In this document: positions 1 through 64,000 of the stretch, piece by piece
Layout: the number at the start of each line of letters is the position of its first letter
Position numbering within the stretch: position 1 is the stretch's first letter
Assembly: GCA_020692325.1 (NCBI GenBank)
Contig: JAIMKR010000004.1
Coordinates: 108,401 to 172,400, forward strand
Source: Desulfocurvus sp.
Lineage (GTDB): Bacteria > Desulfobacterota > Desulfovibrionia > Desulfovibrionales > Desulfovibrionaceae
Length of the DNA: 64,000 nucleotides
Direction of reading: 5' to 3'
Made by a program: the position numbers and the translations under genes
Notes under the pieces: model-generated
What the model was told of the DNA's origin: nothing
What the model saw: the letters and a program-made list of their open reading frames with translations, nothing else
Databases searched by the model: none

Positions 1-665
1 GCCGACAGGTGCGGAAGGTGAAAAGCGTCGGCGAAGGGCAAAGACAGCCAACACCTCGATAAAGGAAAATCTCCTTTTGCGCAGGGGCCGGGGAGAACGC
101 AAGGGATTCCGAATGGGATCGACAGCCGGAAGCATACCCACGCCCCCCCCACAACGTCGCGACGGAAGAACACGCTCCGCGCGGTCTTTCAGTCGAAGAG
201 GGAATCGACGGAATGGAAGACAACGCCCGAATCGACTCCGGCACGGCGACAAAATCCGGCGACGGAGCGCGGGCCCACCCGTGTCACCTTGAAAAGCCCT
301 TGGAAGGGAGACACGGGGGGAAAACCTTTCCAGCGGAAAGGTTTCCCCCCGATTCTTTCTCATACTGAACGGAGGTATGAATCACTTTTTCATATAAAAT
401 AGGGTTCACCTCGCCGAATCCAACTTCACTCCATGCTTCAAAGGGAACGATGCGGATTCGGAGGCGGCCCACATTCGCACATGATGCGCCAGACGTATCG
501 CTCTTTCCACGGAAACGTATTGACTTAGCCTCCAACTTGTGCATCAACTAAAGAGATGCAGGGAGAGGGGGGCACGCCCGGCGAAACGCCCGCGAGCCCC
601 CGCGCGATGTCACACTCCTGCGCCCCAAAACCCCCAACGTGACCCCAACCCCTAGGAGGCTCACA
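1..665. other. Left-edge region without a recognisable gene
   Basis: No convincing coding sequence is seen in these 665 bases. Short open frames on both strands have arginine- and proline-rich compositions typical of shadow frames in GC-rich DNA, and none has a good ribosome binding site. The region holds one copy of the AAACCTTTCC hairpin repeat (listed separately) and a short AT-richer patch near 360-400. It presumably contains the promoter of the aldehyde dehydrogenase gene, but I could not pick out clear -35/-10 or -24/-12 boxes. Confidence 0.5.
281..350 (+). repeat. Dispersed hairpin repeat R1, copy a
   Basis: Arms AAACCTTTCC (322-331) and GGAAAGGTTT (335-344) pair perfectly around AGC. 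They are extended by GGGGGG (315-320) pairing with CCCCCC (345-350). The left flank (about 286-305) has a CACCTTGAAAAGCC block that recurs in the other copies at about 31.4, 42.15 and 60.1 kb. All copies are intergenic. Confidence 0.8.
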
Positions 666-2141
666 GTGAAGACGCAGATCGACAAACAGTACAAACTGTT
701 CATTGGCGGCAAGTGGGTCAAGAGCACCGCCGGCGACACCTTCACCACCACCAATCCCGCCAACGGGGAAGCGCTCGCCACCTGCGTCGACGCCAGCGCC
801 GAGGATGTGGATTTGGCTGTCAAGGCCGCGTGGAAGGCCTTCGAATCCTGGAAGCGCACCAGCGCCCAGGAGCGCGCCACGGTGTTGCTGCGCATCGCCG
901 ACCTCATCGACCAGAACGCCGAGCATCTGGCCATGGTGGAGACCCTGGACAACGGCAAACCCATCCGCGAGACCTCGGGCATCGATGTGCCGCTGTCCTC
1001 GGACCACTTCCGCTACTTCGCGGGGGCCATCCGCGCCGAGGAGGGTAGCGCGGTGATGATCGACGACCAGACCATGAGCATCATCCTGCATGAGCCCCTC
1101 GGCGTGGTCGGACAGATCATCCCCTGGAACTTCCCGCTGCTCATGGCCGCCTGGAAGATCGCCCCGGCGCTGGCCGCCGGCGACTGTGTGGTCATCAAAC
1201 CCTCCAGCGAAACGCCGCTGAGCGTGCTGGAACTGGCCAAGCTGCTGGAGAAAGTGCTGCCGGCCGGCGTGGTCAACGTCATCACCGGCCGGGGCTCCAA
1301 GTCCGGCAACTACATGCTGGAGCATCCCGGCTTCCGCAAGCTGGCCTTCACCGGTTCCACGGAGGTGGGCTACACAGTGGCCGACGCCGCGGCCAAGAAG
1401 CTCATTCCGGCCACGCTGGAGCTCGGCGGCAAATCCGCCAACATCATCTTCCCCGACGCCCCCTTCGAGAAGGCGCTGGAGGGCATTCAGCTGGGCATCC
1501 TGTTCAATCAGGGGCAGGTGTGCTGCGCCGGCTCGCGCGTGTTCGTGCATGAGGACGTGTACGACAAGTACGTGAAAGCCGCCGCAGCCGCCTTCGGCAA
1601 GATCAAGGTGGGGCTTCCCTGGGAGAAGGACACCATAATGGGTTCGCAGATCAACAAGCGGCAGCTGGAAAAGATCCTGGCCTACATCGAGGTCGGCAAG
1701 GACGAGGGCGCCAAGGTGGCCGCCGGCGGCAAGCGCGCCGACGCCGGCGAACTGGCCAAGGGCAGCTTCATGCAGCCCACTCTGCTGGTGGACGTGAAGA
1801 ACTCCATGCGCGTGGCGCGGGAGGAAATCTTCGGCCCCGTGGCCACCGTCATCAAGTTCAAGGACGAGGACGAGGTCATCGCCATGGCCAACGATAACGA
1901 ATACGGCCTGGGCGGCGCCGTCTGGACGCGGGACATCAACCGCGCCATGCGTGTGGCCAGGAGCGTCGAGACCGGCCGCATGTGGGTGAACTGCTACAAC
2001 CTGCTGCCCGCGCACGCGCCGTTCGGCGGGTACAAGAAGTCGGGCGTGGGCCGCGAGACGCATCTGCAGATGCTGGCCCATTACACCCAGACCAAGAACA
2101 TCTTCATGCACATGTCCGAGAAGCCTCTCGGTCTGTACTAG
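666..2141 (+). CDS. NAD(P)-dependent aldehyde dehydrogenase
   Basis: Aldehyde dehydrogenase of the ALDH superfamily, oxidising aldehydes to carboxylates in the cytoplasm. The 491-residue product has the usual family length. It carries the general-base glutamate in LELGGKS (Glu252) and the nucleophilic cysteine in GQVCCAGSR (Cys286), 34 residues apart as in the family; PWNFP and FTGSTEVG are also present. The start is the GTG at 666, because AGGAGG lies six bases upstream; an upstream ATG at 639 in the same frame has no such site. A small DUF1858-like gene follows and may be co-transcribed. The real substrate cannot be told; acetaldehyde or other short aldehydes are plausible in an anaerobe. 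Confidence 0.93.
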   Translation: MKTQIDKQYKLFIGGKWVKSTAGDTFTTTNPANGEALATCVDASAEDVDLAVKAAWKAFESWKRTSAQERATVLLRIADLIDQNAEHLAMVETLDNGKPIRETSGIDVPLSSDHFRYFAGAIRAEEGSAVMIDDQTMSIILHEPLGVVGQIIPWNFPLLMAAWKIAPALAAGDCVVIKPSSETPLSVLELAKLLEKVLPAGVVNVITGRGSKSGNYMLEHPGFRKLAFTGSTEVGYTVADAAAKKLIPATLELGGKSANIIFPDAPFEKALEGIQLGILFNQGQVCCAGSRVFVHEDVYDKYVKAAAAAFGKIKVGLPWEKDTIMGSQINKRQLEKILAYIEVGKDEGAKVAAGGKRADAGELAKGSFMQPTLLVDVKNSMRVAREEIFGPVATVIKFKDEDEVIAMANDNEYGLGGAVWTRDINRAMRVARSVETGRMWVNCYNLLPAHAPFGGYKKSGVGRETHLQMLAHYTQTKNIFMHMSEKPLGLY

Positions 2142-2211
2142 CGGTCGCCGGCGGGGCGGCGTCTCCGGTCCACGGGGGACCGCCCCGCTTCCGGCGGCGG
2201 AGGATGCCGCC

Positions 2212-2439
2212 ATGTACGACAAGCTCCCCGACCTGCCCGTCACCATGGACACCCCCGCCGAGGAGGTGCTGAACCTGCCCGGCGCCATGACCTACTGCGT
2301 CAAAAACGGAATATCGCCCTTTTCCTGCGCGGGGGAATACCCCGGCAGCATCGGCGAGCTGCTCGCGCGGCGCAACGCCAAGGACCCGGCGGGGTTCATC
2401 GCCGGGCTCAACGAGCTGGCCCGCGGCGGCGGCCGATAG
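2212..2439 (+). CDS. Small DUF1858-like (redox-disulfide type) protein
   Basis: A 75-residue protein preceded by GGAGG. Its pattern (acidic start, helix, YCVKNGISPFSCAGEYPGSI, then helix) resembles the DUF1858 or hybrid-cluster-protein-associated redox disulfide domain, in which two cysteines flank a short loop. Here the two cysteines are nine residues apart, not in a CxxC, so the redox idea is uncertain. It lies 70 bases after the aldehyde dehydrogenase stop on the same strand, and a functional link to that enzyme is only inferred from position. It ends seven bases before the end of the convergent cheV gene. Confidence 0.6.
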   Translation: MYDKLPDLPVTMDTPAEEVLNLPGAMTYCVKNGISPFSCAGEYPGSIGELLARRNAKDPAGFIAGLNELARGGGR

Positions 2440-2445
2440 CCGGAG

Positions 2446-3429
2446 CTACAGGGTTATTCCCTGCCGCTCGGCGATGAGCTCGAAGGCGCGCCGGGTCAGG
2501 GTGGCTATGTCCGGCTTGGAGACCTGATCGTCCGCGCCGACGCTTTCGCCCTTGTGCCGCAGACGGTCGGTGATGAGCGAGGAGAACAGGATCACCGGCA
2601 GCTGCTTGAGCGTCGGATCGTCCTTGATGCGCCGGGTCAGGTTGTGTCCGTCCATAACGGGCATTTCGATGTCCGAGACGACGATGTCCACAAAGTCCGT
2701 GACCGGGACATTGGCCTGCGCGGCCCTGTCGCGCAAGGCGCAAAGGCTGTCCCAGGCCTCCTGGCCGTTGATGGTCTGCGTGACCTCGAAACCGGCCTTC
2801 TCCAGCATGGAGCCGATCATGCGGCGGATGCTGGTGGAGTCGTCGGTGATGAGCGCGCGATAGTGCTCCTTCTTGACGGGCTTCTTCTTCCCGATGTCGG
2901 TGAGTTCCGCCTCGCCGAAGCGCATGGCCAGCCCGGGGTTGAGGTCGGCCAGGATCTTCTCCATGTCCAGAATGAGCAGGATGCGGTCGTCGAAGCGCAC
3001 CACGCCGGTGACGCTGGAGCCGGAATACTCGTTGAGGTGGCGACCCGGCGGCTCCACCTGCGTCCAGCTGAGACGGTGAATGCGGTTGACGCCGGAGACC
3101 ATGAAGGCCGAGGTCATCCGGTTGAATTCGCTGACGATGACCTTGGTGTCCTGCCGCGGGGTGGACATGCCCTTGCCCAGCCACAGGGCCAGATCGATGA
3201 GCGGAATGATCCGCGAGCGAAGGTTGAAGGCCCCGAGCACCGAGGGATGCGGAATCTCCGGCAACTGCGTCACCACGGGCATTCGGATAATCTCCAACAC
3301 CTTGGCCACGTTGACGCCGTAAAACCCCCGGTAGGTCTTCCCCGAGGAAGGGTCCTTCTCGTCGATGAAGAACTCCACCAACTCCAATTCGTTAGTGCCG
3401 GACTCGAGCAGAATGTTCGTCTGGCTCAT
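2446..3429 (-). CDS. cheV: Chemotaxis coupling protein CheV (CheW-receiver)
   Basis: CheV couples chemoreceptors to the kinase CheA and can be phosphorylated to adapt signalling at the inner face of the membrane. The 327-residue protein has an N-terminal CheW-like domain (about 15-170; GFYGVNVAKVLEI, LGAFNLRSRIIPLIDL). A C-terminal receiver domain (about 190-325) follows, with acidic pocket TDDS, phospho-acceptor Asp in VSDIEMPVMDG and Lys in SKPD. Length fits the family. It is monocistronic here, and its upstream region faces the pilus operon promoter. A GATACGTATC palindrome lies about 40 bases upstream of the start and is also found upstream of pilT. Confidence 0.93.
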   Translation of the reverse strand: MSQTNILLESGTNELELVEFFIDEKDPSSGKTYRGFYGVNVAKVLEIIRMPVVTQLPEIPHPSVLGAFNLRSRIIPLIDLALWLGKGMSTPRQDTKVIVSEFNRMTSAFMVSGVNRIHRLSWTQVEPPGRHLNEYSGSSVTGVVRFDDRILLILDMEKILADLNPGLAMRFGEAELTDIGKKKPVKKEHYRALITDDSTSIRRMIGSMLEKAGFEVTQTINGQEAWDSLCALRDRAAQANVPVTDFVDIVVSDIEMPVMDGHNLTRRIKDDPTLKQLPVILFSSLITDRLRHKGESVGADDQVSKPDIATLTRRAFELIAERQGITL

Positions 3430-3812
3430 GGGCCCTCCACATGGCTACTGACGATTTTCGTAGGTTATGATACGTATCCGACTTTCCATGCGCTGTAAAC
3501 AGAATGCCCAGGCCACCACGAGGGAAATAGCATCTATCGACGAATCGACACGCCCGCGTCGGCCATTCGTTATCCGCAAGGCGCGGACCGCCTTGATCGC
3601 GGCGCGTTCCGGGGACGCGCGGCGGGGCATTTTGCCCTTGACTTTGCACCCGCTCCAGAACTACTATTGATTAGTATTTTTAAAAAAGTATAGATTTTTT
3701 TGCGGGAATCTATCAAACTTCACTAAAGATCGGATCGTCCCCCAACAGGGACGGCCCGATTTGTCTGTCTGCACAAAGCCGTCAGCATGGCCCGGGGACA
3801 ATCGGAGCGCGC
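3430..3812. other. Intergenic region between cheV and the pilus operon
   Basis: Divergent control region of 383 bases. It contains the palindrome GATACGTATC (3469-3478) followed three bases later by CTTTCC, and a good sigma-70-type promoter reading toward the pilus genes (listed separately). An AT-rich patch with T and A runs lies at about 3668-3725. No coding sequence is evident. Confidence 0.6.
3638..3667 (+). promoter_or_regulatory. Probable sigma-70 promoter of the pilus operon
   Basis: TTGACT (3638-3643) and TACTAT (3662-3667) are separated by 18 bases and sit about 145 bases upstream of the first pilus gene. They lie in the only AT-rich stretch of the region. Assignment is by sequence resemblance. 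Confidence 0.55.
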
Positions 3813-5903
3813 GTGAACCTCAAGGATCGCCTCACATCCACGGAAAATCTGCTGCGGACCATTCGCGGCGGCCAGGCTTCGGCGCGCGATTCCCAGTCCC
3901 CCGGCGGGCCGCCGGCCACGGCCTCCACCAAAGGCTCCATCTGGACGCGTCCCCTCAGCCTGCGCGCCCTGCTTCCCGGCCGGGAGCGGCGCGGCGCGCC
4001 CGGTGAGACGACGAACGCGGCGACCAACCCACCGTCCGGCGGAGCCGCCGGTTCTTTCTGGACCAGACCGCTGCGTCTGGGCGGCAAGGGCAAGCCGCTG
4101 AGCGTCGGCGTGAGCGTATGCGCCCAAACGTTGTGCGTGGCGGTGGTGCGCAAGAGTTCGGGGGAGCTCACCGCGACGCGGCGCTTTCCCATCGGTCCCG
4201 GCCAGGCGCCGGGGGAAAAGAGACACGCGGCCTTTCTGCGTCAGTGCCTGAACGAGGTCGGCGTCACCGCCGTCGGAGCGGACCTGTGGACGGTGCTGCG
4301 CTCGACGGATCTGGACCTGAACGTCGTCACCGTGCCCAAGCTCTCGGGCGCGAAGCTCGACGCGGCGGTGTACTGGACCCTGCAACGCGAAAAGAAATTC
4401 GCCGACGCCGAATACGTGCTGGATTACCTCGTCCTCGGGCCGACGGACGACGGGTCGGGCCGGCTCGACGCCCTCACCTGCCTGACGCGCAAGCAGGATG
4501 TGGAGACGCTGCGCGCGGGCTTTCTGGCGGCGGGCGCGCCTCTTTCCGGCATCACCGCCATCCCCAACGCCTTTCTCGGCATGTACCGCCGGGGCGCGGC
4601 CCTGCCGGAGTTCACCCTGGCGGCGAACATCCACGTGGAGACGGATTTCTCGACCATCGGCCTGTACACCGGGGACCGCCTCGTCTTCAGTCGCTTCATC
4701 CGCTCCAGCGGGGCCAGCATGGTGGAGGCCCTGGCCGACCACTACCAGCGGCTGGCCCGTCCCAACCCCGCCACGGTGGACGACCTGGAACTGCCCCTGC
4801 CCGGCGACGAGCCGGCCACGCCGGAGGGGCGGGATTCCGCGGCCGAGCCACTGACCACCGAGGAGGCGCGCGCCATGCTGCGCCACGTTTTGCTCGGCGG
4901 CCCGCGGCCGGACTGCGCCGACAAGGTCCCGACGGTGACTCCGGCCGAGTGCGTCGACATCATCGCCCCGGCCATCGAGCGGCTGGCGCGGCAGGTGGAG
5001 CGCACCCTGGACTATTACGCCGGAGCGAAGCAGGTCCGCTGCGACGCCCTGCACCTGAGCGGCGAAATTTTCAGCTCCGGCGCCATCGCCCAGACGCTGG
5101 CCGGACAGCTCGGCTTCACGCCCACGCTTTTCGACACCGTCGCCATGACTCCCGGCGGAGGCGCGCTGACGCCCGAGGCCGACCACATGATTCTGGCCCC
5201 CGCCATCGCCGCCGCCTATTCCCAGACCGGGCGCGGCATCAACCTGCTGGACACGTACACCACGCGCACCGAGCGCGAGGCCCGGCGCACCGCCACCAGC
5301 CGTATGCTCATGGGGTTGGCCGGGTGCATGGCGCTGCTCGGCTGCGTCGGGTTCCTCATGGAGAACACCAATCGCGACAAACGCGCGCAGCTCGAACGGG
5401 TCAAGCAGGACATCGCGGCCCTGGGCCCCACCCTCGACGACTCGACCGTGCGGGCCAAGGCCGAGGCCTATCGCGACCGGCAGCAGGCCCTGCGCGAGGC
5501 CGCCAGCCGGCTCCTGGCCCCCGCCGCCCTGGTCGAGATCGGCAACTGCGCGCCGGAGAACGTACGCATCATTTCCTTCACCGCCGAGTATCCGCCGCCC
5601 AGCACGACGTCGCCCGGCCAACCAGGACAGCCCGGCCAGCCAGGTCAACCTGGACAACCAGGACAACCCACGCCGCAGCCGGCCGCCGGAGCCAAGGCCG
5701 CGCCCAAGTCCAACGGCGTCATCAGCATCGAGGGCGTCGTCAGCGGGGATCAGGCGGAATTCGACGCCGGTCTGGCCCGGTTCATCCTTTCACTGCAGGC
5801 CTCGCCCATGTTCTTCATGCCCGTTGTCAACGAGTCGGGACTGAAGGATCTGAGTGACGGAGGCCAGGTGCTCGCTTTCAGCATGCACATCGGGGTGAAG
5901 TGA
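3813..5903 (+). CDS. Pilus assembly protein, PilM-PilN-type fusion (MshI-like)
   Basis: First gene of the pilus operon; GTG start with GGAG five bases upstream. The 696-residue product begins with a low-complexity region containing two similar blocks (WTRPLSL and WTRPLRL). An actin-fold PilM/GspL-like ATPase domain follows (about 95-490). One transmembrane helix (around 495-515) leads into a PilN-like C-terminal segment with a coiled coil (about 517-575). A run of six GQP triplets lies near residue 600, encoded at 5617-5668, followed by a final small domain. PilM and PilN are usually separate proteins that recruit each other at the inner membrane; here one chain appears to do both, as in GspL-type or MshI-type proteins. 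The assignment rests on fold-level pattern and operon position. Confidence 0.8.
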   Translation: MNLKDRLTSTENLLRTIRGGQASARDSQSPGGPPATASTKGSIWTRPLSLRALLPGRERRGAPGETTNAATNPPSGGAAGSFWTRPLRLGGKGKPLSVGVSVCAQTLCVAVVRKSSGELTATRRFPIGPGQAPGEKRHAAFLRQCLNEVGVTAVGADLWTVLRSTDLDLNVVTVPKLSGAKLDAAVYWTLQREKKFADAEYVLDYLVLGPTDDGSGRLDALTCLTRKQDVETLRAGFLAAGAPLSGITAIPNAFLGMYRRGAALPEFTLAANIHVETDFSTIGLYTGDRLVFSRFIRSSGASMVEALADHYQRLARPNPATVDDLELPLPGDEPATPEGRDSAAEPLTTEEARAMLRHVLLGGPRPDCADKVPTVTPAECVDIIAPAIERLARQVERTLDYYAGAKQVRCDALHLSGEIFSSGAIAQTLAGQLGFTPTLFDTVAMTPGGGALTPEADHMILAPAIAAAYSQTGRGINLLDTYTTRTEREARRTATSRMLMGLAGCMALLGCVGFLMENTNRDKRAQLERVKQDIAALGPTLDDSTVRAKAEAYRDRQQALREAASRLLAPAALVEIGNCAPENVRIISFTAEYPPPSTTSPGQPGQPGQPGQPGQPGQPTPQPAAGAKAAPKSNGVISIEGVVSGDQAEFDAGLARFILSLQASPMFFMPVVNESGLKDLSDGGQVLAFSMHIGVK

Positions 5904-6451
5904 TGACGCTCAATCTGAGCAAGGAGATCAAGCTCTCGCCGCGGATGCGCCAGCTGGCCGCGCGGTTCGGGCTGGGGGCGCTGCTGCTGGCCGTCGCGGC
6001 CTACGTGCTGGTGGCGATGCCCTGGGTGGAAGGCCGCCGGTTGGACCGGCAGCTGGCGCAGGCCCGGCAGGATCTGGAGCGCAGGGAGCGGATCATGCCC
6101 GTGCTGGCCGGTCTGAACGCGGCCGACAACGACACCATCGACGCCCTGGCAGCGCCCAAGTCCCGGCCTCTGCCGCGCGCGCAAGCCTATCAGCTCAGCG
6201 AACAGTTGACGCGGATGGCCACGGCCGCCGGCCTGGAGACCTTGCAGGCCACGCTGAACACGGCCACACTGGCCCAGGAGCCGGACACGATCCAGGCCCA
6301 GGGGGTTTTCGCCGGAGAGGTGGGCGGCGTGCGCGCCATGCTCAAGGCCATCGCGCGGATGCCGAGCCTCGCGCGCGTCGAACGCGTGGAAATCCGCGCC
6401 GTGGACGACCGACTGGAAATGATGGTGCTGCTGCGCGTGGCCCTGGGCTGA
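5903..6451 (+). CDS. PilO/GspM-like inner-membrane alignment protein (MshJ-like)
   Basis: A 182-residue bitopic protein. It has a short cytoplasmic N-terminus, one transmembrane helix (about 25-42; GALLLAVAAYVLVAM), a coiled-coil stretch (about 45-70) and a small C-terminal periplasmic alpha/beta domain, the PilO/GspM layout. The ATG at 5903 overlaps the stop of the previous gene (TGATG), which implies translational coupling; a GTG one codon earlier is the alternative. PilO-type proteins pair with PilN and PilP to connect the platform to the secretin. Sequence identity in this family is low, so the call leans on topology and position. Confidence 0.75.
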   Translation: MTLNLSKEIKLSPRMRQLAARFGLGALLLAVAAYVLVAMPWVEGRRLDRQLAQARQDLERRERIMPVLAGLNAADNDTIDALAAPKSRPLPRAQAYQLSEQLTRMATAAGLETLQATLNTATLAQEPDTIQAQGVFAGEVGGVRAMLKAIARMPSLARVERVEIRAVDDRLEMMVLLRVALG

Positions 6452-6480
6452 CGCGGGCCGGACGATTTTCGCGGGGAGAC

Positions 6481-6993
6481 ATGGAGAAACGGGAGAAAGT
6501 GTTGCTGGGCCTCGTGGCCGCGACCGCCCTGGCGGCGGGAATCACGCTGCTGTCCGGCCCGTCGCGCCCCACTGTGGCGTCCGCGCCCGTCACCGCCGCG
6601 GGTCTGGACGACGTGGTGCGCGACATGGAGCGGGCCAAGCTCACCCCGGAACTGACCTACCGTCTTTCCGTGCTGACGCAGAACGCCACGCTGGACCCCT
6701 TCTACGGACGGGTCTCCGCCATCGCGCAGGACAACGCCTCGCAGGGGGGGGACGAAATGGTGTACAGCGGCTACATGAAGATCGGGAACAAACTTTTCGC
6801 CGTCATCGACGGCATCGAATACGCCTGCGGCGACAGATTGGCCGACGGAAACTACGTGCTCTCGGCCATCGAGAAAAACGCCGTGCTGCTCGAGCGAACG
6901 GATAGCGCGAACGGCAGGAAATACACCAAGCGCATTCCCCTGGTGGAAGACGACGCAGACAAGATCCGCGTACGGGTGGTCAAACAACGATGA
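6481..6993 (+). CDS. PilP/GspC-like periplasmic pilus protein (MshK-like)
   Basis: A 170-residue protein with an N-terminal hydrophobic anchor (about 7-24) and a C-terminal beta-rich domain (about 95-165; MKIGNKLFAVIDG, YACGDRLADGNYVLSAI) like the homology region of GspC and PilP, which docks onto the secretin. A GGGGAG site precedes the ATG. It overlaps the secretin gene by four bases (ATGA), and this adjacency strengthens the call. No lipobox is seen, so it is probably held by its N-terminal helix instead of a lipid anchor as in PilP. Confidence 0.75.
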   Translation: MEKREKVLLGLVAATALAAGITLLSGPSRPTVASAPVTAAGLDDVVRDMERAKLTPELTYRLSVLTQNATLDPFYGRVSAIAQDNASQGGDEMVYSGYMKIGNKLFAVIDGIEYACGDRLADGNYVLSAIEKNAVLLERTDSANGRKYTKRIPLVEDDADKIRVRVVKQR

Positions 6994-8738
6994 ACCGAAT
7001 GCCCATGAAATCGCTGGCCCTCGCCTTGGCGCTCGCCTCCGCCACGCTTCTTGGCTGCGCTTCACAGCACAAGCCTTCTCCCGTGGAGAACGCCGCCAAC
7101 GTCTGGAAGGCCATGGAGCAACAGTCGCAGGGCCACTCCCCGCGCGGCCGGTTCGAGCTGGCGCAGCCGCCCATGGTCATCGACTCCCCGGCGGTGGACG
7201 GCCAAGCCACCACCAAACGGGCCGCCGCCCTGCCCACCGTGATTCTGAGCCTGCGCATGCACAACGCCGACGTGGTGGCCGTCTTGCAGGCCCTCTCCCG
7301 CGCGGCCGGGCGCAGCATCGTCATCAGCCCCGGCGTCACCGGCACCATCAACGTCAACATCGTCCAGCGGCCCTGGAACGAAATCTTCACCGGCATCCTT
7401 GCCGCCAACAGGCTCACCTACGCCGTGGACGGCAACACCATCCGCGTCATGGCCGCCGACGATCTGCAGGGCGAGCTGGACATGGAGACCATCCGCCGCA
7501 AGACCTTGGCCGAGCGCGCGGCCATGCTCAAGGAGACCCCGCTGGTGACCAGCGTGGCCAAGGTGCGCTTCGCCGACGCCAAACAGCTGCAAAAGACCGT
7601 CGAGGCCACCCTCACCAAGGACGAAAAGGGCCAGCCCATCGGCAACATCCAGGTGGACGAGCTCACCAACTCGCTCATCATCCAAAGCATCGGCCCGGAC
7701 ATTCCCAAGGTGACCCGCCTGCTGGCCAGGCTCGACGCCCCGCGCGCCCAGATCAAACTCAAGGCGCACATCGTGGAGACGACCAAGGAGGTCGCCCGCG
7801 ACCTCGGCATCCTGTGGGGCGGCAACTACTCCGGCCGGGTGCGCAGCGGCAACAACATCGGCGTCAGCGGATCCAAGTCCATCAGCCTGGACACCAACTC
7901 CTCGAGCAGCAGCACGAACACCACCACGGCCACGGTGGGCACCGGCAACCTGGGCGCGATGGGCGCGGCCTTCCCCGCCGCCAACGTGGCCTCCTCCGCC
8001 ACCGGTCTGGCGCTGGACCTCACCTTCGGCAAAACCAACAGCAACATTCTGGAATCGCAGCTGCAGGCCCTGGCCACGGAAAACAAACTGAACATCATCT
8101 CCAGCCCATCCATCGCCACCATGGACAACCAGAAGGCCTACACCGAGGCCGGCGAACGCGTGCCCTACCAGACCAGCACCGGCACCGGTTCGGACATCAC
8201 CTATTCCGTCAACTTCCAGGACGCCGTGCTGCGCCTGGAGATCACCCCGCACATCATCGACGACGAGTTCATCAAGCTCAAGGTGCTGGTGCAGAAGGAC
8301 GAGGTGGACAGCACACGTTCGGTCTCCGGCAACCCCTACATCCTCAAGAAGAAGACGGAGACCATGCTCATCGCCCGCAACGGCGAGACCGTGGTCATCT
8401 CCGGCCTGTCCAAGCTCAAGAACCAGCTGCAGGAGTCCGGCGTGCCGGGACTCATGAACGTGCCCGGCCTGGGCTGGCTGGCCAAAAGCCAAAGCAAGGA
8501 CGACCTCAAGGACGAGTTTATGATCTTCATCACGCCCACCGTGCTCTCCGACTGGAAGGCGAACGAACGACAGAAGTCCTACGAGGAATTGGAAAAAGAG
8601 CTGGCCGAGGCCAAGCGCGAGGTCAAGGAGGAAAAGAACGCCGCCGCAGCCAGAACTCACCGCATCGTCGAATCGCCCCTGACCGACGAACCGGTGATCA
8701 CCCGCGCCGAACCTGGCGCGGAGGGAGGCACGCAATGA
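6990..8738 (+). CDS. mshL: Type IV pilus secretin (MshL/PilQ-like lipoprotein)
   Basis: Outer-membrane secretin that forms the channel for the pilus fibre. The 582-residue precursor has a lipoprotein signal with lipobox LLGC (Cys about 23). An N0/N1-type region follows (about 75-240; LRMHNADVVAVLQALSRAAG). The secretin domain (about 255-525) contains VPYQTSTG, VLRLEITPHI and the C-terminal GLGWLAKSQ/EFMIFITP strands. A serine- and threonine-rich stretch near 295-310 lies where secretins have a lip loop. The tail (about 530-575) is charged and coiled-coil-like. The order secretin, ExeA-type ATPase, PilB-type ATPase is that of MSHA loci, hence the MshL label. Confidence 0.9.
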   Translation: MNRMPMKSLALALALASATLLGCASQHKPSPVENAANVWKAMEQQSQGHSPRGRFELAQPPMVIDSPAVDGQATTKRAAALPTVILSLRMHNADVVAVLQALSRAAGRSIVISPGVTGTINVNIVQRPWNEIFTGILAANRLTYAVDGNTIRVMAADDLQGELDMETIRRKTLAERAAMLKETPLVTSVAKVRFADAKQLQKTVEATLTKDEKGQPIGNIQVDELTNSLIIQSIGPDIPKVTRLLARLDAPRAQIKLKAHIVETTKEVARDLGILWGGNYSGRVRSGNNIGVSGSKSISLDTNSSSSSTNTTTATVGTGNLGAMGAAFPAANVASSATGLALDLTFGKTNSNILESQLQALATENKLNIISSPSIATMDNQKAYTEAGERVPYQTSTGTGSDITYSVNFQDAVLRLEITPHIIDDEFIKLKVLVQKDEVDSTRSVSGNPYILKKKTETMLIARNGETVVISGLSKLKNQLQESGVPGLMNVPGLGWLAKSQSKDDLKDEFMIFITPTVLSDWKANERQKSYEELEKELAEAKREVKEEKNAAAARTHRIVESPLTDEPVITRAEPGAEGGTQ

Positions 8739-9955
8739 GCCACTACGCCGGCCGGGGACTCGCGCGCGAGCCCTTCTCCAACTCGCCCGACCCGAACTTT
8801 CTGCTGGCCACGCGCCAGCACGCCACCTGCCTGCAGGAACTGGAGATATCCCTGCGGCTGCGCCGGGGCCTCAACGTGGTCACGGGCGACATCGGCACGG
8901 GCAAAACCACTCTGTGCCGCAGCCTGCTCAAAATCTTCGCCAGCGACCCGAACACCGACGTACACCTGCTGCTCGACCCATATTTCGAATCCCGCGAGGA
9001 GTTCCTGCGCGTCATCCTCACCAGCGTCTCCGGCCTCGCGCCCGAACCAGGGCTGGGGCTGTGGGCCCTCAAAGAGGCCCTCAAACAACAGCTTTTCCGC
9101 CTGGGCATGGTGGAGGGGCGGCTGGTCATCCTCGTCATCGACGAGGGGCAGAAGATCTCGCGGGAGAATCTGGAAATCCTGCGCGAGATGCTCAACTACG
9201 AGACGAACACCGCCAAGTTGCTGCAGATCGTCATTTTCGGCCAGCGCGAGCTGGAGGCCACCCTCGCCGCCATGCCCAACCTGACCGACCGCATCAACGT
9301 GCGCCGCAGGCTCGCGCCGCTCACCTTCGCCGAAACGCGCGCCATGATCGGCCACCGCCTGGTGGTGGCCTCCGGCGGCGGCGCGCCGGACGTGCGCTTC
9401 ACCTGGCCGGCCGAGGCGCTCATCCACCTGCGCGGCGGCGGCTCCCCGCGCAAGACCGTGCGCCTGTGCCACATGGCCATGCTGGAAATGCTCGTGCGCG
9501 GACACGACCACGTGGGACTCGCCGAGGCGCGCGCCGCCGTGCGGCCCGAGCCCTCCGGCCGGCCGCACCCGCGTCTGCGCGCGGCGCTCGCGGCCACGGC
9601 GGGCATCTGCCTCATGCTCGGCGGCCTGTGGCTCTCCCTGGGCCGGCGCGGCCCGGTGTTCAACGCGGACCGGCAAGCCGCCACGCGAACCGCCGCGCCC
9701 CAGCCCGTCGCCGAACCGAAGGCTCGGATTGGCGGACCGAGCGTGGAGGGTCTGACCCTGCAACCGCGCGAGTCCGACGCCGTCCCGGCGGCCAAGGCCA
9801 CCCTGACGGGGCCCGGACCGGACCTCGGGCCGGTGGTGCGCGTCAAGGTGACGGCCCCAGCCCCGCCCATGCCGCAGGTGAGTGCGCCCGATTCCCGGCC
9901 GCGCGCCGTGCTGCGCGCGGAGAACGGCCGGATCGGCCAGGGACGCCCGGAGTAG
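8735..9955 (+). CDS. mshM: ExeA/MshM-type AAA ATPase with C-terminal membrane anchor
   Basis: A 406-residue protein starting at an ATG that overlaps the secretin stop (ATGA). The N-terminal AAA domain has Walker A GDIGTGKTT (residues 51-59) and Walker B VILVIDEGQ (131-139). This is the GspA/ExeA/MshM family, which helps place secretins in the cell envelope. A transmembrane helix (about 281-302) separates the cytoplasmic ATPase from a proline- and alanine-rich periplasmic tail of about 100 residues. ExeA-type proteins often carry a peptidoglycan-binding domain after the helix; I do not recognise one in this tail. Overlap with the secretin gene and the following mshE-type gene support a role in pilus assembly. 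Confidence 0.85.
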   Translation: MSHYAGRGLAREPFSNSPDPNFLLATRQHATCLQELEISLRLRRGLNVVTGDIGTGKTTLCRSLLKIFASDPNTDVHLLLDPYFESREEFLRVILTSVSGLAPEPGLGLWALKEALKQQLFRLGMVEGRLVILVIDEGQKISRENLEILREMLNYETNTAKLLQIVIFGQRELEATLAAMPNLTDRINVRRRLAPLTFAETRAMIGHRLVVASGGGAPDVRFTWPAEALIHLRGGGSPRKTVRLCHMAMLEMLVRGHDHVGLAEARAAVRPEPSGRPHPRLRAALAATAGICLMLGGLWLSLGRRGPVFNADRQAATRTAAPQPVAEPKARIGGPSVEGLTLQPRESDAVPAAKATLTGPGPDLGPVVRVKVTAPAPPMPQVSAPDSRPRAVLRAENGRIGQGRPE

Positions 9956-9959
9956 CCAC

Positions 9960-11681
9960 ATGCGCAGGGAACGCAAACGCCTGGGCGAGCTGCTGGTGGA
10001 GACAGGCGCCCTGACGCCGGAACAGCTGGAAACCTCGCTGAGCGGGCAAAAGAAGTCCGGGATGCGTCTTGGCCAGTATCTCGTACAAGCCGGCATCCTC
10101 AACGAAAACATCATCATCGACACCATAAGCCGGCAGCTGGGCATCGAACGCTACACGCCGAGCAAGCACCCCTACGACGAGGGCATCGACACCTACCTGC
10201 CCGAGGACCAGGCCCAGAAACTCCGCCTGGTTCCGCTCTCCAAGCACGGCCACCTGCTCACCATCGCCATGACGGACCCCATGGACATCAACGCCCTGGA
10301 CGCCGTGGAGGTCGCCACCAATCTGGAGGTGGAGCCGGTCATCTGCTCGGAGAACGACTTCGATCTGCTTTTCGACGCGGTGTACGGCCGCAACACGGAA
10401 CAGCAGAAGAACATCTTCGGCGACATGGCCGAGGAGGGCGACGGCGACATCGACACCCAGGCCGGCGGCGAGGAACGTGAGGACATCGCCATCGACGCCC
10501 TGCAGGACCAGGCCTCGCAGGCGCCCATCATCCGCATGGTCAACTCCATCCTGGGCCAGGCCGTGCGCGAACATGCGAGCGACATCCACATCAGCCCCGA
10601 GAAGGACAGCATACAGCTGCGCTTCCGCGTGGACGGCCACCTGCGCATGATTCCCGCTCCACCGAAAACGAGCTTTCTGCCGCTTGTCTCGCGGTTGAAG
10701 ATCATGGGCAACATGGACATCGCCGTGTCCAAGATCCCGCAGGACGGCCGCTTCACCTTCACCACGCAGAACCGCGAGTTCAACGTGCGCGTGTCCTCGC
10801 TGCCCACGGTCCATGGCGAGAACCTGGTGCTGCGGCTGCTGGAGCGCAACGCCAGCGGTCTGAACCTCGGCGAGCTGGGGCTGGCCCCGGCCGACCGCCT
10901 GAAGGTCGAGTCCGCCATCGTCAAGCCGTACGGGCTCATCGTGGCCGCCGGCCCCACCGGCTCGGGCAAGAGCACCACGCTCTACGCCCTGCTCAAGCAC
11001 ATCAACAAACCCGACATCAACATCGTCACATTGGAAGACCCGGTGGAGTACCGCATCCCCACCGTCCGCCAGGCGCAACTCAACCGCAAGGCCGGCATGA
11101 CCTTCGCCTCGGGACTGCGCAGCATTCTGCGTCAGGACCCGGACGTGATCCTCGTGGGGGAGGTACGCGACTCGGAAACCGCCGCGATCGCCGTGCAGGC
11201 CGCTCTCACGGGCCACCGCGTGCTCACGACCCTGCACACCAACGATGCCGCCACCGCCATCACGCGGCTGGTGGAAATGGGCGTGCAGCCCTACCTCGTC
11301 AGCTCCGTGCTGCTCGCCTCCATCAGCCAACGTCTGGTGCGCAAGAACTGCCCCCACTGCTCCGAGCCCTATACGCCGCGCAAAGAGCTGGTGGCGGCCT
11401 TCGGCATCAATGAACAACTGCTGCCCCGGTTCAATTTCCGGCGCGGCGCGGGCTGCCGCACCTGCCATCAGACCGGTTACTCCGGCCGCATGGCCATCTA
11501 CGAGGTGCTTTCCGTGGACGACATGGTGCAGGAAATGATCATGTCCGGATCCTCCGCGCGGGAGATCGTCCGCGCCTGCGTGTCGCGCAAGGCGCTGCGC
11601 ACCCTCAAGACCGACGCGCTGTCCAAGGTGGCCAAGGGGCTGACCACCCTGGAAGAAGCCGCCGGCGCGGTAATGATCTGA
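9960..11681 (+). CDS. mshE: Pilus extension ATPase with MshEN c-di-GMP-binding domain
   Basis: A 573-residue PilB/GspE-family hexameric ATPase that powers pilus polymerisation from the cytoplasmic face. The N-terminus has two tandem 24-residue MshEN motifs (7-30 and 36-59), each starting RLG and ending in Gln with conserved Gly and hydrophobic positions, the known c-di-GMP-binding signature of MshE. A GSPII_E N domain, Walker A GPTGSGKST (331-339), Walker B region ILVGEVRDSE (398-407) and a tetracysteine zinc site (Cys465, 468, 500, 503) follow. The start is the ATG at 9960, four bases after the preceding stop, because this places the MshEN motif directly at the N-terminus. This makes extension likely to depend on c-di-GMP. 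Confidence 0.93.
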   Translation: MRRERKRLGELLVETGALTPEQLETSLSGQKKSGMRLGQYLVQAGILNENIIIDTISRQLGIERYTPSKHPYDEGIDTYLPEDQAQKLRLVPLSKHGHLLTIAMTDPMDINALDAVEVATNLEVEPVICSENDFDLLFDAVYGRNTEQQKNIFGDMAEEGDGDIDTQAGGEEREDIAIDALQDQASQAPIIRMVNSILGQAVREHASDIHISPEKDSIQLRFRVDGHLRMIPAPPKTSFLPLVSRLKIMGNMDIAVSKIPQDGRFTFTTQNREFNVRVSSLPTVHGENLVLRLLERNASGLNLGELGLAPADRLKVESAIVKPYGLIVAAGPTGSGKSTTLYALLKHINKPDINIVTLEDPVEYRIPTVRQAQLNRKAGMTFASGLRSILRQDPDVILVGEVRDSETAAIAVQAALTGHRVLTTLHTNDAATAITRLVEMGVQPYLVSSVLLASISQRLVRKNCPHCSEPYTPRKELVAAFGINEQLLPRFNFRRGAGCRTCHQTGYSGRMAIYEVLSVDDMVQEMIMSGSSAREIVRACVSRKALRTLKTDALSKVAKGLTTLEEAAGAVMI

Positions 11682-11697
11682 GGTTGGGGAGCGGCGT

Positions 11698-12939
11698 ATG
11701 CCCTACTTTAAATACTCGGCCCTGAACTCCACCGGCGACGACGACAAGGGTGTCGTCGAGGCCGTGAACGCCGCCGCCGCGAAGGACACGCTGGCCGCGC
11801 ACGGGCTCATCCCCATGCGCGTGGTCGAAACCAACGCCCCGGCCGGCGAGGAGGACGACGGTTTTTTGACGAGCCTGCGCAACCGGATGCAGTCCATCAG
11901 GCCGCAGGACCTCATCCTCTTCACCAAGCAGCTCAAGACCATGCTCAACGCGGGAATTCCGGTGCTCCAGTCCCTGGATGTTCTGCAAGCCCAGACGGAA
12001 AGCCTACAACTCAAATATGCCATCATCAGCATCGCCGGCGACATCAAGAGCGGCTCGACCCTTTCGCGGGCCTTCGCAAAACACAAAAATATTTTTTCCG
12101 ATCTCTACTGCAACATGATCCGCGCCGGAGAGGTCAGCGGCACGCTCACAGAGGTGCTCGAAAGGCTCATCTACATCATCGACCATGAATTCCGGGTCAA
12201 GAAAGACATCAAGAGCGCCCTCACCTACCCCATCATCGTGGTCATCGCACTGGTTCTGGCCTTCTTCATCCTCATTTTTTTCGTGCTGCCGCAGTTCATC
12301 ACCTTGTTCAGCAAGGCGGGAATAGAGCTCCCCCTGCCCACGCGCATGTGCCTGGGGCTGTATCACGTGCTGGCGCACTACTGGTACGTGGTGCTTGGCT
12401 GCCTCGGCGCGCTGACGTTCGGTCTTTCCGCCTACTTCCGCACCGAACCAGGAAAAGTCGCCCGCGATGGCGCCCTGTTGCGGCTGCCCATCCTCGGCCC
12501 CGTGTTCCAAAAGGCGGCCATGGCGCGCTTCGCCAGCATCTTCGCCATCCTGCAGGCAAGCGGCGTCACCGTGCTGGAGGCCATGGACATTCTTGCCGAC
12601 ACCATCGGCAACGCCTATGTGGCCTGCGACTTCCGCATCCTGCGCAAACAGCTGGAACAGGGCCGAGGTCTCGCCGCCCCCCTGCGCACGGCCAAAAGCT
12701 TCACGCCCATGCTCGTCTCCATGGTCAGCATCGGCGAAGAGACCGGCAACATGGAGGAAATGCTCAAGGAGGCCGCCCACCACTACGACTACGAGGTGGA
12801 GTACGCCGTAAGCAAAATGAGCGACATGCTCGGCCCGGTCCTGGTGGCCGGGCTCACCGTCGTGGTGGGATTTTTCGCCCTGGCCATTTTCCTGCCATTG
12901 GTGGACCTGATGCAACACTCCATGGCGCAGGTGCATTAA
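11698..12939 (+). CDS. mshG: Type IV pilus inner-membrane platform protein (MshG/PilC/GspF)
   Basis: A 413-residue polytopic platform protein. It has two repeated cytoplasmic GspF domains (about 85-205 and 280-400; LILFTKQLKTMLNAGIPVL and FQKAAMARFASIFAILQASG) and transmembrane helices near 180-200, 222-245 and 380-405. The N-terminus MPYFKYSALNSTGDDDKGVVEA is the family opening. GGGGAG lies just before the ATG, 17 bases after mshE. It transmits ATPase motion to the growing fibre. It is the last gene of the tight pilus block; a 164-base gap with its own promoter precedes the pilin. Confidence 0.92.
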   Translation: MPYFKYSALNSTGDDDKGVVEAVNAAAAKDTLAAHGLIPMRVVETNAPAGEEDDGFLTSLRNRMQSIRPQDLILFTKQLKTMLNAGIPVLQSLDVLQAQTESLQLKYAIISIAGDIKSGSTLSRAFAKHKNIFSDLYCNMIRAGEVSGTLTEVLERLIYIIDHEFRVKKDIKSALTYPIIVVIALVLAFFILIFFVLPQFITLFSKAGIELPLPTRMCLGLYHVLAHYWYVVLGCLGALTFGLSAYFRTEPGKVARDGALLRLPILGPVFQKAAMARFASIFAILQASGVTVLEAMDILADTIGNAYVACDFRILRKQLEQGRGLAAPLRTAKSFTPMLVSMVSIGEETGNMEEMLKEAAHHYDYEVEYAVSKMSDMLGPVLVAGLTVVVGFFALAIFLPLVDLMQHSMAQVH

Positions 12940-12994
12940 AAGTCTTTGTTTTCCAGTGAGTAATCGAAAACTGCGAATTTATCCTAGACATGTT

Positions 12995-13008
12995 GGAACA
13001 AGGTTTGC
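12995..13008 (+). promoter_or_regulatory. Sigma-54 (-24/-12) promoter of the pilin gene
   Basis: TTGGAACAAGGTTTGCT contains the invariant GG (12995-12996) and GC (13007-13008) with exactly ten bases between them, within a TGGaAC-N5-TTGCT frame close to the RpoN consensus. It lies about 95 bases before the pilin start. Sigma-54 control of major pilin genes is established in Pseudomonas, Geobacter and Myxococcus. No enhancer site was identified. Confidence 0.7.
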
Positions 13009-13103
13009 TATCAGTAATCCAGCGCCTATGGAAATGACTTCAGGGCGCGAGTAGCGGAAAAAATATCCCGGTCCGCCGGGGCACCCCCAAGGAGGAGAGA
13101 TCT

Positions 13104-13556
13104 ATGGCTTTGAGGAAACGCAGGAAGGGCGAGAGCGGCTTCACTCTCATCGAATTGGTGTCCGTGGTCATCATCCTCGGCATCCTGGCCGCCGTCATCG
13201 TGCCCAAGTACATGGACATGACCAATCAGGCCAAGCGTGGCGCGGCCATCGGCGCAGCCTCCGAGGGCGTGGCCGCCATCAACATGGCCTTCGCCAGCTA
13301 CGTCATGGACCAAGGCAAAGCGCCGACGAAGCTGTCCGACCTGACCGGCACCAACCCCACCGGTTCCACCACTCCGTTCCTCGCCCTCGACTACACCACG
13401 GGCCACGTCAACGGCGACTACACCATCACCGTCAGCGGCACCAATGCCGCGCTGACCGTCCACACCTACCTCACCAAGGACGGCACCTACGTCGCCGCCA
13501 CCGGCGGAGAAAAAATATTCACGCCCGAGTGGGGTACCGCCCCCGCCAACCCGTAA
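13104..13556 (+). CDS. Type IV prepilin (major pilin candidate)
   Basis: A 150-residue prepilin. An 11-residue basic leader (MALRKRRKGES) ends at Gly, followed by FTLIE, so prepilin peptidase would cut at G|F and methylate Phe; the Glu at +5 is present. The hydrophobic alpha-1 helix (about 13-36) is followed by a short globular domain with Thr- and Gly-rich beta segments. A strong AAGGAGGAG site precedes the ATG. A sigma-54 promoter lies upstream and a rho-independent terminator downstream, so the gene forms its own high-output unit between the assembly genes and pilT. No cysteine pair (D-loop disulfide) is present. No minor pilins or prepilin peptidase gene occur in this window. Confidence 0.92.
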   Translation: MALRKRRKGESGFTLIELVSVVIILGILAAVIVPKYMDMTNQAKRGAAIGAASEGVAAINMAFASYVMDQGKAPTKLSDLTGTNPTGSTTPFLALDYTTGHVNGDYTITVSGTNAALTVHTYLTKDGTYVAATGGEKIFTPEWGTAPANP

Positions 13557-13571
13557 CGATCTTCACACGAC

Positions 13572-13602
13572 AAAAAAGGGGCCTTCGCGGCCCCTTTTTT
13601 TT
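13572..13602 (+). terminator. Rho-independent terminator after the pilin gene
   Basis: GGGGCC (13578-13583), loop TTCGC, GGCCCC (13589-13594), then a run of eight T, preceded by six A. It sits about 20 bases after the pilin stop. Confidence 0.9.
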
Positions 13603-13620
13603 CGCCATTCACCGCCCCCT

Positions 13621-13639
13621 GATACGTATCGTCCTTTCC
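13621..13639 (+). promoter_or_regulatory. GATACGTATC palindrome shared with the cheV upstream region
   Basis: GATACGTATC (13621-13630), three bases, then CTTTCC and an ATG/GTAAA block. The same arrangement occurs at 3469-3487 upstream of cheV. It is a candidate binding site of a common regulator and lies about 125 bases before pilT. No regulator can be named. Confidence 0.35.
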
Positions 13640-13760
13640 TATGGCGTAAATTCCCCCTTTAATTTCACACGCCGCCAGGGTATGCTGCCCAAAGACCAGG
13701 GTTCGCACGCCGCCGACCGCAGCCGGAGAGCCGTGGATTCTTTGCCCCGGGGAGGTCCGC

Positions 13761-14834
13761 ATGGCGCAGATCAACGCCTTCTTCAACATGCTCCACGAAT
13801 ACGGCGGGAGCGACTTGCACCTCGCCAGCGGCTCACAGCCGCTTTTGCGCCTGCGAGGCCAGCTCACGCGCGTCAAATTCAAGACGCTGGAGCATGAGGA
13901 ACTCAAGGCCATGCTCTACGAGATCACGCCCGAGGCCAAGATCAAGCAGTTCGAGGAGACGGGCGACGTGGACTTCGCCCACGAGCTGCCCGGCGTGGCC
14001 CGATACCGCGTGAACTTCTTCATGCAGCATAGGGGCATCGCGGCCGTGTTCCGCGAGATTCCGCAGAACATCCTGAGCGTGGAGCAGCTGGGGCTACCGC
14101 CGCGCCTAAGCGAGCTGGCCATGCTCAACAAGGGACTGGTGCTCGTCACCGGCCCCACCGGCAGCGGCAAGTCAACCACCCTGGCCGCCATCATCGACCA
14201 CGCCAACAAAAACCGCCGCGACCACATCCTCACCATCGAGGATCCCATCGAGTTCGTACACAAGCCGCAAGGATGCCTGGTGAACCAGCGCGAGGTGGGC
14301 CGCGACACCGCGAGCTTCAAGGCCGCGCTGCGCGGCGCCCTGCGCGAGGACCCGGACATCATCCTGGTGGGCGAGATGCGCGACCTGGAGACCATCCAGC
14401 TGGCCCTGGAGGCCGCCGAAACCGGGCACCTGGTCTTCAGCACCCTGCACACCCAAAGCGCCCACAAGACCGTCGACCGCATTATCGAGGTTTTTCCCGA
14501 GGAGGCGCAAGCGCAGGTGCGCGCCAGTCTGGCCGAAAGCCTGCGCGCCGTCGTCTCGCAAACGCTGTTCAAACGCATGGACAAACCCGCCCGCGTGGCC
14601 GCGCTGGAGATTCTCATTGGCATTCCCAGCGTGCGCAACCTCATCCGCGAGAGCAAGACCCATCAACTGCCCGGCGTGCTGCAAACCGGGCGCGACTATG
14701 GGATGCAGACCCTGGACGACGAGATCTGCCGGCTCGTGCGCGAGGGCGTCATCGATCCGCGCGACGCCCTCGTGCAAGCGCAGGACAAAGCCAAGGTGCA
14801 GTCCGCCATCGATGGCCGGGAGGACGGCAGGTGA
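13761..14834 (+). CDS. pilT: Pilus retraction ATPase PilT
   Basis: A 357-residue PilT-family hexameric ATPase that depolymerises type IV pili for retraction. It has an N-terminal PAS-like domain (about 1-100; GGSDLHLASGSQP is the PilT opening), Walker A GPTGSGKST (about 131-139), an Asp box, Walker B ILVGEMRDLE (about 199-208), a His box with TLHT, and the AIRNLIRE-type motif as VRNLIRES (about 292-299). GGGGAGG precedes the ATG. The next gene, a second PilT-type ATPase, begins five bases after the stop, so the two are co-transcribed. Together with MshE this gives a complete extension/retraction motor set. Confidence 0.94.
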   Translation: MAQINAFFNMLHEYGGSDLHLASGSQPLLRLRGQLTRVKFKTLEHEELKAMLYEITPEAKIKQFEETGDVDFAHELPGVARYRVNFFMQHRGIAAVFREIPQNILSVEQLGLPPRLSELAMLNKGLVLVTGPTGSGKSTTLAAIIDHANKNRRDHILTIEDPIEFVHKPQGCLVNQREVGRDTASFKAALRGALREDPDIILVGEMRDLETIQLALEAAETGHLVFSTLHTQSAHKTVDRIIEVFPEEAQAQVRASLAESLRAVVSQTLFKRMDKPARVAALEILIGIPSVRNLIRESKTHQLPGVLQTGRDYGMQTLDDEICRLVREGVIDPRDALVQAQDKAKVQSAIDGREDGR

Positions 14835-14839
14835 GCGGC

Positions 14840-16003
14840 ATGACGCGCCAGCAGTTCGACGTGGTGATGAATCAGGTGCTGGATCAGCACCCAGGCGTGT
14901 CCGACGTCATCCTCACCACCGGCAAGGCCATCCAGGCCGACGTGGATGGCGAGCTCAGGAGCGTGGCGACCACGCCGGATCTCGGCCGGCTTTCGCCGCT
15001 GCTCACCAAGGCCATGGCGCTCGCCCTCATCGGCGAAAACGCGCGCCTGCAGAAGGCCCTCGCGGCCAAGGGCTCCTGCGACCTCTCCTACGCCCTGCCC
15101 GGACGCGGACGCTTCCGCGTGAACATCTTCAGCCAGCGAGGATCACTAGCGCTGGTGCTGCGCCGGCTGCCCTCGCGCATTCCCACCATGGAGGAACTAG
15201 GCCTGCCGCGCGCCTTCGCCGACATGGCCGAGGAACGGCACGGACTCGTCCTCGTCACCGGGGCCGCTGGCTCGGGCAAGAGCAACTCGCTCGCAGCCCT
15301 CATCGACCGCATCAACGCGACCCGCGCCGAACACATCGTCACCCTCGAGGACCCGGTGGAGTTCACCCACCAGCACAAACTGGGTACAGTGAACCAGCGC
15401 GAACTGGGCATCGACTTCGACACCTTCGCCTCCGGCCTGCGTGCGGCCTTCCGGCAGGGGCCCAAGGTCATCCTCGTGGGCGAGATACGCGACCCGGAAA
15501 CCATGGAGATCGTGCTCCAGGCCGCCGGCACCGGGCATCTCGTGCTCTCCACCCTGCACACCACCGACGCCGGGGCCACGGTGAACCGAGTGCTCGGCCT
15601 GTTCAGTCCCGAGGAGGAACGGCTCATCCGCATGCGCCTGGCCGAATGCCTGCGCTTCGTGGTGTCGCAGCGGCTGCTGCCCAAGGTTGGCGGCGGGCGC
15701 GTGGCCGCCTTCGAGGTCATGCGCAACACCATGCGGGTCAAGGAGCTCATCCTCCAGGGGGAATCGGCGGATCGCACCTTCTACGACGTGCTGGAGACCA
15801 GCGACGTCCAGGGGATGCGCACCTTCGACCAGCATTTCCTGGCCCTCTATGAGAAGGGACTCATCACCGAGGAGACCGCCATGCTCTCGGCCAGCGACCG
15901 CTCGCGTCTGGGGCAGATGATCGACGGCGTCAAGGCCAAACGCGGCGACCGCTCCTCCGGCCTCGTGTTGGAGGGACTGGAGGACGACGCCGCGAAAACG
16001 TAG
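14840..16003 (+). CDS. pilU: Second PilT-family ATPase (PilU-like)
   Basis: A 387-residue paralogue of the preceding PilT. N-terminal PilT/PilU domain (SDVILTTGKAIQADVDGELR), Walker A GAAGSGKSN (the final Thr/Ser is Asn here), Walker B ILVGEIRDPE, and TLHT. The C-terminal tail is longer than that of PilT, as in PilU. I prefer the ATG at 14840 with AGGTGA five bases upstream; an in-frame GTG at 14831 is possible. PilU assists PilT in retraction and cannot usually retract alone. Naming it PilU, not a second PilT, rests on order and tail length. Confidence 0.85.
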   Translation: MTRQQFDVVMNQVLDQHPGVSDVILTTGKAIQADVDGELRSVATTPDLGRLSPLLTKAMALALIGENARLQKALAAKGSCDLSYALPGRGRFRVNIFSQRGSLALVLRRLPSRIPTMEELGLPRAFADMAEERHGLVLVTGAAGSGKSNSLAALIDRINATRAEHIVTLEDPVEFTHQHKLGTVNQRELGIDFDTFASGLRAAFRQGPKVILVGEIRDPETMEIVLQAAGTGHLVLSTLHTTDAGATVNRVLGLFSPEEERLIRMRLAECLRFVVSQRLLPKVGGGRVAAFEVMRNTMRVKELILQGESADRTFYDVLETSDVQGMRTFDQHFLALYEKGLITEETAMLSASDRSRLGQMIDGVKAKRGDRSSGLVLEGLEDDAAKT

Positions 16004-16136
16004 CTTGCACCTTTTTTCCCAAACTTCTTTGTTTGACCGGTTCACAGCCGGATTCTTTTGCGTTACTGCTGACTTGAAAGCAAATCCCAGCGGCGGGAAG
16101 AGGCGCCGCGCCAACCCTCAATCGCAGGAGGCCACC

Positions 16137-16379
16137 ATGGCGGATTTCACGCAAAAGAATCTCCCGGTCACGCTGCACACGGACGATCTGCTCCGGCTCG
16201 ATAACGGCACGGCGGTGCGCTGGGAATCCAGCGGCGAAGCCAAGGACATCATGCTCAATGATGACTTCGGCGCGACCTGCCAGCTCTTCCCCGGATGCGA
16301 CTACACGCTCGATGCCGGCGGCAAGCAGTTCCGCATCAGCACGGACTTCGGCGATACCGTCGTGGTCGAGGCCGTTTAG
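16137..16379 (+). CDS. Hypothetical 80-residue protein
   Basis: A small acidic protein with CAGGAGG five bases before the ATG. It is predicted mostly beta (alternating hydrophobic residues; LTLHTDDLL-like start, DNGTAVRWESSG, QFRISTDFGDTVVVEAV). No signal peptide, membrane helix or known motif is seen; there is one cysteine. It lies between pilU and a universal stress protein on the same strand. The strong ribosome site and even codon pattern make it a real gene. I do not recognise the family and give no function. Confidence 0.65.
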   Translation: MADFTQKNLPVTLHTDDLLRLDNGTAVRWESSGEAKDIMLNDDFGATCQLFPGCDYTLDAGGKQFRISTDFGDTVVVEAV

Positions 16380-16449
16380 CGATTCACCCGCATCTCCGGC
16401 GGCCGCCACACATCACGACCGCCGGAACGCCTTCCGCGTCCGGAGCGTT

Positions 16450-17319
16450 ATGAACAAACATCTCCTGGTCACCATTTCCGAGGACCACAGCGCCCTGCGC
16501 GGCCTACGTTTCGTCTGCTCCTTTTTCGAAAACAAGCTGGACATGCACCTGACCCTTTTCTACACCGCGCCGCAGCCGCCGGCCGTGTGGGGGGAGGAGG
16601 CGAACTTCGAAAACCTGCGCGAGTGCGAGGCCAGCGCCGAAACCATCATCAAGAACGGCCGAAACGCCCTGGAAGACGCCAAGAGCGTGTTTCTGGAGGG
16701 CGGCTTCACCCCCGAGCAGGTGAACGACAAGATCATCATCCGCAACTTCTCGCGCATCGGCGACATCATCAAGGAGGGGGAGACCGGGCTTTACGACGCC
16801 GTGGTCTTCGGCCGGCGGGCCATTCTGAGCCTGCAGAACCTGCTGGACAAAAGCGTCAGCGAGCAGATGCTGCGCGCCAAGTTCGACTTTCCGATCTGGC
16901 TGTGCCGCGACGTGGACTACGACCGGCGCGGCGTGCTCTTGTGCGTGGACGATTCCGACGCCTTCCGACGCATGGCCGACCACGTCGGCTTCATCCTACG
17001 CGGGGAGACACGCCACGAGGTCACGCTGCTGCGCGTGCTCAAGAAGTCCGAATCAGTGACGCCGGACGTGCTCTTCCACGACGCCATCTCGGTGTTGGAG
17101 GAGAACGGCTTCCCCACCAAGCTCATCAACATGCGCATCGACGTGGACGAGGATGTGCCCGGTGCCATTCTGCGCGAGGCCGAGCGCGGCCGCTACGCCG
17201 TGGTGGCCGTGGGCCGCACCGGTGCGAAGAAGGGGCCGCTGGCGCGCCTTTTCTCCACCTCGGTCACGCTGGCGCTGTTCAAACAGCTCAAGGGCGCGGT
17301 GCTCTGGGTGAGCCGTTAG
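16450..17319 (+). CDS. Tandem universal stress protein (two UspA domains)
   Basis: A 289-residue cytoplasmic protein with two UspA-like folds (about 1-155 and 156-289). The first starts MNKHLLVTISEDHSA and is large; the second starts RRGVLLCVDDSDAFRRM and ends RLFSTSVTLALFKQ. The second half retains the end of an ATP-binding Usp motif (VGRTGAKK then FSTSVT), though the classic G-2x-G-9x-G(S/T) spacing is only approximate. The ATG at 16450 has GGAG five bases upstream. Tandem Usp proteins are stress-inducible and bind nucleotide in some species. The partner here is unknown. Confidence 0.85.
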   Translation: MNKHLLVTISEDHSALRGLRFVCSFFENKLDMHLTLFYTAPQPPAVWGEEANFENLRECEASAETIIKNGRNALEDAKSVFLEGGFTPEQVNDKIIIRNFSRIGDIIKEGETGLYDAVVFGRRAILSLQNLLDKSVSEQMLRAKFDFPIWLCRDVDYDRRGVLLCVDDSDAFRRMADHVGFILRGETRHEVTLLRVLKKSESVTPDVLFHDAISVLEENGFPTKLINMRIDVDEDVPGAILREAERGRYAVVAVGRTGAKKGPLARLFSTSVTLALFKQLKGAVLWVSR

Positions 17320-17535
17320 GCGAAGGCCCCGGCGCGCCTTCGCGGCGCCGCCCACGCAAGACGCAAGACGAGGGGCAACGCCCCACGGCGACCCGCTGGC
17401 GGAAGCCGCCGGCAACGTGCCCGGTCCATGGTTTTCCTGGCAGTTTTTTCCCGCTGGGGCTGGACCGGAGAGCATCACGAAGCGCGGGAGTCGATGGCCC
17501 GCGGACCGTCGCATTCCCCCCCCCCCGCAAAAGGC

Positions 17536-17569
17536 AAAAAAAACGCGGGGGCGGCCGATCCGCCCCCGC
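17536..17569 (-). terminator. Rho-independent terminator of acs
   Basis: Read on the minus strand: GCGGGGGCGG, five-base loop, CCGCCCCCGC, then a run of eight T (A run at 17536-17543 on the plus strand). It begins about 26 bases beyond the acs stop. Confidence 0.88.
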
Positions 17570-17595
17570 AACCACGGATGATTCCCGGGCCGACG

Positions 17596-19587
<1,992 letters not shown>

Positions 19588-20227
19588 GTGCCTCCTGCCT
19601 TTCGGTTATGCGCCACGCCGGGGGCGGTCCCCACGCCTTGGCGCGCTTTGTCCGTGCCCCTTGATTATGGAAACGCGAACCCGGACGCAGCATCTCTTCG
19701 GTGAACGGCGCAAATGGCGGAGTGAACGGCAGGCCATGCGGCCGGAAGGACGGAAGAAAGGCCCCCGGGGCGACCGCCACGCCCCGCGCGAAAGGCCCGG
19801 CGAACGGTGGGGAGGGCGGGCGGCGCACAAAGGGATCCCGCACACGTTGAACCGGCAAGAGGCTACGACGTTCTCTCCCGCCGAATCTTGGGAGCCGCTC
19901 CAGCGCGAAGCGGGCCAAGCCGAACCGGGCTGCCCGAACGCCGCGCCCATCCCAATAGAAACAAAGGACGTGGCGGCGGAGTCGTCTCCTTGCCCGGCGA
20001 TGGCCTGACGGGCCGTGCGGCCGAAGGGGAACGCCAGGAAAAAGCCAAGGGCCGTCCACCGCGCACGCGGCGAAACGCTCCGGGGAGAACCCGGCGAAGG
20101 ATTTCGTGAAAGCGGGGATCGAGAGGGGAGGAGAAGGAAGGCTGGTGCCGCCCGAGGCCTTGGTCAGGGGCCTGCGGACGGGCGCGGAGGCAGTGTCCGG
20201 CGCGGGGCGATGTCTGCGTGGTCAGGC
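19588..20227. other. Intergenic region upstream of acs, no gene supported
   Basis: About 640 GC-rich bases between acs (reading left) and a FlxA-like gene that ends here. Open frames exist on both strands but are rich in Arg, Pro and Gly without ribosome sites or family resemblance. The acs promoter should lie in the first 200 bases; I found no clear boxes. The end of the FlxA-like gene has no obvious T-run terminator in this region. Confidence 0.5.
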
Positions 20228-20785
20228 TCAGGTCAGACTGCTGGCCATGCCCTCGGCGCTGGTGCCGCCGTTGGAGCTGCTGCTCGAGCCGGAGGTTTCG
20301 GCCTCGGCCTGGGTCAGCTCCTGCTGCACGCTCATGAGCTGGGTCTGCAGCTGCTGCACCTTGGCCTGCTTCTCATCGTCGGTGAGGGTGGTGTCGTTCT
20401 GAGCCTGCTGGATCTGATTCTGCAGCTGGGAAACCTGCTGCTTCAGCTTGGTCTCCAGCTTCTCGCTGGAGCTGCTGCTGGAAGTGCTGTCCGAGCTGCT
20501 GGTGCTGCTGCTGGAGGAGCTGCTGCTGGAGGAGCTGCTGCTGGAGCTGGACCCCATGGTCAGGGTAAGGGAGCCATTGCTCGAGAGCGTCTTGCTGCTG
20601 GAGGCGAGCGACTTGGCCTCGTCAGAGATGCTGACCGTGTCGCCGGAATCCGAAGAGCTGTCCGAGCTGGTTGAGACGCTCAGCGACGACTTTGACGTTT
20701 TCGACATGCTGCTGATGGTCAGCCCGCTTGTCGAAGTCGCATCGTCCAATGTCGATGCGAGATTCGAGTAACCAGAAATGTCCAT
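20228..20785 (-). CDS. FlxA-like protein with long polyserine linker
   Basis: A 185-residue protein. The N-terminal third is Ser/Thr-rich and contains GDTVSISDEAKSLA (about 48-61). A serine tract interrupted by few Thr and Asp (about 79-108), encoded mostly by AGC repeats, follows. A coiled coil (about 110-165; NDTTLTDDEKQAKVQQLQ) has the spacing of FlxA-like domains, and the C-terminus ends GMASSLT. AGGAG lies five bases before the ATG. A paralogue is encoded at 21027-21587 with the same order of parts and the same last seven residues. FlxA is a flagellar-regulon protein of unknown function in E. coli. No classical signal peptide is seen. Confidence 0.75.
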   Translation of the reverse strand: MDISGYSNLASTLDDATSTSGLTISSMSKTSKSSLSVSTSSDSSSDSGDTVSISDEAKSLASSSKTLSSNGSLTLTMGSSSSSSSSSSSSSSSSTSSSDSTSSSSSSEKLETKLKQQVSQLQNQIQQAQNDTTLTDDEKQAKVQQLQTQLMSVQQELTQAEAETSGSSSSSNGGTSAEGMASSLT

Positions 20786-21026
20786 ACGCTACTCCTATTT
20801 TAAGGATGGCGACAATCCGCCGTGTGCTTTATCGGACATCCCGCGCATTTCCTTCAGGTGGAACAGCGCGCTTTTCCGTCATTGCGGAAACCGGCGCATT
20901 TTGCCGCAGGCTCCGCAATAAATTCCGCCATACCCACACAATACGACGCCCCGCGCCGAGCCGCCGCATCGCGCGACATCAATTGCATAAAGAATGCCCA
21001 TGGCGTTTCACGGCAAAAACGACCGG

Positions 21027-21587
21027 TCAGGTCAGACTGCTGGCCATGCCCTGGGCGCGCGTGCCGCCGTGGTAGGGCAACGCGTCGCCCCCGCCGCTCT
21101 TGGCCTTGGTCTCCTGCTGCTGCGCCTGCAGTTGCATGAGCTCGGACTGAAGGCGCTGCACCTTCTCCTTGCGCTCCTTGTCCGTAAGGGTCGGGTCCTG
21201 CTGCGCCTCACGGATTTCCTGCTGGAGCTTCTCGATGCGCTTGGCGACGGTCACCTCGCCCTTCTGCTCGGTCTCCGCCGACACCTCGGTGGAGATCTTG
21301 GCGTCGCCCGCGCTGGCGGAGCCGGTCATGCTGACCGCCCCGTTCCGGTCGCTGAAGCTGCCGGAGAGGGAGGTATCGGCGTTGCTGGCCTTGGCGAGCG
21401 CGTCGGCCAGACTGCGTCCCTGGGACGAAATGGTCATAGAGTCGCCGGAATCGGACTGGGGATTTTGCGATTCCGAGGTCGCGGAGGAAACGCCGGGCTC
21501 CGTTTTCCCGGCGGTCGCCGTGGCCGTGGCCGAAAATCCGATCGAACTGGCGCCCCGCGCCACGCCAAGTGTTGTGGAAAGGTCCAT
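21027..21587 (-). CDS. FlxA-like paralogue ending GMASSLT
   Basis: A 186-residue paralogue of the preceding gene. GDSMTISSQGRSLADALA (about 49-66) aligns with GDTVSISDEAKSLA. The coiled coil (about 118-165; QDPTLTDKERKEKVQRLQ) aligns with the second FlxA-like helix pair, and the last residues are again GMASSLT. The central polyserine tract is replaced by a mixed acidic region. AAGGAC precedes the start. The genes are separated by 241 bases and are probably separate transcripts. The strictly kept C-terminus suggests a recognition or secretion tag. Function unknown. Confidence 0.75.
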   Translation of the reverse strand: MDLSTTLGVARGASSIGFSATATATAGKTEPGVSSATSESQNPQSDSGDSMTISSQGRSLADALAKASNADTSLSGSFSDRNGAVSMTGSASAGDAKISTEVSAETEQKGEVTVAKRIEKLQQEIREAQQDPTLTDKERKEKVQRLQSELMQLQAQQQETKAKSGGGDALPYHGGTRAQGMASSLT

Positions 21588-21820
21588 CTCATAAGTCCTT
21601 CACCGGCTGGTCAGGCCGGTCTGGCCACGCGCCAATGCGCTGCCTTCGAAAGACGAAAATCAATACATGTTGTCTATCGACGGTTCGACGGCGATTCTTA
21701 AGCCCGGACCGGCCATCGGGTGGCGGAGGTTGCCACGCGGGGCGGCTTCGGGCTATCATGGAGAGCGGGATCCGGCCGGTCGGACCCCGCGTCGCGCAGA
21801 CCTTTCCCAACGGGGGCCGC

Positions 21821-24553
21821 ATGAGCCTGACCAATCTCAATTCCCTCTTCAGCCCCAAGACGGTGGCGGTCATCGGCGCGGCCAACGATCCGCAGAACAT
21901 CGGCCGGCTGGTGATGCAGAACCTCATGAGCGGCGGCTTCGCCGGGCCGGTCATGCCCGTGAGCCGCGAGGCCGAGGCCATCGCCGGCGTGCTGACCTAT
22001 CCCTCCGTGGCCGAACTGCCCAAGACCCCGGATCTGGCCATCGTCTGCCGTCCGCTGGACGAGACCCCGGAAATCATCGACGCCCTGCGCCAACGCGGCA
22101 CGCGTTCGGTGGCGCTCATGGGACCGGGCTTCGGCCGGCTGGACGAGAAGAGCCGGGGCAGGCTGCGCGCCCGCATTCTGGAGGCGGCCCGGCCGCCGGC
22201 GCTGCGCGTGCTGGGGCCCAAGAGCATGGGCCTCATCGTGCCGTCCCTGAACCTCAACGCCAGCCTTGCTCACACCAAAAGCCTGCCTGGCAAGACAGCC
22301 TTCCTCTCACAATCCGACAGTCTGTTCACCACCGTCCTCGACTGGGCCACCAGTCACGGCATCGGCTTCTCGCACATGATCTCGCTGGGCGTGCAGCTGG
22401 ACATCACCTTCGCCGACATTCTGGACCACCTGGGCGCGGACCCGCTCGTGCGCTCCATCCTGCTCTACGTCGAATCCATCCACGACGCGCGAGGCTTCAT
22501 CTTGGCCGCACGCGCGGCCAGCCGCAACAAGCCGGTGCTGGCCCTGCGTCCCGGACAGGCGCTGCACGCCGCCCTGGAGGAGCTGGCCCGCGCCACCACG
22601 GTCAAAGCCGACGACATGGACCCCGCCGCCACCACCGACGAAGTCTACGACGTGGCCTTCCGCCGCGCGGGCATGTTGCGCGTGGGCAGCATCGACGGCC
22701 TGTTCGACGCCGCCCAGACCCTTTCCGGCGGGCGGACCGTGCGCGGCGATCGTCTGGCCATTCTGGTCAACGGCGCCTCGGCAGGCATCATGGCCGCCGA
22801 CGCGCTGCTCACCGGCGGCGGCCGGCTGGCCCAGTTCTCCGACGACACGACACTCGCCCTGGACAAACTTTTCGCCGGCGCGTGGGACGGAGGCAATCCC
22901 GTTGGTCTGCGCTTCGACGCCCAGCCGGACGTCTGGACGGACGCACTCAAACTGTTGCTGGGCGATCCCGGCGTGGACGCCGTGCTGCTGCTGCACGCGC
23001 CCTTCGCCGGCCTGCCCGAGGGCGAGGTGGCCAAGGCCGTGGCGGCCCAGGCCCGGCGCGCCAAGCGCATGGTGCTCACCTCGTGGATGGGCTCGGACTC
23101 CGCGCGCAAGGCCCGCGCCGTCTTCGCCGACGCCGGCGTGCCCACCTACGACACGCCCGAGCAGGCCATCCGGGCCTTTCTCTACATGGTGGAGTTCCAG
23201 AAGAACCAGGAACTGCTCATCCAGACGCCGGACTCCCTGCCCTCGGACTTCTTCCCGGACACGCACACCGCGCGGGAGATTTGCGGCCGCGCCCTGGACG
23301 AGGGCCGCAGCCGCCTCACCGGGGCGGAGACGCGCGACGTGCTCACCGCCTATGGCATCCCCGTTGTGGAGACGCGCCACGTGGTCAGCGCGCGCGAGGC
23401 CGTCATCGCCGCCGAGGCGCTCGGCTACCCCGTGGCGGTCAAGCTCAAGAGTCCGCAGATCAACCGCCCGCAGGAGGTGGGCGGCGTGGCGCTGGACCTG
23501 GAGGGGCCGGACAAGGTCTGGGAGGCCTGCGCCGGCATCCTGGCGCGCGTTTCGCGCCAGCGGCCCGACGCCTACGTGGAGGGATTCTCCGTGCAAAAGA
23601 TGGGACGCCGCGCCGGAGCCCACGAATTGTTCCTCTCCGCCCACCCGGACCCGGTGTTCGGACCGGTCATCGCCTTCGGCCACGGAGGCGAGGCGCGGGA
23701 GATGATCCGCGACCGCGCCGTCACCCTGCCGCCGCTGAACATGAGCCTGGCGCGCGAGCTGGTCTCGCGCACGCGCATCGGCCGGCTGTTGGAGGGCGGG
23801 CCGGAACGCCCGGCGGCGGACATGGACGACATCTGTCTCACCATCATTCAGATCGCCCAACTGCTGGTGGATGTGCCGCTGCTGGCCGGGTTGGACATCA
23901 ATCCGCTGTACGCCGACGACCTGGGCGTGCTGTGCCTGGGCGCGCGGATGCGCGTGGCCCGGGAGTCGCGTCCCGGCTCGCGGAGGCTGTCCATCCGCCC
24001 CTACCCGCGCGAACTGGAGGAGACGGCCATTCTGCGCGACGGCCGCCCGGTGGCGCTGAGGCCCATCCGGCCCGAGGACGAGGACGCCCACCGCGCGTTC
24101 ATCAACAGCCTGTCCGACGAGGACATGCGCATGCGCTTCTTCGGCTCGGTGCGACGCGACTTCGCACACAAGGACATGGCGCGCTTCACCCAGATCGACT
24201 ATGACCGCGAGATGGCCTTCATCGCCACCGCGCGCACGTCCGGCGGACTGCCGGAAACCCTCGGCGTGGTGCGCGCCTCGGCCAAGCCGGACAACTCCGA
24301 GGCCGAGTTCGCCATCATCGTGCGCTCGGACCAGAAGGGCACCGGTCTGGGCAGCCTGCTGTTCAAGAAGCTCATCGCCTACACGCGCGGACGCGGCACG
24401 CGCAGGCTGGTGGGGCAAACGCTGGTGGACAACAAGGCCATGCAGGGGCTTGCCCGCAAGTTCGGTTTCACCATCACCGTCAACTCCGAGGAGGAGCTGG
24501 TGGACATGAAGCTGGAGCTGAACCCCGCCGAAACGCCCGGAGGCGCGTCGTAA
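21821..24553 (+). CDS. pat: NDP-forming acyl-CoA ligase fused to GNAT acetyltransferase (Pat-type)
   Basis: A 910-residue protein. Domains in order: CoA-binding Rossmann domain (about 8-135; SPKTVAVIGAANDPQNIG), succinyl-CoA-ligase-like domains (about 150-460), ATP-grasp (about 490-705; YPVAVKLKSPQI, DINPLYADD), and C-terminal GNAT (about 735-895; LRPIRPEDEDAHRAF, KGTGLGSLLFKKLIAY). This is the layout of Pat/YfiQ (PatZ) protein acetyltransferases, in which the ligase part is usually catalytically dead and senses acetyl-CoA. The ATG at 21821 with GGGGG upstream is chosen because the CoA-binding domain starts at once; earlier in-frame ATGs lack a site. Acs, its best known substrate, is encoded nearby. 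Whether the ligase half is active cannot be told here. Confidence 0.88.
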   Translation: MSLTNLNSLFSPKTVAVIGAANDPQNIGRLVMQNLMSGGFAGPVMPVSREAEAIAGVLTYPSVAELPKTPDLAIVCRPLDETPEIIDALRQRGTRSVALMGPGFGRLDEKSRGRLRARILEAARPPALRVLGPKSMGLIVPSLNLNASLAHTKSLPGKTAFLSQSDSLFTTVLDWATSHGIGFSHMISLGVQLDITFADILDHLGADPLVRSILLYVESIHDARGFILAARAASRNKPVLALRPGQALHAALEELARATTVKADDMDPAATTDEVYDVAFRRAGMLRVGSIDGLFDAAQTLSGGRTVRGDRLAILVNGASAGIMAADALLTGGGRLAQFSDDTTLALDKLFAGAWDGGNPVGLRFDAQPDVWTDALKLLLGDPGVDAVLLLHAPFAGLPEGEVAKAVAAQARRAKRMVLTSWMGSDSARKARAVFADAGVPTYDTPEQAIRAFLYMVEFQKNQELLIQTPDSLPSDFFPDTHTAREICGRALDEGRSRLTGAETRDVLTAYGIPVVETRHVVSAREAVIAAEALGYPVAVKLKSPQINRPQEVGGVALDLEGPDKVWEACAGILARVSRQRPDAYVEGFSVQKMGRRAGAHELFLSAHPDPVFGPVIAFGHGGEAREMIRDRAVTLPPLNMSLARELVSRTRIGRLLEGGPERPAADMDDICLTIIQIAQLLVDVPLLAGLDINPLYADDLGVLCLGARMRVARESRPGSRRLSIRPYPRELEETAILRDGRPVALRPIRPEDEDAHRAFINSLSDEDMRMRFFGSVRRDFAHKDMARFTQIDYDREMAFIATARTSGGLPETLGVVRASAKPDNSEAEFAIIVRSDQKGTGLGSLLFKKLIAYTRGRGTRRLVGQTLVDNKAMQGLARKFGFTITVNSEEELVDMKLELNPAETPGGAS

Positions 24554-24579
24554 AACCCCTCGTCGCTGCCCACGCCGGA

Positions 24580-25884
24580 CTAATCTTCTTCGCTGCTTTC
24601 CGCGCCTTTCACGTTCACCCCGCCGGACACGCCCGGTGATTCCAGCGCGGCCCGGGTGTTGAGCAGCTCCACCTGCGTGCGGCTCAACTCCTCGACGCAG
24701 CCGGCGATCTTCGTTTGCGCCTCGATCTGGCTTTGGATGCGCGCCGCGCGCTCGACCATGAGCCGGTTCCCCGCCGCGACAAGGGCGTCGCGCTCGCGCT
24801 CCAGACGTTGGAGTTCGGCGGCGAAGCCGTCCCGTTCGGCCTCCAGACGTCCGACCTCGGCGGTGAGGCCGCCCCGCTCGGTCTCCCGGCGTTCGCACTC
24901 CATGGACAGGCGTTCGCGTTCAGCCGTGGCACGGTTTTCCAGCGCGGCCATGCGCTGCGCGGCGGCGATCCCCGCCTCGCGGGCCCGGCGGCTCTCGGAG
25001 GCGAGGTCCGCCTCCAACGCCGAGCACTTTTCCCGAGCGCCCGCAAGCTCCTCCCGCGTCGCCCCGAGTTCGCGCTCCACGTCGCGCTCGCGCGCACGTC
25101 GCAGCTCGGACACGCGGGAGCCGGCCTCGGCCAGACGCGCGCGCATGGCCTCGGCCTCGGAGGCCAGACTCGCGTGGGCCTCGCGCAAGGCTCGCAGCTC
25201 AGCGCGCAGTGATTCATCGGTTTCCGTGACGACGGCCTCGGCCGCCGGGGGCGCCGGCTCGGCCGGACGCGCGCGCAAAACGCGCAGCTCGGCAGCGGCG
25301 ACGCTCAGACTTCCGGCGAGGTCGCGCCGGCGGCCGCGTTCGTCGCGCAGCGTCAAGGCGCATCGTTTCGCAACGTCCAGCGCGCGGCGCAACCGTTCGC
25401 CACGTCGGTCGGCCAGCTCGCGCAGCTCGGCTTCGCGACGCGAGGCGTGCCCGGTCCATGCGGCCACAAGTCCCACAAGGGCGCGCTCGAAAAAACGCTC
25501 CACATCCTCATGGGCCCGCGACCGGGAATCCTGGTCCACCCATGATTCGCGAACGAGATCATCATAGGCCCGGTGCAAAAGCCGCTGCACTTTGAGGGAG
25601 GCGGGCATGGGCAGGCCGGCCTGCTGGTGCGCCACGGCCTGCTCCCGGCCCATGCGCGCCACGGGATCGGAGGAATCGTCCGCGCCAAGGGAGGGATGCC
25701 CCTCGGCCAAAAGAATTTCGGACAGCACGCGCGAGGAGGCCCCCACGGCCAGCCAGGCCACGTCGGGCGGCACGGAAAGGCCGGAGAGTTCGGCCAGCCG
25801 CTGCAGCCGCGTGGCCAGCCACTGGCCGTTGGCCGCGGCCAGACCGGCCAGGGTCAACGCATCGTGGTCGGGCGGCTGGGGCAT
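24580..25884 (-). CDS. Coiled-coil protein with N-terminal helical sensor-like domain
   Basis: A 434-residue protein, convergent with pat. The first 145 residues form an all-helical domain (QAGLPMPASLKVQRLLHRAY, DLVRESWVDQ, FFERALVGLVAAW). This resembles the helical sensory domains found in front of GGDEF and kinase modules in Desulfovibrio, a resemblance noted from memory. Residues about 150-410 are a long Arg/Glu/Ala-rich coiled coil. No catalytic domain follows, so it is probably a scaffold or sensor. It lies 49 bases after the HDOD/EAL gene on the same strand and is likely co-transcribed. No membrane segment. Function unknown. Confidence 0.7.
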   Translation of the reverse strand: MPQPPDHDALTLAGLAAANGQWLATRLQRLAELSGLSVPPDVAWLAVGASSRVLSEILLAEGHPSLGADDSSDPVARMGREQAVAHQQAGLPMPASLKVQRLLHRAYDDLVRESWVDQDSRSRAHEDVERFFERALVGLVAAWTGHASRREAELRELADRRGERLRRALDVAKRCALTLRDERGRRRDLAGSLSVAAAELRVLRARPAEPAPPAAEAVVTETDESLRAELRALREAHASLASEAEAMRARLAEAGSRVSELRRARERDVERELGATREELAGAREKCSALEADLASESRRAREAGIAAAQRMAALENRATAERERLSMECERRETERGGLTAEVGRLEAERDGFAAELQRLERERDALVAAGNRLMVERAARIQSQIEAQTKIAGCVEELSRTQVELLNTRAALESPGVSGGVNVKGAESSEED

Positions 25885-25933
25885 GAGACGTTCCTTGCGG
25901 ACTTCGGGTGAAACCGCCCCGGTCCGACGCGCC

Positions 25934-27199
25934 TCAGCACTCGCCGTGGCGCTGCCCGGGCAGAACGGTCAAAAGCGTATCGGCCCACTTGAAGGAGGCG
26001 TTGTAGGCCGTGGCCACGGACCCCGTGGGCAGACCGAGCCGCACGGCGAACTGCGCCATGTCATCCCAGCGCGTGTCCTCGATGGCCTGGGCGATGCCCA
26101 GCCACGGAGCGTAGGGGCCAGGCGCGCCGCACAGGCCCGCGCGAAGATCATCGTCCAGGGACAGCTTGTCCAGCACCGCGTCCATGGGCATGTCGAGCAT
26201 GGCCGGCAGCAGCGAGAACAAGCCGAGCAGAAAGAGGCTGTCCGCCTCGTCGTCGCGGCCGGAGGCCTGAGCCAGCAGCTCGAACAACTTGGCCCGCTGG
26301 GCGGAGAGATGAAGAAGCTCCCGCGCCTTGGTCGAGGGGGTGACGTCGCCCATGACCATGACGCGCAGCCAAGCCGACAACTGCACCCATCCGGCCAGCA
26401 GCACCGCCTGGCGCACGCTGGAGACCTTCTTGAGCAGGCCGAAATGCGCGGAGTTGAGCAGGGACAGCACCCGGTAGGCCACGGAGGCGTCGGCCTCGAT
26501 GGCCGAGACGAGCATGTCCGTGGGTGGCTCGGACTGGGCCAGCACCTCCAGCAAGCCGAGACGCGTGGCCTCCGCGGCGGAAACCTTGCGCTGGGAAAGC
26601 GTTTCCGGCTCGCGGAAGTAGTGCCCGGAAAAAAGATCGAAACCCAGCCCGCGGGCCAGCGCGGCGGCCTCATGAGTCTCCACCCGCTTCGCCAGCAGAC
26701 GCTTGCCCCGCGCCTTCAACTCCGCCACCACGCCCTTGAGTTCGCCGTTTTGCAGTTCCGGCGTCCGCATGTCCAGAATCACCGTGTCGCAGGGGGTGAG
26801 CAGCGGCGTGGTCAGATCGAAGGGCCGCGGCAGGTCCAGGGCCAGCTCGTACCCGTCCGACGCCAGGCCGTGCAGCGCCGCGACGAGGGTTGGTTCGTCG
26901 CCGGGGTAGAAGTCGAGCACGGGGACGACGCACGCCGGACCGAGCGCCTTGGGGATGCCGGTGATGAGCGCCTGCGGCGGCAGGTGGATAAGCGACTTGA
27001 GTGGCCCGGCGCAGGTGTCCACGCAGGCGGGCAGGCACTGGATGACCGAAAGCGTGGCCTGCAACGGATCGGTGAATTCGGAGTAGGTATGCTCCCGGCA
27101 ACGTCGATAATAGTGAAAATATCCCCAGGTGTTTTTATGTTCGTCGAGCACTGGCTGTCTGGCCACGAAAAGGGTTTCGTAATTCGCTGGGGGGATCAT
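25934..27199 (-). CDS. Degenerate EAL plus HDOD signalling protein (YuxH type)
   Basis: A 421-residue cytoplasmic protein with an N-terminal EAL-like domain (about 8-205; LFVARQPVLDEHKNTWGY, ILDMRTPELQNG) and a C-terminal HDOD domain (about 210-400; LSLLNSAHFGLLKKVSSVRQ). The EAL motif itself is missing: the canonical xELL after the first strand is replaced by YFHYYRR, so c-di-GMP hydrolysis is unlikely and a binding role is more probable. HDOD proteins relay signals without HD metal ligands. It is divergent from a GGDEF gene with only 71 bases between, suggesting shared control. Confidence 0.87.
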   Translation of the reverse strand: MIPPANYETLFVARQPVLDEHKNTWGYFHYYRRCREHTYSEFTDPLQATLSVIQCLPACVDTCAGPLKSLIHLPPQALITGIPKALGPACVVPVLDFYPGDEPTLVAALHGLASDGYELALDLPRPFDLTTPLLTPCDTVILDMRTPELQNGELKGVVAELKARGKRLLAKRVETHEAAALARGLGFDLFSGHYFREPETLSQRKVSAAEATRLGLLEVLAQSEPPTDMLVSAIEADASVAYRVLSLLNSAHFGLLKKVSSVRQAVLLAGWVQLSAWLRVMVMGDVTPSTKARELLHLSAQRAKLFELLAQASGRDDEADSLFLLGLFSLLPAMLDMPMDAVLDKLSLDDDLRAGLCGAPGPYAPWLGIAQAIEDTRWDDMAQFAVRLGLPTGSVATAYNASFKWADTLLTVLPGQRHGEC

Positions 27200-27270
27200 C
27201 GCCTGCCTCGGGGGACTGTTGGTGACAAAACGGATAACGGCTCTCTGAACATAGACTTAGTTCCAGACAA

Positions 27271-28260
27271 ATGCTAGCGGTTGATTCTATGAATGTAAAG
27301 GAACTGATGGAGGAGGGCGCTGGGCCCGACGTCATCGCCCGCTTCTTTACCGTCGAGCGCTACGCCTGGATGGCCCTGTCCTACGACATGGCCCTGGCGC
27401 TGGACATGGACGGCTGCATTCTGGCCGTCAACGCCGCCTGGCAACGGGCGACGGGCCTGTGGCCCGAGTCCCTGCGCGGCAAATACCTCCTTGAGTTCAT
27501 GGCCTTCGAGGATCGCGAACGCGTGCTCGCCTCGCTGCAAAGCCTCATGACCAGCGACACGTCCAGCACCACCTTCGAATTCCGGTTCCGATGCGACGCG
27601 GGCCTGTACAAACGCTTCAACTGGAACGTGCTCTTCTCACCGGACACCGAGATATTCTACTGCATCGTCAAAGACCTGAGCAACGTTCACGACCTGCACC
27701 ACGCCGCCTACCACGACACCCTCACCGGCCTGCCCAACCGCCTCTTCCTCACCGACGCCCTGCCCAAGCTGGTGACCGGCGCCCTGGAGCGCCGCCATGT
27801 GCTGGGCCTGTTCTTCCTGGACCTCGACGGCTTCAAGTCCATCAACGACACCCTGGGGCACCAGGCCGGCGACATTCTGTTGCAGACCGTGGTCGACCGC
27901 CTGCGCGAGCACGTCTCCCTGCCGGAAAACTGCGTGCGCCTCGGCGGCGACGAGTTCGTGCTCATGCAGACCTGGCCCTGCGAGGCCTTCGATCCCGAGG
28001 GACTCGCCGAACGCGTCATCACCGCCGTGAACGAACCCGTATGCATCGACGGCACGCATGTGCGCGTGGGCGTCTCCGTGGGTGTGGCCCTGGCCCCCAC
28101 GGCCGCGCAGACTCCCGTCGACCTCATGGATCTGGCGGACAAGGCCATGTACAGCGCCAAGCGCAGCGGCAAAAACCGCTTCGTGCTCGCCACCGGGACC
28201 GATGGCCCCGCCTGCCCCCTGGGCCCATTGACGTTTGACCCCTCCGTGGGAAACAGGTAG
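27271..28260 (+). CDS. PAS-GGDEF diguanylate cyclase
   Basis: A 329-residue protein with a PAS domain (about 35-145; LALDMDGCILAVNAAWQRATG) and a GGDEF domain (about 150-315) keeping the active-site GGDEF in RLGGDEFVL, DLDGFKSIND and DKAMYSAKRSGKN. It should make c-di-GMP from two GTP. No RxxD inhibitory site is seen five residues before GGDEF. The start is uncertain: ATG at 27271 or ATG at 27289; neither has a good Shine-Dalgarno. No membrane helix, so the PAS senses a cytoplasmic signal. Its product could be read by MshE, encoded 16 kb away. Confidence 0.9.
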   Translation: MLAVDSMNVKELMEEGAGPDVIARFFTVERYAWMALSYDMALALDMDGCILAVNAAWQRATGLWPESLRGKYLLEFMAFEDRERVLASLQSLMTSDTSSTTFEFRFRCDAGLYKRFNWNVLFSPDTEIFYCIVKDLSNVHDLHHAAYHDTLTGLPNRLFLTDALPKLVTGALERRHVLGLFFLDLDGFKSINDTLGHQAGDILLQTVVDRLREHVSLPENCVRLGGDEFVLMQTWPCEAFDPEGLAERVITAVNEPVCIDGTHVRVGVSVGVALAPTAAQTPVDLMDLADKAMYSAKRSGKNRFVLATGTDGPACPLGPLTFDPSVGNR

Positions 28261-28314
28261 GCAGGCTGGCGGACGTCCCTCCGCGCGGGACGCCGCAAGT
28301 CCCCGGAGGTTCCC

Positions 28315-29982
28315 ATGCGTCCCAGCCCCAACGTCCTGGCCATACTGGCGGCAGCGTTCGCCGCGTTGGCCTGCGCCGTCGCCCTCAACTTCGGTTTCTG
28401 GTGGATCCAGGGCCGTCCGCAGGACATCCCCGACGCGCACGAACCACGCATAAAAAGCGCATCCTTCAGCCCCTACCGCCGGGGCCAGAGTCCCTTCGGC
28501 GCGACATTCACCCAGCGCCAGCTCCAAGAGGACATGGCCGTGGCGGCCAAGCACTTCTCGCGCATCCGCATTTACTCCAGCACCGGTCCCTTCGCCGACG
28601 TCCCCCGGCTGGCACACCAATACGGCCTCAAGGTCATCCTCGGCGCCTGGATCGGCGCAAGCCTGCCCGACAACGAGGAGGAGATCGCCGCCGCCATCAA
28701 AGCCGCCAACGAGTACCCAGACACCGTGGAGCGCGTGGTGGTGGGCAATGAGGTGCTGCTGCGCGACGAGGTGACGCCTGGGCTGCTCATCAGCTACATC
28801 CGGCGCGTCAAGGCCGCGGTCAGGCAGCCCGTCACCTACGCCGACGTATGGGAATACTGGCTACTGCACCCGGATGTGGCCCGCGAGGTGGACTCCATAA
28901 CCATCCACGTGCTGCCCTACTGGGAGGACAAACCCACCCCGCTTTCCAACGCCATTCCCCACATGCTCAAGGCGGTGGACGCGGCGAAACGCGCCTATGG
29001 CAAACCCGTGCTCATCGGCGAGATAGGCTGGCCCAGCGCCGGCCGCGTGCGCGAGGGCTCAGTGCCCGGCCGCGTGGCTCAGGCCGAGTTTGTGCGCAAG
29101 GTCATGAACGTCGCGGCCGAACGCGGCATCGACTACAACATCTTCGAGCTCTTCGACGAGCCATGGAAAGCCGGGCAGGAAGGCACCGTCGGCGCGCACT
29201 GGGGAATGCTCGACGCCGACCGGCAGATGAAGTTCCCCCTCACCGGCCCGGTGAGCGAAATGCCCAATTGGTTCACGGCCTTCTGTCTCTCCAGCGCGTT
29301 GGGCGTGGTGCTGGCCCTGCTGGCGCTCGGTCTGCGCCGGCCGGTCAAAGCCCTCGCCGGGGTCCGGGTCATGCTCGCGGCACAGCTCTTCGCCACGCTC
29401 CTGGCCACCAGCGCGTGGCAAAGCCTCCGCCTGGGTTTCGACGCCACGGGAATACTCTGCGGCGTTTTTTACACCGGCTGCGGCGCGCTGCTCTGCCTCG
29501 CGGTCTTTTCCGAACTGGCGGACCAGGCCGCCGGCCGCATTTCCGGGCCAAGCCCGCTCTCGCCCGTCGTGGCCCGGCTGGACGCTTTGCGCTCCGGACG
29601 CCTCAACGCCTTTAAAAACCGCGCCGGCCTCATCGGCCTGCTGGATCTGGCCCTCTCCCTGGCCGCACTATCCCAAGCGGTCGGACTGGTCATCGACCCG
29701 CGCTATCGCGACTTCCGCGTGGCCCAGCTGCTGCCCGTCACCCTGGCACTCATCGTGCGCCTGCTGGCCGGGCGCGAGCGGCAGAAACCCGTGGGCTCCG
29801 CACGCGAGGAATGGCTGTTCTGCGTCGTCCTCGTCATCTGCGCCCTGGTCACGCCGCCGCTGGAGACTCTGCGCAACCCCGCCGCGCTGGCCTGGGGCTG
29901 CACCCTGCTGCTGCTGGCCGCGCCATGGGCGGCGTCGATTCTGCGCCAGCGCCGCGCCGTGGCCGAGGGGCTCGCCCAATGA
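28315..29982 (+). CDS. Membrane protein with GH17-type glucanase domain
   Basis: A 555-residue protein with an N-terminal anchor (about 8-31). A glycoside hydrolase family 17-like TIM barrel (about 45-325) follows, with the acid/base Glu in VVVGNEVLLRDE and the nucleophile Glu in LIGEIGWPSAG. About seven transmembrane helices (about 325-545) make up the rest. GGAGG lies five bases before the ATG. GH17 enzymes act on beta-1,3-glucans; bacterial ones with membrane parts are linked to glucan synthesis or remodelling, usually next to a GT2 synthase, which is absent here. Topology suggests the barrel faces the periplasm. It overlaps the photolyase gene by four bases (ATGA). Confidence 0.85.
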   Translation: MRPSPNVLAILAAAFAALACAVALNFGFWWIQGRPQDIPDAHEPRIKSASFSPYRRGQSPFGATFTQRQLQEDMAVAAKHFSRIRIYSSTGPFADVPRLAHQYGLKVILGAWIGASLPDNEEEIAAAIKAANEYPDTVERVVVGNEVLLRDEVTPGLLISYIRRVKAAVRQPVTYADVWEYWLLHPDVAREVDSITIHVLPYWEDKPTPLSNAIPHMLKAVDAAKRAYGKPVLIGEIGWPSAGRVREGSVPGRVAQAEFVRKVMNVAAERGIDYNIFELFDEPWKAGQEGTVGAHWGMLDADRQMKFPLTGPVSEMPNWFTAFCLSSALGVVLALLALGLRRPVKALAGVRVMLAAQLFATLLATSAWQSLRLGFDATGILCGVFYTGCGALLCLAVFSELADQAAGRISGPSPLSPVVARLDALRSGRLNAFKNRAGLIGLLDLALSLAALSQAVGLVIDPRYRDFRVAQLLPVTLALIVRLLAGRERQKPVGSAREEWLFCVVLVICALVTPPLETLRNPAALAWGCTLLLLAAPWAASILRQRRAVAEGLAQ

Positions 29983-31364
29983 CGGACGCCCCCGCTCCCC
30001 CGGCGCAACCGCGTTCGACCGCCCCCGTCCATCCGGCCCGCGTCCGGCGCATCCTCGACCGCCCGGAAACGCCCGGTCCCGTGCTCTACTGGATGCACCG
30101 CGAAATGCGCGCCACCGGCAACTGGGCGCTTCTGCACGCGCGGGAGCGGGCCGCCGCCCGCAACCAGCCCCTGGCCGTTGTCTTCTGTCTGGCGGGCGGC
30201 TATCCGCCGGCGGCCATGAGCCACTTCGCCTTCATGATCCACGGTCTCGCGGAAACTGCGCGCACGCTGGCGGCCAAAGGCATCCCCCTCATGGTCCTGC
30301 GCGGCGCCCCCGGCCGCGAGGTGGCCGCCTTCGCCCGCGAAACGCGCGCCGGCCTCGTGGTGACCGACGCCGACCCCACAAAGCCCAAACGCGCCTGGCT
30401 GGCCGATCTGCTCGCCGACGCGGACTGCCCGGTGGAGGAAGTGGACGCGCGCAACGTCGTCCCCGCCCGGCTGGTCTCGCCAAAAGCCGAGGTCATGGCC
30501 CGCACCCTGCGACCCAAAATCCAACGCCTGCTGCCGGAATTCCTCACGCCCTTCCCGGAGCTCACGCCCCAGGACGCACCCTGGCCGGGCCCCGCGCCCC
30601 GCACCGACTGGCCCGCCCTGCTCGCCGAGTTCAGCACGCCGCAGCCTTCCTTCCCGCCCGGCGCGACCATGGCCGCGGCCACCCTCGAAAACTTTCTGCG
30701 CGAAGGTCTGCCCCGCTACGCCGACGCCCGCAACAGTCCCCTGGAGCCGGCCGGATCGCGCCTGTCCCCATATCTGCACTTCGGGCAGCTCTCCGCCCAA
30801 ACGGTCGCGCTGCGGGTTCTCGCCGCCAACGCCCCTGTCGAGGCGCGCACAGCCTTTCTGGAACAACTCATCGTGCGGCGCGAGCTGGCTGAAAACTTCT
30901 GCCTTTACGTTCCGCATTACGACACCATCGACGCCTTTCCCGCCTGGGCCAAAGCCACTCTGGGCAAACACGCGACCGACACCCGCGCCGTTTTGCCCGA
31001 CGACCAGCTGGAGGCCGGCGAGACGCCCGATCCGCTCTGGAACGCCGCTCAACGGCAACTTCTCGCCACAGGGCACATGCACGGCTGGCTGCGCATGTAC
31101 TGGGCCAAGCAGCTGCTCCCGTGGTCGCGCGACGCCGAAACCGCCCTGGCCCGCGTGCTACGCCTGAACGACTCGCTCTCCCTCGACGGACGCGACGTGA
31201 ACGGTTACGCCGGCGCGGCCTGGAGCATCGGCGGCGTCCACGACCGCCCCTGGCCGGAACGGCGCGTGTTCGGCTGCGTGCGCTCCATGACCGCCAGCGG
31301 AGCGACGCGCAAATTCAACGTCCGCGCCTTCGTCGAACGCTGGACCCGACCCAGCCTGATTTAG
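29979..31364 (+). CDS. phr: Class II deoxyribodipyrimidine photolyase
   Basis: A 461-residue light-dependent DNA repair enzyme that splits cyclobutane pyrimidine dimers using FAD. Class II features: YWMHREMRATGNWALLHA near residue 37, SRLSPYLHFGQLSAQ, MHGWLRMYWAKQLLPWS and LDGRDVNGYAGAAWSIGGVHD near the C-terminus. An N-terminal extension of about 30 residues (Pro/Ala-rich) precedes the photolyase domain. The ATG overlaps the preceding stop (ATGA). A photolyase in an apparently anaerobic lineage suggests exposure to light in shallow or surface habitats. It is followed by a repeat-rich convergent region. Confidence 0.93.
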   Translation: MTDAPAPPAQPRSTAPVHPARVRRILDRPETPGPVLYWMHREMRATGNWALLHARERAAARNQPLAVVFCLAGGYPPAAMSHFAFMIHGLAETARTLAAKGIPLMVLRGAPGREVAAFARETRAGLVVTDADPTKPKRAWLADLLADADCPVEEVDARNVVPARLVSPKAEVMARTLRPKIQRLLPEFLTPFPELTPQDAPWPGPAPRTDWPALLAEFSTPQPSFPPGATMAAATLENFLREGLPRYADARNSPLEPAGSRLSPYLHFGQLSAQTVALRVLAANAPVEARTAFLEQLIVRRELAENFCLYVPHYDTIDAFPAWAKATLGKHATDTRAVLPDDQLEAGETPDPLWNAAQRQLLATGHMHGWLRMYWAKQLLPWSRDAETALARVLRLNDSLSLDGRDVNGYAGAAWSIGGVHDRPWPERRVFGCVRSMTASGATRKFNVRAFVERWTRPSLI

Positions 31365-31384
31365 GCGGAGGGAATCGGCATTGA

Positions 31385-31468
31385 CGAAAGAAGCGGAGGG
31401 AAACCTTTCCGCTGGAAAGGTTCTCCCCCCGCACCCCCCTTCCAAAGGCTTTTAAAGGTGGCACGGGC
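31385..31468 (-). repeat. Dispersed hairpin repeat R1, copy b
   Basis: AAACCTTTCC (31401-31410), GCT, GGAAAGGTT (31414-31422). The TCCAAAGGCTTTTAAAGGTG block at 31441-31460 is the reverse complement of the left flank of copies a and d. Same family, inverted orientation. Confidence 0.8.
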
Positions 31469-31614
31469 AGGCCGGGGTTTCTCCGCCATGCTTCGGATGT
31501 CGTCGCAACGCCTCATCACGCCATCGGCACGTTTGGACGTTGCCGCGTCCCCGCCGATTTCCTCGCCGATTGACTCGCCCGCGCGGCATGTTTCCCCGCC
31601 GTGAGGTCGTGGTT

Positions 31615-31668
31615 TGGGTATGCCTCCGGCAGCCAGGGGGCTGCGCGCCCCCTGAACCCTGCGTGAAG
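31615..31668 (+). repeat. R3-type hairpin module
   Basis: TGCCTCCGGCAGCC leads into hairpin AGGGGGC-TGCG-CGCCCCCT and then GAACCCTGCGTGAAG. The same module occurs inverted at about 59821-59886 and in changed form at 54835-54880. Confidence 0.65.
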
Positions 31669-31737
31669 AAAAGACGTCACTCGCTCAGTCGCACGTGACG
31701 TTTTCCTTTCGCCGACGCATTTTGAACCCGCACTTGT

Positions 31738-31862
31738 CGGGGATGTTTCCCGCCGGCCTCGCGGCGGCGAACATCCCCGAATGTGGGATTCCAAAGGGCA
31801 AACGCCCTTTGGCGGGGTTCCAGGGGCAGCGCCCCTGAGTGGGGCCCGGGGGGGGGCCCCGA
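31738..31862 (+). repeat. Composite multi-hairpin element R2, copy 1
   Basis: Hairpins in order: H1 CGGGGATGTT (31738-31747) with AACATCCCCG (31770-31779); H2 CCAAAGGGC (31791-31799) with GCCCTTTGG (31804-31812); H3 CAGGGGC (31821-31827) with GCCCCTG (31831-31837); then a GC-only fourth dyad. Between H1 and H2 lies the conserved AATGTGGGATT. Confidence 0.8.
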
Positions 31863-31967
31863 TTGATTCACGGGCGAAACCCCAGATATTCAACGCTGCG
31901 GAACCTGACCGACTCGAATTTTAACGCCAAGGACCAGGACTTGAGCCGCACGACTCGCAGGCACTGG

Positions 31968-32072
31968 CCGCGTGGGCGTGAGCCCGCGCGGTTATGGGAT
32001 TCCAAAGGGCGAATGCCCTTTGGCGGGGTTCCAGGGGCAGCGCCCCTGAGTGGGGTCCGGGGCGACGCCCCG
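31968..32072 (+). repeat. Composite multi-hairpin element R2, copy 2
   Basis: H1 CCGCGTGGGC (31968-31977) pairs with GCCCGCGCGG (31982-31991) with one G-T pair. H2 CCAAAGGGC (32002-32010), loop GAAT, GCCCTTTGG (32015-32023). H3 CAGGGGC (32032-32038) with GCCCCTG (32042-32048). H4 CGGGGC (32058-32063) with GCCCCG (32067-32072). H2 and H3 are nearly identical to copy 1 while H1 differs but still pairs. Confidence 0.8.
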
Positions 32073-32111
32073 ATAAAAGGACAAGGACAATCCCGGCAGG
32101 GCTTCACTGGT

Positions 32112-35057
32112 CTACCAGGCCACGGGCAGACGGGCCTTTTGCCCGGCCTTGTTCTGGAAGAGCACGTAACGTTTCTCGCGACCAAAGAGGTACAGATCGC
32201 GGGTGACGGCGACGTCCTGGCGGCAGTATTTGGTGATTTCGTCGAGTTTGCCCTCGGTCCACCATTTGAGGGCGAGGAGGCCGTCGGCGCTTTTGCCGAC
32301 GCCGAGGGTGGCCTGGGCGAGGTTGTCGAGCTTGAGACGGTACCCCAGACGCTCGTGCACGCGCAGCAGCAGGTCGAGGGTGGGCAGATTCCGCCAGGGG
32401 AAGGGATGGATGCCCGCCAGCACGCCATAGTCGAAACGCATGATGTTGAAACCGACGACGAGGTCCATTTCGCGCAAGCGCTCGGCCAGGGCGGGAATTT
32501 CGTGCTCCTCGTAATCCACGAACTCGTCGCGGCCGGAATCGTAGAGCACGGCGATGCTGACACCCATGAGGTCCGCCCGGTTCCAGCCGCCGACCTCGGC
32601 GGCGCTGCGCCGCGTCTCCACGTCCACCACGCCGAAGCGCTTGGGCACGATGAGGGCGGGGCCGGATTCCCCGGCGGCGGACGATGCACCGAACGTCGGC
32701 TTCGCGTCCACGACGGCCTCCTGGTTTGGCTGGGGGTCGGCCGGGGAGATTTTGGGGGCGATGTCCGGTCCAGGCTGCCCGGTGACGAGGCGCCGCAGGA
32801 GGAAGAGGGCGGCGGCCTTGTCGATGGGCCGGTTGCCGCTGCCGCATTTGGGCGAATGCACGCAGGAAGGGCAGCCGAGTTCGCAGGGGCAGTCGCGCAC
32901 CACGGCGAGGGTGCGCTCGAGGAGCTCCTCGGCGCGGGCGTAGGCCTCGCGGGTGAGGCCGGCTCCGCCGGGCATTCCATCGTAGATGAACACGGCGGAG
33001 CCGCCGGTCTGCGGATGCAGGGGAATGGAGATGCCACCCAGGTCGTTGCGGTCGGTAAGCACGAGCAAGGGCAGGATGCCTATGGCCGCGTGCTCCAGGG
33101 CGTGGATACCGCCCATGAAATGCAGATATTCGGCCTCGGCGGCATGACGGGCGTCGTCGGGCACGTCCAGCCACATGCCCTCGGTGACGAAGACGGCGGG
33201 CGGCATGTCCAGCGGCATCATGCCCAGCAGCGTGCCCCCCTTTGTGCTGCGTTTTTCGAAGCCGGTAATGTGCTCGGTGACGCGGAGCTTGGCGCGGGTG
33301 AAGCGGGTGCCCAGCACCACGCGCCGGTCGTAGACCTCCAGGATCTCCGTCTCCTTGCTGCTGCGCACGCGGGTGTAATAGCCCACGCGCGCGGCGCGCG
33401 CCTTGACCGTGCGGCCGGGCAGATCGAGGCTTTCGATGAGGTACGTGCGGCCCCGATGCAGATACACCGCGCCCGGGTGCGTCTCGCGGCAGGCGCGCAG
33501 GGTGTCCACCGCGCCGATGACCTCGCCGGTTGCGGCGTCCTCGATGGCGATCTGCGCGCCCGCGCCACGCAGGTCCACGTCGCGCTGGGGGCGCTTGCGC
33601 GGCGAGAGCACCTCGCGGCCGTCCTCGCTTTTGAGCAGCTCACCCTTGTCGAGGAGTTCGGCCAGAGCCTCGCGCGCACCGGGGGAATCGAGATAGGGCT
33701 CGCCCTGGCCGGAGATGTCCAGTGGCAGCTCCGAGGCGGCGCAGACGAGGTGTCGCGGCAGAATGACCGGATTGGCCGGGTTGAGCACGGCGTTTTCCGG
33801 CGGCCGGGCGAAAAAGTCCTCGGGATGACGCATGAAGAACTGGTCCAGCGCGTCCTCCTGGGCGACGAGCACCACGGCGCTCTCCTGCCGGGCCCGGCCC
33901 ACGCGGCCACCACGCTGCAGGGTGGCCATGACGCTGCCGGGGTAGCCCACGAGGATGCACACGTCGAGGCCGCCGATGTCGATGCCCAGTTCCAGCGCGC
34001 TGGTGCTGATGACCGCCAGCAGCTCTCCCGAGGCCATGCGCGCCTCGATCTCTCGGCGTTCCTCCGGCAGGAAGCCCGCGCGGTAGGCGCTGATCTTGTC
34101 CTTGTACTTGCCGCTTTTCTCACTGGCCCACAGGGCGATGAGTTCGGTCATGCGCCGGCTTTGGGCGTAGACGATGGTCTTGAGCCCGCGCGAAAGCGCT
34201 CCCCGCAACAGCTGGATGGCAGCGCTGGCCGGACTGTCCTCCGGGTTGAGGAAGACCATGTGCCGTGCGCCCGCTGGCGCGCCGCTCTCGATGACGGGCG
34301 TGGCGTCGAGCCCCGTGAGCATGTGGCAGAGTTCCGCCGGATTGCCCACCGTGGCGGAGCAGAACACGTAGGACGGGTCGGACCCGTAATAGCGGCAGAT
34401 GCGCGCGAAGCGCCGCAGCACCTGGCTCATGTGCGCGCCCATCACCCCGCGATAGGTATGCACCTCGTCGAGCACCACGTGGGTGAGGGTGGCGAAGACC
34501 TGCGCCCAGGTGCCATGATGCGGCAGCATGGAAAGGTGCAGCATCTCCGGGTTGGTGAGCAGCAGGTTGGGCGGATGCTTGCGGATTTTGGCGCGCTGCG
34601 AGGGCTTGGTGTCGCCGTCGTAGATGGCGGCGGTGGGCCGGCGCGCCTCGGGCACGGCGGTCAGGCCGTCCACGAGTTCGTTGAAGCCGCGCAGCTGGTC
34701 CTGGGCCAGGGCCTTGAGCGGATAGACCGCGATGGCGCGGCTGTCGGGGTTGGCGAGCACCGCCTCGATGATCGGCAGCTGGAAGGCGAAGGTCTTGCCG
34801 CTGGCTGTGGGGGTGGCCACCACAACGTGCCGGCCGGAGCTCACGATGTCCGCCGCGAGGGATTGATGGCTGTAGAGGTCGTCGATGCCGCGCGCGGCGA
34901 GCATCTCGCGGATGGCGCGGGGCCAGGGCCGGTGGGGCTCGGCGTATTGGGCCTCGTGCCCGGGGATGAGCCTGTGGTGGCACACCTGCCGGCCCAGGCG
35001 ATCGCTGGCTAAAAGCGCGGCGATGAATTCGGCGACGTTCGATGAGGCTTCCGACAT
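32112..35057 (-). CDS. DEAD/DEAH helicase with DUF1998 zinc domain fused to DEDD exonuclease-like domain (MrfA-MrfB fusion)
   Basis: A 981-residue protein. Residues about 40-460 form a superfamily 2 helicase: Walker A ATPTASGKT (81-89), DEVH (197-200), SAT, and motif VI QRGGRVGRARQ. A DUF1998-type region follows with the four-cysteine CPCELGCPSCVHSPKC cluster (about 722-740), the layout of YprA/MrfA. After a linker comes an RNase H-fold domain (about 805-975) with DxE in VVDVET, FD in NIMRFDYG and YCRQD, the DEDDy exonuclease pattern of YprB/MrfB. In Bacillus subtilis MrfA and MrfB are separate and repair mitomycin C damage; here they are one chain. An equivalent DNA repair role is inferred. 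Confidence 0.9.
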   Translation of the reverse strand: MSEASSNVAEFIAALLASDRLGRQVCHHRLIPGHEAQYAEPHRPWPRAIREMLAARGIDDLYSHQSLAADIVSSGRHVVVATPTASGKTFAFQLPIIEAVLANPDSRAIAVYPLKALAQDQLRGFNELVDGLTAVPEARRPTAAIYDGDTKPSQRAKIRKHPPNLLLTNPEMLHLSMLPHHGTWAQVFATLTHVVLDEVHTYRGVMGAHMSQVLRRFARICRYYGSDPSYVFCSATVGNPAELCHMLTGLDATPVIESGAPAGARHMVFLNPEDSPASAAIQLLRGALSRGLKTIVYAQSRRMTELIALWASEKSGKYKDKISAYRAGFLPEERREIEARMASGELLAVISTSALELGIDIGGLDVCILVGYPGSVMATLQRGGRVGRARQESAVVLVAQEDALDQFFMRHPEDFFARPPENAVLNPANPVILPRHLVCAASELPLDISGQGEPYLDSPGAREALAELLDKGELLKSEDGREVLSPRKRPQRDVDLRGAGAQIAIEDAATGEVIGAVDTLRACRETHPGAVYLHRGRTYLIESLDLPGRTVKARAARVGYYTRVRSSKETEILEVYDRRVVLGTRFTRAKLRVTEHITGFEKRSTKGGTLLGMMPLDMPPAVFVTEGMWLDVPDDARHAAEAEYLHFMGGIHALEHAAIGILPLLVLTDRNDLGGISIPLHPQTGGSAVFIYDGMPGGAGLTREAYARAEELLERTLAVVRDCPCELGCPSCVHSPKCGSGNRPIDKAAALFLLRRLVTGQPGPDIAPKISPADPQPNQEAVVDAKPTFGASSAAGESGPALIVPKRFGVVDVETRRSAAEVGGWNRADLMGVSIAVLYDSGRDEFVDYEEHEIPALAERLREMDLVVGFNIMRFDYGVLAGIHPFPWRNLPTLDLLLRVHERLGYRLKLDNLAQATLGVGKSADGLLALKWWTEGKLDEITKYCRQDVAVTRDLYLFGREKRYVLFQNKAGQKARLPVAW

Positions 35058-35210
35058 GGCCCGAGCATAGGGGAAAGCGGGGCGGGGGGGAAGAGGGGGG
35101 AGGTGGGGCCCCCCTCAAACGGAATGGTAACCTGCTTTACTTCGATGAGCTATTCTGTGGGGAAACCGTCTATTGTTATCAAAACATGAGCTCCACGAAG
35201 CAAAGCCTGC

Positions 35211-36227
35211 CTAGGGCTGTACGGTCTGCTTTGAGATACCTTGAAGCGATTGAACTATGAACTCGGCATATTGATCGAGCGCTTCCTTTTGCTTATTGAG
35301 TGCAACTTCTCCTGAACAATAACTGAACTGAGCAATATCCTTGCCATTTTTCTGCACAGTAGCAAGGACTGTAAAGAGCAAACTCCCATTTTCGAACATA
35401 CCGGGCTTGTAATAGTTAAATTTAATTACAGAAAGTTTTATATTGTAAGCATTATTAGCCGTATTGGTGAAGACTGAACTCTTCGAGATCGCTCTCTGGA
35501 CTGCATTGGGTAGTGTTAACCATGCGAAGCGAGACATTCCTGAAATACTGACTCCTCCGTATCTGACGCTAAACACCATGGCCTTAACAATATCATCAGT
35601 CTTTACTAAATCCCCATCAATATACAGTAATGTTCCAGAAATAGGTGCACAGCTGCTTGAGACCACTATTGGTGAGACGTGCTTAGTGTCTGCACCGAAC
35701 TCGTCTAGACTTTCATTGACGGCATCTTGGAATGATTTTTCGCCAATACTTCTATTAATGCAGGTTGCTGAATAACCAGCGCCATCGGCATTTTTTTGTT
35801 TTGCGTAATGTTTTGAAAACAACACTTTGTTAGTATTCGGATCAATAAGGCTGCATTCCGTGGAAAATTGCGCTGGCTGCTGCGCAAAGAGGGTCGCGGT
35901 TGCCGAGAGCAAAGTATCTGGTGTGCACTCAACACGCACGGCCGGAGCGGAATCATATCCGGATTCGCCGGGCAGTTTGAACGAACCTTTGATGAGCGTT
36001 GCAAAATCATTGAGCAAATAGGTTGTCATTTCTTGCCTTCCGCTCCTCATGACATTTAGCCCGTTTTGGGCCTTCTCGCGCGCGGTCTCAACGATAACAC
36101 CACTGAGCCGAAAGTGCTTGAGGGGTGAGGTGCTGGAAGGCTGAGGGGTGGGATCTGGAGGGCATTTCGGCGCGCACGCGCCAAGCAGGAGCAGCAGGGC
36201 GAGGGCGAACAGTTTTATTTTCATCAC
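35211..36227 (-). CDS. Hypothetical lipoprotein, AT-richer than its surroundings
   Basis: A 338-residue predicted lipoprotein: signal helix KLFALALLLLLGAC with the lipid-modified Cys at about 18, then a Pro-rich linker and a soluble domain of alternating beta/alpha pattern with few cysteines. Base composition is clearly more AT-rich than the flanking genes, and the upstream region carries TATAAT/AATAAT-like sequence, so recent acquisition is likely. No family was recognised. It lies alone between the helicase start and the sigma-54 regulator end, all on the minus strand but with wide gaps, and is probably its own transcript. Confidence 0.7.
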   Translation of the reverse strand: MMKIKLFALALLLLLGACAPKCPPDPTPQPSSTSPLKHFRLSGVIVETAREKAQNGLNVMRSGRQEMTTYLLNDFATLIKGSFKLPGESGYDSAPAVRVECTPDTLLSATATLFAQQPAQFSTECSLIDPNTNKVLFSKHYAKQKNADGAGYSATCINRSIGEKSFQDAVNESLDEFGADTKHVSPIVVSSSCAPISGTLLYIDGDLVKTDDIVKAMVFSVRYGGVSISGMSRFAWLTLPNAVQRAISKSSVFTNTANNAYNIKLSVIKFNYYKPGMFENGSLLFTVLATVQKNGKDIAQFSYCSGEVALNKQKEALDQYAEFIVQSLQGISKQTVQP

Positions 36228-36376
36228 TGCCTCATTTGCCGTCGTTTTGAATACGCGGATAGGATCCTATAATAATAAATATTCACTGACACATTACGTG
36301 AGACGCAGCTATAGGCCGACGCCAAAGGTGTGGCAAGAATTAATTTATGCACACAAGAGCCGACAAAAGAAATCAA

Positions 36377-36399
36377 CTTTTCGCAATGGTGGCGAAAAG
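36377..36399 (-). terminator. Possible terminator after the sigma-54 regulator gene
   Basis: CTTTTCGC (36377-36384) and GCGAAAAG (36392-36399) form an 8-bp perfect stem. On the minus strand it is followed by a T-rich stretch (TTGATTTCTTTT). It lies about 55 bases beyond the gene end. Confidence 0.45.
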
Positions 36400-36453
36400 G
36401 AAAGACCCGATCGAGTTATCGGCCAGGCCTTGTGGTTTTGGGAGGACGGGGGG

Positions 36454-37833
<1,380 letters not shown>

Positions 37834-37872
37834 CGCGTCTCCGTCAGGCAGAAGGTGAATCGGGCGGGAGGA

Positions 37873-39405
37873 TCAGGCCCCGGCCGGCGGCTGTTGCGCA
37901 GCGTCGGCGGGGGGGGCGGGGTCCCGCGGCTGCGGAGCCGGGCCCACGGCGGGCAGGACGAGTTCCACCAGCGCGCCGCCCTCGGGATGGTTTTTGAGCG
38001 TCACGCTGCCGCCGTGGCTTTCCACGATGCTGGTGACGATGGCCAGCCCCAGGCCCGTGCCGGTGTCCTTGGTGCTGAAGAACGGGTCCTTCATCTTGTC
38101 GAAATTCTTTGGATCGAATCCGGGGCCGGAGTCGTGCACGAGCAGGCTCAACCAGGGGCCGTCCTCGCGTTCCGCCTCGCCCTCCGCAGGCGACAGTGGC
38201 CGCACCTTCACCTCGATGCGCCCGCCCTCGGGCATGGCCTGCATGGCGTTGCCCAGCACATTGTACACCGCACGGTACAGCAAATCGCGGTCGCCGCGCA
38301 CCAGCGTGTTCTCCGGGCAATCGCGGTAGAGCCGAATGCCCCGGTCCTCGCATTCGCGCTCCAGAAACACGCAGGCCTGCTCCAGAATGCGGCACAGGTC
38401 CGCCTCTCCCATGCGCGGCTGCCTGGGCCGCGCGTAGTCCAGAAAGTCGTTCACCGTGCGCGAGAGCCGGCGGCTCTCGTCGTAGATGGCCTCGATGATG
38501 CGCGTGTGCGGGTGATTGTCGGCCTTGGCCTTCTTGAGCACCAGCTCGGCGCTGCTTTGAATGATGCCCAGCGGGTTTCTGATCTCGTGGGCCACGCCAG
38601 CCACCATGCGCCCCATGCCGGCCAGCTTCTCCTGCTGGTGCAGCTCGGCGGTGAGCTTCTCCTTCTCGGCCTGCCGCTCCGCGCTGATGCGGTCCACCCG
38701 GCGCAGAATGCTGATGATGAGCGAGAAAAGCACCATGCTGGTGATGAGCGAGGAGGAATAGACCAGCCGTTCGAAGTTGACCACGGCCATATAGTCGTCG
38801 GTGATGTCCTGGCTGAACTCCAGAATGCCCATGATGGGATTTTTGACGCCGGGACCAAAGTTGCGCTCCATGCGCAGGGGGGTGAACCCGCGCAGCACCA
38901 CGCTGCCGGGCCGCAATTCCAGTTTGAACATGGCCGAAAAGGCCGAGATCTTGCTGAACAGCTCGAAGCTGGCCTCCTCGTGGTTGAGGGCGCGCTTGAC
39001 GCCCTCGCCGGCGAGCCCCGTGCGCAGGATCAGATTCGGATCGGTGCAGTAGGTCACACGCAAATCGGGATCATAGATGCGCACCTCCTGCACGTGGAAG
39101 CTGTGGATGGTGCTGCGCACCACCTGATCCAGGCGGGTGAACTGGTCGGGGATGCGCAGGGATATCTGCCCAAAACCGATGATGGTGGGCAACGTGAAGC
39201 GGGTGAAGATCTGGTGCGACAGGTTCTCGGAAAGCAGCAGGCCGAATTCCTTCTGCTTTTCCAACAACACACGCTCCGCGTGCTTGGACAGGAACGCGGA
39301 GAGCGCCAGGTTGGTGCCCAAAATGAGGATGAGAAAGATCCAGGTGAGGACCTTCACGAACTGCAAGGGCTTGTGCGAGCCCAGCAGGTTGGAATAGATG
39401 CTCAA
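37873..39405 (-). CDS. Membrane sensor histidine kinase
   Basis: A 510-residue sensor: transmembrane helix 1 (about 16-38), periplasmic sensor domain of about 185 residues with a PAS/CACHE-like pattern (VQEVRIYDPDLRVTYCTDP, GVKNPIMGILEFSQD), transmembrane helix 2 (about 228-248), HisKA with phospho-His in VAHEIRNPLG, and HATPase (NVLGNAMQAMPEGG, GPGFDPKNF, GTGLGLAIV). The Pro/Ala-rich tail is dispensable-looking. It lies between pgi (3-base gap) and the cognate regulator, so all are probably one transcript starting at aspC. The NtrB/AtoS-like form matches a sigma-54 regulator partner. The stimulus is unknown. Confidence 0.92.
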   Translation of the reverse strand: MSIYSNLLGSHKPLQFVKVLTWIFLILILGTNLALSAFLSKHAERVLLEKQKEFGLLLSENLSHQIFTRFTLPTIIGFGQISLRIPDQFTRLDQVVRSTIHSFHVQEVRIYDPDLRVTYCTDPNLILRTGLAGEGVKRALNHEEASFELFSKISAFSAMFKLELRPGSVVLRGFTPLRMERNFGPGVKNPIMGILEFSQDITDDYMAVVNFERLVYSSSLITSMVLFSLIISILRRVDRISAERQAEKEKLTAELHQQEKLAGMGRMVAGVAHEIRNPLGIIQSSAELVLKKAKADNHPHTRIIEAIYDESRRLSRTVNDFLDYARPRQPRMGEADLCRILEQACVFLERECEDRGIRLYRDCPENTLVRGDRDLLYRAVYNVLGNAMQAMPEGGRIEVKVRPLSPAEGEAEREDGPWLSLLVHDSGPGFDPKNFDKMKDPFFSTKDTGTGLGLAIVTSIVESHGGSVTLKNHPEGGALVELVLPAVGPAPQPRDPAPPADAAQQPPAGA

Positions 39406-39408
39406 GCT

Positions 39409-40779
39409 TTAGAACTCCTGCGCGGCGTCCCCGCCGGACGTGAAGGCGGCCAGGGCGGCCTTTTCCTCGGCCAATCCCTGCGCGCCCAACCGCGCCTTGG
39501 CCAAGCGCTTGCCCAGCTCCACCGCGGGCTGATCCACGGGGTTTATGCCCATCAGCCAGCCCGTCAAGAGCGTGGCCGCGCCGCACAGGGCCATCAGCTT
39601 GCCGGCGGCGTGCTCATCGGCACTGGACAAGCGCATACCCGCCAGCGGGACCTGATGCCGGCACAGGGCCATGCGGGTGCCCAGCGCCTCCGCAGGCAGC
39701 AATTCGCCAAAACGCCGGCCCCGCAGATATTCGAAGATTTCCGGCAAATCCTCCGGGAAGGGCAGCCCCTCGGGCGCGTCCACTTCCGAACGGCCACGCT
39801 CCACGAACAGACAGGCCTTGTTGCGCGGACCGTCCAGGAACATCTGGTTCACGCTGTGCTGGTCCGTCACGCCCACGGCCGGAATGGGCTGGCTGCCCTG
39901 GCCATTCTTGCCCAGACTCTCGGCCCAGAGCTGCGCGAACCAGTCGGCGAAGCTGGCCCACTGCGGAATGTAGAAGAACGTGATGAGCTCGCAGTAGCCC
40001 GCGTCCATGAGGGACTTGCCCCACACGGCGAACTCGAAGGACGGATGCGCGGCCAGTCCCGCCGCGTCGAGCCCGGGCGCGGCCAGCGGGTCCGCGACCT
40101 CGCGGAAGCCGCGCACCAACGCGCGCCAGTCGATGCCGAGGAACGCCGCCGGAACGAGTCCCACCGCGCTGATGGCCGAATAGCGCCCACCGAGGTTGTC
40201 CGGCACGGGCACGGTGGTCAAGCCGAAGGTGTCGGCCTCGCGCCGCAGGTAGCCGTGCTTCTCGTCGGTGTTCAGCAGCAGGTGATCCTTCCAGTCGTCG
40301 GGCAGCTCGCGGCGCAGCCAGTCCTTGACCAGGAAGTACTGGCCGATGGTCTCGATGGTGTCGCCGGACTTACTGACCACGTAGACCAGTGTTTCGGCCG
40401 GGGGCAGGCGCAGCAGATGCGTCTCCAGCGTCGCGGCGTCCACGTTGTCCAGAATCCATAGGCACTTGCCCGTGTGCCCCGGCAAATCCTGCCCGGGGGC
40501 GAAGGCCTTCTGCAGCGCACGCGCGCCCAGGGACGAGCCGCCAATGCCCAGAAGCAGCATGTGCCGGAAGCGTCCGAGCAGACCGCTCTCCAGTTCCGCC
40601 AGACGTTTCTCCAGCTCCGGCATGAAAGGCAGAGAGAGGAACGGCAGACGCCCGGACGCGACTTCGCCCCCGAGCTTCTCCGCCATTTCCCGCGCCCGGC
40701 CGCGCAGCACAGCGCTCGTCGAAAACAGATCCCAGCGTGCGCCGGTCCAGTCCAGAACGTCCTTGCCGCCTGCGGTCAT
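39409..40779 (-). CDS. pgi: Glucose-6-phosphate isomerase
   Basis: Interconverts glucose 6-phosphate and fructose 6-phosphate. The 456-residue product is of the shorter bacterial type. Family signatures: LLLGIGGSSLGARAL, SKSGDTIET, GGRYSAISAVGL, the catalytic Glu region, and a C-terminal GINPVDQPAVELGKRLA with the active-site Gln/Lys. The ATG overlaps nothing; the gene begins 80 bases after aspC and ends three bases before the histidine kinase start. The coupling of a central enzyme with a two-component system is unusual outside the Desulfovibrio group, where I recall a similar order. Confidence 0.95.
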   Translation of the reverse strand: MTAGGKDVLDWTGARWDLFSTSAVLRGRAREMAEKLGGEVASGRLPFLSLPFMPELEKRLAELESGLLGRFRHMLLLGIGGSSLGARALQKAFAPGQDLPGHTGKCLWILDNVDAATLETHLLRLPPAETLVYVVSKSGDTIETIGQYFLVKDWLRRELPDDWKDHLLLNTDEKHGYLRREADTFGLTTVPVPDNLGGRYSAISAVGLVPAAFLGIDWRALVRGFREVADPLAAPGLDAAGLAAHPSFEFAVWGKSLMDAGYCELITFFYIPQWASFADWFAQLWAESLGKNGQGSQPIPAVGVTDQHSVNQMFLDGPRNKACLFVERGRSEVDAPEGLPFPEDLPEIFEYLRGRRFGELLPAEALGTRMALCRHQVPLAGMRLSSADEHAAGKLMALCGAATLLTGWLMGINPVDQPAVELGKRLAKARLGAQGLAEEKAALAAFTSGGDAAQEF

Positions 40780-40859
40780 GGAGCCTCCCCGCCCGTCGTC
40801 GGGCTGTTGCGGTTTTTCATCCCGGTCGGCGTTCGGGCCGGCCGATCTCCGCGTGTCGG

Positions 40860-42035
40860 CTACTTGCCGAAAAGCGCCGCGCCCACGCGGGAGAGCGCGT
40901 CGATGAGCACATCATCGGCCACGGCGTACGAAAAGCGCACGCAGCGGTCATCGCCGAAGGCGCTGCCGGGCACCAAAGCCACGCCGGCGTGCTCCAGCAG
41001 ATACGTACACGTCGCGGTCGAGTCCGGCATCTCCGGCGTGTAGTGCTTGTCGATGACCGGAAAGAGATAGAACGCGCCATCGGGCTTGGGGCAGGTCACG
41101 CCCGGCCAGGTCTCGATGATCGAAAGGGCCAGGTCGCGCCGGCGCCGGAAGGCCGTGCGCATCTCGTCCACCAGCGTCCACGGGCCGGTAAGGGCAGCCA
41201 CCGCCGCCTTCTGAGCCACGCTGTTGATGTTGGACGTGCTCTGCCCCTGGATCTTGGCGCAGGCCTTCACCAGATCGGCGTGCGCCAGCGCCCAGCCCAC
41301 GCGCCAGCCGGTCATGCAGAAGCTCTTGGACAGCGCGCCCACCACGGCCACGTGTTCGGGGTTGCGCTGCCAGAAGGTTGAGAGGGTGCTCGGCGTGGCG
41401 GGGTCGTACACCAGACGGTCATAGACCTCGTCGGCGATGATGAAGATGCCGCGCGCCTTGGCCCAACGGGCGATGTCGTCCAGGGCGTCCTGACTGTAAT
41501 GGCATCCCGTGGGATTGCTCGGCGTGTTGAGCAGCAACACCGAGCTGCGGGGCGTGCACACGGCCTCAAGATCGCGCACATTCACGCGAAAGTCGTTCTC
41601 CGGCGTGGTGGGCACCACGACGGGCACGCCGTCGGCCAGCTCGACCATGGCCGGATAGCTCACCCAGTACGGCGCGGGAATGAGCACCTCGTCGCCGGGA
41701 TTGATGAGCGCCATAAGCAAGTTGTACAGCGCCTGCTTGCCGCCGCAGGTGACTATGGTGTTCTCGGCCTTGGCCTTCACGCCGTAGAAGTCGCCGTAAT
41801 ACCCTGCCACCGCCGCGCGCAGATCCGGGATGCCCGGCACCGGCGTGTAGCGGGTGAAGCCCTCGTCGATGGCCTTCTTCGCCGCCTCGCACACATGCTC
41901 GGGCGTGGGGAAGTCCGGTTCACCCACGGCGAGGCTGATGACCTCGCGGCCCTGCGCTTTGAGTTCCTGGGCCTTGGCGTTGACAGCCAGCGTTGCCGAG
42001 GGCTTGAGCTTCTTCAATCTGTCGGAAATACGCAT
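40860..42035 (-). CDS. aspC: Class I pyridoxal-phosphate aminotransferase (aspartate type)
   Basis: A 391-residue fold type I aminotransferase of the Igamma aspartate group (family start LKPSATLAVNAKAQELKAQG; SNPTGCHYSQ; ADEVYDRLVY; PLP-lysine in GALSKSFCMTGWRVGW; FSYAVADD with the substrate Arg in CVRFSY). It transfers amino groups between aspartate or related amino acids and 2-oxoglutarate. Substrate could also be aromatic or prephenate, which this subgroup sometimes accepts. First gene of the leftward aspC-pgi-kinase-regulator cluster. An R1 hairpin repeat lies about 100 bases upstream of its start. Confidence 0.93.
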   Translation of the reverse strand: MRISDRLKKLKPSATLAVNAKAQELKAQGREVISLAVGEPDFPTPEHVCEAAKKAIDEGFTRYTPVPGIPDLRAAVAGYYGDFYGVKAKAENTIVTCGGKQALYNLLMALINPGDEVLIPAPYWVSYPAMVELADGVPVVVPTTPENDFRVNVRDLEAVCTPRSSVLLLNTPSNPTGCHYSQDALDDIARWAKARGIFIIADEVYDRLVYDPATPSTLSTFWQRNPEHVAVVGALSKSFCMTGWRVGWALAHADLVKACAKIQGQSTSNINSVAQKAAVAALTGPWTLVDEMRTAFRRRRDLALSIIETWPGVTCPKPDGAFYLFPVIDKHYTPEMPDSTATCTYLLEHAGVALVPGSAFGDDRCVRFSYAVADDVLIDALSRVGAALFGK

Positions 42036-42135
42036 CGGGTTACCGTCCCCTTATAATCGTGAGTGTTGGAGGCGGCCTCAACGCCGCCTGCCTCATTAGT
42101 AGTGCAAAATCCGGCGCGGGGAAAGAGGAAGAAGC

Positions 42136-42210
42136 GGGGAGAAACCTTTCCGCTGGAAAGGTTCTCCCCCCGAGCCCCCCTTCCAAAGGCTTTTACAGGT
42201 GACACGGGCA
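42136..42210 (-). repeat. Dispersed hairpin repeat R1, copy c
   Basis: AAACCTTTCC (42142-42151), GCT, GGAAAGGTT (42155-42163), then CTCCCCCCG and TTCCAAAGGCTTTTACAGGT (42181-42200). Near-identical to copy b over about 65 bases, same orientation. Confidence 0.85.
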
Positions 42211-42278
42211 CGGCCCGGGCCTTTGTTCCTTTTGCCCGCTGTCATGTTCTCCCTTCGCCACCTCCCAGGAGCCCCTTT

Positions 42279-42408
42279 CCGGGTGAAACGCCTCGGGACG
42301 CGTCCGCGTCCAGGGGCGTTTCACCCGGCCTAAGGAGTCCAGAGGACGAATGTCCTCTGGCGGGGTCCGGGGCTGGCCCCGGCGGGGGCTCGGGGGCGGA
42401 GCCCCCCT
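42279..42408 (+). repeat. Composite multi-hairpin element R2, copy 3 (diverged stems)
   Basis: H1 is a 16-bp stem: CCGGGTGAAACGCCTC (42279-42294) with GGGGCGTTTCACCCGG (42313-42328). H2 CCAGAGGAC (42339-42347), loop GAAT, GTCCTCTGG (42352-42360). H3 CCGGGGC (42367-42373) with GCCCCGG (42376-42382). A GGGGGCTC/GAGCCCCC dyad follows. The order and the GAAT loop match copies 1, 2 and 4, but the stem sequences differ with pairing kept. Confidence 0.75.
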
Positions 42409-42565
42409 GTACTTCTCCTCCCACTCGTCAACCCACTTTTTTCATCCTTTTCACGGCCGAAATCGCCCCCATTTTATCCTCACACGCAACTTGGCGGTAT
42501 ACTTGCCGATCCTCGCCCACCCGCTCGGGGAATCCAACACCGGCGCGCAAAACCAAGGAGCTGCC

Positions 42566-43771
42566 ATGCCCACTCCATTTCCCGCATTTCAGCGCGACCA
42601 GAAGGGCCGTATCACAGAACGCAGTTTGAACCTCGGCGGCGAGGCCGAGACCCGACGCTACGCCTACGATTCCGCCGGCCGCCTGACCCGCGTCACCGAC
42701 GGCCTGGGCAACCTGCTGGAATCGTATCTGTACGACGGCGAAGGCCGCCGCCTCGCGGACATCAACCCGCGGCGTTTTCGCGGCGAACGGCGCTACACGT
42801 ATGGCCTGGACGACCGGCTGTTGCAGGCTGGTCGCGTTCAGTTCGACCATGATCGCGCGGGATTCCGTAACCTGAGAGTCGATGACGCGGGATTGAATCC
42901 GCGCGAGACGCGTTACCTCTACGAGCCTTCGGGCCTGCTGCTGGCGGTGGATATGCCCGGCGGCGAGCGCATCGAATACGCTTACGATTCCAATGGGCTG
43001 CGGCGTGAAAAACGCATCGACGGCGGGCTCGTGGAGGCCTTCGAGTGGCTGGACGCGCTGCGCTTGCGGGAATTTTTTGACGGCGAGCGCTGGTGGCGGC
43101 TGGTGTACGATCCGGCGCGCCCGGGCCGCACGCCCATCGGCGTGACCGACGGCGAGGCGTCCTTTCTCATTTCTTCCGATCACCTGGGCACGCCGCGCGC
43201 CCTTGCCGACATGGACGGAAACGTTGTACAGACGATGCGGTACGACGCCTTCGGCAACCCGCTGCGGGGGATTCAGGGGCCTGTGCGGCTCCCCCTTGGC
43301 TTCGCGGGCGGGCTTTTCGACGCCGATACCGGGCTGACGCGCTTCGTCTGGCGGGACTATGACGCCGACACGGGGCGCTTCACCGCGCTCGACCCCATGG
43401 GCGTGAAGGGCGGCGACAAGGACCTCTACGGCTACTGCGTCGATGATCCGGTCAATCGGCTGGACGCGTGGGGGCTAGAGAGCAAGACGGCTCAGAATGG
43501 CTCCACGGGGAACGGGGATGAGGAGCCAGCAAAAGCTGCTGGCAAGCACATCGTGGGCAACGGGATCAAAAGCGCACTGTGGAATGCCGCCAGCGTATAC
43601 CGCACTGAGGGCATGGCTGCTGCTGCAGCACGTGGAGCACTCGGTCTCGGGACGGGGATGATTTTAGGAACCATGCTGGAATCCCCCCCGGTTAAAGAAA
43701 AGGTGAACCAGGCCATTACATGGTTCGAAGACAACTATAAACAAACTGATGATGGCACGATGCAGGATTAA
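42566..43771 (+). CDS. Small RHS-repeat protein with variable C-terminal tip
   Basis: A 401-residue RHS protein. It has YD-repeats (RRYAYDSAGRLTRVTDGLGN, YLYDGEGRR, IEYAYDSNG) and the RHS core end (DHLGTPRALADMDGNVV, YDAFGNPL, FVWRDYDADTGRFTALDP, DKDLYGYCVDDPVNRLDAWGL). A tip of about 94 residues (about 308-401) follows, with a glycine- and alanine-rich stretch (about 355-375) and LESPPVKEKV. AGGAG lies five bases before the ATG at 42566. Full RHS toxins are usually over 1000 residues, so this is a minimal core. The tip is related to that of the displaced copy at 44040-44531 (shared LExPPV). A small two-helix membrane gene follows two bases later, as immunity genes do. Confidence 0.85.
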   Translation: MPTPFPAFQRDQKGRITERSLNLGGEAETRRYAYDSAGRLTRVTDGLGNLLESYLYDGEGRRLADINPRRFRGERRYTYGLDDRLLQAGRVQFDHDRAGFRNLRVDDAGLNPRETRYLYEPSGLLLAVDMPGGERIEYAYDSNGLRREKRIDGGLVEAFEWLDALRLREFFDGERWWRLVYDPARPGRTPIGVTDGEASFLISSDHLGTPRALADMDGNVVQTMRYDAFGNPLRGIQGPVRLPLGFAGGLFDADTGLTRFVWRDYDADTGRFTALDPMGVKGGDKDLYGYCVDDPVNRLDAWGLESKTAQNGSTGNGDEEPAKAAGKHIVGNGIKSALWNAASVYRTEGMAAAAARGALGLGTGMILGTMLESPPVKEKVNQAITWFEDNYKQTDDGTMQD

Positions 43772-43773
43772 AG

Positions 43774-44043
43774 ATGGAAACCACGCCCTCATGCCCGTGT
43801 TGTGGGGAACCACTCAACAAGATCAACCACGCTAACCTTGGTTGGCTCAACTTCGCTGGGGCCTTGGTGTCAGTGCTCTTTGCATACTGGGCAAACCCTG
43901 CTTACGTCATTCTTGCAGTGGGTGAATTCGGGGTGAGTCTTTTCTATTTTCTGAGGCGGGATACGCAGTATGTGTGTCGACAATGCATGCGACGTTTTGG
44001 ATCGAAGGAAGTTGAGCGAATGAATTCAAACAATAAGCTTTGA
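43774..44043 (+). CDS. Small membrane protein with split CxxC pairs (putative immunity protein 1)
   Basis: An 89-residue protein starting two bases after the RHS stop. It has CPCC near the N-terminus (Cys7, Cys10), two hydrophobic helices (about 24-40 and 42-60) and CRQC (Cys68, Cys71), so a helical hairpin in the membrane would bring both CxxC pairs to the same side, able to bind one zinc. The same plan occurs in the protein at 44554-44808, which follows the second RHS tip. Position and pairing suggest immunity to the upstream tip. The sequence does not match a known immunity family that I recognise. Less GC-rich than neighbours. Confidence 0.65.
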   Translation: METTPSCPCCGEPLNKINHANLGWLNFAGALVSVLFAYWANPAYVILAVGEFGVSLFYFLRRDTQYVCRQCMRRFGSKEVERMNSNNKL

Positions 44044-44531
44044 AGGTGTGGGCATATCCTGGCCTAACGCGCTTCGTCTGGCGCGATTACGACGCCGACA
44101 CGGGGGGCGCTTCACCGCGCTCGACCCCATTGGGCACGAAGGGCGGCGACAAGGACCTCTACGGCTACTGCGTCGATGACCCGGTCAACCGGCTGGACGT
44201 GTGGGGGCTGGAGGAGGACTGGTGGGACGGTCCGGGAGGCAAAATTGTCAAAGGCGGATTGATCGGGGCCGGAACAGGCGCGTATTCGGGTTTTCAGTGG
44301 GGAACTCCCTTCGGCGTGCCCTGGGAGGGTGCGGCGGCTGGCGCAGTCGTTGGTTCAGGGACAGGAATGCTCAAGCAGACGATTTTGGAATATCCTCCTG
44401 TCGAAGAACGGCTTAAGATGTTGAAAGACCAAGTCCGACAGAAAACGACCGAGATATGGAACAACATCCCGGAATCCACTCGAAACACGTTAGAATCGAT
44501 ACGGGCTTTGGAAGACTATTCCACGGAATAG
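44040..44531 (+). CDS. Displaced RHS C-terminal tip (orphan cassette 1)
   Basis: A 163-residue frame opening at a TTG that overlaps the previous stop; GTG at 44046 is an alternative. It begins inside the RHS core (GLTRFVWRDYDADTG, DKDLYGYCVDDPVNRLDVWGL), then carries a new tip of about 106 residues. The tip has a glycine-zipper-like segment (GGLIGAGTGAYSG, GAAAGAVVGSGTG) and LEYPPVEERL. Compared with the intact RHS core the DNA has two extra G in the run at 44102-44107 and one extra T at 44130-44131. The net +3 keeps the frame but scrambles about 13 residues between. It is likely a silent tip donor, though translation cannot be excluded. Confidence 0.7.
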   Translation: MKVWAYPGLTRFVWRDYDADTGGASPRSTPLGTKGGDKDLYGYCVDDPVNRLDVWGLEEDWWDGPGGKIVKGGLIGAGTGAYSGFQWGTPFGVPWEGAAAGAVVGSGTGMLKQTILEYPPVEERLKMLKDQVRQKTTEIWNNIPESTRNTLESIRALEDYSTE

Positions 44532-44553
44532 CCGTCAACGAGAGAGGTCGGCA

Positions 44554-44808
44554 GTGAAGCGTCTCTGTATGCAGTGTGGCCGGGAAATGCCTTTCTTCTG
44601 CACGAAAGATGTTGTCAGGCTGACGGGCCGCTTCGTCTTGGCCAGCGTTCTTGTGTTTGTCTTCTCATCCTTCTTTTCTGGCAGCCTCGGTTTTGTCCTC
44701 CCCGCGACGATCGCGGCGGTCGCCTGGGCTGAACGCGGGGCTCGCGCGAAAGGCGCCAACCTGTGCCAGAAATGTCGTGAGCAGCGACAGATGGACGAAG
44801 GTTCGTAA
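44554..44808 (+). CDS. Small membrane protein with split CxxC pairs (putative immunity protein 2)
   Basis: An 84-residue protein with GTG start and an AGAGAGGT site upstream. Cys5-Cys8 (CMQC), two hydrophobic helices (about 26-41 and 44-58), then Cys71-Cys74 (CQKC), the same layout as the protein at 43774-44043 though overall sequence similarity is low. It follows orphan tip 1 by 22 bases. Paired order (tip, then split-CxxC membrane protein) is seen twice in the locus, which is the main reason to call it immunity. Alternative: an unrelated small membrane zinc protein. Confidence 0.6.
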   Translation: MKRLCMQCGREMPFFCTKDVVRLTGRFVLASVLVFVFSSFFSGSLGFVLPATIAAVAWAERGARAKGANLCQKCREQRQMDEGS

Positions 44809-44856
44809 TCAGCGTGGGGCCCGTGACCGTCAATCGCATCGCCCCCTTCCCACAAC

Positions 44857-45048
44857 GGCGCGAAGGGCGGCGGCAAGGACCTCCACGGCTACTATGTCGA
44901 TGATCCGGTGAATCGGCTGGACGTGTGGGGCTGGGAAAAAGAGATGGGGTGGGAAGCGCACAAGCTCCCCGCCCCATCAGCATTTCAGAATGTGCCCGGC
45001 CGGGCGTTCCTTCACCCAGCGACCGGAGTCGAGTTCGAAGCCGCTTGA
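44857..45048 (+). pseudogene. Displaced RHS tip fragment (orphan cassette 2)
   Basis: An open frame of 63 codons without a start. It reads GKDLHGYYVDDPVNRLDVWG, matching the RHS core end, then a new 33-residue tip ending FLHPATGVEFEAA before a TGA. It is the third copy of the core end in 2.5 kb. The tip is unlike the other two and has no small membrane gene after it. Probably a remnant of a replaced toxin end. Confidence 0.7.
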
Positions 45049-45186
45049 TTCTTCCACGCATCATGGCGCGCGGCGTGTGGCCCGACACGAAAAGGCGAGA
45101 CGCCGGGCGCAGGCGCGAACGGTCCACGCGACGTTCGCCGCCACCGACAGGCTGGCGGCAGCCGCTTAAACGGAGCCTCGACGCCG

Positions 45187-47670
45187 CTACTTGCCCTCTT
45201 CCTCGCCCCCGTTTTTGTCCGGGGCCTCGGCGGAGTCCTTCACGTAGTCGCATTCCTTGTTGCCGCAGGCGATGAAGTCGCCCTTGGCGCGGGTGCGCTT
45301 TTCCACGAGCAGGGGGAAGCCGCACTTGGGGCAGGGGCCTGGGATGGGACGATCCCAGAGAGAGAAGGTGCATTCCGGGTATTTGGAGCAGGAGTAGAAC
45401 ACCTTGCCGCGGTGCGAGACCTTCTCGACCATCTGGCCGTCGCAGCCGGGCTGCGGGCAGGCCACGCCGGTGGGCAGGGGCTCGGTGTGGCGGCAGGCCG
45501 GGTAGCCGGTGCAGGCGATGAATTTGCTGCCGCGCCGGGCGGTCTTGATGACCATGGGCTTGCCGCATTCGGGACAGGTTCCAGCGGGGATTTCCTCCGG
45601 GGCCTCGAGCACGATGATCTTCCCGAACTCATCGCGCTTGAAATTTTTGATGTTCTTGCACTTGGGGTAGCCGGTGCAGCCGAGGAACTGCTCGCGCGCG
45701 CGGCCCTTGCGCGGCGTCTTGACGGCCATGGGCTTGCCGCACAGGTCGCACATGATGTCGGTGATCTCGTCGCGCGGCTTGTCCACGGGCACGATTTTGC
45801 CGTGCTCGTCGCGGACGAACTCGCGTACGGCCTTGCATTCCGGGTAGCCGGAGCAACCGAGGAACTCGCCGTTCTTACCGAACTTGACCAGCATCGGCTT
45901 GCCGCACTCGGGGCAGGGCACGCCGGAGTCGATGTTGGCGCGCTGCATTTCCGCCCCGGCCTTCTCCAGGGCGGGGATGAAACCGGTCATGAAGTCGCCG
46001 ATGACATCCTCCCACTTGCGGCCGCCGGCGGCGATCTCATCGAGCTTGGTCTCCAGCTCGGCGGTGAAACCAATGTCCATGAGCTCGGCGAAGTGGGCCA
46101 CGAGCTTGTCGCTCACGGTGGCTCCCAACTCCGTGGGGGCGAAGCGCTTCTCCTCCATGGCCACGTACTCACGGTCCTGCAGGGTGCTGATGATGGCGGC
46201 GTAGGTGCTGGGCCGGCCGATGCCCTCCTCCTCCAGCGCCTTGACGAGAGTGGCCTCGGTGTAGCGCGGCGGCGGCAGGGTGAACTTCTGTTCGTTCGTC
46301 AGGTCGAGCAGCGCCAGCGCCTCACCGATGGTGAGCTTGGGCAACTGGGCGGAACCGTCCTCCTCCGTCTTGGCGTCGGGGTCCGGGGCCTCCAGGCCCT
46401 GCGCCTTCAAATAGCCGGGGAAAAGCAGCCGCTCGCCCTTGGCGCGCCAAAGGGTCTCGCCGTTCTTCGCCGTCACCGTGGTGTCGTGGAACTTGGCGGA
46501 CGACATCTGCGAGGCCACGAAGCGCCGCCAGATGAGCTGGTAGAGCTTGAACTGGTCGGCGGGCAGAAACTGCTTCACGCTTTCGGGCGTCAGGGTCACA
46601 TCGACGGGGCGGCAGGCCTCGTGGGCGTCCTGCGCGCCCTGCTTGGCCTTGAACACGCGCGCCTTGGCCGGGGCGTAGTCCGGGCCGTAGGCCGAGACGA
46701 TGAAGTCGTGCGCGGCCTTCCTGGCCTCGTCGGCGATACGCACGGAGTCGGTACGCATGTAGGTGATGAGCGCCACGGTGCCGCGATCGCCCAGCTCCAC
46801 GCCTTCATAGATTTTCTGCGCCGCGCCCATGGTCTTCTTGGCCGAGTAGCCCAGAGCCCGGTTGGCCACCTGCTGCAGGGTGGAGGTGGTGAACGGCGGG
46901 GGCGCGCTTTTGCCGCGCTCCTTCTCGTCCACGGCCTCGACCGTGAATTTCCCGGCGCGCACGGCCTCGTCCAGCGCGTGGGCGGCCGCCGCGTCGCCAA
47001 TGTCCTTCAGGCCGGGCTGCACGGTCTTGCCGGCGACCTTCCAGAGCTCGGCGACGAAGGGGGGCGGATTCCCGCCCTCCAGCTTGGCCTTGAAGGCCCA
47101 GTACTCGACGGGATTGAAGGCCCGGCGCTCGCGCTCGCGGTCCACGATGAGCCGCAGCGCCACGGACTGCACGCGGCCGGCGGAAATGCCGCGCTTCACG
47201 TGCTTCCAGAGGATGGGCGAAATTTTGTAGCCGACGAGCCTGTCGAGCACGCGGCGCGCCTGCTGCGCACCCACGAGATCGGCGTTGATGGGCCGGGGGT
47301 GCTCCAGGGCCTCATGCACCGCGCGGGAGGTGATCTCGTTGAACTGAATGCGGCTGACGTTCTTGTTCTGGCCCTTGATGAGCTCGGACACGTGCCAGCC
47401 AATGGCCTCCCCCTCGCGATCCGGGTCCGGGGCGAGGTAGACGCGATTGGCGGCCTTGGCGGCCTTGCGCAGCCGGCCGACGATGTCCTCCTTGCCCTTG
47501 ATGATCTCGTAGCGCGGTTCGTAGCCGTGCTCCTCGTCCAGGCCCATGTCGCCCTTGGGCAGGTCGCGCACGTGGCCCACGGAGGCTTCCACGGTGTAAT
47601 CCTTGCCCAGGAACTTGCTGATGGTCTTCACCTTGGCGGGAGACTCAACGATGATGAGGTCTTTTGGCAT
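45187..47670 (-). CDS. topA: DNA topoisomerase I
   Basis: Type IA topoisomerase that relaxes negative supercoils by single-strand passage. The 827-residue product has the Toprim start ([18 protein letters not shown]), the active-site Tyr in [10 protein letters not shown], and the catalytic core to about residue 580. Five C-terminal zinc ribbons follow ([38 protein letters not shown] each with a second Cys pair). I place the start at the ATG of [10 protein letters not shown] (47670), since the longer frame adds 13 residues without family support. No strong Shine-Dalgarno was found. It is convergent with the RHS locus. Confidence 0.95.
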
Positions 47671-47842
47671 GATGGGGCAGGCTATAGCCACCCCCGGCGT
47701 GGATGGCAAGGGGCGGCACGGCGGGAATGCTGCGGAGGAGGCACTAGAAGACCTAGCGGAATTGGCAAACTTATGGTGGCCGAGAAAACCATAGGGAAGG
47801 GCGAGTTGCGTCTCTGCATGCTGTGTCCTTTCCCGCAGTCAA

Positions 47843-47871
47843 TTGACTTTAACAAGGCCCCATAATAGGTT
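47843..47871 (+). promoter_or_regulatory. Possible promoter of the methyltransferase-like/DUF1848 cassette
   Basis: TTGACT (47843-47848) with a 17-base spacer to TAGGTT (47866-47871), a weak -10, about 60 bases before the first gene, in an AT-rich stretch that begins near 47830. Confidence 0.35.
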
Positions 47872-47930
47872 GTAGCTTATTAATTGCTTGGAGTTTGCTC
47901 GCGATAGTCTTGAAGGAATAAGGAGCCAAT

Positions 47931-48785
47931 ATGCCCGGAGATTGTATACAAACTGTACTTGAGCAAGCTCAGATAGTTTTGGACGAGTGGATTGCAGGAC
48001 ATCCTTGTTTGTGTGACCTAAAAAGGTCGAATTTTTCTCAGCCTTATCCTTATGATGAGCCGCACATGCAGGCTCTTTATCTTTTAAGATATTTCCCTGC
48101 GTATTTTGCAGAAAACTACATGGTGTTTGAAAAATTAAAAGAACTCGGTCTGCAAGATCCAATCATTGAGTCCATCGGCTGCGGATGTCTTGTCGATTGT
48201 GCAGCAGCAAATGATTATTTCAAACGTATAATTCCATACACTGGGTATGATATTAATGATTGGGGTATAAAATCGGTAGACGTTGACGGAAAACTGATAG
48301 AGCTTAGAATTGGAAACGTTGTTGATGCTGACGGATTTTATACAAATTCTAATGTATTTATTTTCCCAAAATCATTAGGTGATCTTAATGCTACAGTATT
48401 CAAAGGGTTACAAAATAAAATTCGGAACGAAGATTTTAGTTCAAAAATAATTTTTGTGTGTGCGACGTATCGCGCGAATGATTTCAAAATTGCAAATGAT
48501 ATGACAAGGTTACATATTGTCGCAGCACAATTTACACAATATGAAGAAGTAGAATCAACATTATATTATCCTGCAGATGAAAAACCGCCTCAGAATAGTG
48601 GTATCAACACATATTATCCATGGTTTGAACACCCGGCAGTCGATTATTGTAGAATGCTACTTGCCAGATGCCGTAAAGATTATCCAACATGTCCAGAGGA
48701 TCAGTGTCGACGGTGGGTCAGCACTTATCCAATGTTGAGATTAGGCAATTTCGCGTTTGAAATTATAAAACTTAGGCGGCGTTGA
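47931..48785 (+). CDS. Methyltransferase-like protein of unknown target, AT-rich
   Basis: A 284-residue protein with AGGAG five bases before the ATG. After a helical N-terminal region (ALYLLRYFPAYFAENYMVFE) comes a SAM-binding-like segment: IIESIGCGCLVDCAAANDYF as motif I and YTGYDINDW with the acidic residue that would hold the ribose, in the order of Rossmann methyltransferases. Base composition is far more AT-rich than the genome, a sign of recent transfer. It abuts a DUF1848 gene with a three-base gap. Several cysteines lie near the C-terminus (LARCRKDYPTCPEDQC), possibly metal-binding. Exact substrate unknown; the methyltransferase call is from pattern only. Confidence 0.6.
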   Translation: MPGDCIQTVLEQAQIVLDEWIAGHPCLCDLKRSNFSQPYPYDEPHMQALYLLRYFPAYFAENYMVFEKLKELGLQDPIIESIGCGCLVDCAAANDYFKRIIPYTGYDINDWGIKSVDVDGKLIELRIGNVVDADGFYTNSNVFIFPKSLGDLNATVFKGLQNKIRNEDFSSKIIFVCATYRANDFKIANDMTRLHIVAAQFTQYEEVESTLYYPADEKPPQNSGINTYYPWFEHPAVDYCRMLLARCRKDYPTCPEDQCRRWVSTYPMLRLGNFAFEIIKLRRR

Positions 48786-48787
48786 CT

Positions 48788-49789
48788 ATGCCCAACGTAC
48801 CTGCATCGCGAAATTGTACGCTCACCCGTCCAGCTCCGGTCATCTTATCTGTTAGCCGTTCCACGGACATTCCGGCCTTTTACCCAGAATGGTTGGTGAA
48901 TCGTCTGCGTGAAGGCTACTTGACCTGGAAGAATCCGTTCAATCAAGCAACGCTCAGAATTGATTTGACTCACATCGCCGGAGCCGTTTTTTGGTCCAAA
49001 AACCCGCAGCCGTTGATGCTCTATTTGGATGAGATAGCTGCTCGTGGGATAGATTTCTATTTCCAGTTCACCGTGAACGATTACGAAGATGTGGGATTCG
49101 AACCAAGGGTTCCAGCACTGGCGCAGCGGCTTGATACTTTTCGAGAGCTATCCGAGCGCCTTGGAAAGAATCGTGTTGTCTGGCGTTTCGACCCAATTTG
49201 TATTTCTGATGCGATCAGCCCGCAATCCATCCTTGACCGACTAGAGCGCCTTGGCGAAACGTTGGGACCCCTTACAAATCGCTTGGTCATCAGCTTCGTC
49301 GATGTAAACGCCTATAAGAAAGTCCAGCAAAATATCAAGCGGATTGACGAAGACCTATTGCGCGAACCAACTGAAAAAGAACAGGATTATATTGCAAATG
49401 GAATCGCGAAGATTGCGCGGAAGTATTCCTTGCGGGTATCCGCCTGTGGGGAAAGCCGTTCATTCGACGCCTATGGCATCCCCAAGGCGCACTGCGTTGA
49501 TGGCGAACTTTTCGCCGAAATCTGCTCTCCCCATAACATCGCGTTGCAGCAGTATCTCGGCATCAACAAAGCTCAAGGAACGCTTCTGCCCATTAAGGCC
49601 TGGGACCTCAAAGTAAAAAAAGACAAGGGCCAGCGCGACGCCTGCGGTTGCATCGAAAGCAAAGACATAGGGATGTACAACACGTGTCGGCATATGTGTG
49701 TATATTGCTATGCCAACCATTCCGCCAAAGCTGTTGAAAAGAATTTTGCGCTACATGATCCCACTGCCGAAAGCATCATACCTTTCTAG
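48788..49789 (+). CDS. DUF1848 family protein with CX3CX2C (radical-SAM-like) motif
   Basis: A 333-residue protein with the DUF1848 signature: ILSVSRSTDIPAFYPEW near the N-terminus, VFWSKNPQP, FYFQFTVNDY, VVWRFDPICISD and a C-terminal CGCIESKDIGMYNTC followed by CRHMCVYCYAN. The CRHMCVYC spacing is CX3CX2C, the Fe-S ligand spacing of radical SAM enzymes, here near the C-terminus instead of the usual N-terminus. I prefer ATG 48788 with AGGCGG eight bases upstream over TTG 48782. It starts three bases after the methyltransferase-like stop and is co-transcribed. Biochemical role of the family is not established to my knowledge. Confidence 0.88.
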   Translation: MPNVPASRNCTLTRPAPVILSVSRSTDIPAFYPEWLVNRLREGYLTWKNPFNQATLRIDLTHIAGAVFWSKNPQPLMLYLDEIAARGIDFYFQFTVNDYEDVGFEPRVPALAQRLDTFRELSERLGKNRVVWRFDPICISDAISPQSILDRLERLGETLGPLTNRLVISFVDVNAYKKVQQNIKRIDEDLLREPTEKEQDYIANGIAKIARKYSLRVSACGESRSFDAYGIPKAHCVDGELFAEICSPHNIALQQYLGINKAQGTLLPIKAWDLKVKKDKGQRDACGCIESKDIGMYNTCRHMCVYCYANHSAKAVEKNFALHDPTAESIIPF

Positions 49790-49813
49790 CTCCATTCCCT
49801 CATCTTCGAACAT

Positions 49814-49849
49814 AAAAAGAGCCCCCGCCGCGTGCTCACGGCGGGGGCT
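49814..49849 (-). terminator. Rho-independent terminator of ald
   Basis: AGCCCCCGCCG (49820-49830) and CGGCGGGGGCT (49839-49849) pair around an 8-base loop. On the minus strand a T run (A run 49814-49818) follows. It also faces the end of the convergent DUF1848 gene. Confidence 0.85.
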
Positions 49850-49887
49850 GAGGCAAGGAGGAAGGCTCGCTGGCGCGAGGGGGTAAC

Positions 49888-50994
49888 TTACGCCAGAGCC
49901 TCTTCGGCGGTGATGGCGGGCATGCCGAGCGCCTCGCCGACGGCGGGGAAGGTCAGCTTGCCCTTGTAGGTGTTCAGGCCCTTGCGCAGGGAGGCGTCCT
50001 CGCGCAGCGCGTCGATGCCCTTGGCCGCCAGCTTGATGGCGTACGGCAGGGTCTGGTTGACCAGCGCGAAGGTGCTGGTGCGGGGCACCGCGCCGGGCAT
50101 GTTGGCCACGCCGTAGTGAACCACGCCGTCCACCACGTAGGTGGGGTTGTTGTGCGTGGTGGCCTTGGTGGTCTCGATGCAGCCGCCCTGGTCCACGGCC
50201 ACGTCCACGATGACCGCGCCCTTGCGCATGGTGCCCAGCATGTCGCGGGTGACCAGCTTGGGGGTCTTGGCGCCGGGGATCAGCACGGAGCCGATGATGA
50301 GGTCGGCTTCCTTCACGGCGGCGCGGATGTTGGCGTCGCTGGAATTCATGGTCACGATGCGCGAGCCGAAGATGTCGTCCAGGTACTGCATGCGGCCCAG
50401 GTTCACGTCGAACACGGTGACGCGCGCGCCCATGCCCACGGCGATCTTGACGGCGTTGGTGCCGACGATGCCGCCGCCCAGGATCATGACGTTGGCCGGG
50501 GCCACGCCCGGAACGCCGCCCAGCAGCATGCCGCGGCCGCCCTGGGTCTTTTCCAGCAGGTGCGCGCCAACCTGGGTGGCCATGCGGCCGGCCACTTCGC
50601 TCATGGGCTGCAACAGCGGCAGGGTGCGGTCGGGCAGCTGCACGGTCTCGTAGGCCACGCCAATGGTGCCGGACTTCAGCAGGACCTTGGTCTGGGCCTC
50701 ATCAGCGGCCAGATGCAGGTAGGTGAAGAGCAGCAGGTCGGAGCGCAGGAACTTGTACTCAGCCTCCAGCGGTTCCTTCACTTTGATGACCATTTCGGCG
50801 GCCCAGGCCTCGGCGGCGGAGACCATCTTGGCGCCGGCGGCGACGTACTCGTCGTCGGTCAGCGCGGAGCCAAAGCCCGCGCCCTTCTCGACCAGCACGG
50901 TGTTGCCGCGGCGGACCAGGGTCTCGACGGCACCGGGGGTCATGGAAACACGATCTTCCAGGGTCTTGATTTCCTTGGGAATGCCAATGATCAT
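49888..50994 (-). CDS. ald: Alanine dehydrogenase
   Basis: NAD-dependent oxidative deamination of L-alanine to pyruvate and ammonium. The 368-residue product has normal length. Signatures: [20 protein letters not shown], the catalytic His/Lys region YLHLAADE, the Rossmann motif [20 protein letters not shown], and [26 protein letters not shown] precedes the ATG. It lies 29 bases after an Lrp/AsnC-type regulator on the same strand and is terminated by a strong hairpin. Alanine is a common energy source or overflow product in sulfate reducers, which fits Lrp-type substrate control. Confidence 0.95.
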
Positions 50995-51023
50995 GGAGTT
51001 GCTCCTTTCGAAATGGTAAAAGT

Positions 51024-51515
51024 TTATTCCGACGGCTCGCTAAACCAGGCCCGCGCGCTTTTGGGCAAGGGTATCCACTTGCGCCTGGCCTTCATGACCA
51101 CAAACGATTCGCTCGACGCGATGCCCCCAACGCCGGAAAGCGCCGTGTCGAGGAAATTGTACAAATCGCCGATGTCCTCGGTGGTGACCACCTCGACAAG
51201 GAGATCGTAATGACCGGTGACGGCGGCGACCCAATTGACATTCTCCAGCTGGGAAATCTCCTCCAGCTTCTCGTCCAACTGTGTCTGCGTTTGCAGTTTG
51301 ATGCCCACCAGCGCCACGGAAAGCCCCTTCACCTGAAAGGGGTCCACCAAGCCGGCCACGCGCATCAGTCCCTGGGCGATGAGGTTCTTCATGCGCGCGC
51401 GGATGGTGGGCGCGGTGACGCCCAGTTCCTCCGCCAGTGCGGACGCGGAGGCCTGGCCGTCACTGGCCAGGGCGGCCACGAGCCTCCGGTCGGCTGCATC
51501 AAGAACTTTCTTCAT
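51024..51515 (-). CDS. Lrp/AsnC-family transcriptional regulator
   Basis: A 163-residue regulator with an N-terminal winged helix-turn-helix (about 8-65; LDAADRRLVAALASDGQASASA, GVTAPTIRARM) and a C-terminal RAM ligand domain (about 75-155; VGIKLQ, VTGHYDLLVEV, ALSGVGGIASSESFVV). First gene of the lrp-ald unit. A perfect 9-bp AT-rich palindrome lies about 20 bases upstream of its ATG and is a likely autoregulatory operator. The ligand is probably alanine, by analogy with AldR-type regulators next to ald. Confidence 0.92.
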   Translation of the reverse strand: MKKVLDAADRRLVAALASDGQASASALAEELGVTAPTIRARMKNLIAQGLMRVAGLVDPFQVKGLSVALVGIKLQTQTQLDEKLEEISQLENVNWVAAVTGHYDLLVEVVTTEDIGDLYNFLDTALSGVGGIASSESFVVMKARRKWIPLPKSARAWFSEPSE

Positions 51516-51534
51516 TGGAAGATTTCCTCTCGTG

Positions 51535-51556
51535 AAATTTTCGTTTACGAAAATTT
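51535..51556. promoter_or_regulatory. AT-rich palindrome, likely Lrp-type operator
   Basis: AAATTTTCG (51535-51543), TTTA, CGAAAATTT (51548-51556): perfect 9-bp arms. It lies directly upstream of the lrp-type gene in the only AT-rich stretch of the region. Lrp-family proteins favour such AT-rich dyads. Confidence 0.6.
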
Positions 51557-51750
51557 ATGAGACAGAAATATTGCAAAAGCAAAATCCATGTCAAGTGAAG
51601 AACGCGCGTTTTTCGCCACAAAGTCGATCTCGAGGCGATCTTCCGGTCAAACGAGGCCGGAACTTGCCATACTTGTTAGATGTGCGCGTATGGTGTACGC
51701 GAAAGCGAACCCCCACTCGTCGTCGAGCGCCATATTTCGAGGAGGACGCC

Positions 51751-52452
51751 GTGTCATCGGACGAACGCTTGCTCTCCGTGGCCGAGATCGCCCGCAGGCT
51801 GGGCGTGCCCGAGTCCACCGTCCATTATTGGAAAAACCGTTTCGCCCAGCACCTGCCCAGCGCGGGCGCGGGTCGGCAGAAACGCTTCAAGCCCGAGGCA
51901 GTGGAGGTCTTCCGAGTCATCGCCGAGATGTTCAGTCTGGGCCACAGCGCCCAGGATGTCATGGAGACCCTCGGCAAGAATTTCCCCCTCACCGCCTCCG
52001 TGGATGGCGCCCCGCAGGCCGTCGGCGAGGCCGCGCCCTTCCGGGCCCGGCCGGCCGGGCCCCAGTCCATGCCCGAGGCCCAGCCGGAGGCCGCCCTGCG
52101 CATGGCCGCCGCCATGGGGCGTGAAATGGGTATGGAGATCGCCCGCGGCATCGGCGAGGGGCTGCGCCAGCATCTCGCCTCACTGCCGGCCGGCGCCCGG
52201 CGTGAGGCCCTGCCCGGCTCTGACGACGCCCCGGGCATCGGCCCCGGCGAGATCGACGCCATCAAGAATGTGGTGGAGAACGCCTGCGGCAAACTCGACG
52301 AAAACTCCACGGAAGTGGCGCGCATGGCCGTCGAAAACGGCGAGCTCAAGTCCAAGCTCGCCGTGCTGGAGACCGAGCTGGTGCGCCTGCGCAAGGACCG
52401 GCGCGAAATGGAGAAATATCTCCTTGACAAGATAAAGGCCGTGACTACTTGA
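51751..52452 (+). CDS. MerR-type HTH regulator with C-terminal coiled coil
   Basis: A 233-residue protein with GTG start and GGAGG six bases upstream. The N-terminal MerR-like winged helix (about 5-75; LLSVAEIARRLGVPESTVHYWKN, FKPEAVEVFRVIAEMFSLGHS) is followed by an unstructured Pro/Ala-rich region and a final coiled coil (about 165-225). It lacks MerR metal-binding cysteines, as in HspR/CarA-like or stress-type members. It lies 189 bases upstream of htpG on the same strand; heat-shock control of htpG is possible but not shown. Confidence 0.85.
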   Translation: MSSDERLLSVAEIARRLGVPESTVHYWKNRFAQHLPSAGAGRQKRFKPEAVEVFRVIAEMFSLGHSAQDVMETLGKNFPLTASVDGAPQAVGEAAPFRARPAGPQSMPEAQPEAALRMAAAMGREMGMEIARGIGEGLRQHLASLPAGARREALPGSDDAPGIGPGEIDAIKNVVENACGKLDENSTEVARMAVENGELKSKLAVLETELVRLRKDRREMEKYLLDKIKAVTT

Positions 52453-52541
52453 CACTGCACGGGACGAAAGCGCCACACCTTCCGTTCCGCGGGGAACCTC
52501 CTCCCCATGAAAGTCGGCCCGAATCCTCCATCAGCCCCGCC

Positions 52542-52569
52542 AAGGCCCCGCCCCCAAAAGCGGGGCCTT
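52542..52569 (+). terminator. Strong stem-loop between merR-type gene and htpG
   Basis: AAGGCCCCGC (52542-52551), 8-base loop, GCGGGGCCTT (52560-52569), a perfect 10-bp stem. No T run follows, so it is either a weak or factor-dependent terminator or a structure in the htpG leader, 72 bases before its ATG. Confidence 0.5.
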
Positions 52570-52641
52570 GTGCGATGATGGAGACGAAATTTCGCCAACA
52601 TCGCCCCTCGCGGCGGACCAATCGCCAAGGAGAAAACGCCA

Positions 52642-54540
52642 ATGGCAGCTCAAGCCACCTACGAATTCAAAGCCGAAATCAAACAACTCCTCGAAATCCT
52701 CGTCCACTCGCTGTACACCGAGCACGAGATCTTCCTGCGCGAACTCGTCTCCAACGCCTCGGACGCGTTGGACAAGCTGCGCATCGAGGCCGCCGACAAG
52801 GACACCGGCGACGACGCGCCGCTGGAAATCCGCGTCCAGACCGACAAGGACAAGAAGACCCTCACCGTCGCCGACAATGGCATCGGCATGACCGAGACCG
52901 AGCTCGTGGAGAACATCGGCACCATCGCCCACTCCGGCTCCGCCAGCTTTCTCAAGGCGCTGAAGGAGGCCGGCGGCAACAACGCCGACGGCATCATCGG
53001 CCGCTTCGGCGTGGGATTCTACTCCGTGTACATGGTCGCCGACAGCGTGCGCATCCTCTCCCGGAGCCACCGCGAGGGCTCGGCCCCCGTGGAGTGGACC
53101 AGTGACGGCCAGGGTTCCTACGCCATCCGCGAACTGGCCGGCGACGAGGCCGCCGCCGTCCCCCGCGGCACCCACATCGAGGTGCACCTGAAGGACGAGT
53201 TCGTCACCGAATTCACCGACCCCGAGGAACTCAAGCGCGTCGTCCACAAGCACTCAAACTTCATCGGCTTCCCCATCCTGGTGAATGGCGAACGCGCCAA
53301 CACCGTGCCCGCCCTGTGGCGCGAGCCCAAGTTCCAGATCACCAAGGAACAGTACAAGGAATTTTACTCCTTCCTCACCTATGACAAAGAAGAGCCCATG
53401 GACGTGCTGCACACCAGCGTCGACGCGCCGGTGCAGTTCAGCTCCCTGTGCTTCATCCCGCAGAAGAGCAAGGACTTCATGGGCTTCGACCACGAGGACT
53501 GGGGCCTCGACCTCTACGTCCGCCGTGTGCTCATCCAGCGCCAGAACAAGAACCTCATCCCGCAGTATCTCATGTTCGTACGCGGCGTGGTGGACACCGA
53601 GGACCTGCCGCTGAACATCAGCCGCGAGACCCTGCAGGACAACCTGCTCATCCGCAAAATCAGCACCACCCTCACCAAGCAGCTGCTCGGCCAGCTGACC
53701 AAAATGGCCGAGGACAAGGACAAGTACGCCAAATTCTGGCGCGAGCACTCCCGCGTGTTCAAAGCCGGCTACATGGACTTCGCCAACCGCGAGACCTTCG
53801 CCGGCCTGCTGCGCTTCAACTCCAGCGCCTGCGACGACGCCGAGGGGCTCGTCTCGCTTGAGGAGTACATCTCCCGCGCCAAACCGGACCAGAAGAAGAT
53901 CTACTTCGCCTTCGGCCCCAGCCGCGAGGCCCTCAAGCTGAACCCGCATCTGGAGATCTTCCGCAAGAAGGGCGTGGAGGTGCTCTACCTCTTCGAGCCC
54001 ATCGACGAGTTCGTCATGGACGCCCTGCACACGCACAAGGACTTCGAGCTGGTGCCCGCCGAGGTGGCCAAGCCCGAGGACCTGGACAAGCTGCCCGATG
54101 TGGAGGCCGCCCCCGAGGAAGCCGCCGCGCCCGCCCCGGAAAAGGACGCCATGACCGCCCTGCTCGTGCGCGTCAAGGCCGTGCTCGGCGATGCCGTGGC
54201 CGACGTGCGCGCCTCCTCGCGCCTCACCGGCAGCCCCTGCTGCCTGGTGAACCCGGACGGGCACACCACGTCGAGCATGGACAAGATCATGCGCGCCATG
54301 AACCACGACAATTCGGTCCCCAAGAAGGTGCTCGAACTCAACCCCACTCACGCCCTTGTTCGCAACCTCGTGGACCTGAACAAGGCCGACGCCAACGACG
54401 CCTTCGTCGAGCAGGCCGCGCGCCAGCTCTTCGAGTCCGCCCTGCTGCTGGAAGGCTACCTGCCCGATCCCCACGCGTTGGTCGGTCGCGTGCAGGAGCT
54501 GCTCACCAAGTCCAGCGGTTGGTACGCCAAGAGCAAGTAG
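52642..54540 (+). CDS. htpG: Molecular chaperone HtpG (Hsp90)
   Basis: Cytoplasmic ATP-dependent chaperone. The 632-residue product has full family length. GHKL ATPase motifs: [21 protein letters not shown], and [13 protein letters not shown]; middle-domain [10 protein letters not shown]-terminal dimerisation domain to residue 632 (no MEEVD, as expected for bacteria). A Pro/Ala/Glu-rich insert lies near residues 485-500. AAGGAG lies nine bases before the ATG. A strong stem-loop sits in the leader. Repeat-rich DNA follows the stop, with no clear T-run terminator. Confidence 0.97.
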
Positions 54541-54726
54541 CGGAAGTCATTGCTCCGCAGGTCGGGGGGCTACGCGCCCCCCGGACCCCGCGAAAGGGGA
54601 CGGGAGGCCGAGGAGGCTTTTCCGTCCTTTTTTATGACAGAAGGTTCCACTTCCGGCGGGTGATACGACAAGAGCGGATGGCAAGATTGCGCCGCAGGCC
54701 AGGAGACCACGCGTTTCCTTGAACCC

Positions 54727-54841
54727 GCGCATATGGGAAGCGAGGCCTTTCCTTACACAGGGTTCCAAGGGGCGGAGGCCCCTTGGCCTGCGGAGCATGT
54801 CCGCCCGCCACCTTGCCGTGGTGGTTGGATGACGCCTTCGG
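54727..54841 (+). repeat. R3 repeat unit, copy 1
   Basis: Starts GCGCATATGGGAAGCGAGG, contains hairpin CCAAGGGGC-GGAG-GCCCCTTGG and CCTGCGGAGCATGTC, then CCACCTTGCCGTGGTGG and ends at CTTCGG. Copy 2 is an exact-order direct repeat 146 bases downstream. Confidence 0.85.
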
Positions 54842-54872
54842 AAGCCAGGGGGCTACGCGCCCCCAGGGCCCC

Positions 54873-54987
54873 GCGCATATGGGAAGCGAGGCCTTTCCTT
54901 GAACAGGGTCCCAAGGGGCGAAGGCCCCTTGGCCTGCGGAGCATGTCCCTCCGCCACCTTGCCGTGGTGATTGAATGATGCCCTCGG
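54873..54987 (+). repeat. R3 repeat unit, copy 2
   Basis: Same 115-base unit as copy 1 with scattered substitutions; hairpin loop is GAAG instead of GGAG. Between the units is a separate hairpin, AGGGGGC-TACG-CGCCCCC (54847-54864). A third, inverted copy is at about 59904-59990. Confidence 0.85.
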
Positions 54988-55152
54988 CGACCAGGGGTCT
55001 GCACTTCCCCAGCCCCCCCGAAAGGGGATGGGGCGTTTTCAAACCCTTTTGCGCGTCCAACCGCGACGCTTCCGGCCTGTTTCCCCCATTGCGTCCGCGC
55101 GGTGCTGCGTATAGTATCGAATGAGCGTAACATCTCGCGTGGGGGAAAGCAC

Positions 55153-56586
55153 ATGGGCCTAGATCGCCATCACCTGCTGAGCCTGCACACCGTGCTGGAA
55201 GGCCTGCGACAGGGCCTGTGCGAATTTTCCGGCCCGTCGCGGGTGGCGCTGGTGTACGCCCAGGTCGAAGGCGATCCCCTGTGGGTGGTGGATCCGCAGA
55301 ACCTGTTGCGCGGCCACGAACCACGTCTGCGCGAATACTTCCTTGATACGGACGAATGGCGCTCCGGCCTGCCGAGCCCGGAAGACGTGGCCTATTTCGA
55401 CCAGCTCCACGCCCGAAGGCTGGGGCTGGCGGGTATCGTGAGCCTGGGCGGACGCGCGCGCAGCGTGGCCTATCAGATGTGGTTCACGGAGCAGCACCCG
55501 AATTTGTGCTCGCCCGGTCCCACGCGTCACTGGCTGGAGTTGGCCCTGCGTCAGCTGGCCACCTGCCTGAACGGCGACGACATCCTCACGCTCGATTCCG
55601 TCTCCAACACCCTGCAGGAGATGGCCCCCCACGCGGTGTGCGACTGCATCGTGGACGAACGGGCCCGGGCCCTCGGGCCGGATACGCGGCTGCGCGTGGC
55701 CAACATCCTCGCGGCGGTCATGCAGATTTCCAAAACGCCGGAGGAGGGCGCCTGGGCGCGCGGGCGGCTGGCCTGCGTGGAGCCCTCGCGGCTGTCGCGC
55801 GTGCGTTATCTGGTGCGGCTGCCCAAGGCCGAACGCCCCCGGCTGGAGAACGGCAAACACGTGCGCAAGATGCTGCAGGCCGTGGAGCGATCCGAGCGGC
55901 TGCTCGTGTCCGACGGCGAACACATCATCGGCGTCGCATCGGGCGACCTGCCGGCCGGCAGCGTGTGTGCGAACTTCAACGGCCGGCACGGAATGCTTTT
56001 TCTCGATGGCGCGCCCGTGTGCAGTTTTTCCGACGGCGCATTCCATTCCTCCAATCGCCGCCCCAATCTCGTGACGCTGGAGGAGGCGCTGCTGGAATGG
56101 CCGCTGGACGACGGGCAGCGCACGCGGCTGTTCGCAGCCATCTCGCGGCTGGTGACCGAGGCGGGCGAGCAGAAATACGGCTGCGCGCTCATTCTTGATC
56201 CCTACACCCCGCTGTTGACCCTCTCCGGCCACGGGCTGGAAACGCCGATGCCGCTGGACGCCGACGCGCGCCTTTCCCTGGCCGCCGGGCTGGCCAAGGT
56301 GGACGGCGCGCTGCATCTTTCGGCCACGCGCAACCAGCTTTGCGGCTTCGCCTGCCTCATGGACGGCCCGAGCATCCCCGGCGAGGACCGCTCGCGCGGG
56401 GCGCGCTACAACTCCGCCCTGCGCTTCACGCACTCGCACCCGGAACTCATCGTGGTCGTCGTCTCCAGCGACCGCCCCGTCTCCGTGATGCGCAAGGGCG
56501 TGGACCTCTCCCGCCCGCCCGCGTGGCCGCCGGTCCCCACCATGCTGCGTCCGCCCCCCACCATCGCCCAGTGGCTGGCGGGCTGA
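55153..56586 (+). CDS. Diadenylate-cyclase-fold protein with altered RHR motif
   Basis: A 477-residue protein. The C-terminal part (about 345-460) has the DisA_N/DAC fold pattern: metal-binding DGA (384-386, in KVDGALHL) and, where c-di-AMP synthases have RHR, the sequence GARYNSAL with Arg418-Tyr419-Asn420. RHR residues bind ATP phosphates, so the change may alter substrate or turn the domain into a sensor. The first 340 residues contain an unrecognised region and a second beta-rich part (VSDGEHIIGVASGDLP). ATG 55153 follows GGGGGAA; an earlier in-frame GTG (55102) is less likely. It lies alone between repeats and a small gene; the partner is unknown. Confidence 0.75.
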   Translation: MGLDRHHLLSLHTVLEGLRQGLCEFSGPSRVALVYAQVEGDPLWVVDPQNLLRGHEPRLREYFLDTDEWRSGLPSPEDVAYFDQLHARRLGLAGIVSLGGRARSVAYQMWFTEQHPNLCSPGPTRHWLELALRQLATCLNGDDILTLDSVSNTLQEMAPHAVCDCIVDERARALGPDTRLRVANILAAVMQISKTPEEGAWARGRLACVEPSRLSRVRYLVRLPKAERPRLENGKHVRKMLQAVERSERLLVSDGEHIIGVASGDLPAGSVCANFNGRHGMLFLDGAPVCSFSDGAFHSSNRRPNLVTLEEALLEWPLDDGQRTRLFAAISRLVTEAGEQKYGCALILDPYTPLLTLSGHGLETPMPLDADARLSLAAGLAKVDGALHLSATRNQLCGFACLMDGPSIPGEDRSRGARYNSALRFTHSHPELIVVVVSSDRPVSVMRKGVDLSRPPAWPPVPTMLRPPPTIAQWLAG

Positions 56587-56601
56587 ACAGGAGCCAGAGT
56601 C

Positions 56602-56883
56602 ATGCGCATCCGCCCCGAGACACCGGCCGACCTCGCCGCCTTCGCCCACCGTCCCCACAGCCGGCGGGCCGAGCACCCCATCGTGATGGCGATTCCATCC
56701 GGCCACAGCGACCGCAGCCGCCCGGTCGGCGTGGAGAGCCACGCGGCAGATCTTTCCACCATCCGCTGCCTGCGGCGGCGCATGGCGTTTCCGCAGTCCT
56801 GCGACCCGCACGACAAGCCGGGCCTGTTCCTCCCGCTCATCAACGCCCAGGGCGTTGGCGACGGCGGGGACGCGTCCGAATAA
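56602..56883 (+). CDS. Small hypothetical protein with GNAT-like N-terminus
   Basis: A 93-residue frame between the DAC-fold gene and mobB, with CAGGAG upstream. The first residues, MRIRPETPADLAAF, look exactly like the start of many GNAT acetyltransferases, but the rest (Arg/His-rich, with PHSRRAEHPIVMAIPSGHS) does not follow the fold. Possibilities: a broken GNAT gene with internal deletion, or a short true gene. Composition is normal for the region. Low certainty that it is expressed. Confidence 0.35.
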   Translation: MRIRPETPADLAAFAHRPHSRRAEHPIVMAIPSGHSDRSRPVGVESHAADLSTIRCLRRRMAFPQSCDPHDKPGLFLPLINAQGVGDGGDASE

Positions 56884-56945
56884 CCGCAACGAAAAGGCGG
56901 GCGCCCCCGCGTCCGCCGCGCACCTACGACCCGAGGGAGGACCCC

Positions 56946-57650
56946 ATGCGCGCCGTCGCCATCGTCGGCTTCAAAAAATCCGGCAAGACCACTCTGGCCC
57001 TGGAACTGGCCGAGGAGCTGAGAAAACTCGGCCAGAGCGTCACGCTGGTCAAACACTCGCACCACGGCTTCGACGAACGTGTCGAGAGCGACACCGCGCG
57101 TTTCCGCGAGCACGCGGACATGGTCATGGGCTTCTCGCCCGGAGGCAGTTTCGTCTCCTGGCCGGGTGAGCTCGGCATGGCCGATCTGCTGCCGCTGGTG
57201 CGCACGGACTTCCTGGTGCTGGAGGGAGGCAAGGGAATCGGCGTCATGCCGCGCATCGTCATCGCCGGCGACGACGCCACGGCGGCGGAACTCGATCCAG
57301 AACTTGCGCTCGCCGCCTACGGCGACACCCCCCTCGACGACCTCATGGCCACGCGCGACGTGGCCGGGCTGGCGCGCATCGCCCTGCGCGGGGGATTCGC
57401 CCTGCCGGGATTGGACTGCGGGGCCTGTGGCCGCGAGAATTGCCATGGACTCGCCACGGCCATCGTCGCCGGCGAGGCCACGACCGACGACTGCGCGGCC
57501 TTGAACGGCGGCGGCATTAGCGTGCGCGTGAATGGTCAAACGCTGCCCCTCAACCCCTTCGTGGCGGGCATCCTCAAAAGCGGCATCCGGGGGATGCTCT
57601 CCGCCCTCAAAGGCTACGCGCCCGGCCCGGTGGACATCCGCTTCGACTGA
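56946..57650 (+). CDS. mobB: MobB-type GTPase fused to Fe-S motif domain
   Basis: A 234-residue protein. The N-terminal MobB P-loop domain (1-145; GFKKSGKTT near 8-16; VLEGGKGIG) binds GTP and assists attachment of nucleotide to molybdopterin. The C-terminal domain has cysteines 158, 161, 166 and 183 in a C-x2-C-G-x3-C-x16-C arrangement, the putative 4Fe-4S motif of PF04060 seen in CODH/ACS subunits (CGACGRENC, then DDC). GGGAGG lies just upstream of the ATG. No mobA is adjacent. The fusion suggests cofactor maturation tied to redox state or metal supply for Mo/W enzymes, an inference. Confidence 0.85.
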   Translation: MRAVAIVGFKKSGKTTLALELAEELRKLGQSVTLVKHSHHGFDERVESDTARFREHADMVMGFSPGGSFVSWPGELGMADLLPLVRTDFLVLEGGKGIGVMPRIVIAGDDATAAELDPELALAAYGDTPLDDLMATRDVAGLARIALRGGFALPGLDCGACGRENCHGLATAIVAGEATTDDCAALNGGGISVRVNGQTLPLNPFVAGILKSGIRGMLSALKGYAPGPVDIRFD

Positions 57651-57801
57651 GCGCGGCGACGCGCTTGTGAAGCCCGGCGCGCGGCTTGACGCGCCGGCCA
57701 CGCGGTTCTACTTGAGCCCACGACCCGCGAAGCCCGGACGGACAGCCCGGGCGCGCCCTCGCCGCCCTCCCGGCGGGGCGAAGCAGCGGGGGGAGCCCAT
57801 C

Positions 57802-58650
57802 ATGTCCGAAAAACAGCTCACCGCGCCGGATATCCTCGCCCGCAAGGGCGGCGCGAAAATCGCCATGCTCACCGCCTACGACCACCCCACCGGCCTGCTC
57901 GCCGACGCGGCCGGGGCCGACGCCATCCTCGTGGGCGACTCCGTCGGCATGGTCTGTCTTGGCCTGCCCGACACCCTGGGCGTGACCATGGCCGACATGC
58001 TGCACCACACCCGCGCCACGGCCAGGGCCGTCAAACACGCCCTGCTCGTGGCCGACATGCCTTTCCTCTCCTACCAGACCAGCGTGCCCGAGGCCGTGGC
58101 CAACGCCGGCCGCTTTCTGAGCGAGGCCGGCGCGCGCGCCGTGAAGCTGGAGGGCGGCGCGGAATTCCTGCCGCAGATCACCGCCATGCTCGACGCTGGC
58201 ATCCCGGTCATGGGCCACATCGGGCTCACGCCGCAGCAGGTGGCGCGATTCGGCGGCTTCAAAACCCAGGGCAAGACCGCCCAGGCCGCGCGCAAACTCG
58301 TGGACGACGCGCTCGCCCTGGCCGAAGCCGGCTGCTTCGCCGTGGTCCTCGAGGCCGTGCCCGACGAGGTCGCCGCGCACATCACCGAACGCTGCCCCGT
58401 GCCGACCATCGGCATCGGCGCCGGCCCCCACTGCGACGGCCAAGTGCTCGTGCAGCACGACGTGCTGGGCCTGTGCCCCGGCGTAAAGCCCAAATTCGTC
58501 AAACGCTACGCCGACCTCTGGACCCCGGCCCGGGAGGCGCTCGCCGCCTACTGCGACGAGGTGCGCGAGGGCTCCTTCCCCGCCGAGGCGCATACCCGCC
58601 ACATGGCGGAGGACGAGCTCGCCGCGTTCAACACCCGGCGGGACGGTTAG
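57802..58650 (+). CDS. panB: 3-methyl-2-oxobutanoate hydroxymethyltransferase
   Basis: First committed enzyme of pantothenate synthesis: moves a hydroxymethyl group from methylene-tetrahydrofolate to 2-oxoisovalerate, giving ketopantoate. The 282-residue product has normal length. Signatures: MLTAYDHPTGLLADAAG, ILVGDSVGMV with metal-binding Asp, ADMPF, AVKLEGG, VMGHIGLTPQ, VPTIGIGAGPHCDGQVLV. A GGGGGGAG site precedes the ATG. It is followed after three bases by a membrane protein gene; no other pan genes are near. Confidence 0.96.
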   Translation: MSEKQLTAPDILARKGGAKIAMLTAYDHPTGLLADAAGADAILVGDSVGMVCLGLPDTLGVTMADMLHHTRATARAVKHALLVADMPFLSYQTSVPEAVANAGRFLSEAGARAVKLEGGAEFLPQITAMLDAGIPVMGHIGLTPQQVARFGGFKTQGKTAQAARKLVDDALALAEAGCFAVVLEAVPDEVAAHITERCPVPTIGIGAGPHCDGQVLVQHDVLGLCPGVKPKFVKRYADLWTPAREALAAYCDEVREGSFPAEAHTRHMAEDELAAFNTRRDG

Positions 58651-58653
58651 CCC

Positions 58654-59628
58654 GTGGCAGCGGCCGTCGCGCCCCTCACGCTGTCCGTGCTCTGGCACGG
58701 CCTCACCATCCCGCTCTCGCGCATGCTGTTCTCCGTGAGCATTGGCCTGTTCGTGGGCACGCTCATCGAGGCCCTGCAGTGGACACGCGGCGTGGCCAAG
58801 ATCGCACAACCCCTGGTGCGCCTGGGACGCCTGAAGGATGTGGCCGGCGCCAGCTTCTCCCTGGCGTTTTTCTCCGGCGCGGCCGCCAACACCATGCTTT
58901 CCGACGCTTACGAGCGCGGCGAAATCTCTAAACGCGAGGTGATGCTCTCCAACCTCTTCAACAGTCTGCCCACCTACTTCCTCCACCTGCCTACGCTGTT
59001 CTTCATCGCCGCGCCGTTCATCGGACCAGCCGCCGCACTGTATGTGAGCCTCACCGTGGCCGCCGCGTTCCTGCGCACACTGGCCATCATTCTGCTCGGC
59101 CGGTTCACCCTGCCGCCCCTGCCGAAAGGCTGCGTCGCCTGCCTGCTCGGCGAGGACAAGCGCTTCAACTGGCGCAATGCGCTGGAAAAGACCTGGAAGC
59201 GCTTCAAACGCCGGCTGCCGCGCATGATCTTCTACACCATCCCCATCTACGTGCTGTTCTTCTTCCTCAAGCGCTGGGGCGCGTTCGACGCCATGGAAGA
59301 CTACATGGCCCACCACGTGGCCTTCCTCTCCTGGCTGCCACCCCAGGCCATGGGCATCATCGCCTTCCACCTGGCCGCCGAAACAACCGCCGGCTACGCC
59401 GCCGCCGGCGCTCTCGTCGCCACCGGAGGACTCACCACCAAGCAACTCGTCCTCGCCCTGCTCGTCGGCAACATCCTCTCCTCGCCCGTGCGCGCCGTGC
59501 GCCACCAGTTTCCGTACTACGCCGGCATCTTCAAGCCCGCGCTCGCCCTCAACCTCATCATCTCCAACCAGGCCATGCGCGCCTCCAGCATCGCCCTCAT
59601 CACCCTCTGCTACGCCCTCTGGGGCTAA
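58654..59628 (+). CDS. Membrane protein of the nucleoside-recognition (Gate) family
   Basis: A 324-residue polytopic protein with about eight hydrophobic segments. It has the Gate-domain pattern (FSGAAANTMLSDAYERGEISKREVML, FNSLPTYFLHLPTLFF; second half GGLTTKQLVLALLVGNILSSPVR), in two halves related to each other. GTG start three bases after the panB stop, so translationally coupled. Family members occur in spore maturation proteins and transporters; substrate here unknown. Link to pantothenate transport is only positional. Confidence 0.8.
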   Translation: MAAAVAPLTLSVLWHGLTIPLSRMLFSVSIGLFVGTLIEALQWTRGVAKIAQPLVRLGRLKDVAGASFSLAFFSGAAANTMLSDAYERGEISKREVMLSNLFNSLPTYFLHLPTLFFIAAPFIGPAAALYVSLTVAAAFLRTLAIILLGRFTLPPLPKGCVACLLGEDKRFNWRNALEKTWKRFKRRLPRMIFYTIPIYVLFFFLKRWGAFDAMEDYMAHHVAFLSWLPPQAMGIIAFHLAAETTAGYAAAGALVATGGLTTKQLVLALLVGNILSSPVRAVRHQFPYYAGIFKPALALNLIISNQAMRASSIALITLCYALWG

Positions 59629-59648
59629 CGCCCCCAGCGTCGCCGGGA

Positions 59649-59760
59649 CCTGGGATCATCCCAGGGGTTCCGCCCCTGGACCCCGCCAAAGGGCATTCGC
59701 CCTTTGGAATCCCACATTCTGGGCTGTTTGCCGCCGCGAAGCCGTCGGCAAACAGCCCAG
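59649..59760 (-). repeat. Composite multi-hairpin element R2, copy 4 (inverted)
   Basis: H1 is a 15-bp stem: CTGGGCTGTTTGCCG (59719-59733) with CGGCAAACAGCCCAG (59746-59760). H2 CCAAAGGGC (59686-59694), GCCCTTTGG (59699-59707). H3 CCAGGGG (59661-59667) with CCCCTGG (59673-59679). On the minus strand the order and the AATGTGGGATT link match copy 1. Confidence 0.8.
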
Positions 59761-59820
59761 ACAGGTGCGGATTCTCTTGGCATCGACGAGAGCGAAACGC
59801 CGCACGCAGCAAAGAGAGGG

Positions 59821-59886
59821 AAGCCTTTCCTTCACGCAGGGTTCAGGGGGCGCGCAACCCCCTGGCCGCCGGAGGCATCCTCCAAC
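59821..59886 (-). repeat. R3-type hairpin module, inverted
   Basis: On the minus strand: TGCCTCCGGCGGCC, then AGGGGGTTGCGCGCCCCCT, then GAACCCTGCGTGAAGG, the same series as 31615-31668. Confidence 0.65.
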
Positions 59887-59903
59887 CACAACATGGCGAC
59901 GCG

Positions 59904-59990
59904 GGGACATGCTCCGCAGGCCAAGGGGCATCCGCCCCTTGGGACCCTGTTCAAGGAAAGGCCACGCTTTCCATATGCGCGGGGTTCCAG
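59904..59990 (-). repeat. R3 repeat unit, copy 3 (inverted)
   Basis: CATGCTCCGCAGGCC, then hairpin CCAAGGGGC-ATCC-GCCCCTTGG, then CCTGTTCAAGGAAAGGCC and CCATATGCGCGG: the reverse complement of the unit at 54727 and 54873. Confidence 0.8.
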
Positions 59991-60093
59991 GGGACGCGTG
60001 GTCCCGGCGGCCGGAGGCATATCCCGGCCGCAACCTCCCGGCAGAGCGCGAAGACGAAATCCCCAATATGGCGATGGAGCCCGGACCTGCCCA

Positions 60094-60165
60094 TGTCACC
60101 TTTAAAAGCCTTTGGGAAAGGGGCGCGGGGGGAGAACCTTTCCGCTCCGCTGGAAAGGTTTCCCT
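60094..60165 (+). repeat. Dispersed hairpin repeat R1, copy d
   Basis: GTCACCTTTAAAAGCCTTTGG then AACCTTTCC (60135-60143) and GGAAAGGTT (60152-60160). The loop is GCTCCGCT, with a 5-base duplication (CCGCT) relative to the other copies. Confidence 0.8.
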
Positions 60166-60256
60166 TCGATTCGCCTTCCCCGTCCACGCCACGAAAAAAC
60201 GCCCCGACCGCATCAACAACGGCCGGGGCGCTTGTCTTGTCGTAACGGGGGGCGGG

Positions 60257-62308
60257 CTACAAGGGGTAGTCGAGCGCCTCGGGGATCATGACGTCGGTGA
60301 GGGCTTCGCCGGCACGATCGCGGGCGAGGCGGGCCCCGGCGAGGCTGGCGTCGAGTTCCGCACGCAGGACGGCGAACTCGCTGGCGGCGGCCTCGTCAAG
60401 ATCGGCGACGTAACCGTAGACAAGCTCGGCGCAAATGCGGCCGACTTCACCAGCGGCGCGGGCGTTCTGGATGGTGGCGAGGTCGGCGAAGAAGCCCACG
60501 GTGTCCTCGATGCTCTCGGCGAGCATGGGATTCTCGGGTCCCTTGACCTTGAGTTCGCGCACGTCATCGACGAAGCAGCGGGCGGCCATGAGCCAGGCCA
60601 GCGCGTCAGCGAGGGGGAAGGTGACGCCCTGCCGGTTGCCGCTGTAGAGCTTCTTGCCCTCGACGTCCCGGCTGGTCTGCATCCGCGCGATGGTCCAGAG
60701 CCACAGGCGCATGGCCCGGGCCAGGGGCTTGGTGCCGGCGTCGGGCCAGGAGGTGACCTGGGCGTCGAGTTCGTCGATCCAGTGGCCCATGAGGGCGAGG
60801 AACACGGGATTGGTCATGGTGGCGGTCATGTGACGGCGCTGCACCACCTCGGGTCCCTCGTAGGTGGCCTCCAGCTGGGTGTCGGTCCACTTCTGGAACA
60901 GGAAGCCGGGGCAGTCCTCGGTGACGCCGTAGCCGCCGGCGAGGGCCACGGCCTCGCGCATCATGTTCGCCCCCACGCCCGGGCACCAGAGCTTGCAGGC
61001 GGGGATGATCACGTTGGTCTCGGCGTCAAGGTAGATGCACTGGACGAAGACGTCATCCGAGAGTTCGGCGAATCGGGTGGCGTCGCGCTTGTCCTCGGGG
61101 GAGAAGAGGAGGTCGAGGAATTCCAGAACGCGCGGCTCCATTTTCTTGAGGGCGCTCATCTGGGCGCGCGGGCCGGTGACGCCCTGCTCGTGGAAGAGGA
61201 CCTCCTTGCGCTTTTCGAGCGGGTCGAGGAGGTCGGCCTTGCGGGCGGCGTCGAAGCCCAGCGAGCAGCCGGCCTCGCCGCAGGCCCAGAGGTCGGCCAG
61301 ACGCTGCACGGCGTCCTCCTTCATCTGCAGACCCTGATCGTAGCGCGGGGTGCCAGGCTGGGCGTCGCCGCCGCGGAAGCGGCCGCGATGGTAGCGGATG
61401 ATGGGCTCGACGGCCGAGAGCAGCTTGGCCGAGGTCATGATGCCGACCGGGATGCGCGTGCGATGGAACACGGAGCCGATGATCTCGGCGTGGCTGTAAT
61501 TCGGGACGATGACTCCGTCCTTGACGGTGTAACCACCGATGATGCGGCTGGCGGGCACGCGCAAGGTGAGGATGGGGTCGCGGGTGCTGGAGAGCTGGTG
61601 GACCATTTTCCTGGTCACCGCGCCGCGGTCGAACTGGCCGGGGTCGTCCTTCTCCAGAATGATCATGCACGAGCCCTTGATGCGCTCGTCGTCGCTGTTG
61701 ACGGCGGCGGTGACGAAGTCGGCGAAGTCCATGCCGGTGATGAACCGGCCGCGCTTGACGACCTCGAGCATGGGCTCCTCGCCCTCCTTCCACTCGGCCA
61801 CGCGGACCTTGCTGGTGAGGATGCCGGTATCCACGCCGACGAAGGGCAGCGGCTCGGTGAGGGCGAAGGCCCCGCGCAGGGTCTTGCGGCCCTCGGCCGG
61901 GCAGGCGGCGGTCATGTAGTGGTCGCGCTGCTCGGGAGTGCCTTTTTCGTGGATGGGGGCGAGCGCCAGGTTGGTGGCCAGGCCGCAGGTGGCGGCGCCG
62001 GCATCGACCCAGGAAAGCTCGAAGGTGGTCAGGCACAGGGCGAAATTCTTGGGACCGTCGATGTAGCCGCCCTGCGCCGTGTCCATGTACAGGGCGGTGA
62101 GGCCGGAGGCGTCGAAGGCGTCCAGCAGGGTGTTTTTCTGCTCGTCCCACTCGTGTGTGTGGCGCGCGCCGTCGGCGACCATGCGGGCCACATGGCCGCG
62201 CGCCACGCCGCGGGCGGACTGGACGACCATCTGCAGGTCGTAGCGGTCGGTGTAACGCCACATGATTTGACGGATGTCGTCACCGGGCAGTGTCGCGAGT
62301 TTGCTCAT
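60257..62308 (-). CDS. Large acyl-CoA dehydrogenase family protein
   Basis: A 683-residue FAD enzyme. Acyl-CoA dehydrogenase pattern: FALTEPLPFVG (FAD/substrate region, longer than the usual LTEPxAGSD), GAVTRKMVHQLSSTRD, and the C-terminal LAGGYGVTEDCPG with catalytic Glu in ATYEGPEVVQRRHM. It is longer than short-chain types (about 380) but similar to very-long-chain-like types with an added C-terminal domain (from about residue 520). The ATG at 62308 follows GAGG and is chosen over the longer open frame, which has no family support. Substrate and electron acceptor (ETF or other) unknown; alone in its transcript. Confidence 0.85.
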   Translation of the reverse strand: MSKLATLPGDDIRQIMWRYTDRYDLQMVVQSARGVARGHVARMVADGARHTHEWDEQKNTLLDAFDASGLTALYMDTAQGGYIDGPKNFALCLTTFELSWVDAGAATCGLATNLALAPIHEKGTPEQRDHYMTAACPAEGRKTLRGAFALTEPLPFVGVDTGILTSKVRVAEWKEGEEPMLEVVKRGRFITGMDFADFVTAAVNSDDERIKGSCMIILEKDDPGQFDRGAVTRKMVHQLSSTRDPILTLRVPASRIIGGYTVKDGVIVPNYSHAEIIGSVFHRTRIPVGIMTSAKLLSAVEPIIRYHRGRFRGGDAQPGTPRYDQGLQMKEDAVQRLADLWACGEAGCSLGFDAARKADLLDPLEKRKEVLFHEQGVTGPRAQMSALKKMEPRVLEFLDLLFSPEDKRDATRFAELSDDVFVQCIYLDAETNVIIPACKLWCPGVGANMMREAVALAGGYGVTEDCPGFLFQKWTDTQLEATYEGPEVVQRRHMTATMTNPVFLALMGHWIDELDAQVTSWPDAGTKPLARAMRLWLWTIARMQTSRDVEGKKLYSGNRQGVTFPLADALAWLMAARCFVDDVRELKVKGPENPMLAESIEDTVGFFADLATIQNARAAGEVGRICAELVYGYVADLDEAAASEFAVLRAELDASLAGARLARDRAGEALTDVMIPEALDYPL

Positions 62309-62409
62309 GCGATAACCTCGTTGGCAGGCAGTATTTATAGGGGCAGTGCGAATCGCAGGGTGCCGGATGTGCTGGCTTGCATACGGCATTCGGACCGTGG
62401 CGTCAAAGG

Positions 62410-63585
62410 CTAAGTATTCCAGCGCGGCCCGGTCGCCGTGGCTTGGGCCAGGGCGGCGTAATCCCCGGCCATGCGCCCGACGACGAAGCGGCGTTCGCCC
62501 CTGGCGCGGGCGGCGCGACCAAGACGCCGGGCCAAAACCGGATCGGCCAGCAGGGTACGGGCCGTGCACACGAGACCTGCGTCGTCGCCGGGTTTCGCCA
62601 GCAAGCCGGTTTCGCCATCCACGACGATCTCCGACACGCCGCCCACGACGAAGGACGCCACGGGCAGCTCCATGGAGGCGGCCTCCAGCAACACCAGGGG
62701 ATGATTGTCCGCCAAGGTCGGATAGACGAGGACATCGGCCGCGCGCATGAGCAGCCGCAGCTTGGCCCGGTCCACATAGGGCCAGACCGTCAGTCCGTCG
62801 CGGCCGCCGGCCTCGTCGCCCCCGGCGGCGAAGGCCAGGGCGTCCGGCAGCCCCGCGCGCAGGGCGCTCCAGAACTCCGGCCAGCGCGCACCGGATTTGT
62901 ACGCGGCGCGGGCTCCGCCGTGGGCGGCGAAAAGCGCCACCCGCGCTCCGGGCGCGACGCCGAGCGTGGCCCGGGCGCGCGTGCGCGTGGGAAGCTGGGC
63001 GAGGGGGGGCCAGGGCACGCCATTGGGGATGACGCGCGGCGGGTTCTCCGGCAGCACATCGCGCGCCAGCCCCGCCAACCAGTGCGAGGGCGCGACGATC
63101 ACCGGCGCGAGTGCCCGAAGGAGCTCCAGCGTCTCGGTCTGCCGCGCGCGGGCGTCGGGAAAGCCGCGCGGGCAGTCGGCCGCGCAGGCGGGGAAATGCG
63201 GGCAATTCAGCGGATAGGCGCAACCGCCTGTGAGGACCGAGGCGTCGTGCAGGGTCAAAAACGAGGGCTGGGCCGGCGGGATCCGCGTCAATCCGCCCAA
63301 CAGGGCCGGCCAGTCCGTGCTGGTGTGCAAATGCGCGCGCGTTTCAGCCGGCCAGCCGGCGAGCAGACGGGCGAAGTCCCCGGGCGACGTGGGGCCGAAG
63401 AGCGGCGGCGCGGAACGGTCGCCAGTCATGGCGAGCGCCTCGGGGTCGGTCTCGGCCACCTCGCAGGAAAGGGCGGCGGGGTCCCCGGCGGCGATTTGCG
63501 CCGCGAGCAGCAGCCGGGCCACACGCACGGCCCCGCCCCGGTACGGCAGTGTGGCGTGGTGCAGCACGCCAGCGCCGTGTGTCAT
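62410..63585 (-). CDS. Glycosyltransferase of the GT4 type
   Basis: A 391-residue GT-B protein with N-terminal acceptor half (YRGGAVRVARLLLAAQ, PSFLTLHDASVLTGGCAYPLNC) and C-terminal nucleotide-sugar half (PYVDRAKLRLLMRAADVLVYP, ASMELPVASFVVGGVSEIVVDGE with the E-x7-E). A cysteine-rich stretch (NCPHFPACAADCP) in the N-terminal half is typical of a subgroup of capsule/polysaccharide GT4 enzymes. The start ATG overlaps the stop of the upstream gene (ATGA on the minus strand), so translation is coupled. It likely works in surface polysaccharide or lipopolysaccharide synthesis. Confidence 0.85.
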   Translation of the reverse strand: MTHGAGVLHHATLPYRGGAVRVARLLLAAQIAAGDPAALSCEVAETDPEALAMTGDRSAPPLFGPTSPGDFARLLAGWPAETRAHLHTSTDWPALLGGLTRIPPAQPSFLTLHDASVLTGGCAYPLNCPHFPACAADCPRGFPDARARQTETLELLRALAPVIVAPSHWLAGLARDVLPENPPRVIPNGVPWPPLAQLPTRTRARATLGVAPGARVALFAAHGGARAAYKSGARWPEFWSALRAGLPDALAFAAGGDEAGGRDGLTVWPYVDRAKLRLLMRAADVLVYPTLADNHPLVLLEAASMELPVASFVVGGVSEIVVDGETGLLAKPGDDAGLVCTARTLLADPVLARRLGRAARARGERRFVVGRMAGDYAALAQATATGPRWNT

Positions 63586-64000
63586 TCCTCCGGCTCCAGC
63601 AGGTCGTGTTTGAGCGCCCAAAGAATATGATACGCGGCCGCGTCGGCGTCGAGCCCCGGACAGAGTTCGCGGAAGCGCTCGGCCAATCGGCCGGCGGTTT
63701 CGCCCTTGCGCGCCAGAAACGGCAGCTTGCGCACGTCATCGGCCTGGATGAAGCCGTCCAGACCGGCGTAGACGATGGGGTGCTCACGGCCGGAGAGCAT
63801 GGCCGCCCCCGCCCGGCCGGGCCGCAGGCGTTCGTCCGGGGCCAGCGCGCGCGCCGGGTACGACGCGAACACGCGCGAATACGGCAGGTGCAGCGGATGC
63901 GCCACGCGGCGCAGGGTCGCTATGTCCGGCGCGGGCAGGCTCCACAGCTCGTCCCACAGGGAAAGATGCCGTTCGATGATGTCCGGCCAAAGATATTGGC
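63582..64000 (-). CDS. C-terminal part of an unidentified protein (cut by window edge)
   Basis: The frame is open to the right edge, so only the last 139 residues are visible (from YLWPDIIERHLSLWDELW to LLEPEE). A GTG at 63905 could be a start, but coding sequence continues upstream without a stop, so I read it as incomplete. The end (DADAAAYHILWALKHDLLEP) is a helical, PqqD- or winged-helix-like region; LPYSRVFASYPARAL precedes it. No catalytic motif is visible. Overlaps the GT4 gene start by four bases, so the pair probably acts in the same pathway. Confidence 0.6.
   Translation of the reverse strand, partial: QYLWPDIIERHLSLWDELWSLPAPDIATLRRVAHPLHLPYSRVFASYPARALAPDERLRPGRAGAAMLSGREHPIVYAGLDGFIQADDVRKLPFLARKGETAGRLAERFRELCPGLDADAAAYHILWALKHDLLEPEE

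Follow-up and report, generated by a model that had tools for sequence, protein, structure and literature searches.

Copies in the window and extent of the unit

Covariation between the arms of a hairpin is commonly read as strong evidence of functional RNA. The 64,000-nucleotide stretch of DNA analysed here (the window) carries four copies of an ordered pair of hairpins, H1 and H2, and raises the question of what such sites are and what keeps their arms complementary. All four copies described by an earlier, sequence-only reading are present, with arms, links and loops as it gave them, and none of the dinucleotide shuffles folds as well as the copy it was made from (z −4.1 to −5.5). The order of H1 and H2 given by that reading holds, but the extent was under-called, H1 and H2 being one end of a module series of ~335–625 bp (12 full copies; borders approximate).

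In the direction of gene A, the gene whose stop codon faces H2, which is opposite to the strand used in the earlier reading, the unit begins with a GGGGC hairpin, followed by H2 (CCAAAGGGC-ATTC-GCCCTTTGG-AATCCC) and then by YATTCG-H1-CGACMGGTGCGG. The core measures 84 nt, with an H2 of 22 nt and an H1 of ~44 nt. On the 3′ side of CGACMGGTGCGG there is a degenerate TTCAAAATGCGTCGGCG and then a variable middle, which may contain extra hairpins and a CCGCCGGAGGCAT module. The right-hand end consists of CCCGTGTCACCNNTAAAAGCCTTTGGAAGGGGGG (GTGTCACC..AAAAGCCTTTGGAAGG), then the hairpin GGGGGGAGAACCTTTCC-AGCG-GGAAAGGTTTCCCCCC (the GGGGGAGAACCTTTCC hairpin). H2 and the right-hand module MT were found together in 16 of the 17 MT-bearing intergenic regions, and in all 16 their orientation is alike. 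The window contains the following parts of the units and the genes facing them (coordinates, strand, feature).

31395-31430, minus: right-hand hairpin module MH of the copy 1 unit, GGGGGGAGAACCTTTCC...GGAAAGGTTTCCCTCC
31438-31464, minus: right-hand module MT of the copy 1 unit, GTGCCACCTTTAAAAGCCTTTGGAAGG
31728-31739, minus: conserved H1 flank of copy 1, CGACAAGTGCGG (consensus CGACMGGTGCGG)
31737-31780, plus: H1 of copy 1, the variable-arm hairpin
31791-31812, plus: H2 of copy 1, CCAAAGGGC/GCCCTTTGG
31821-31837, plus: GGGGC hairpin (HG) of copy 1, recognised from its sequence
31968-31991, plus: H1 of copy 2, a different, short hairpin
32002-32023, plus: H2 of copy 2
32032-32048, plus: GGGGC hairpin (HG) of copy 2; the convergent helicase gene has its stop ~65 bp away
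32112-35057, minus: gene A of copies 1 and 2, an MrfA/HRQ1-like DEAD helicase, stop facing H2
42136-42205, minus: MT and MH modules of the copy 3 unit
42279-42328, plus: H1 of copy 3
42339-42360, plus: H2 of copy 3, variant CCAGAGGAC/GTCCTCTGG
58654-59628, plus: gene A of copy 4, 324 aa, without a Pfam match at 1e-6, stop facing H2
59686-59707, minus: H2 of copy 4
59718-59761, minus: H1 of copy 4
60093-60119, plus: diverged MT module of the copy 4 unit
1-351, plus: fifth unit, truncated where the window begins, with CGACAGGTGCGG at 3-14, MT at 281-307 and MH at 315-350

The H2 and H1 of the fifth unit lie just outside the window (G000:C27:108324-108413), its H1 partly reading N. Genes flanking the copies in the window are ordinary, including those for a photolyase, the MrfA/HRQ1-like helicase, an aminotransferase and an acyl-CoA dehydrogenase. 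Another repeated hairpin module, CCAAGGGGC-NNNN-GCCCCTTGG, occurs on the minus strand at 54764-54785, 54910-54931 and ~59920-59941; it is part of a longer repeat (GCGCATATGGGAAGCGAGGCCTTTCCTT..CCTGCGGAGCATGTCC), two copies of which are ~146 bp apart.

Family size and distribution

The genome containing the window comprises 3.05 Mb in 27 contigs, and copies were examined through searches and individually retrieved sequence stretches. Allowing ≤3 mismatches, the H2 word GGATTCCAAAGGGCNNNNGCCCTTTGG has 33 matches in this genome as against none for the reversed control, which excludes chance. A covariance-model search, which the earlier reading had recommended, was run with a model built from 19 copies and returned 40 matches in the same genome at the default cut-off; matches were also obtained in 14 of 14 congeners and in two of nine other genera of the bacterial family. 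The 16 genomes tested from other families had none. The H2 word is abundant in one further genus of the bacterial family (G251, G315). The four window copies are members of a dispersed non-coding family with ~40 copies per genome.

Rfam returned no matches on the window at gathering score and none on 31500-32300 at E up to 1, the exact H2 pattern had no match in viral contigs, and a description of the family, sought by organism or sequence in the open-licence literature, was not found. We also considered H2 as a cross-phylum family and rejected this, the few matches in Methylobacterium and Oscillospiraceae being without H1.

Placement behind stop codons

Gene context was derived from a codon-usage gene caller made for this analysis, not from published annotation. 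Random placement, including inside genes, together with a lack of transcripts, had been named by the earlier reading as an observation that would speak against its proposal; no copy was found inside a called gene. Convergent genes flank 21 of the 30 intergenic regions that bear the element in the window's genome, compared to 6 of 62 others (p=7e-9), and divergent regions are depleted both here (2/30 element-bearing versus 19/62 others) and in the congeners (3/81 versus 20/100). Orientation is biased as well, with a gene reading into the H2 side in 28 of 30 first-pass copies, and in the relatives H2 starts a median of 40 nt past the gene-A stop codon. Copy 3 adjoins an RHS/YD-repeat fragment gene (42626-43771) with an uncertain true start, so that its divergent context is uncertain.

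In relatives, 19 of 83 copies have a T-tract past H1 (≥4 T of 7) on the gene-A strand, compared with 0/83 on the opposite strand; among the copies of the window's own genome it was found in 0/21. Among 24 gene ends of the own genome that bear the element, 2 have a canonical terminator within the first 250 nt, as against 18 of 70 other ends (p=0.09). Based on position and on the T-enrichment past H1 in relatives, we infer, less firmly than what follows on the arms, a putative 3′-end role of the units, which is likely rather than proved. The insulator or terminator role offered earlier is upheld to the extent that copies are located where terminators sit; the argument that compensatory change alone indicates selection of a folded molecule is not.

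The same placement would follow if H1 and H2 were terminators or 3′-protecting hairpins with pairing kept purely by RNA selection, acting bidirectionally in convergent pairs and hence showing few wobbles. Like intrinsic terminators, H1 and H2 are strong GC-rich hairpins past stop codons, often between convergent genes, and the short distance to the stop, the strand-specific T-enrichment in relatives and the scarcity of other canonical terminators at element-bearing ends all favour such an origin. Unlike intrinsic terminators, H1 is without a U-tract in all 21 own copies and has one in a minority of relatives' copies. This explanation is further weakened by the mismatches left in H1, which favour the strand opposite gene A even in tandem contexts, and by the predominance of transversion-type double changes and the inverted loops described below, which differ from RNase P RNA. 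We consider it doubtful, while giving it more credit than the other alternatives.

Covariation and substitution pattern of H1

Pairing in H1 is conserved while its sequence drifts, in agreement with the earlier observation that the stems differ yet pair. Double changes affect 13 of 25 pairs in the 19 aligned copies, which contain 59 double-change cells compared to a shuffled mean of 15.5 ± 3.2 (0/500 shuffles) and ≤10 for slid partners; a genome-wide lack of significant covarying pairs, the other outcome that the earlier reading had set against itself, was thus not what was found.

H1 hairpins ≥80% alike were joined in a minimum spanning tree and the changes along it counted; these close pairs yielded 64 double Watson–Crick changes (25 transition-type, 39 transversion-type), together with single changes numbering 7 to G-U, 23 to A-C and 6 other. 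A transversion-type double change cannot go via a wobble pair. RNase P RNA from the same bacterial family, treated identically, gave 57 double changes (37 transition-type to 20) and 49 single G-U, differing from H1 in both pair type (Fisher, p=0.006) and intermediates (p=2e-7), a contrast that is suggestive rather than final because the control structure was itself an alignment-based prediction and divergence is not the same in the two data sets. Measured against a structured RNA under RNA-level selection, with its G-U intermediates and transition-type changes, H1 does not belong (25:39, versus 37:20 for RNase P).

H1 loops additionally occur as reverse complements on similar arms, namely GAA/TTC with an arm identity of 90–95%, AGGAA/TTCCT, and CGAAGC versus GCTTCG or ACTTCG. 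In genome G009, the third hairpin of two 93%-identical copies differs by three compensated pairs, none of them transitions. Several compensations arising at once and loop inversion have been reported as footprints of template switching (PMC8794818). The few G-U intermediates, the transversion-type doubles and the inverted loops together point to template switching between the H1 arms, and arm copying in DNA probably produces most of the H1 covariation. That compensatory change by itself indicates selection for a folded DNA or RNA, as had been proposed, is not supported; the H1 pattern is unlike that of RNase P.

We favour, with moderate confidence, an interpretation of these sites as a composite element of the REPIN/BIME kind without a RAYT (REP-associated Y1 transposase), with arm complementarity that would be maintained mostly by DNA template switching and with units tolerated or serving as 3′ ends. 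The unit, a few hundred bp long, is copied whole and kept almost solely past stop codons, in most cases where two genes converge. The data show how the unit is built, that it disperses and is gained and lost, that it sits at gene 3′ ends in a preferred orientation and that its pairing is conserved. Upon mutation of one H1 arm, a replication template switch at the palindrome would copy the change to the partner arm and at times invert the H1 loop, and such arm copying would leave the stems perfect despite fast sequence drift. The hairpins may act, or be tolerated, as gene-A transcript ends, whether as a roadblock, a terminator or a stop for 3′ exonucleases, with the opposite strand doing so for the convergent gene B.

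Dispersal, gain and loss

Three copies in genome G009 are 88–93% identical over 210–326 bp and lie behind three unrelated genes, the similarity beginning just past the stop codons. These recent unit copies of ~330 bp (L118, L233, L234) are good material for defining unit borders. Presence and absence of the element across species were observed at two gene junctions. The helicase–pentapeptide junction, compared through orthologues of the window helicase and a conserved downstream gene (proteins 63–93% identical), measures 17–24 bp where empty (three species) and 248–259 bp where it holds the element (two species). At the junction of the helicase and a transporter-like gene, two species have the composite with an unrelated H1, their downstream proteins being 95% identical. 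The earlier suggestion to look for copies that appear or vanish was thereby followed between species, and its proposal of a mobile non-autonomous element fits a dispersed repeat with new copies at non-orthologous sites and with presence and absence at orthologous junctions.

Junctions of this kind also bear on a different possibility, that H1 represents unrelated gene terminators beside which a separate repetitive H2 hairpin was inserted, the shared order reflecting insertion preference. Orthologous junctions that keep H2 with a wholly different H1 (for example in G004 and G008) are in its favour, as is an H1 in another genus (L120) that resembles a canonical terminator. In the own genome, on the other hand, H1 has conserved flanks (CATTCG, CGACMGGTGCGG) and a conserved loop, and the recent copies carry H2, H1 and the downstream parts together, making a separate insertion of H2 unlikely.

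Strand bias of the remaining mismatches

Mismatches left in H1 that are A-C on the gene-A strand, and hence G-U on the strand of the earlier reading, prevail in every gene context (47 versus 17). Counting distinct contexts, the bias is 39 versus 16 (p=0.003), tandem contexts included; it is 15 versus 4 after clustering at 60% identity (p=0.02) and no longer significant at 55%. Pure DNA-level correction does not predict strand-biased G-U, and the bias could mean that some weak selection acts on one strand of the element when it folds on itself as RNA or DNA.

A G-U tolerance specific to one strand, whatever the gene context, would also suit a multi-copy structured small RNA made from that strand, with H1 before H2. 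In most cases such an RNA would lie antisense to gene A, the family has no Rfam match, a sigma-70-like promoter sought at 31300-32200 was not found, and the evolutionary pattern is unlike that of RNase P, so that we regard the small RNA as improbable.

Relation to known systems

In REPINs, as described by Bertels and Rainey (2011; PMC3116915), conserved ends enclose a variable spacer hairpin with frequent compensatory changes, and the present family resembles them and REP doublets in being extragenic, multicopy and hairpin-forming, with conserved ends flanking a variable, compensated hairpin. A classical REPIN moved by a RAYT is nonetheless the least credible explanation and was already disfavoured, the shared anatomy and the extragenic, multicopy, copied nature being offset by the finding of a Y1 transposase (PF01797) in 0 of 15 genus genomes, in a search positive in E. 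coli and four other controls, and by a hairpin foot without the constant GTAG/GGAG tetranucleotide. The family differs from REPINs, besides lacking a RAYT in the 15 genomes, in its ~40 copies per genome, its longer oriented series of 335–625 bp and its strict gene-end placement. It looks and works like a REPIN/BIME, yet is not filed as a REPIN because the defining enzyme was sought and not found.

Extracts of PMC12306157 list as REP criteria an extragenic location, palindromic structure, a common consensus and multiple copies, and on these points the family agrees (none in genes, hairpins, a consensus, ~40 copies); the short length of REPs (~14–40 nt) is exceeded by the 84-nt core and the 335–625 bp unit, with single H2 and H1 fitting approximately. 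Like BIMEs and other bacterial stem-loop repeats, as presented in extracts of PMC2267715 and PMC12306157, the family is an intergenic mosaic of several palindromic modules; unlike them, its module order and orientation are fixed, and no match to it was found in those extracts. Several compensations at once and loop inversions are shared with template-switch-maintained hairpins (PMC8794818), studied there in rRNA and other RNA genes, whereas here they occur in dispersed intergenic repeats, with loop inversions in several of ~100 copies.

The family is a natural case in which covariation is very strong and yet, judged by the substitution pattern, DNA replication is its likely source, and it provides a test set for separating replication-made from RNA-selected covariation. 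It also poses the problem of how a REPIN-like unit is copied where RAYT is absent. Tentatively, we propose a genus-specific, RAYT-independent REPIN-like element with arms that may be rewritten fast by template switching, and with strong covariation under little or no RNA selection.

Mirror rule in H2

H2 follows a mirror rule between its leader and arm, as in GGGATT-CC-AAAGGG, GGGAGT-CC-AGAGGG and GGGGTT-CC-AAGGGG (for example at 31785-31812). The words concerned co-vary perfectly in 76 copies, CTTTGG occurring with AATCCC (48) and CTCTGG with ACTCCC (28). As a possible second layer, this rule would be compatible with an intramolecular purine triplex. The triplex was rejected as a necessary cause, a phylum scan having found the words abundant only in this and one related genus. 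Hybrid H2 hairpins keep the link between 3′ arm and tail while their stem is broken, and this, together with the genus-limited words, makes linkage by descent sufficient to explain the mirror rule. At two loci (L098 and L102, both at ~1500), H2 is interrupted by GTCAGCCGTTAG..GTCGACAGCATCGATGGC, extra letters that may represent a small insert in the hairpin.

Follow-up and report, generated by a model that had tools for sequence, protein, structure and literature searches.

Is the helicase-exonuclease gene at positions 32112..35057 of this DNA a natural fusion of the Bacillus proteins MrfA and MrfB, as an earlier note on the sequence had claimed, or does it join a helicase and a nuclease of other lineages? 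By the window, we mean the whole 64,000-nucleotide stretch that was analyzed.

A helicase and an exonuclease in one chain

The gene lies on the minus strand (32112..35057, stop codon included) of a 3.05 Mb genome that is 100% complete, and it encodes a protein of 981 amino acids. Its ATG start codon at 35057 aligns with the ATG of aligned relatives, which supports the start. The domains and motifs of the protein given below are all on this strand. Pfam identified the two motor domains, RecA1 (DEAD; residues 63–240, 34338..34871, 6e-28) and RecA2 (Helicase_C; residues 282–389, 33891..34214, 1.5e-14), followed by a winged helix (WHD_HRQ1; residues 426–499, 33561..33782, 6.5e-09) and an MZB/DUF1998 zinc-binding domain (residues 654–733, 32859..33098, 1.8e-21). 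The Pfam query lacked the first Met, and these residue numbers are already shifted by one. Among 46 aligned rows, the Walker A sequence TPTASGKT (residues 82–89, 34791..34814) is near-invariant, and D197, E198, and H200 of the Walker B/DEVH box (residues 197–200, 34458..34469) are invariant. The four-Cys cluster (C723, C725, C729, and C732; 32862..32891) is invariant in 46/46 full-length rows. The protein thus has the SF2 motifs, winged helix, and four-Cys MZB domain of the YprA/MrfA family, and B. subtilis MrfA (PDB 6znp) matches residues 29–734, in the numbering of the query without Met, at 1e-145.

A flexible linker (residues 773–800, 32658..32741), with pLDDT below 50 in the AlphaFold2 model, precedes a DEDDy 3'-5' exonuclease domain (residues 806–981, 32115..32642) that is recognized by profile, model, and fold matches. 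The Pfam family RNase_H_2 matches the fusion protein just above its cut-off (3.5e-05; 24.2 bits versus 22). Five catalytic residues are invariant in all 46 of the aligned full-length proteins: D812 and E814 of the ExoI motif (32616..32624), the ExoII aspartate D876 (32430..32432), and Y944 and D948 of the ExoIII motif Y944-C-R-Q-D948 (YxxxD; 32214..32228), where MrfB has His in place of the Tyr.

The full-length AlphaFold2 model (pLDDT 87.6, pTM 0.87) superimposes on MrfA 6znp with a Z score of 38.3 and an rmsd of 6.2 over 727 residues at 36% identity, and the best structure other than MrfA reaches a Z score of 27. The C-terminal 176 residues modeled alone (pLDDT 95.4) adopt an RNase H-like fold, which bears out the earlier expectation of a DEDD fold at the C-terminus and places the D-E-D-Y-D residues on the scaffold typical of DEDDy DnaQ-fold enzymes. 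The top solved folds for this domain are the proofreading 3'-5' exonuclease domains of family A and B DNA polymerases; the comparison with 5mdn gave a VIA Z of 15.5 and an rmsd of 3.6 with 162 residues aligned. DNA polymerase exonuclease domains also lead the fold matches of MrfB (PMC11194089), and the fold search is unable to tell the fused exonuclease from MrfB; the absence of the MrfB structure 8un9 among the 50 matches listed is uninformative. The protein is a YprA/MrfA-type SF2 helicase with a C-terminal RNase H-fold DEDDy exonuclease in one chain. In this respect, the earlier note was right: Pfam, the 6znp match, and the residues conserved in 46/46 proteins all place a four-Cys SF2 helicase and a DEDDy domain in a single frame.

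Distribution of the fusion gene

We surveyed genomes of a single phylum, using the exonuclease domain as the query. Matches were found in 181/199 genomes of the class and in 69/247 genomes of the phylum, nearly all of them within frames of ~950–1200 amino acids. The best 80 of 582 loci were named, and 75 of these 80 have both domains in one frame. The arrangement is therefore not due to chance, and the same domain order does recur in other genomes. Four of the other five loci lie too close to a contig end. The fifth (L076) has helicase and exonuclease in separate frames of one locus, because the gene is frameshifted or split or because the assembly is wrong there. Among these best 80 of 582 loci, the closest relatives of the exonuclease domain are from Humidesulfovibrio MAGs (85%), which points to a Gram-negative, sulfate-reducing member of the Desulfovibrionaceae as the source, and the record titles name sulfate reducers and deltaproteobacteria, along with a few MAGs labeled just "Proteobacteria" or "Gammaproteobacteria." The fusion gene is lineage-wide and widespread in Desulfobacterota, and is no oddity of a single genome.

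Two stand-alone copies of the fused-type exonuclease were also seen. One (L267, 219 amino acids) is the sole match in its genome and directly follows a gene resembling that of an HD-type dGTPase; the two genes lie at 3113–3769 and 3773–4936. The other (L265, 188 amino acids) is in a genome that also has the fusion, downstream of an RmuC-like gene; the two genes lie at 717–1898 and 2367–2930.

The same phylum also has two-gene mrfAB operons, in which an MrfA of ~800 amino acids is encoded beside an MrfB of ~440 amino acids. Across the 247 genomes, 69 have the fused-type exonuclease, 21 have a verified mrfA-mrfB pair, and none has both (Fisher p 0.0007 for co-occurrence, uncorrected for ancestry). 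This pattern fits one pairing replacing the other. In the source genome, we found no separate mrfB, and its sole RNase_H_2 match is the fused gene itself.

Ancestry of the helicase and the nuclease

Against the window helicase, other fused helicases score 650–1134 bits, single YprA helicases 584–786, and the MrfA proteins of mrfAB pairs 406–487. We built a 69-row helicase tree by a quick method with SH-aLRT support. A branch of 100% support and length 0.64 splits the tree in two, with B. subtilis MrfA and 27 in-phylum MrfA-type rows on one side and the fused (33) and single YprA (8) rows on the other, so that the fused helicase falls outside the MrfA side. An adjoining mrfB was verified for 21 of the 27 MrfA-type rows; the other six (L240, L268, L269, L271, L272, and L273) were assigned as MrfA-type, with no adjoining mrfB in the stretch fetched. 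On the non-MrfA side, two changes are required to explain the fused rows, and one of them is owed to L247, scored as "single" although a contig end cuts its gene; the tree is thus compatible with one origin of the fusion or with more. The tree strongly suggests that the fused helicase belongs to the "single YprA" branch and has an ancestry separate from the MrfA of mrfAB operons. The fusion protein shares with B. subtilis MrfA/YprA (6znp) the SF2 core, winged helix, OB/CON, and four-Cys MZB, and differs in its family branch, its added C-terminal exonuclease, and the lack of a separate mrfB.

We also tried NCBIfam TIGR03817 as a branch marker and set it aside, as fused, single, and MrfA-type proteins all score 644–722 bits, below the cut-off of 874. 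At another locus (L246, 1–2670), the contig begins within an MrfB-like fragment, which overlaps the beginning of the gene for a YprA helicase; in Bacillus the two genes come in the opposite order.

Like B. subtilis MrfB/YprB (8un9), the nuclease is a DEDD exonuclease of the DnaQ fold that partners a YprA helicase. However, MrfB is a DEDDh enzyme with catalytic His258 (PMC11194089). MrfB-type proteins of the phylum keep an HNxxD motif, stand-alone RNase_H_2 proteins of the phylum mostly have YNxxD, and the fused family has Tyr in 46/46 proteins. The residue four positions before the last Asp, His in DEDDh enzymes, is Tyr944 in the fusion; the earlier DEDDy label holds, and this invariant Tyr is what separates the fused domain from MrfB. 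Furthermore, the ExoI loop of the fused domain reads ETxxSAxEVGGW and lacks the TETTGL wedge of MrfB, and the alignment places Ser818 at the position of the wedge residue Leu113. Pfam found no TPR in the fused chain, which ends with the exonuclease, whereas canonical MrfB gives TPR matches.

Profile comparisons separate the two nucleases further. With an in-phylum canonical MrfB as the query, 8un9 is found at 9e-33, whereas a profile built from 27 fused domains does not recover it at E up to 1. The fused domains listed score ~28–41 bits against RNase_H_2 versus mostly 115–141 for MrfB-type proteins, and hhalign gave 40 for fused versus MrfB, 55 for fused versus RNase_H_2, and 119 for MrfB versus RNase_H_2. 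Since the fused domain passes the RNase_H_2 cut-off, the fused nuclease, MrfB, and the RNase_H_2 proteins would be distant kin.

Relatives of the fused exonuclease are also found outside cellular genomes, as seven phage matches and one weak plasmid match. A scan of viral contigs with the exonuclease returned 64 relatives, and the 14 viral frames inspected are all of 192–342 amino acids, with no room for a helicase. Several of these 14 carry the VGGW and YCxxDVxLT signatures, and viral relatives such as L278 and L279 share both D-x-E-T...(D/E)VGGW and YCxxDVxLT with the fused domain. The best viral matches are ~31–35% identical to the fused exonuclease. The window domain hits phrog_403, a phage family annotated as "DNA polymerase exonuclease subunit," at 1.8e-14, as does a canonical MrfB at 1e-5, and the best BFVD structure is H9C0I0 (214 amino acids, TM 0.78). 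These stand-alone DEDDy exonucleases of viruses and phages (L278, L279, phrog_403, and H9C0I0) are ~200 amino acids long and, unlike the fusion, leave no space for a helicase in their frames.

Two exonuclease trees were calculated, both with long branches. In a 69-row tree without viral rows, MrfB groups with RNase_H_2 proteins at 99/86, and a clade of fused domains plus MrfB is not rejected (AU p 0.10). In a 62-row tree that includes viral stand-alone exonucleases, the same MrfB and RNase_H_2 grouping has 100/99 support, and the AU test rejects a clade of fused domains plus MrfB (p 0.027). Of the viral rows in this tree, three branch with the fused rows at an unresolved fork and the other eight lie elsewhere, a placement compatible with transfer in either direction. 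The 62-row tree covers 17/34 fused-family rows and 11/64 viral loci, with the phage row L277 left out for its long branch and the viral rows L289 and L294 poorly trimmed. Neither tree includes L257 (fused) or the MrfB rows L228, L231, L232, and L234, all of which the motif search missed, nor the L246 fragment or two loci with verified mrfB (L270 and L274). Taking sequence, profiles, and trees together, we consider it likely, with moderate confidence, that the fused nuclease and MrfB are of separate ancestry.

The main alternative is that an ancestral mrfAB operon was fused, after which the TPR was lost and the nuclease diverged, including the change of His to Tyr. Such a history would account for a domain order that equals the operon order, for the detection of the fused domain by a profile that also covers MrfB, and for the AU p of 0.10 without viral rows. 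A 2025 preprint also mentions YprA helicases "fused to" MrfB/YprB homologs (PMC12458937). Against this history stand the helicase, which lies off the MrfA side across a 100% branch; MrfB, for which other RNase_H_2 proteins, not the fused domain, are the closer relatives; the AU p of 0.027 once viral rows are included; and the relatives of the fused domain, which are stand-alone genes on viral contigs. We consider this history unlikely. A fusion of MrfA and MrfB was set aside as the best reading because the helicase and exonuclease trees, the catalytic residue, the missing TPR, and the profile comparisons speak against it, with the AU p of 0.10 in the set without viral rows as a caveat.

The central claim of the earlier note, that MrfA itself is joined to MrfB, is therefore not supported: the helicase lies beyond the 100% branch, and the nuclease differs by residue, domains, profile, and, less forcefully, tree. 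What survives of its one-polypeptide MrfA/MrfB-type model for a Gram-negative bacterium is the MrfA/YprA-family helicase, the DEDD fold, and the catalytic residues; the identity of the two parts as MrfA and MrfB lacks support. Because the fusion probably does not derive from the MrfA and MrfB lineages, it also says little about contact between MrfA and MrfB in Bacillus, which it had been taken to support, and is a second, apparently separate pairing. In our literature search, no publication described the fused nuclease as belonging to a DEDDy or otherwise non-MrfB family, with the supplements of PMC12458937 outside that search.

Proposed function and alternatives

The best explanation, and one we consider probable, is that the fusion protein combines a 3'-5' helicase and a 3'-5' exonuclease in a single chain, serves in DNA repair, and arose separately from the MrfA and MrfB pairing. 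We infer all of its enzymatic activities, its polarity, its repair role, and the coupling of motor and nuclease. MrfA is described as a 3'-5' helicase and MrfB as a 3'-5' exonuclease (PMC12458937), and in a joined MrfAB model the free 3' end of MrfA-bound DNA lies near the MrfB active site (PMC11194089). Complementation is described as requiring alleles that are close relatives (PMC12458937). By analogy, the N-terminal 760 residues would form a YprA-family SF2 motor that moves 3' to 5' on single-stranded DNA beneath an OB/MZB canopy, as in MrfA. After a linker of ~40 residues, the DEDDy DnaQ-fold exonuclease would use two metal ions to remove nucleotides 3' to 5'. In the simplest model, the motor would draw in the damaged strand, and the tethered nuclease would degrade the 3' end emerging behind it, leaving a gap for refilling. 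Because the two polarities would be the same and only the tracked strand has a trailing 3' end, the nuclease would trim the strand on which the motor moves. The exonuclease would belong to a family of its own, whose stand-alone members occur on viral contigs, and the fusion would occupy the niche held by MrfAB in other members of the phylum.

A more specific version, to which we give slightly less than an even chance, is that a phage-type DEDDy exonuclease and a single-YprA helicase were joined in Desulfobacterota into a one-chain, same-polarity enzyme that replaces the unrelated MrfAB, making it a convergent, WRN-like repair enzyme. Human WRN has a 3'-5' helicase and a DEDDy 3'-5' exonuclease in one chain, but differs in its RecQ motor and N-terminal nuclease. 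Similarly, S. aureus ExoDinG (SaDinG) has a helicase and a DEDD exonuclease in one chain, but with an XPD/DinG motor of 5'-3' polarity and an N-terminal DEDDh exonuclease. Crosslink repair by SaDinG needs both its helicase and its exonuclease activities (PMC12345164), so one-chain helicase-exonucleases do function in repair of this type.

If the independent assembly is correct, YprA repair helicases have been coupled at least twice to DnaQ-fold 3'-5' exonucleases, from different nucleases, and the coupling itself, rather than MrfB, would be what selection retains. It would also tie a new nuclease class to YprA helicases, and naming such proteins MrfA-MrfB fusions would import the wrong nuclease identity. 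In a fusion, the motor and nuclease are present in a set ratio and at a set distance from each other, making "unwind and trim the same strand" testable with one protein.

We think it improbable that the protein is instead an anti-phage effector, in which the YprA helicase would load onto invading DNA for degradation by the exonuclease. Another YprA branch is defensive, often with C-terminal nucleases (PMC12458937), and the window protein does match the defense helicases BrxH, DruE, and DpdJ. However, these PADLOC matches cover a helicase core common to many SF2 proteins, and the protein has 981 residues versus ~1700 for forms found in some of the same genomes. Its presence in 181/199 genomes of the class is like that of a core gene rather than a defense-island gene. 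The inactivated C-terminal RNase H fold of TALON (PMC12458937) is not seen here, as the five catalytic residues are invariant. No neighbor is conserved either: the best cluster of neighboring frames covers 24/75 loci plus the window, and an operon with defense partners, as in Druantia, ARMADA, or Dpd, is not seen; the neighbors in the window include a photolyase gene and a two-component pair. Least probable in our judgment is a nuclease directed at RNA or RNA-DNA hybrids (R-loops or RNA turnover) rather than damaged DNA, since, although DEDDy folds include the exoribonucleases RNase D and NrnC (PMC11194089), the nearest matches among solved folds and among phage families are, respectively, proofreading domains and an exonuclease subunit of DNA polymerases, and the solved MrfA complexes contain DNA.

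Returning to the proposed repair enzyme, we looked for LexA boxes upstream of the gene in the window and in five relatives using five consensus patterns and found none; damage induction is therefore unsupported. A CCCCTA-like run lies directly upstream of the start codon (35058–35085) and recurs in several relatives of the genus. Farther upstream, on the same strand as the fusion, is a pair encoding a sigma-54 response regulator and a histidine kinase (36454–39405, minus strand), and an RHS/teneurin YD-shell repeat protein is encoded at 42350–43771 (plus strand). On the other side, a gene for a DNA photolyase domain protein (29811–31364, plus strand; PF00875, 2.5e-30) converges on the fusion gene and is another DNA repair gene in its vicinity.
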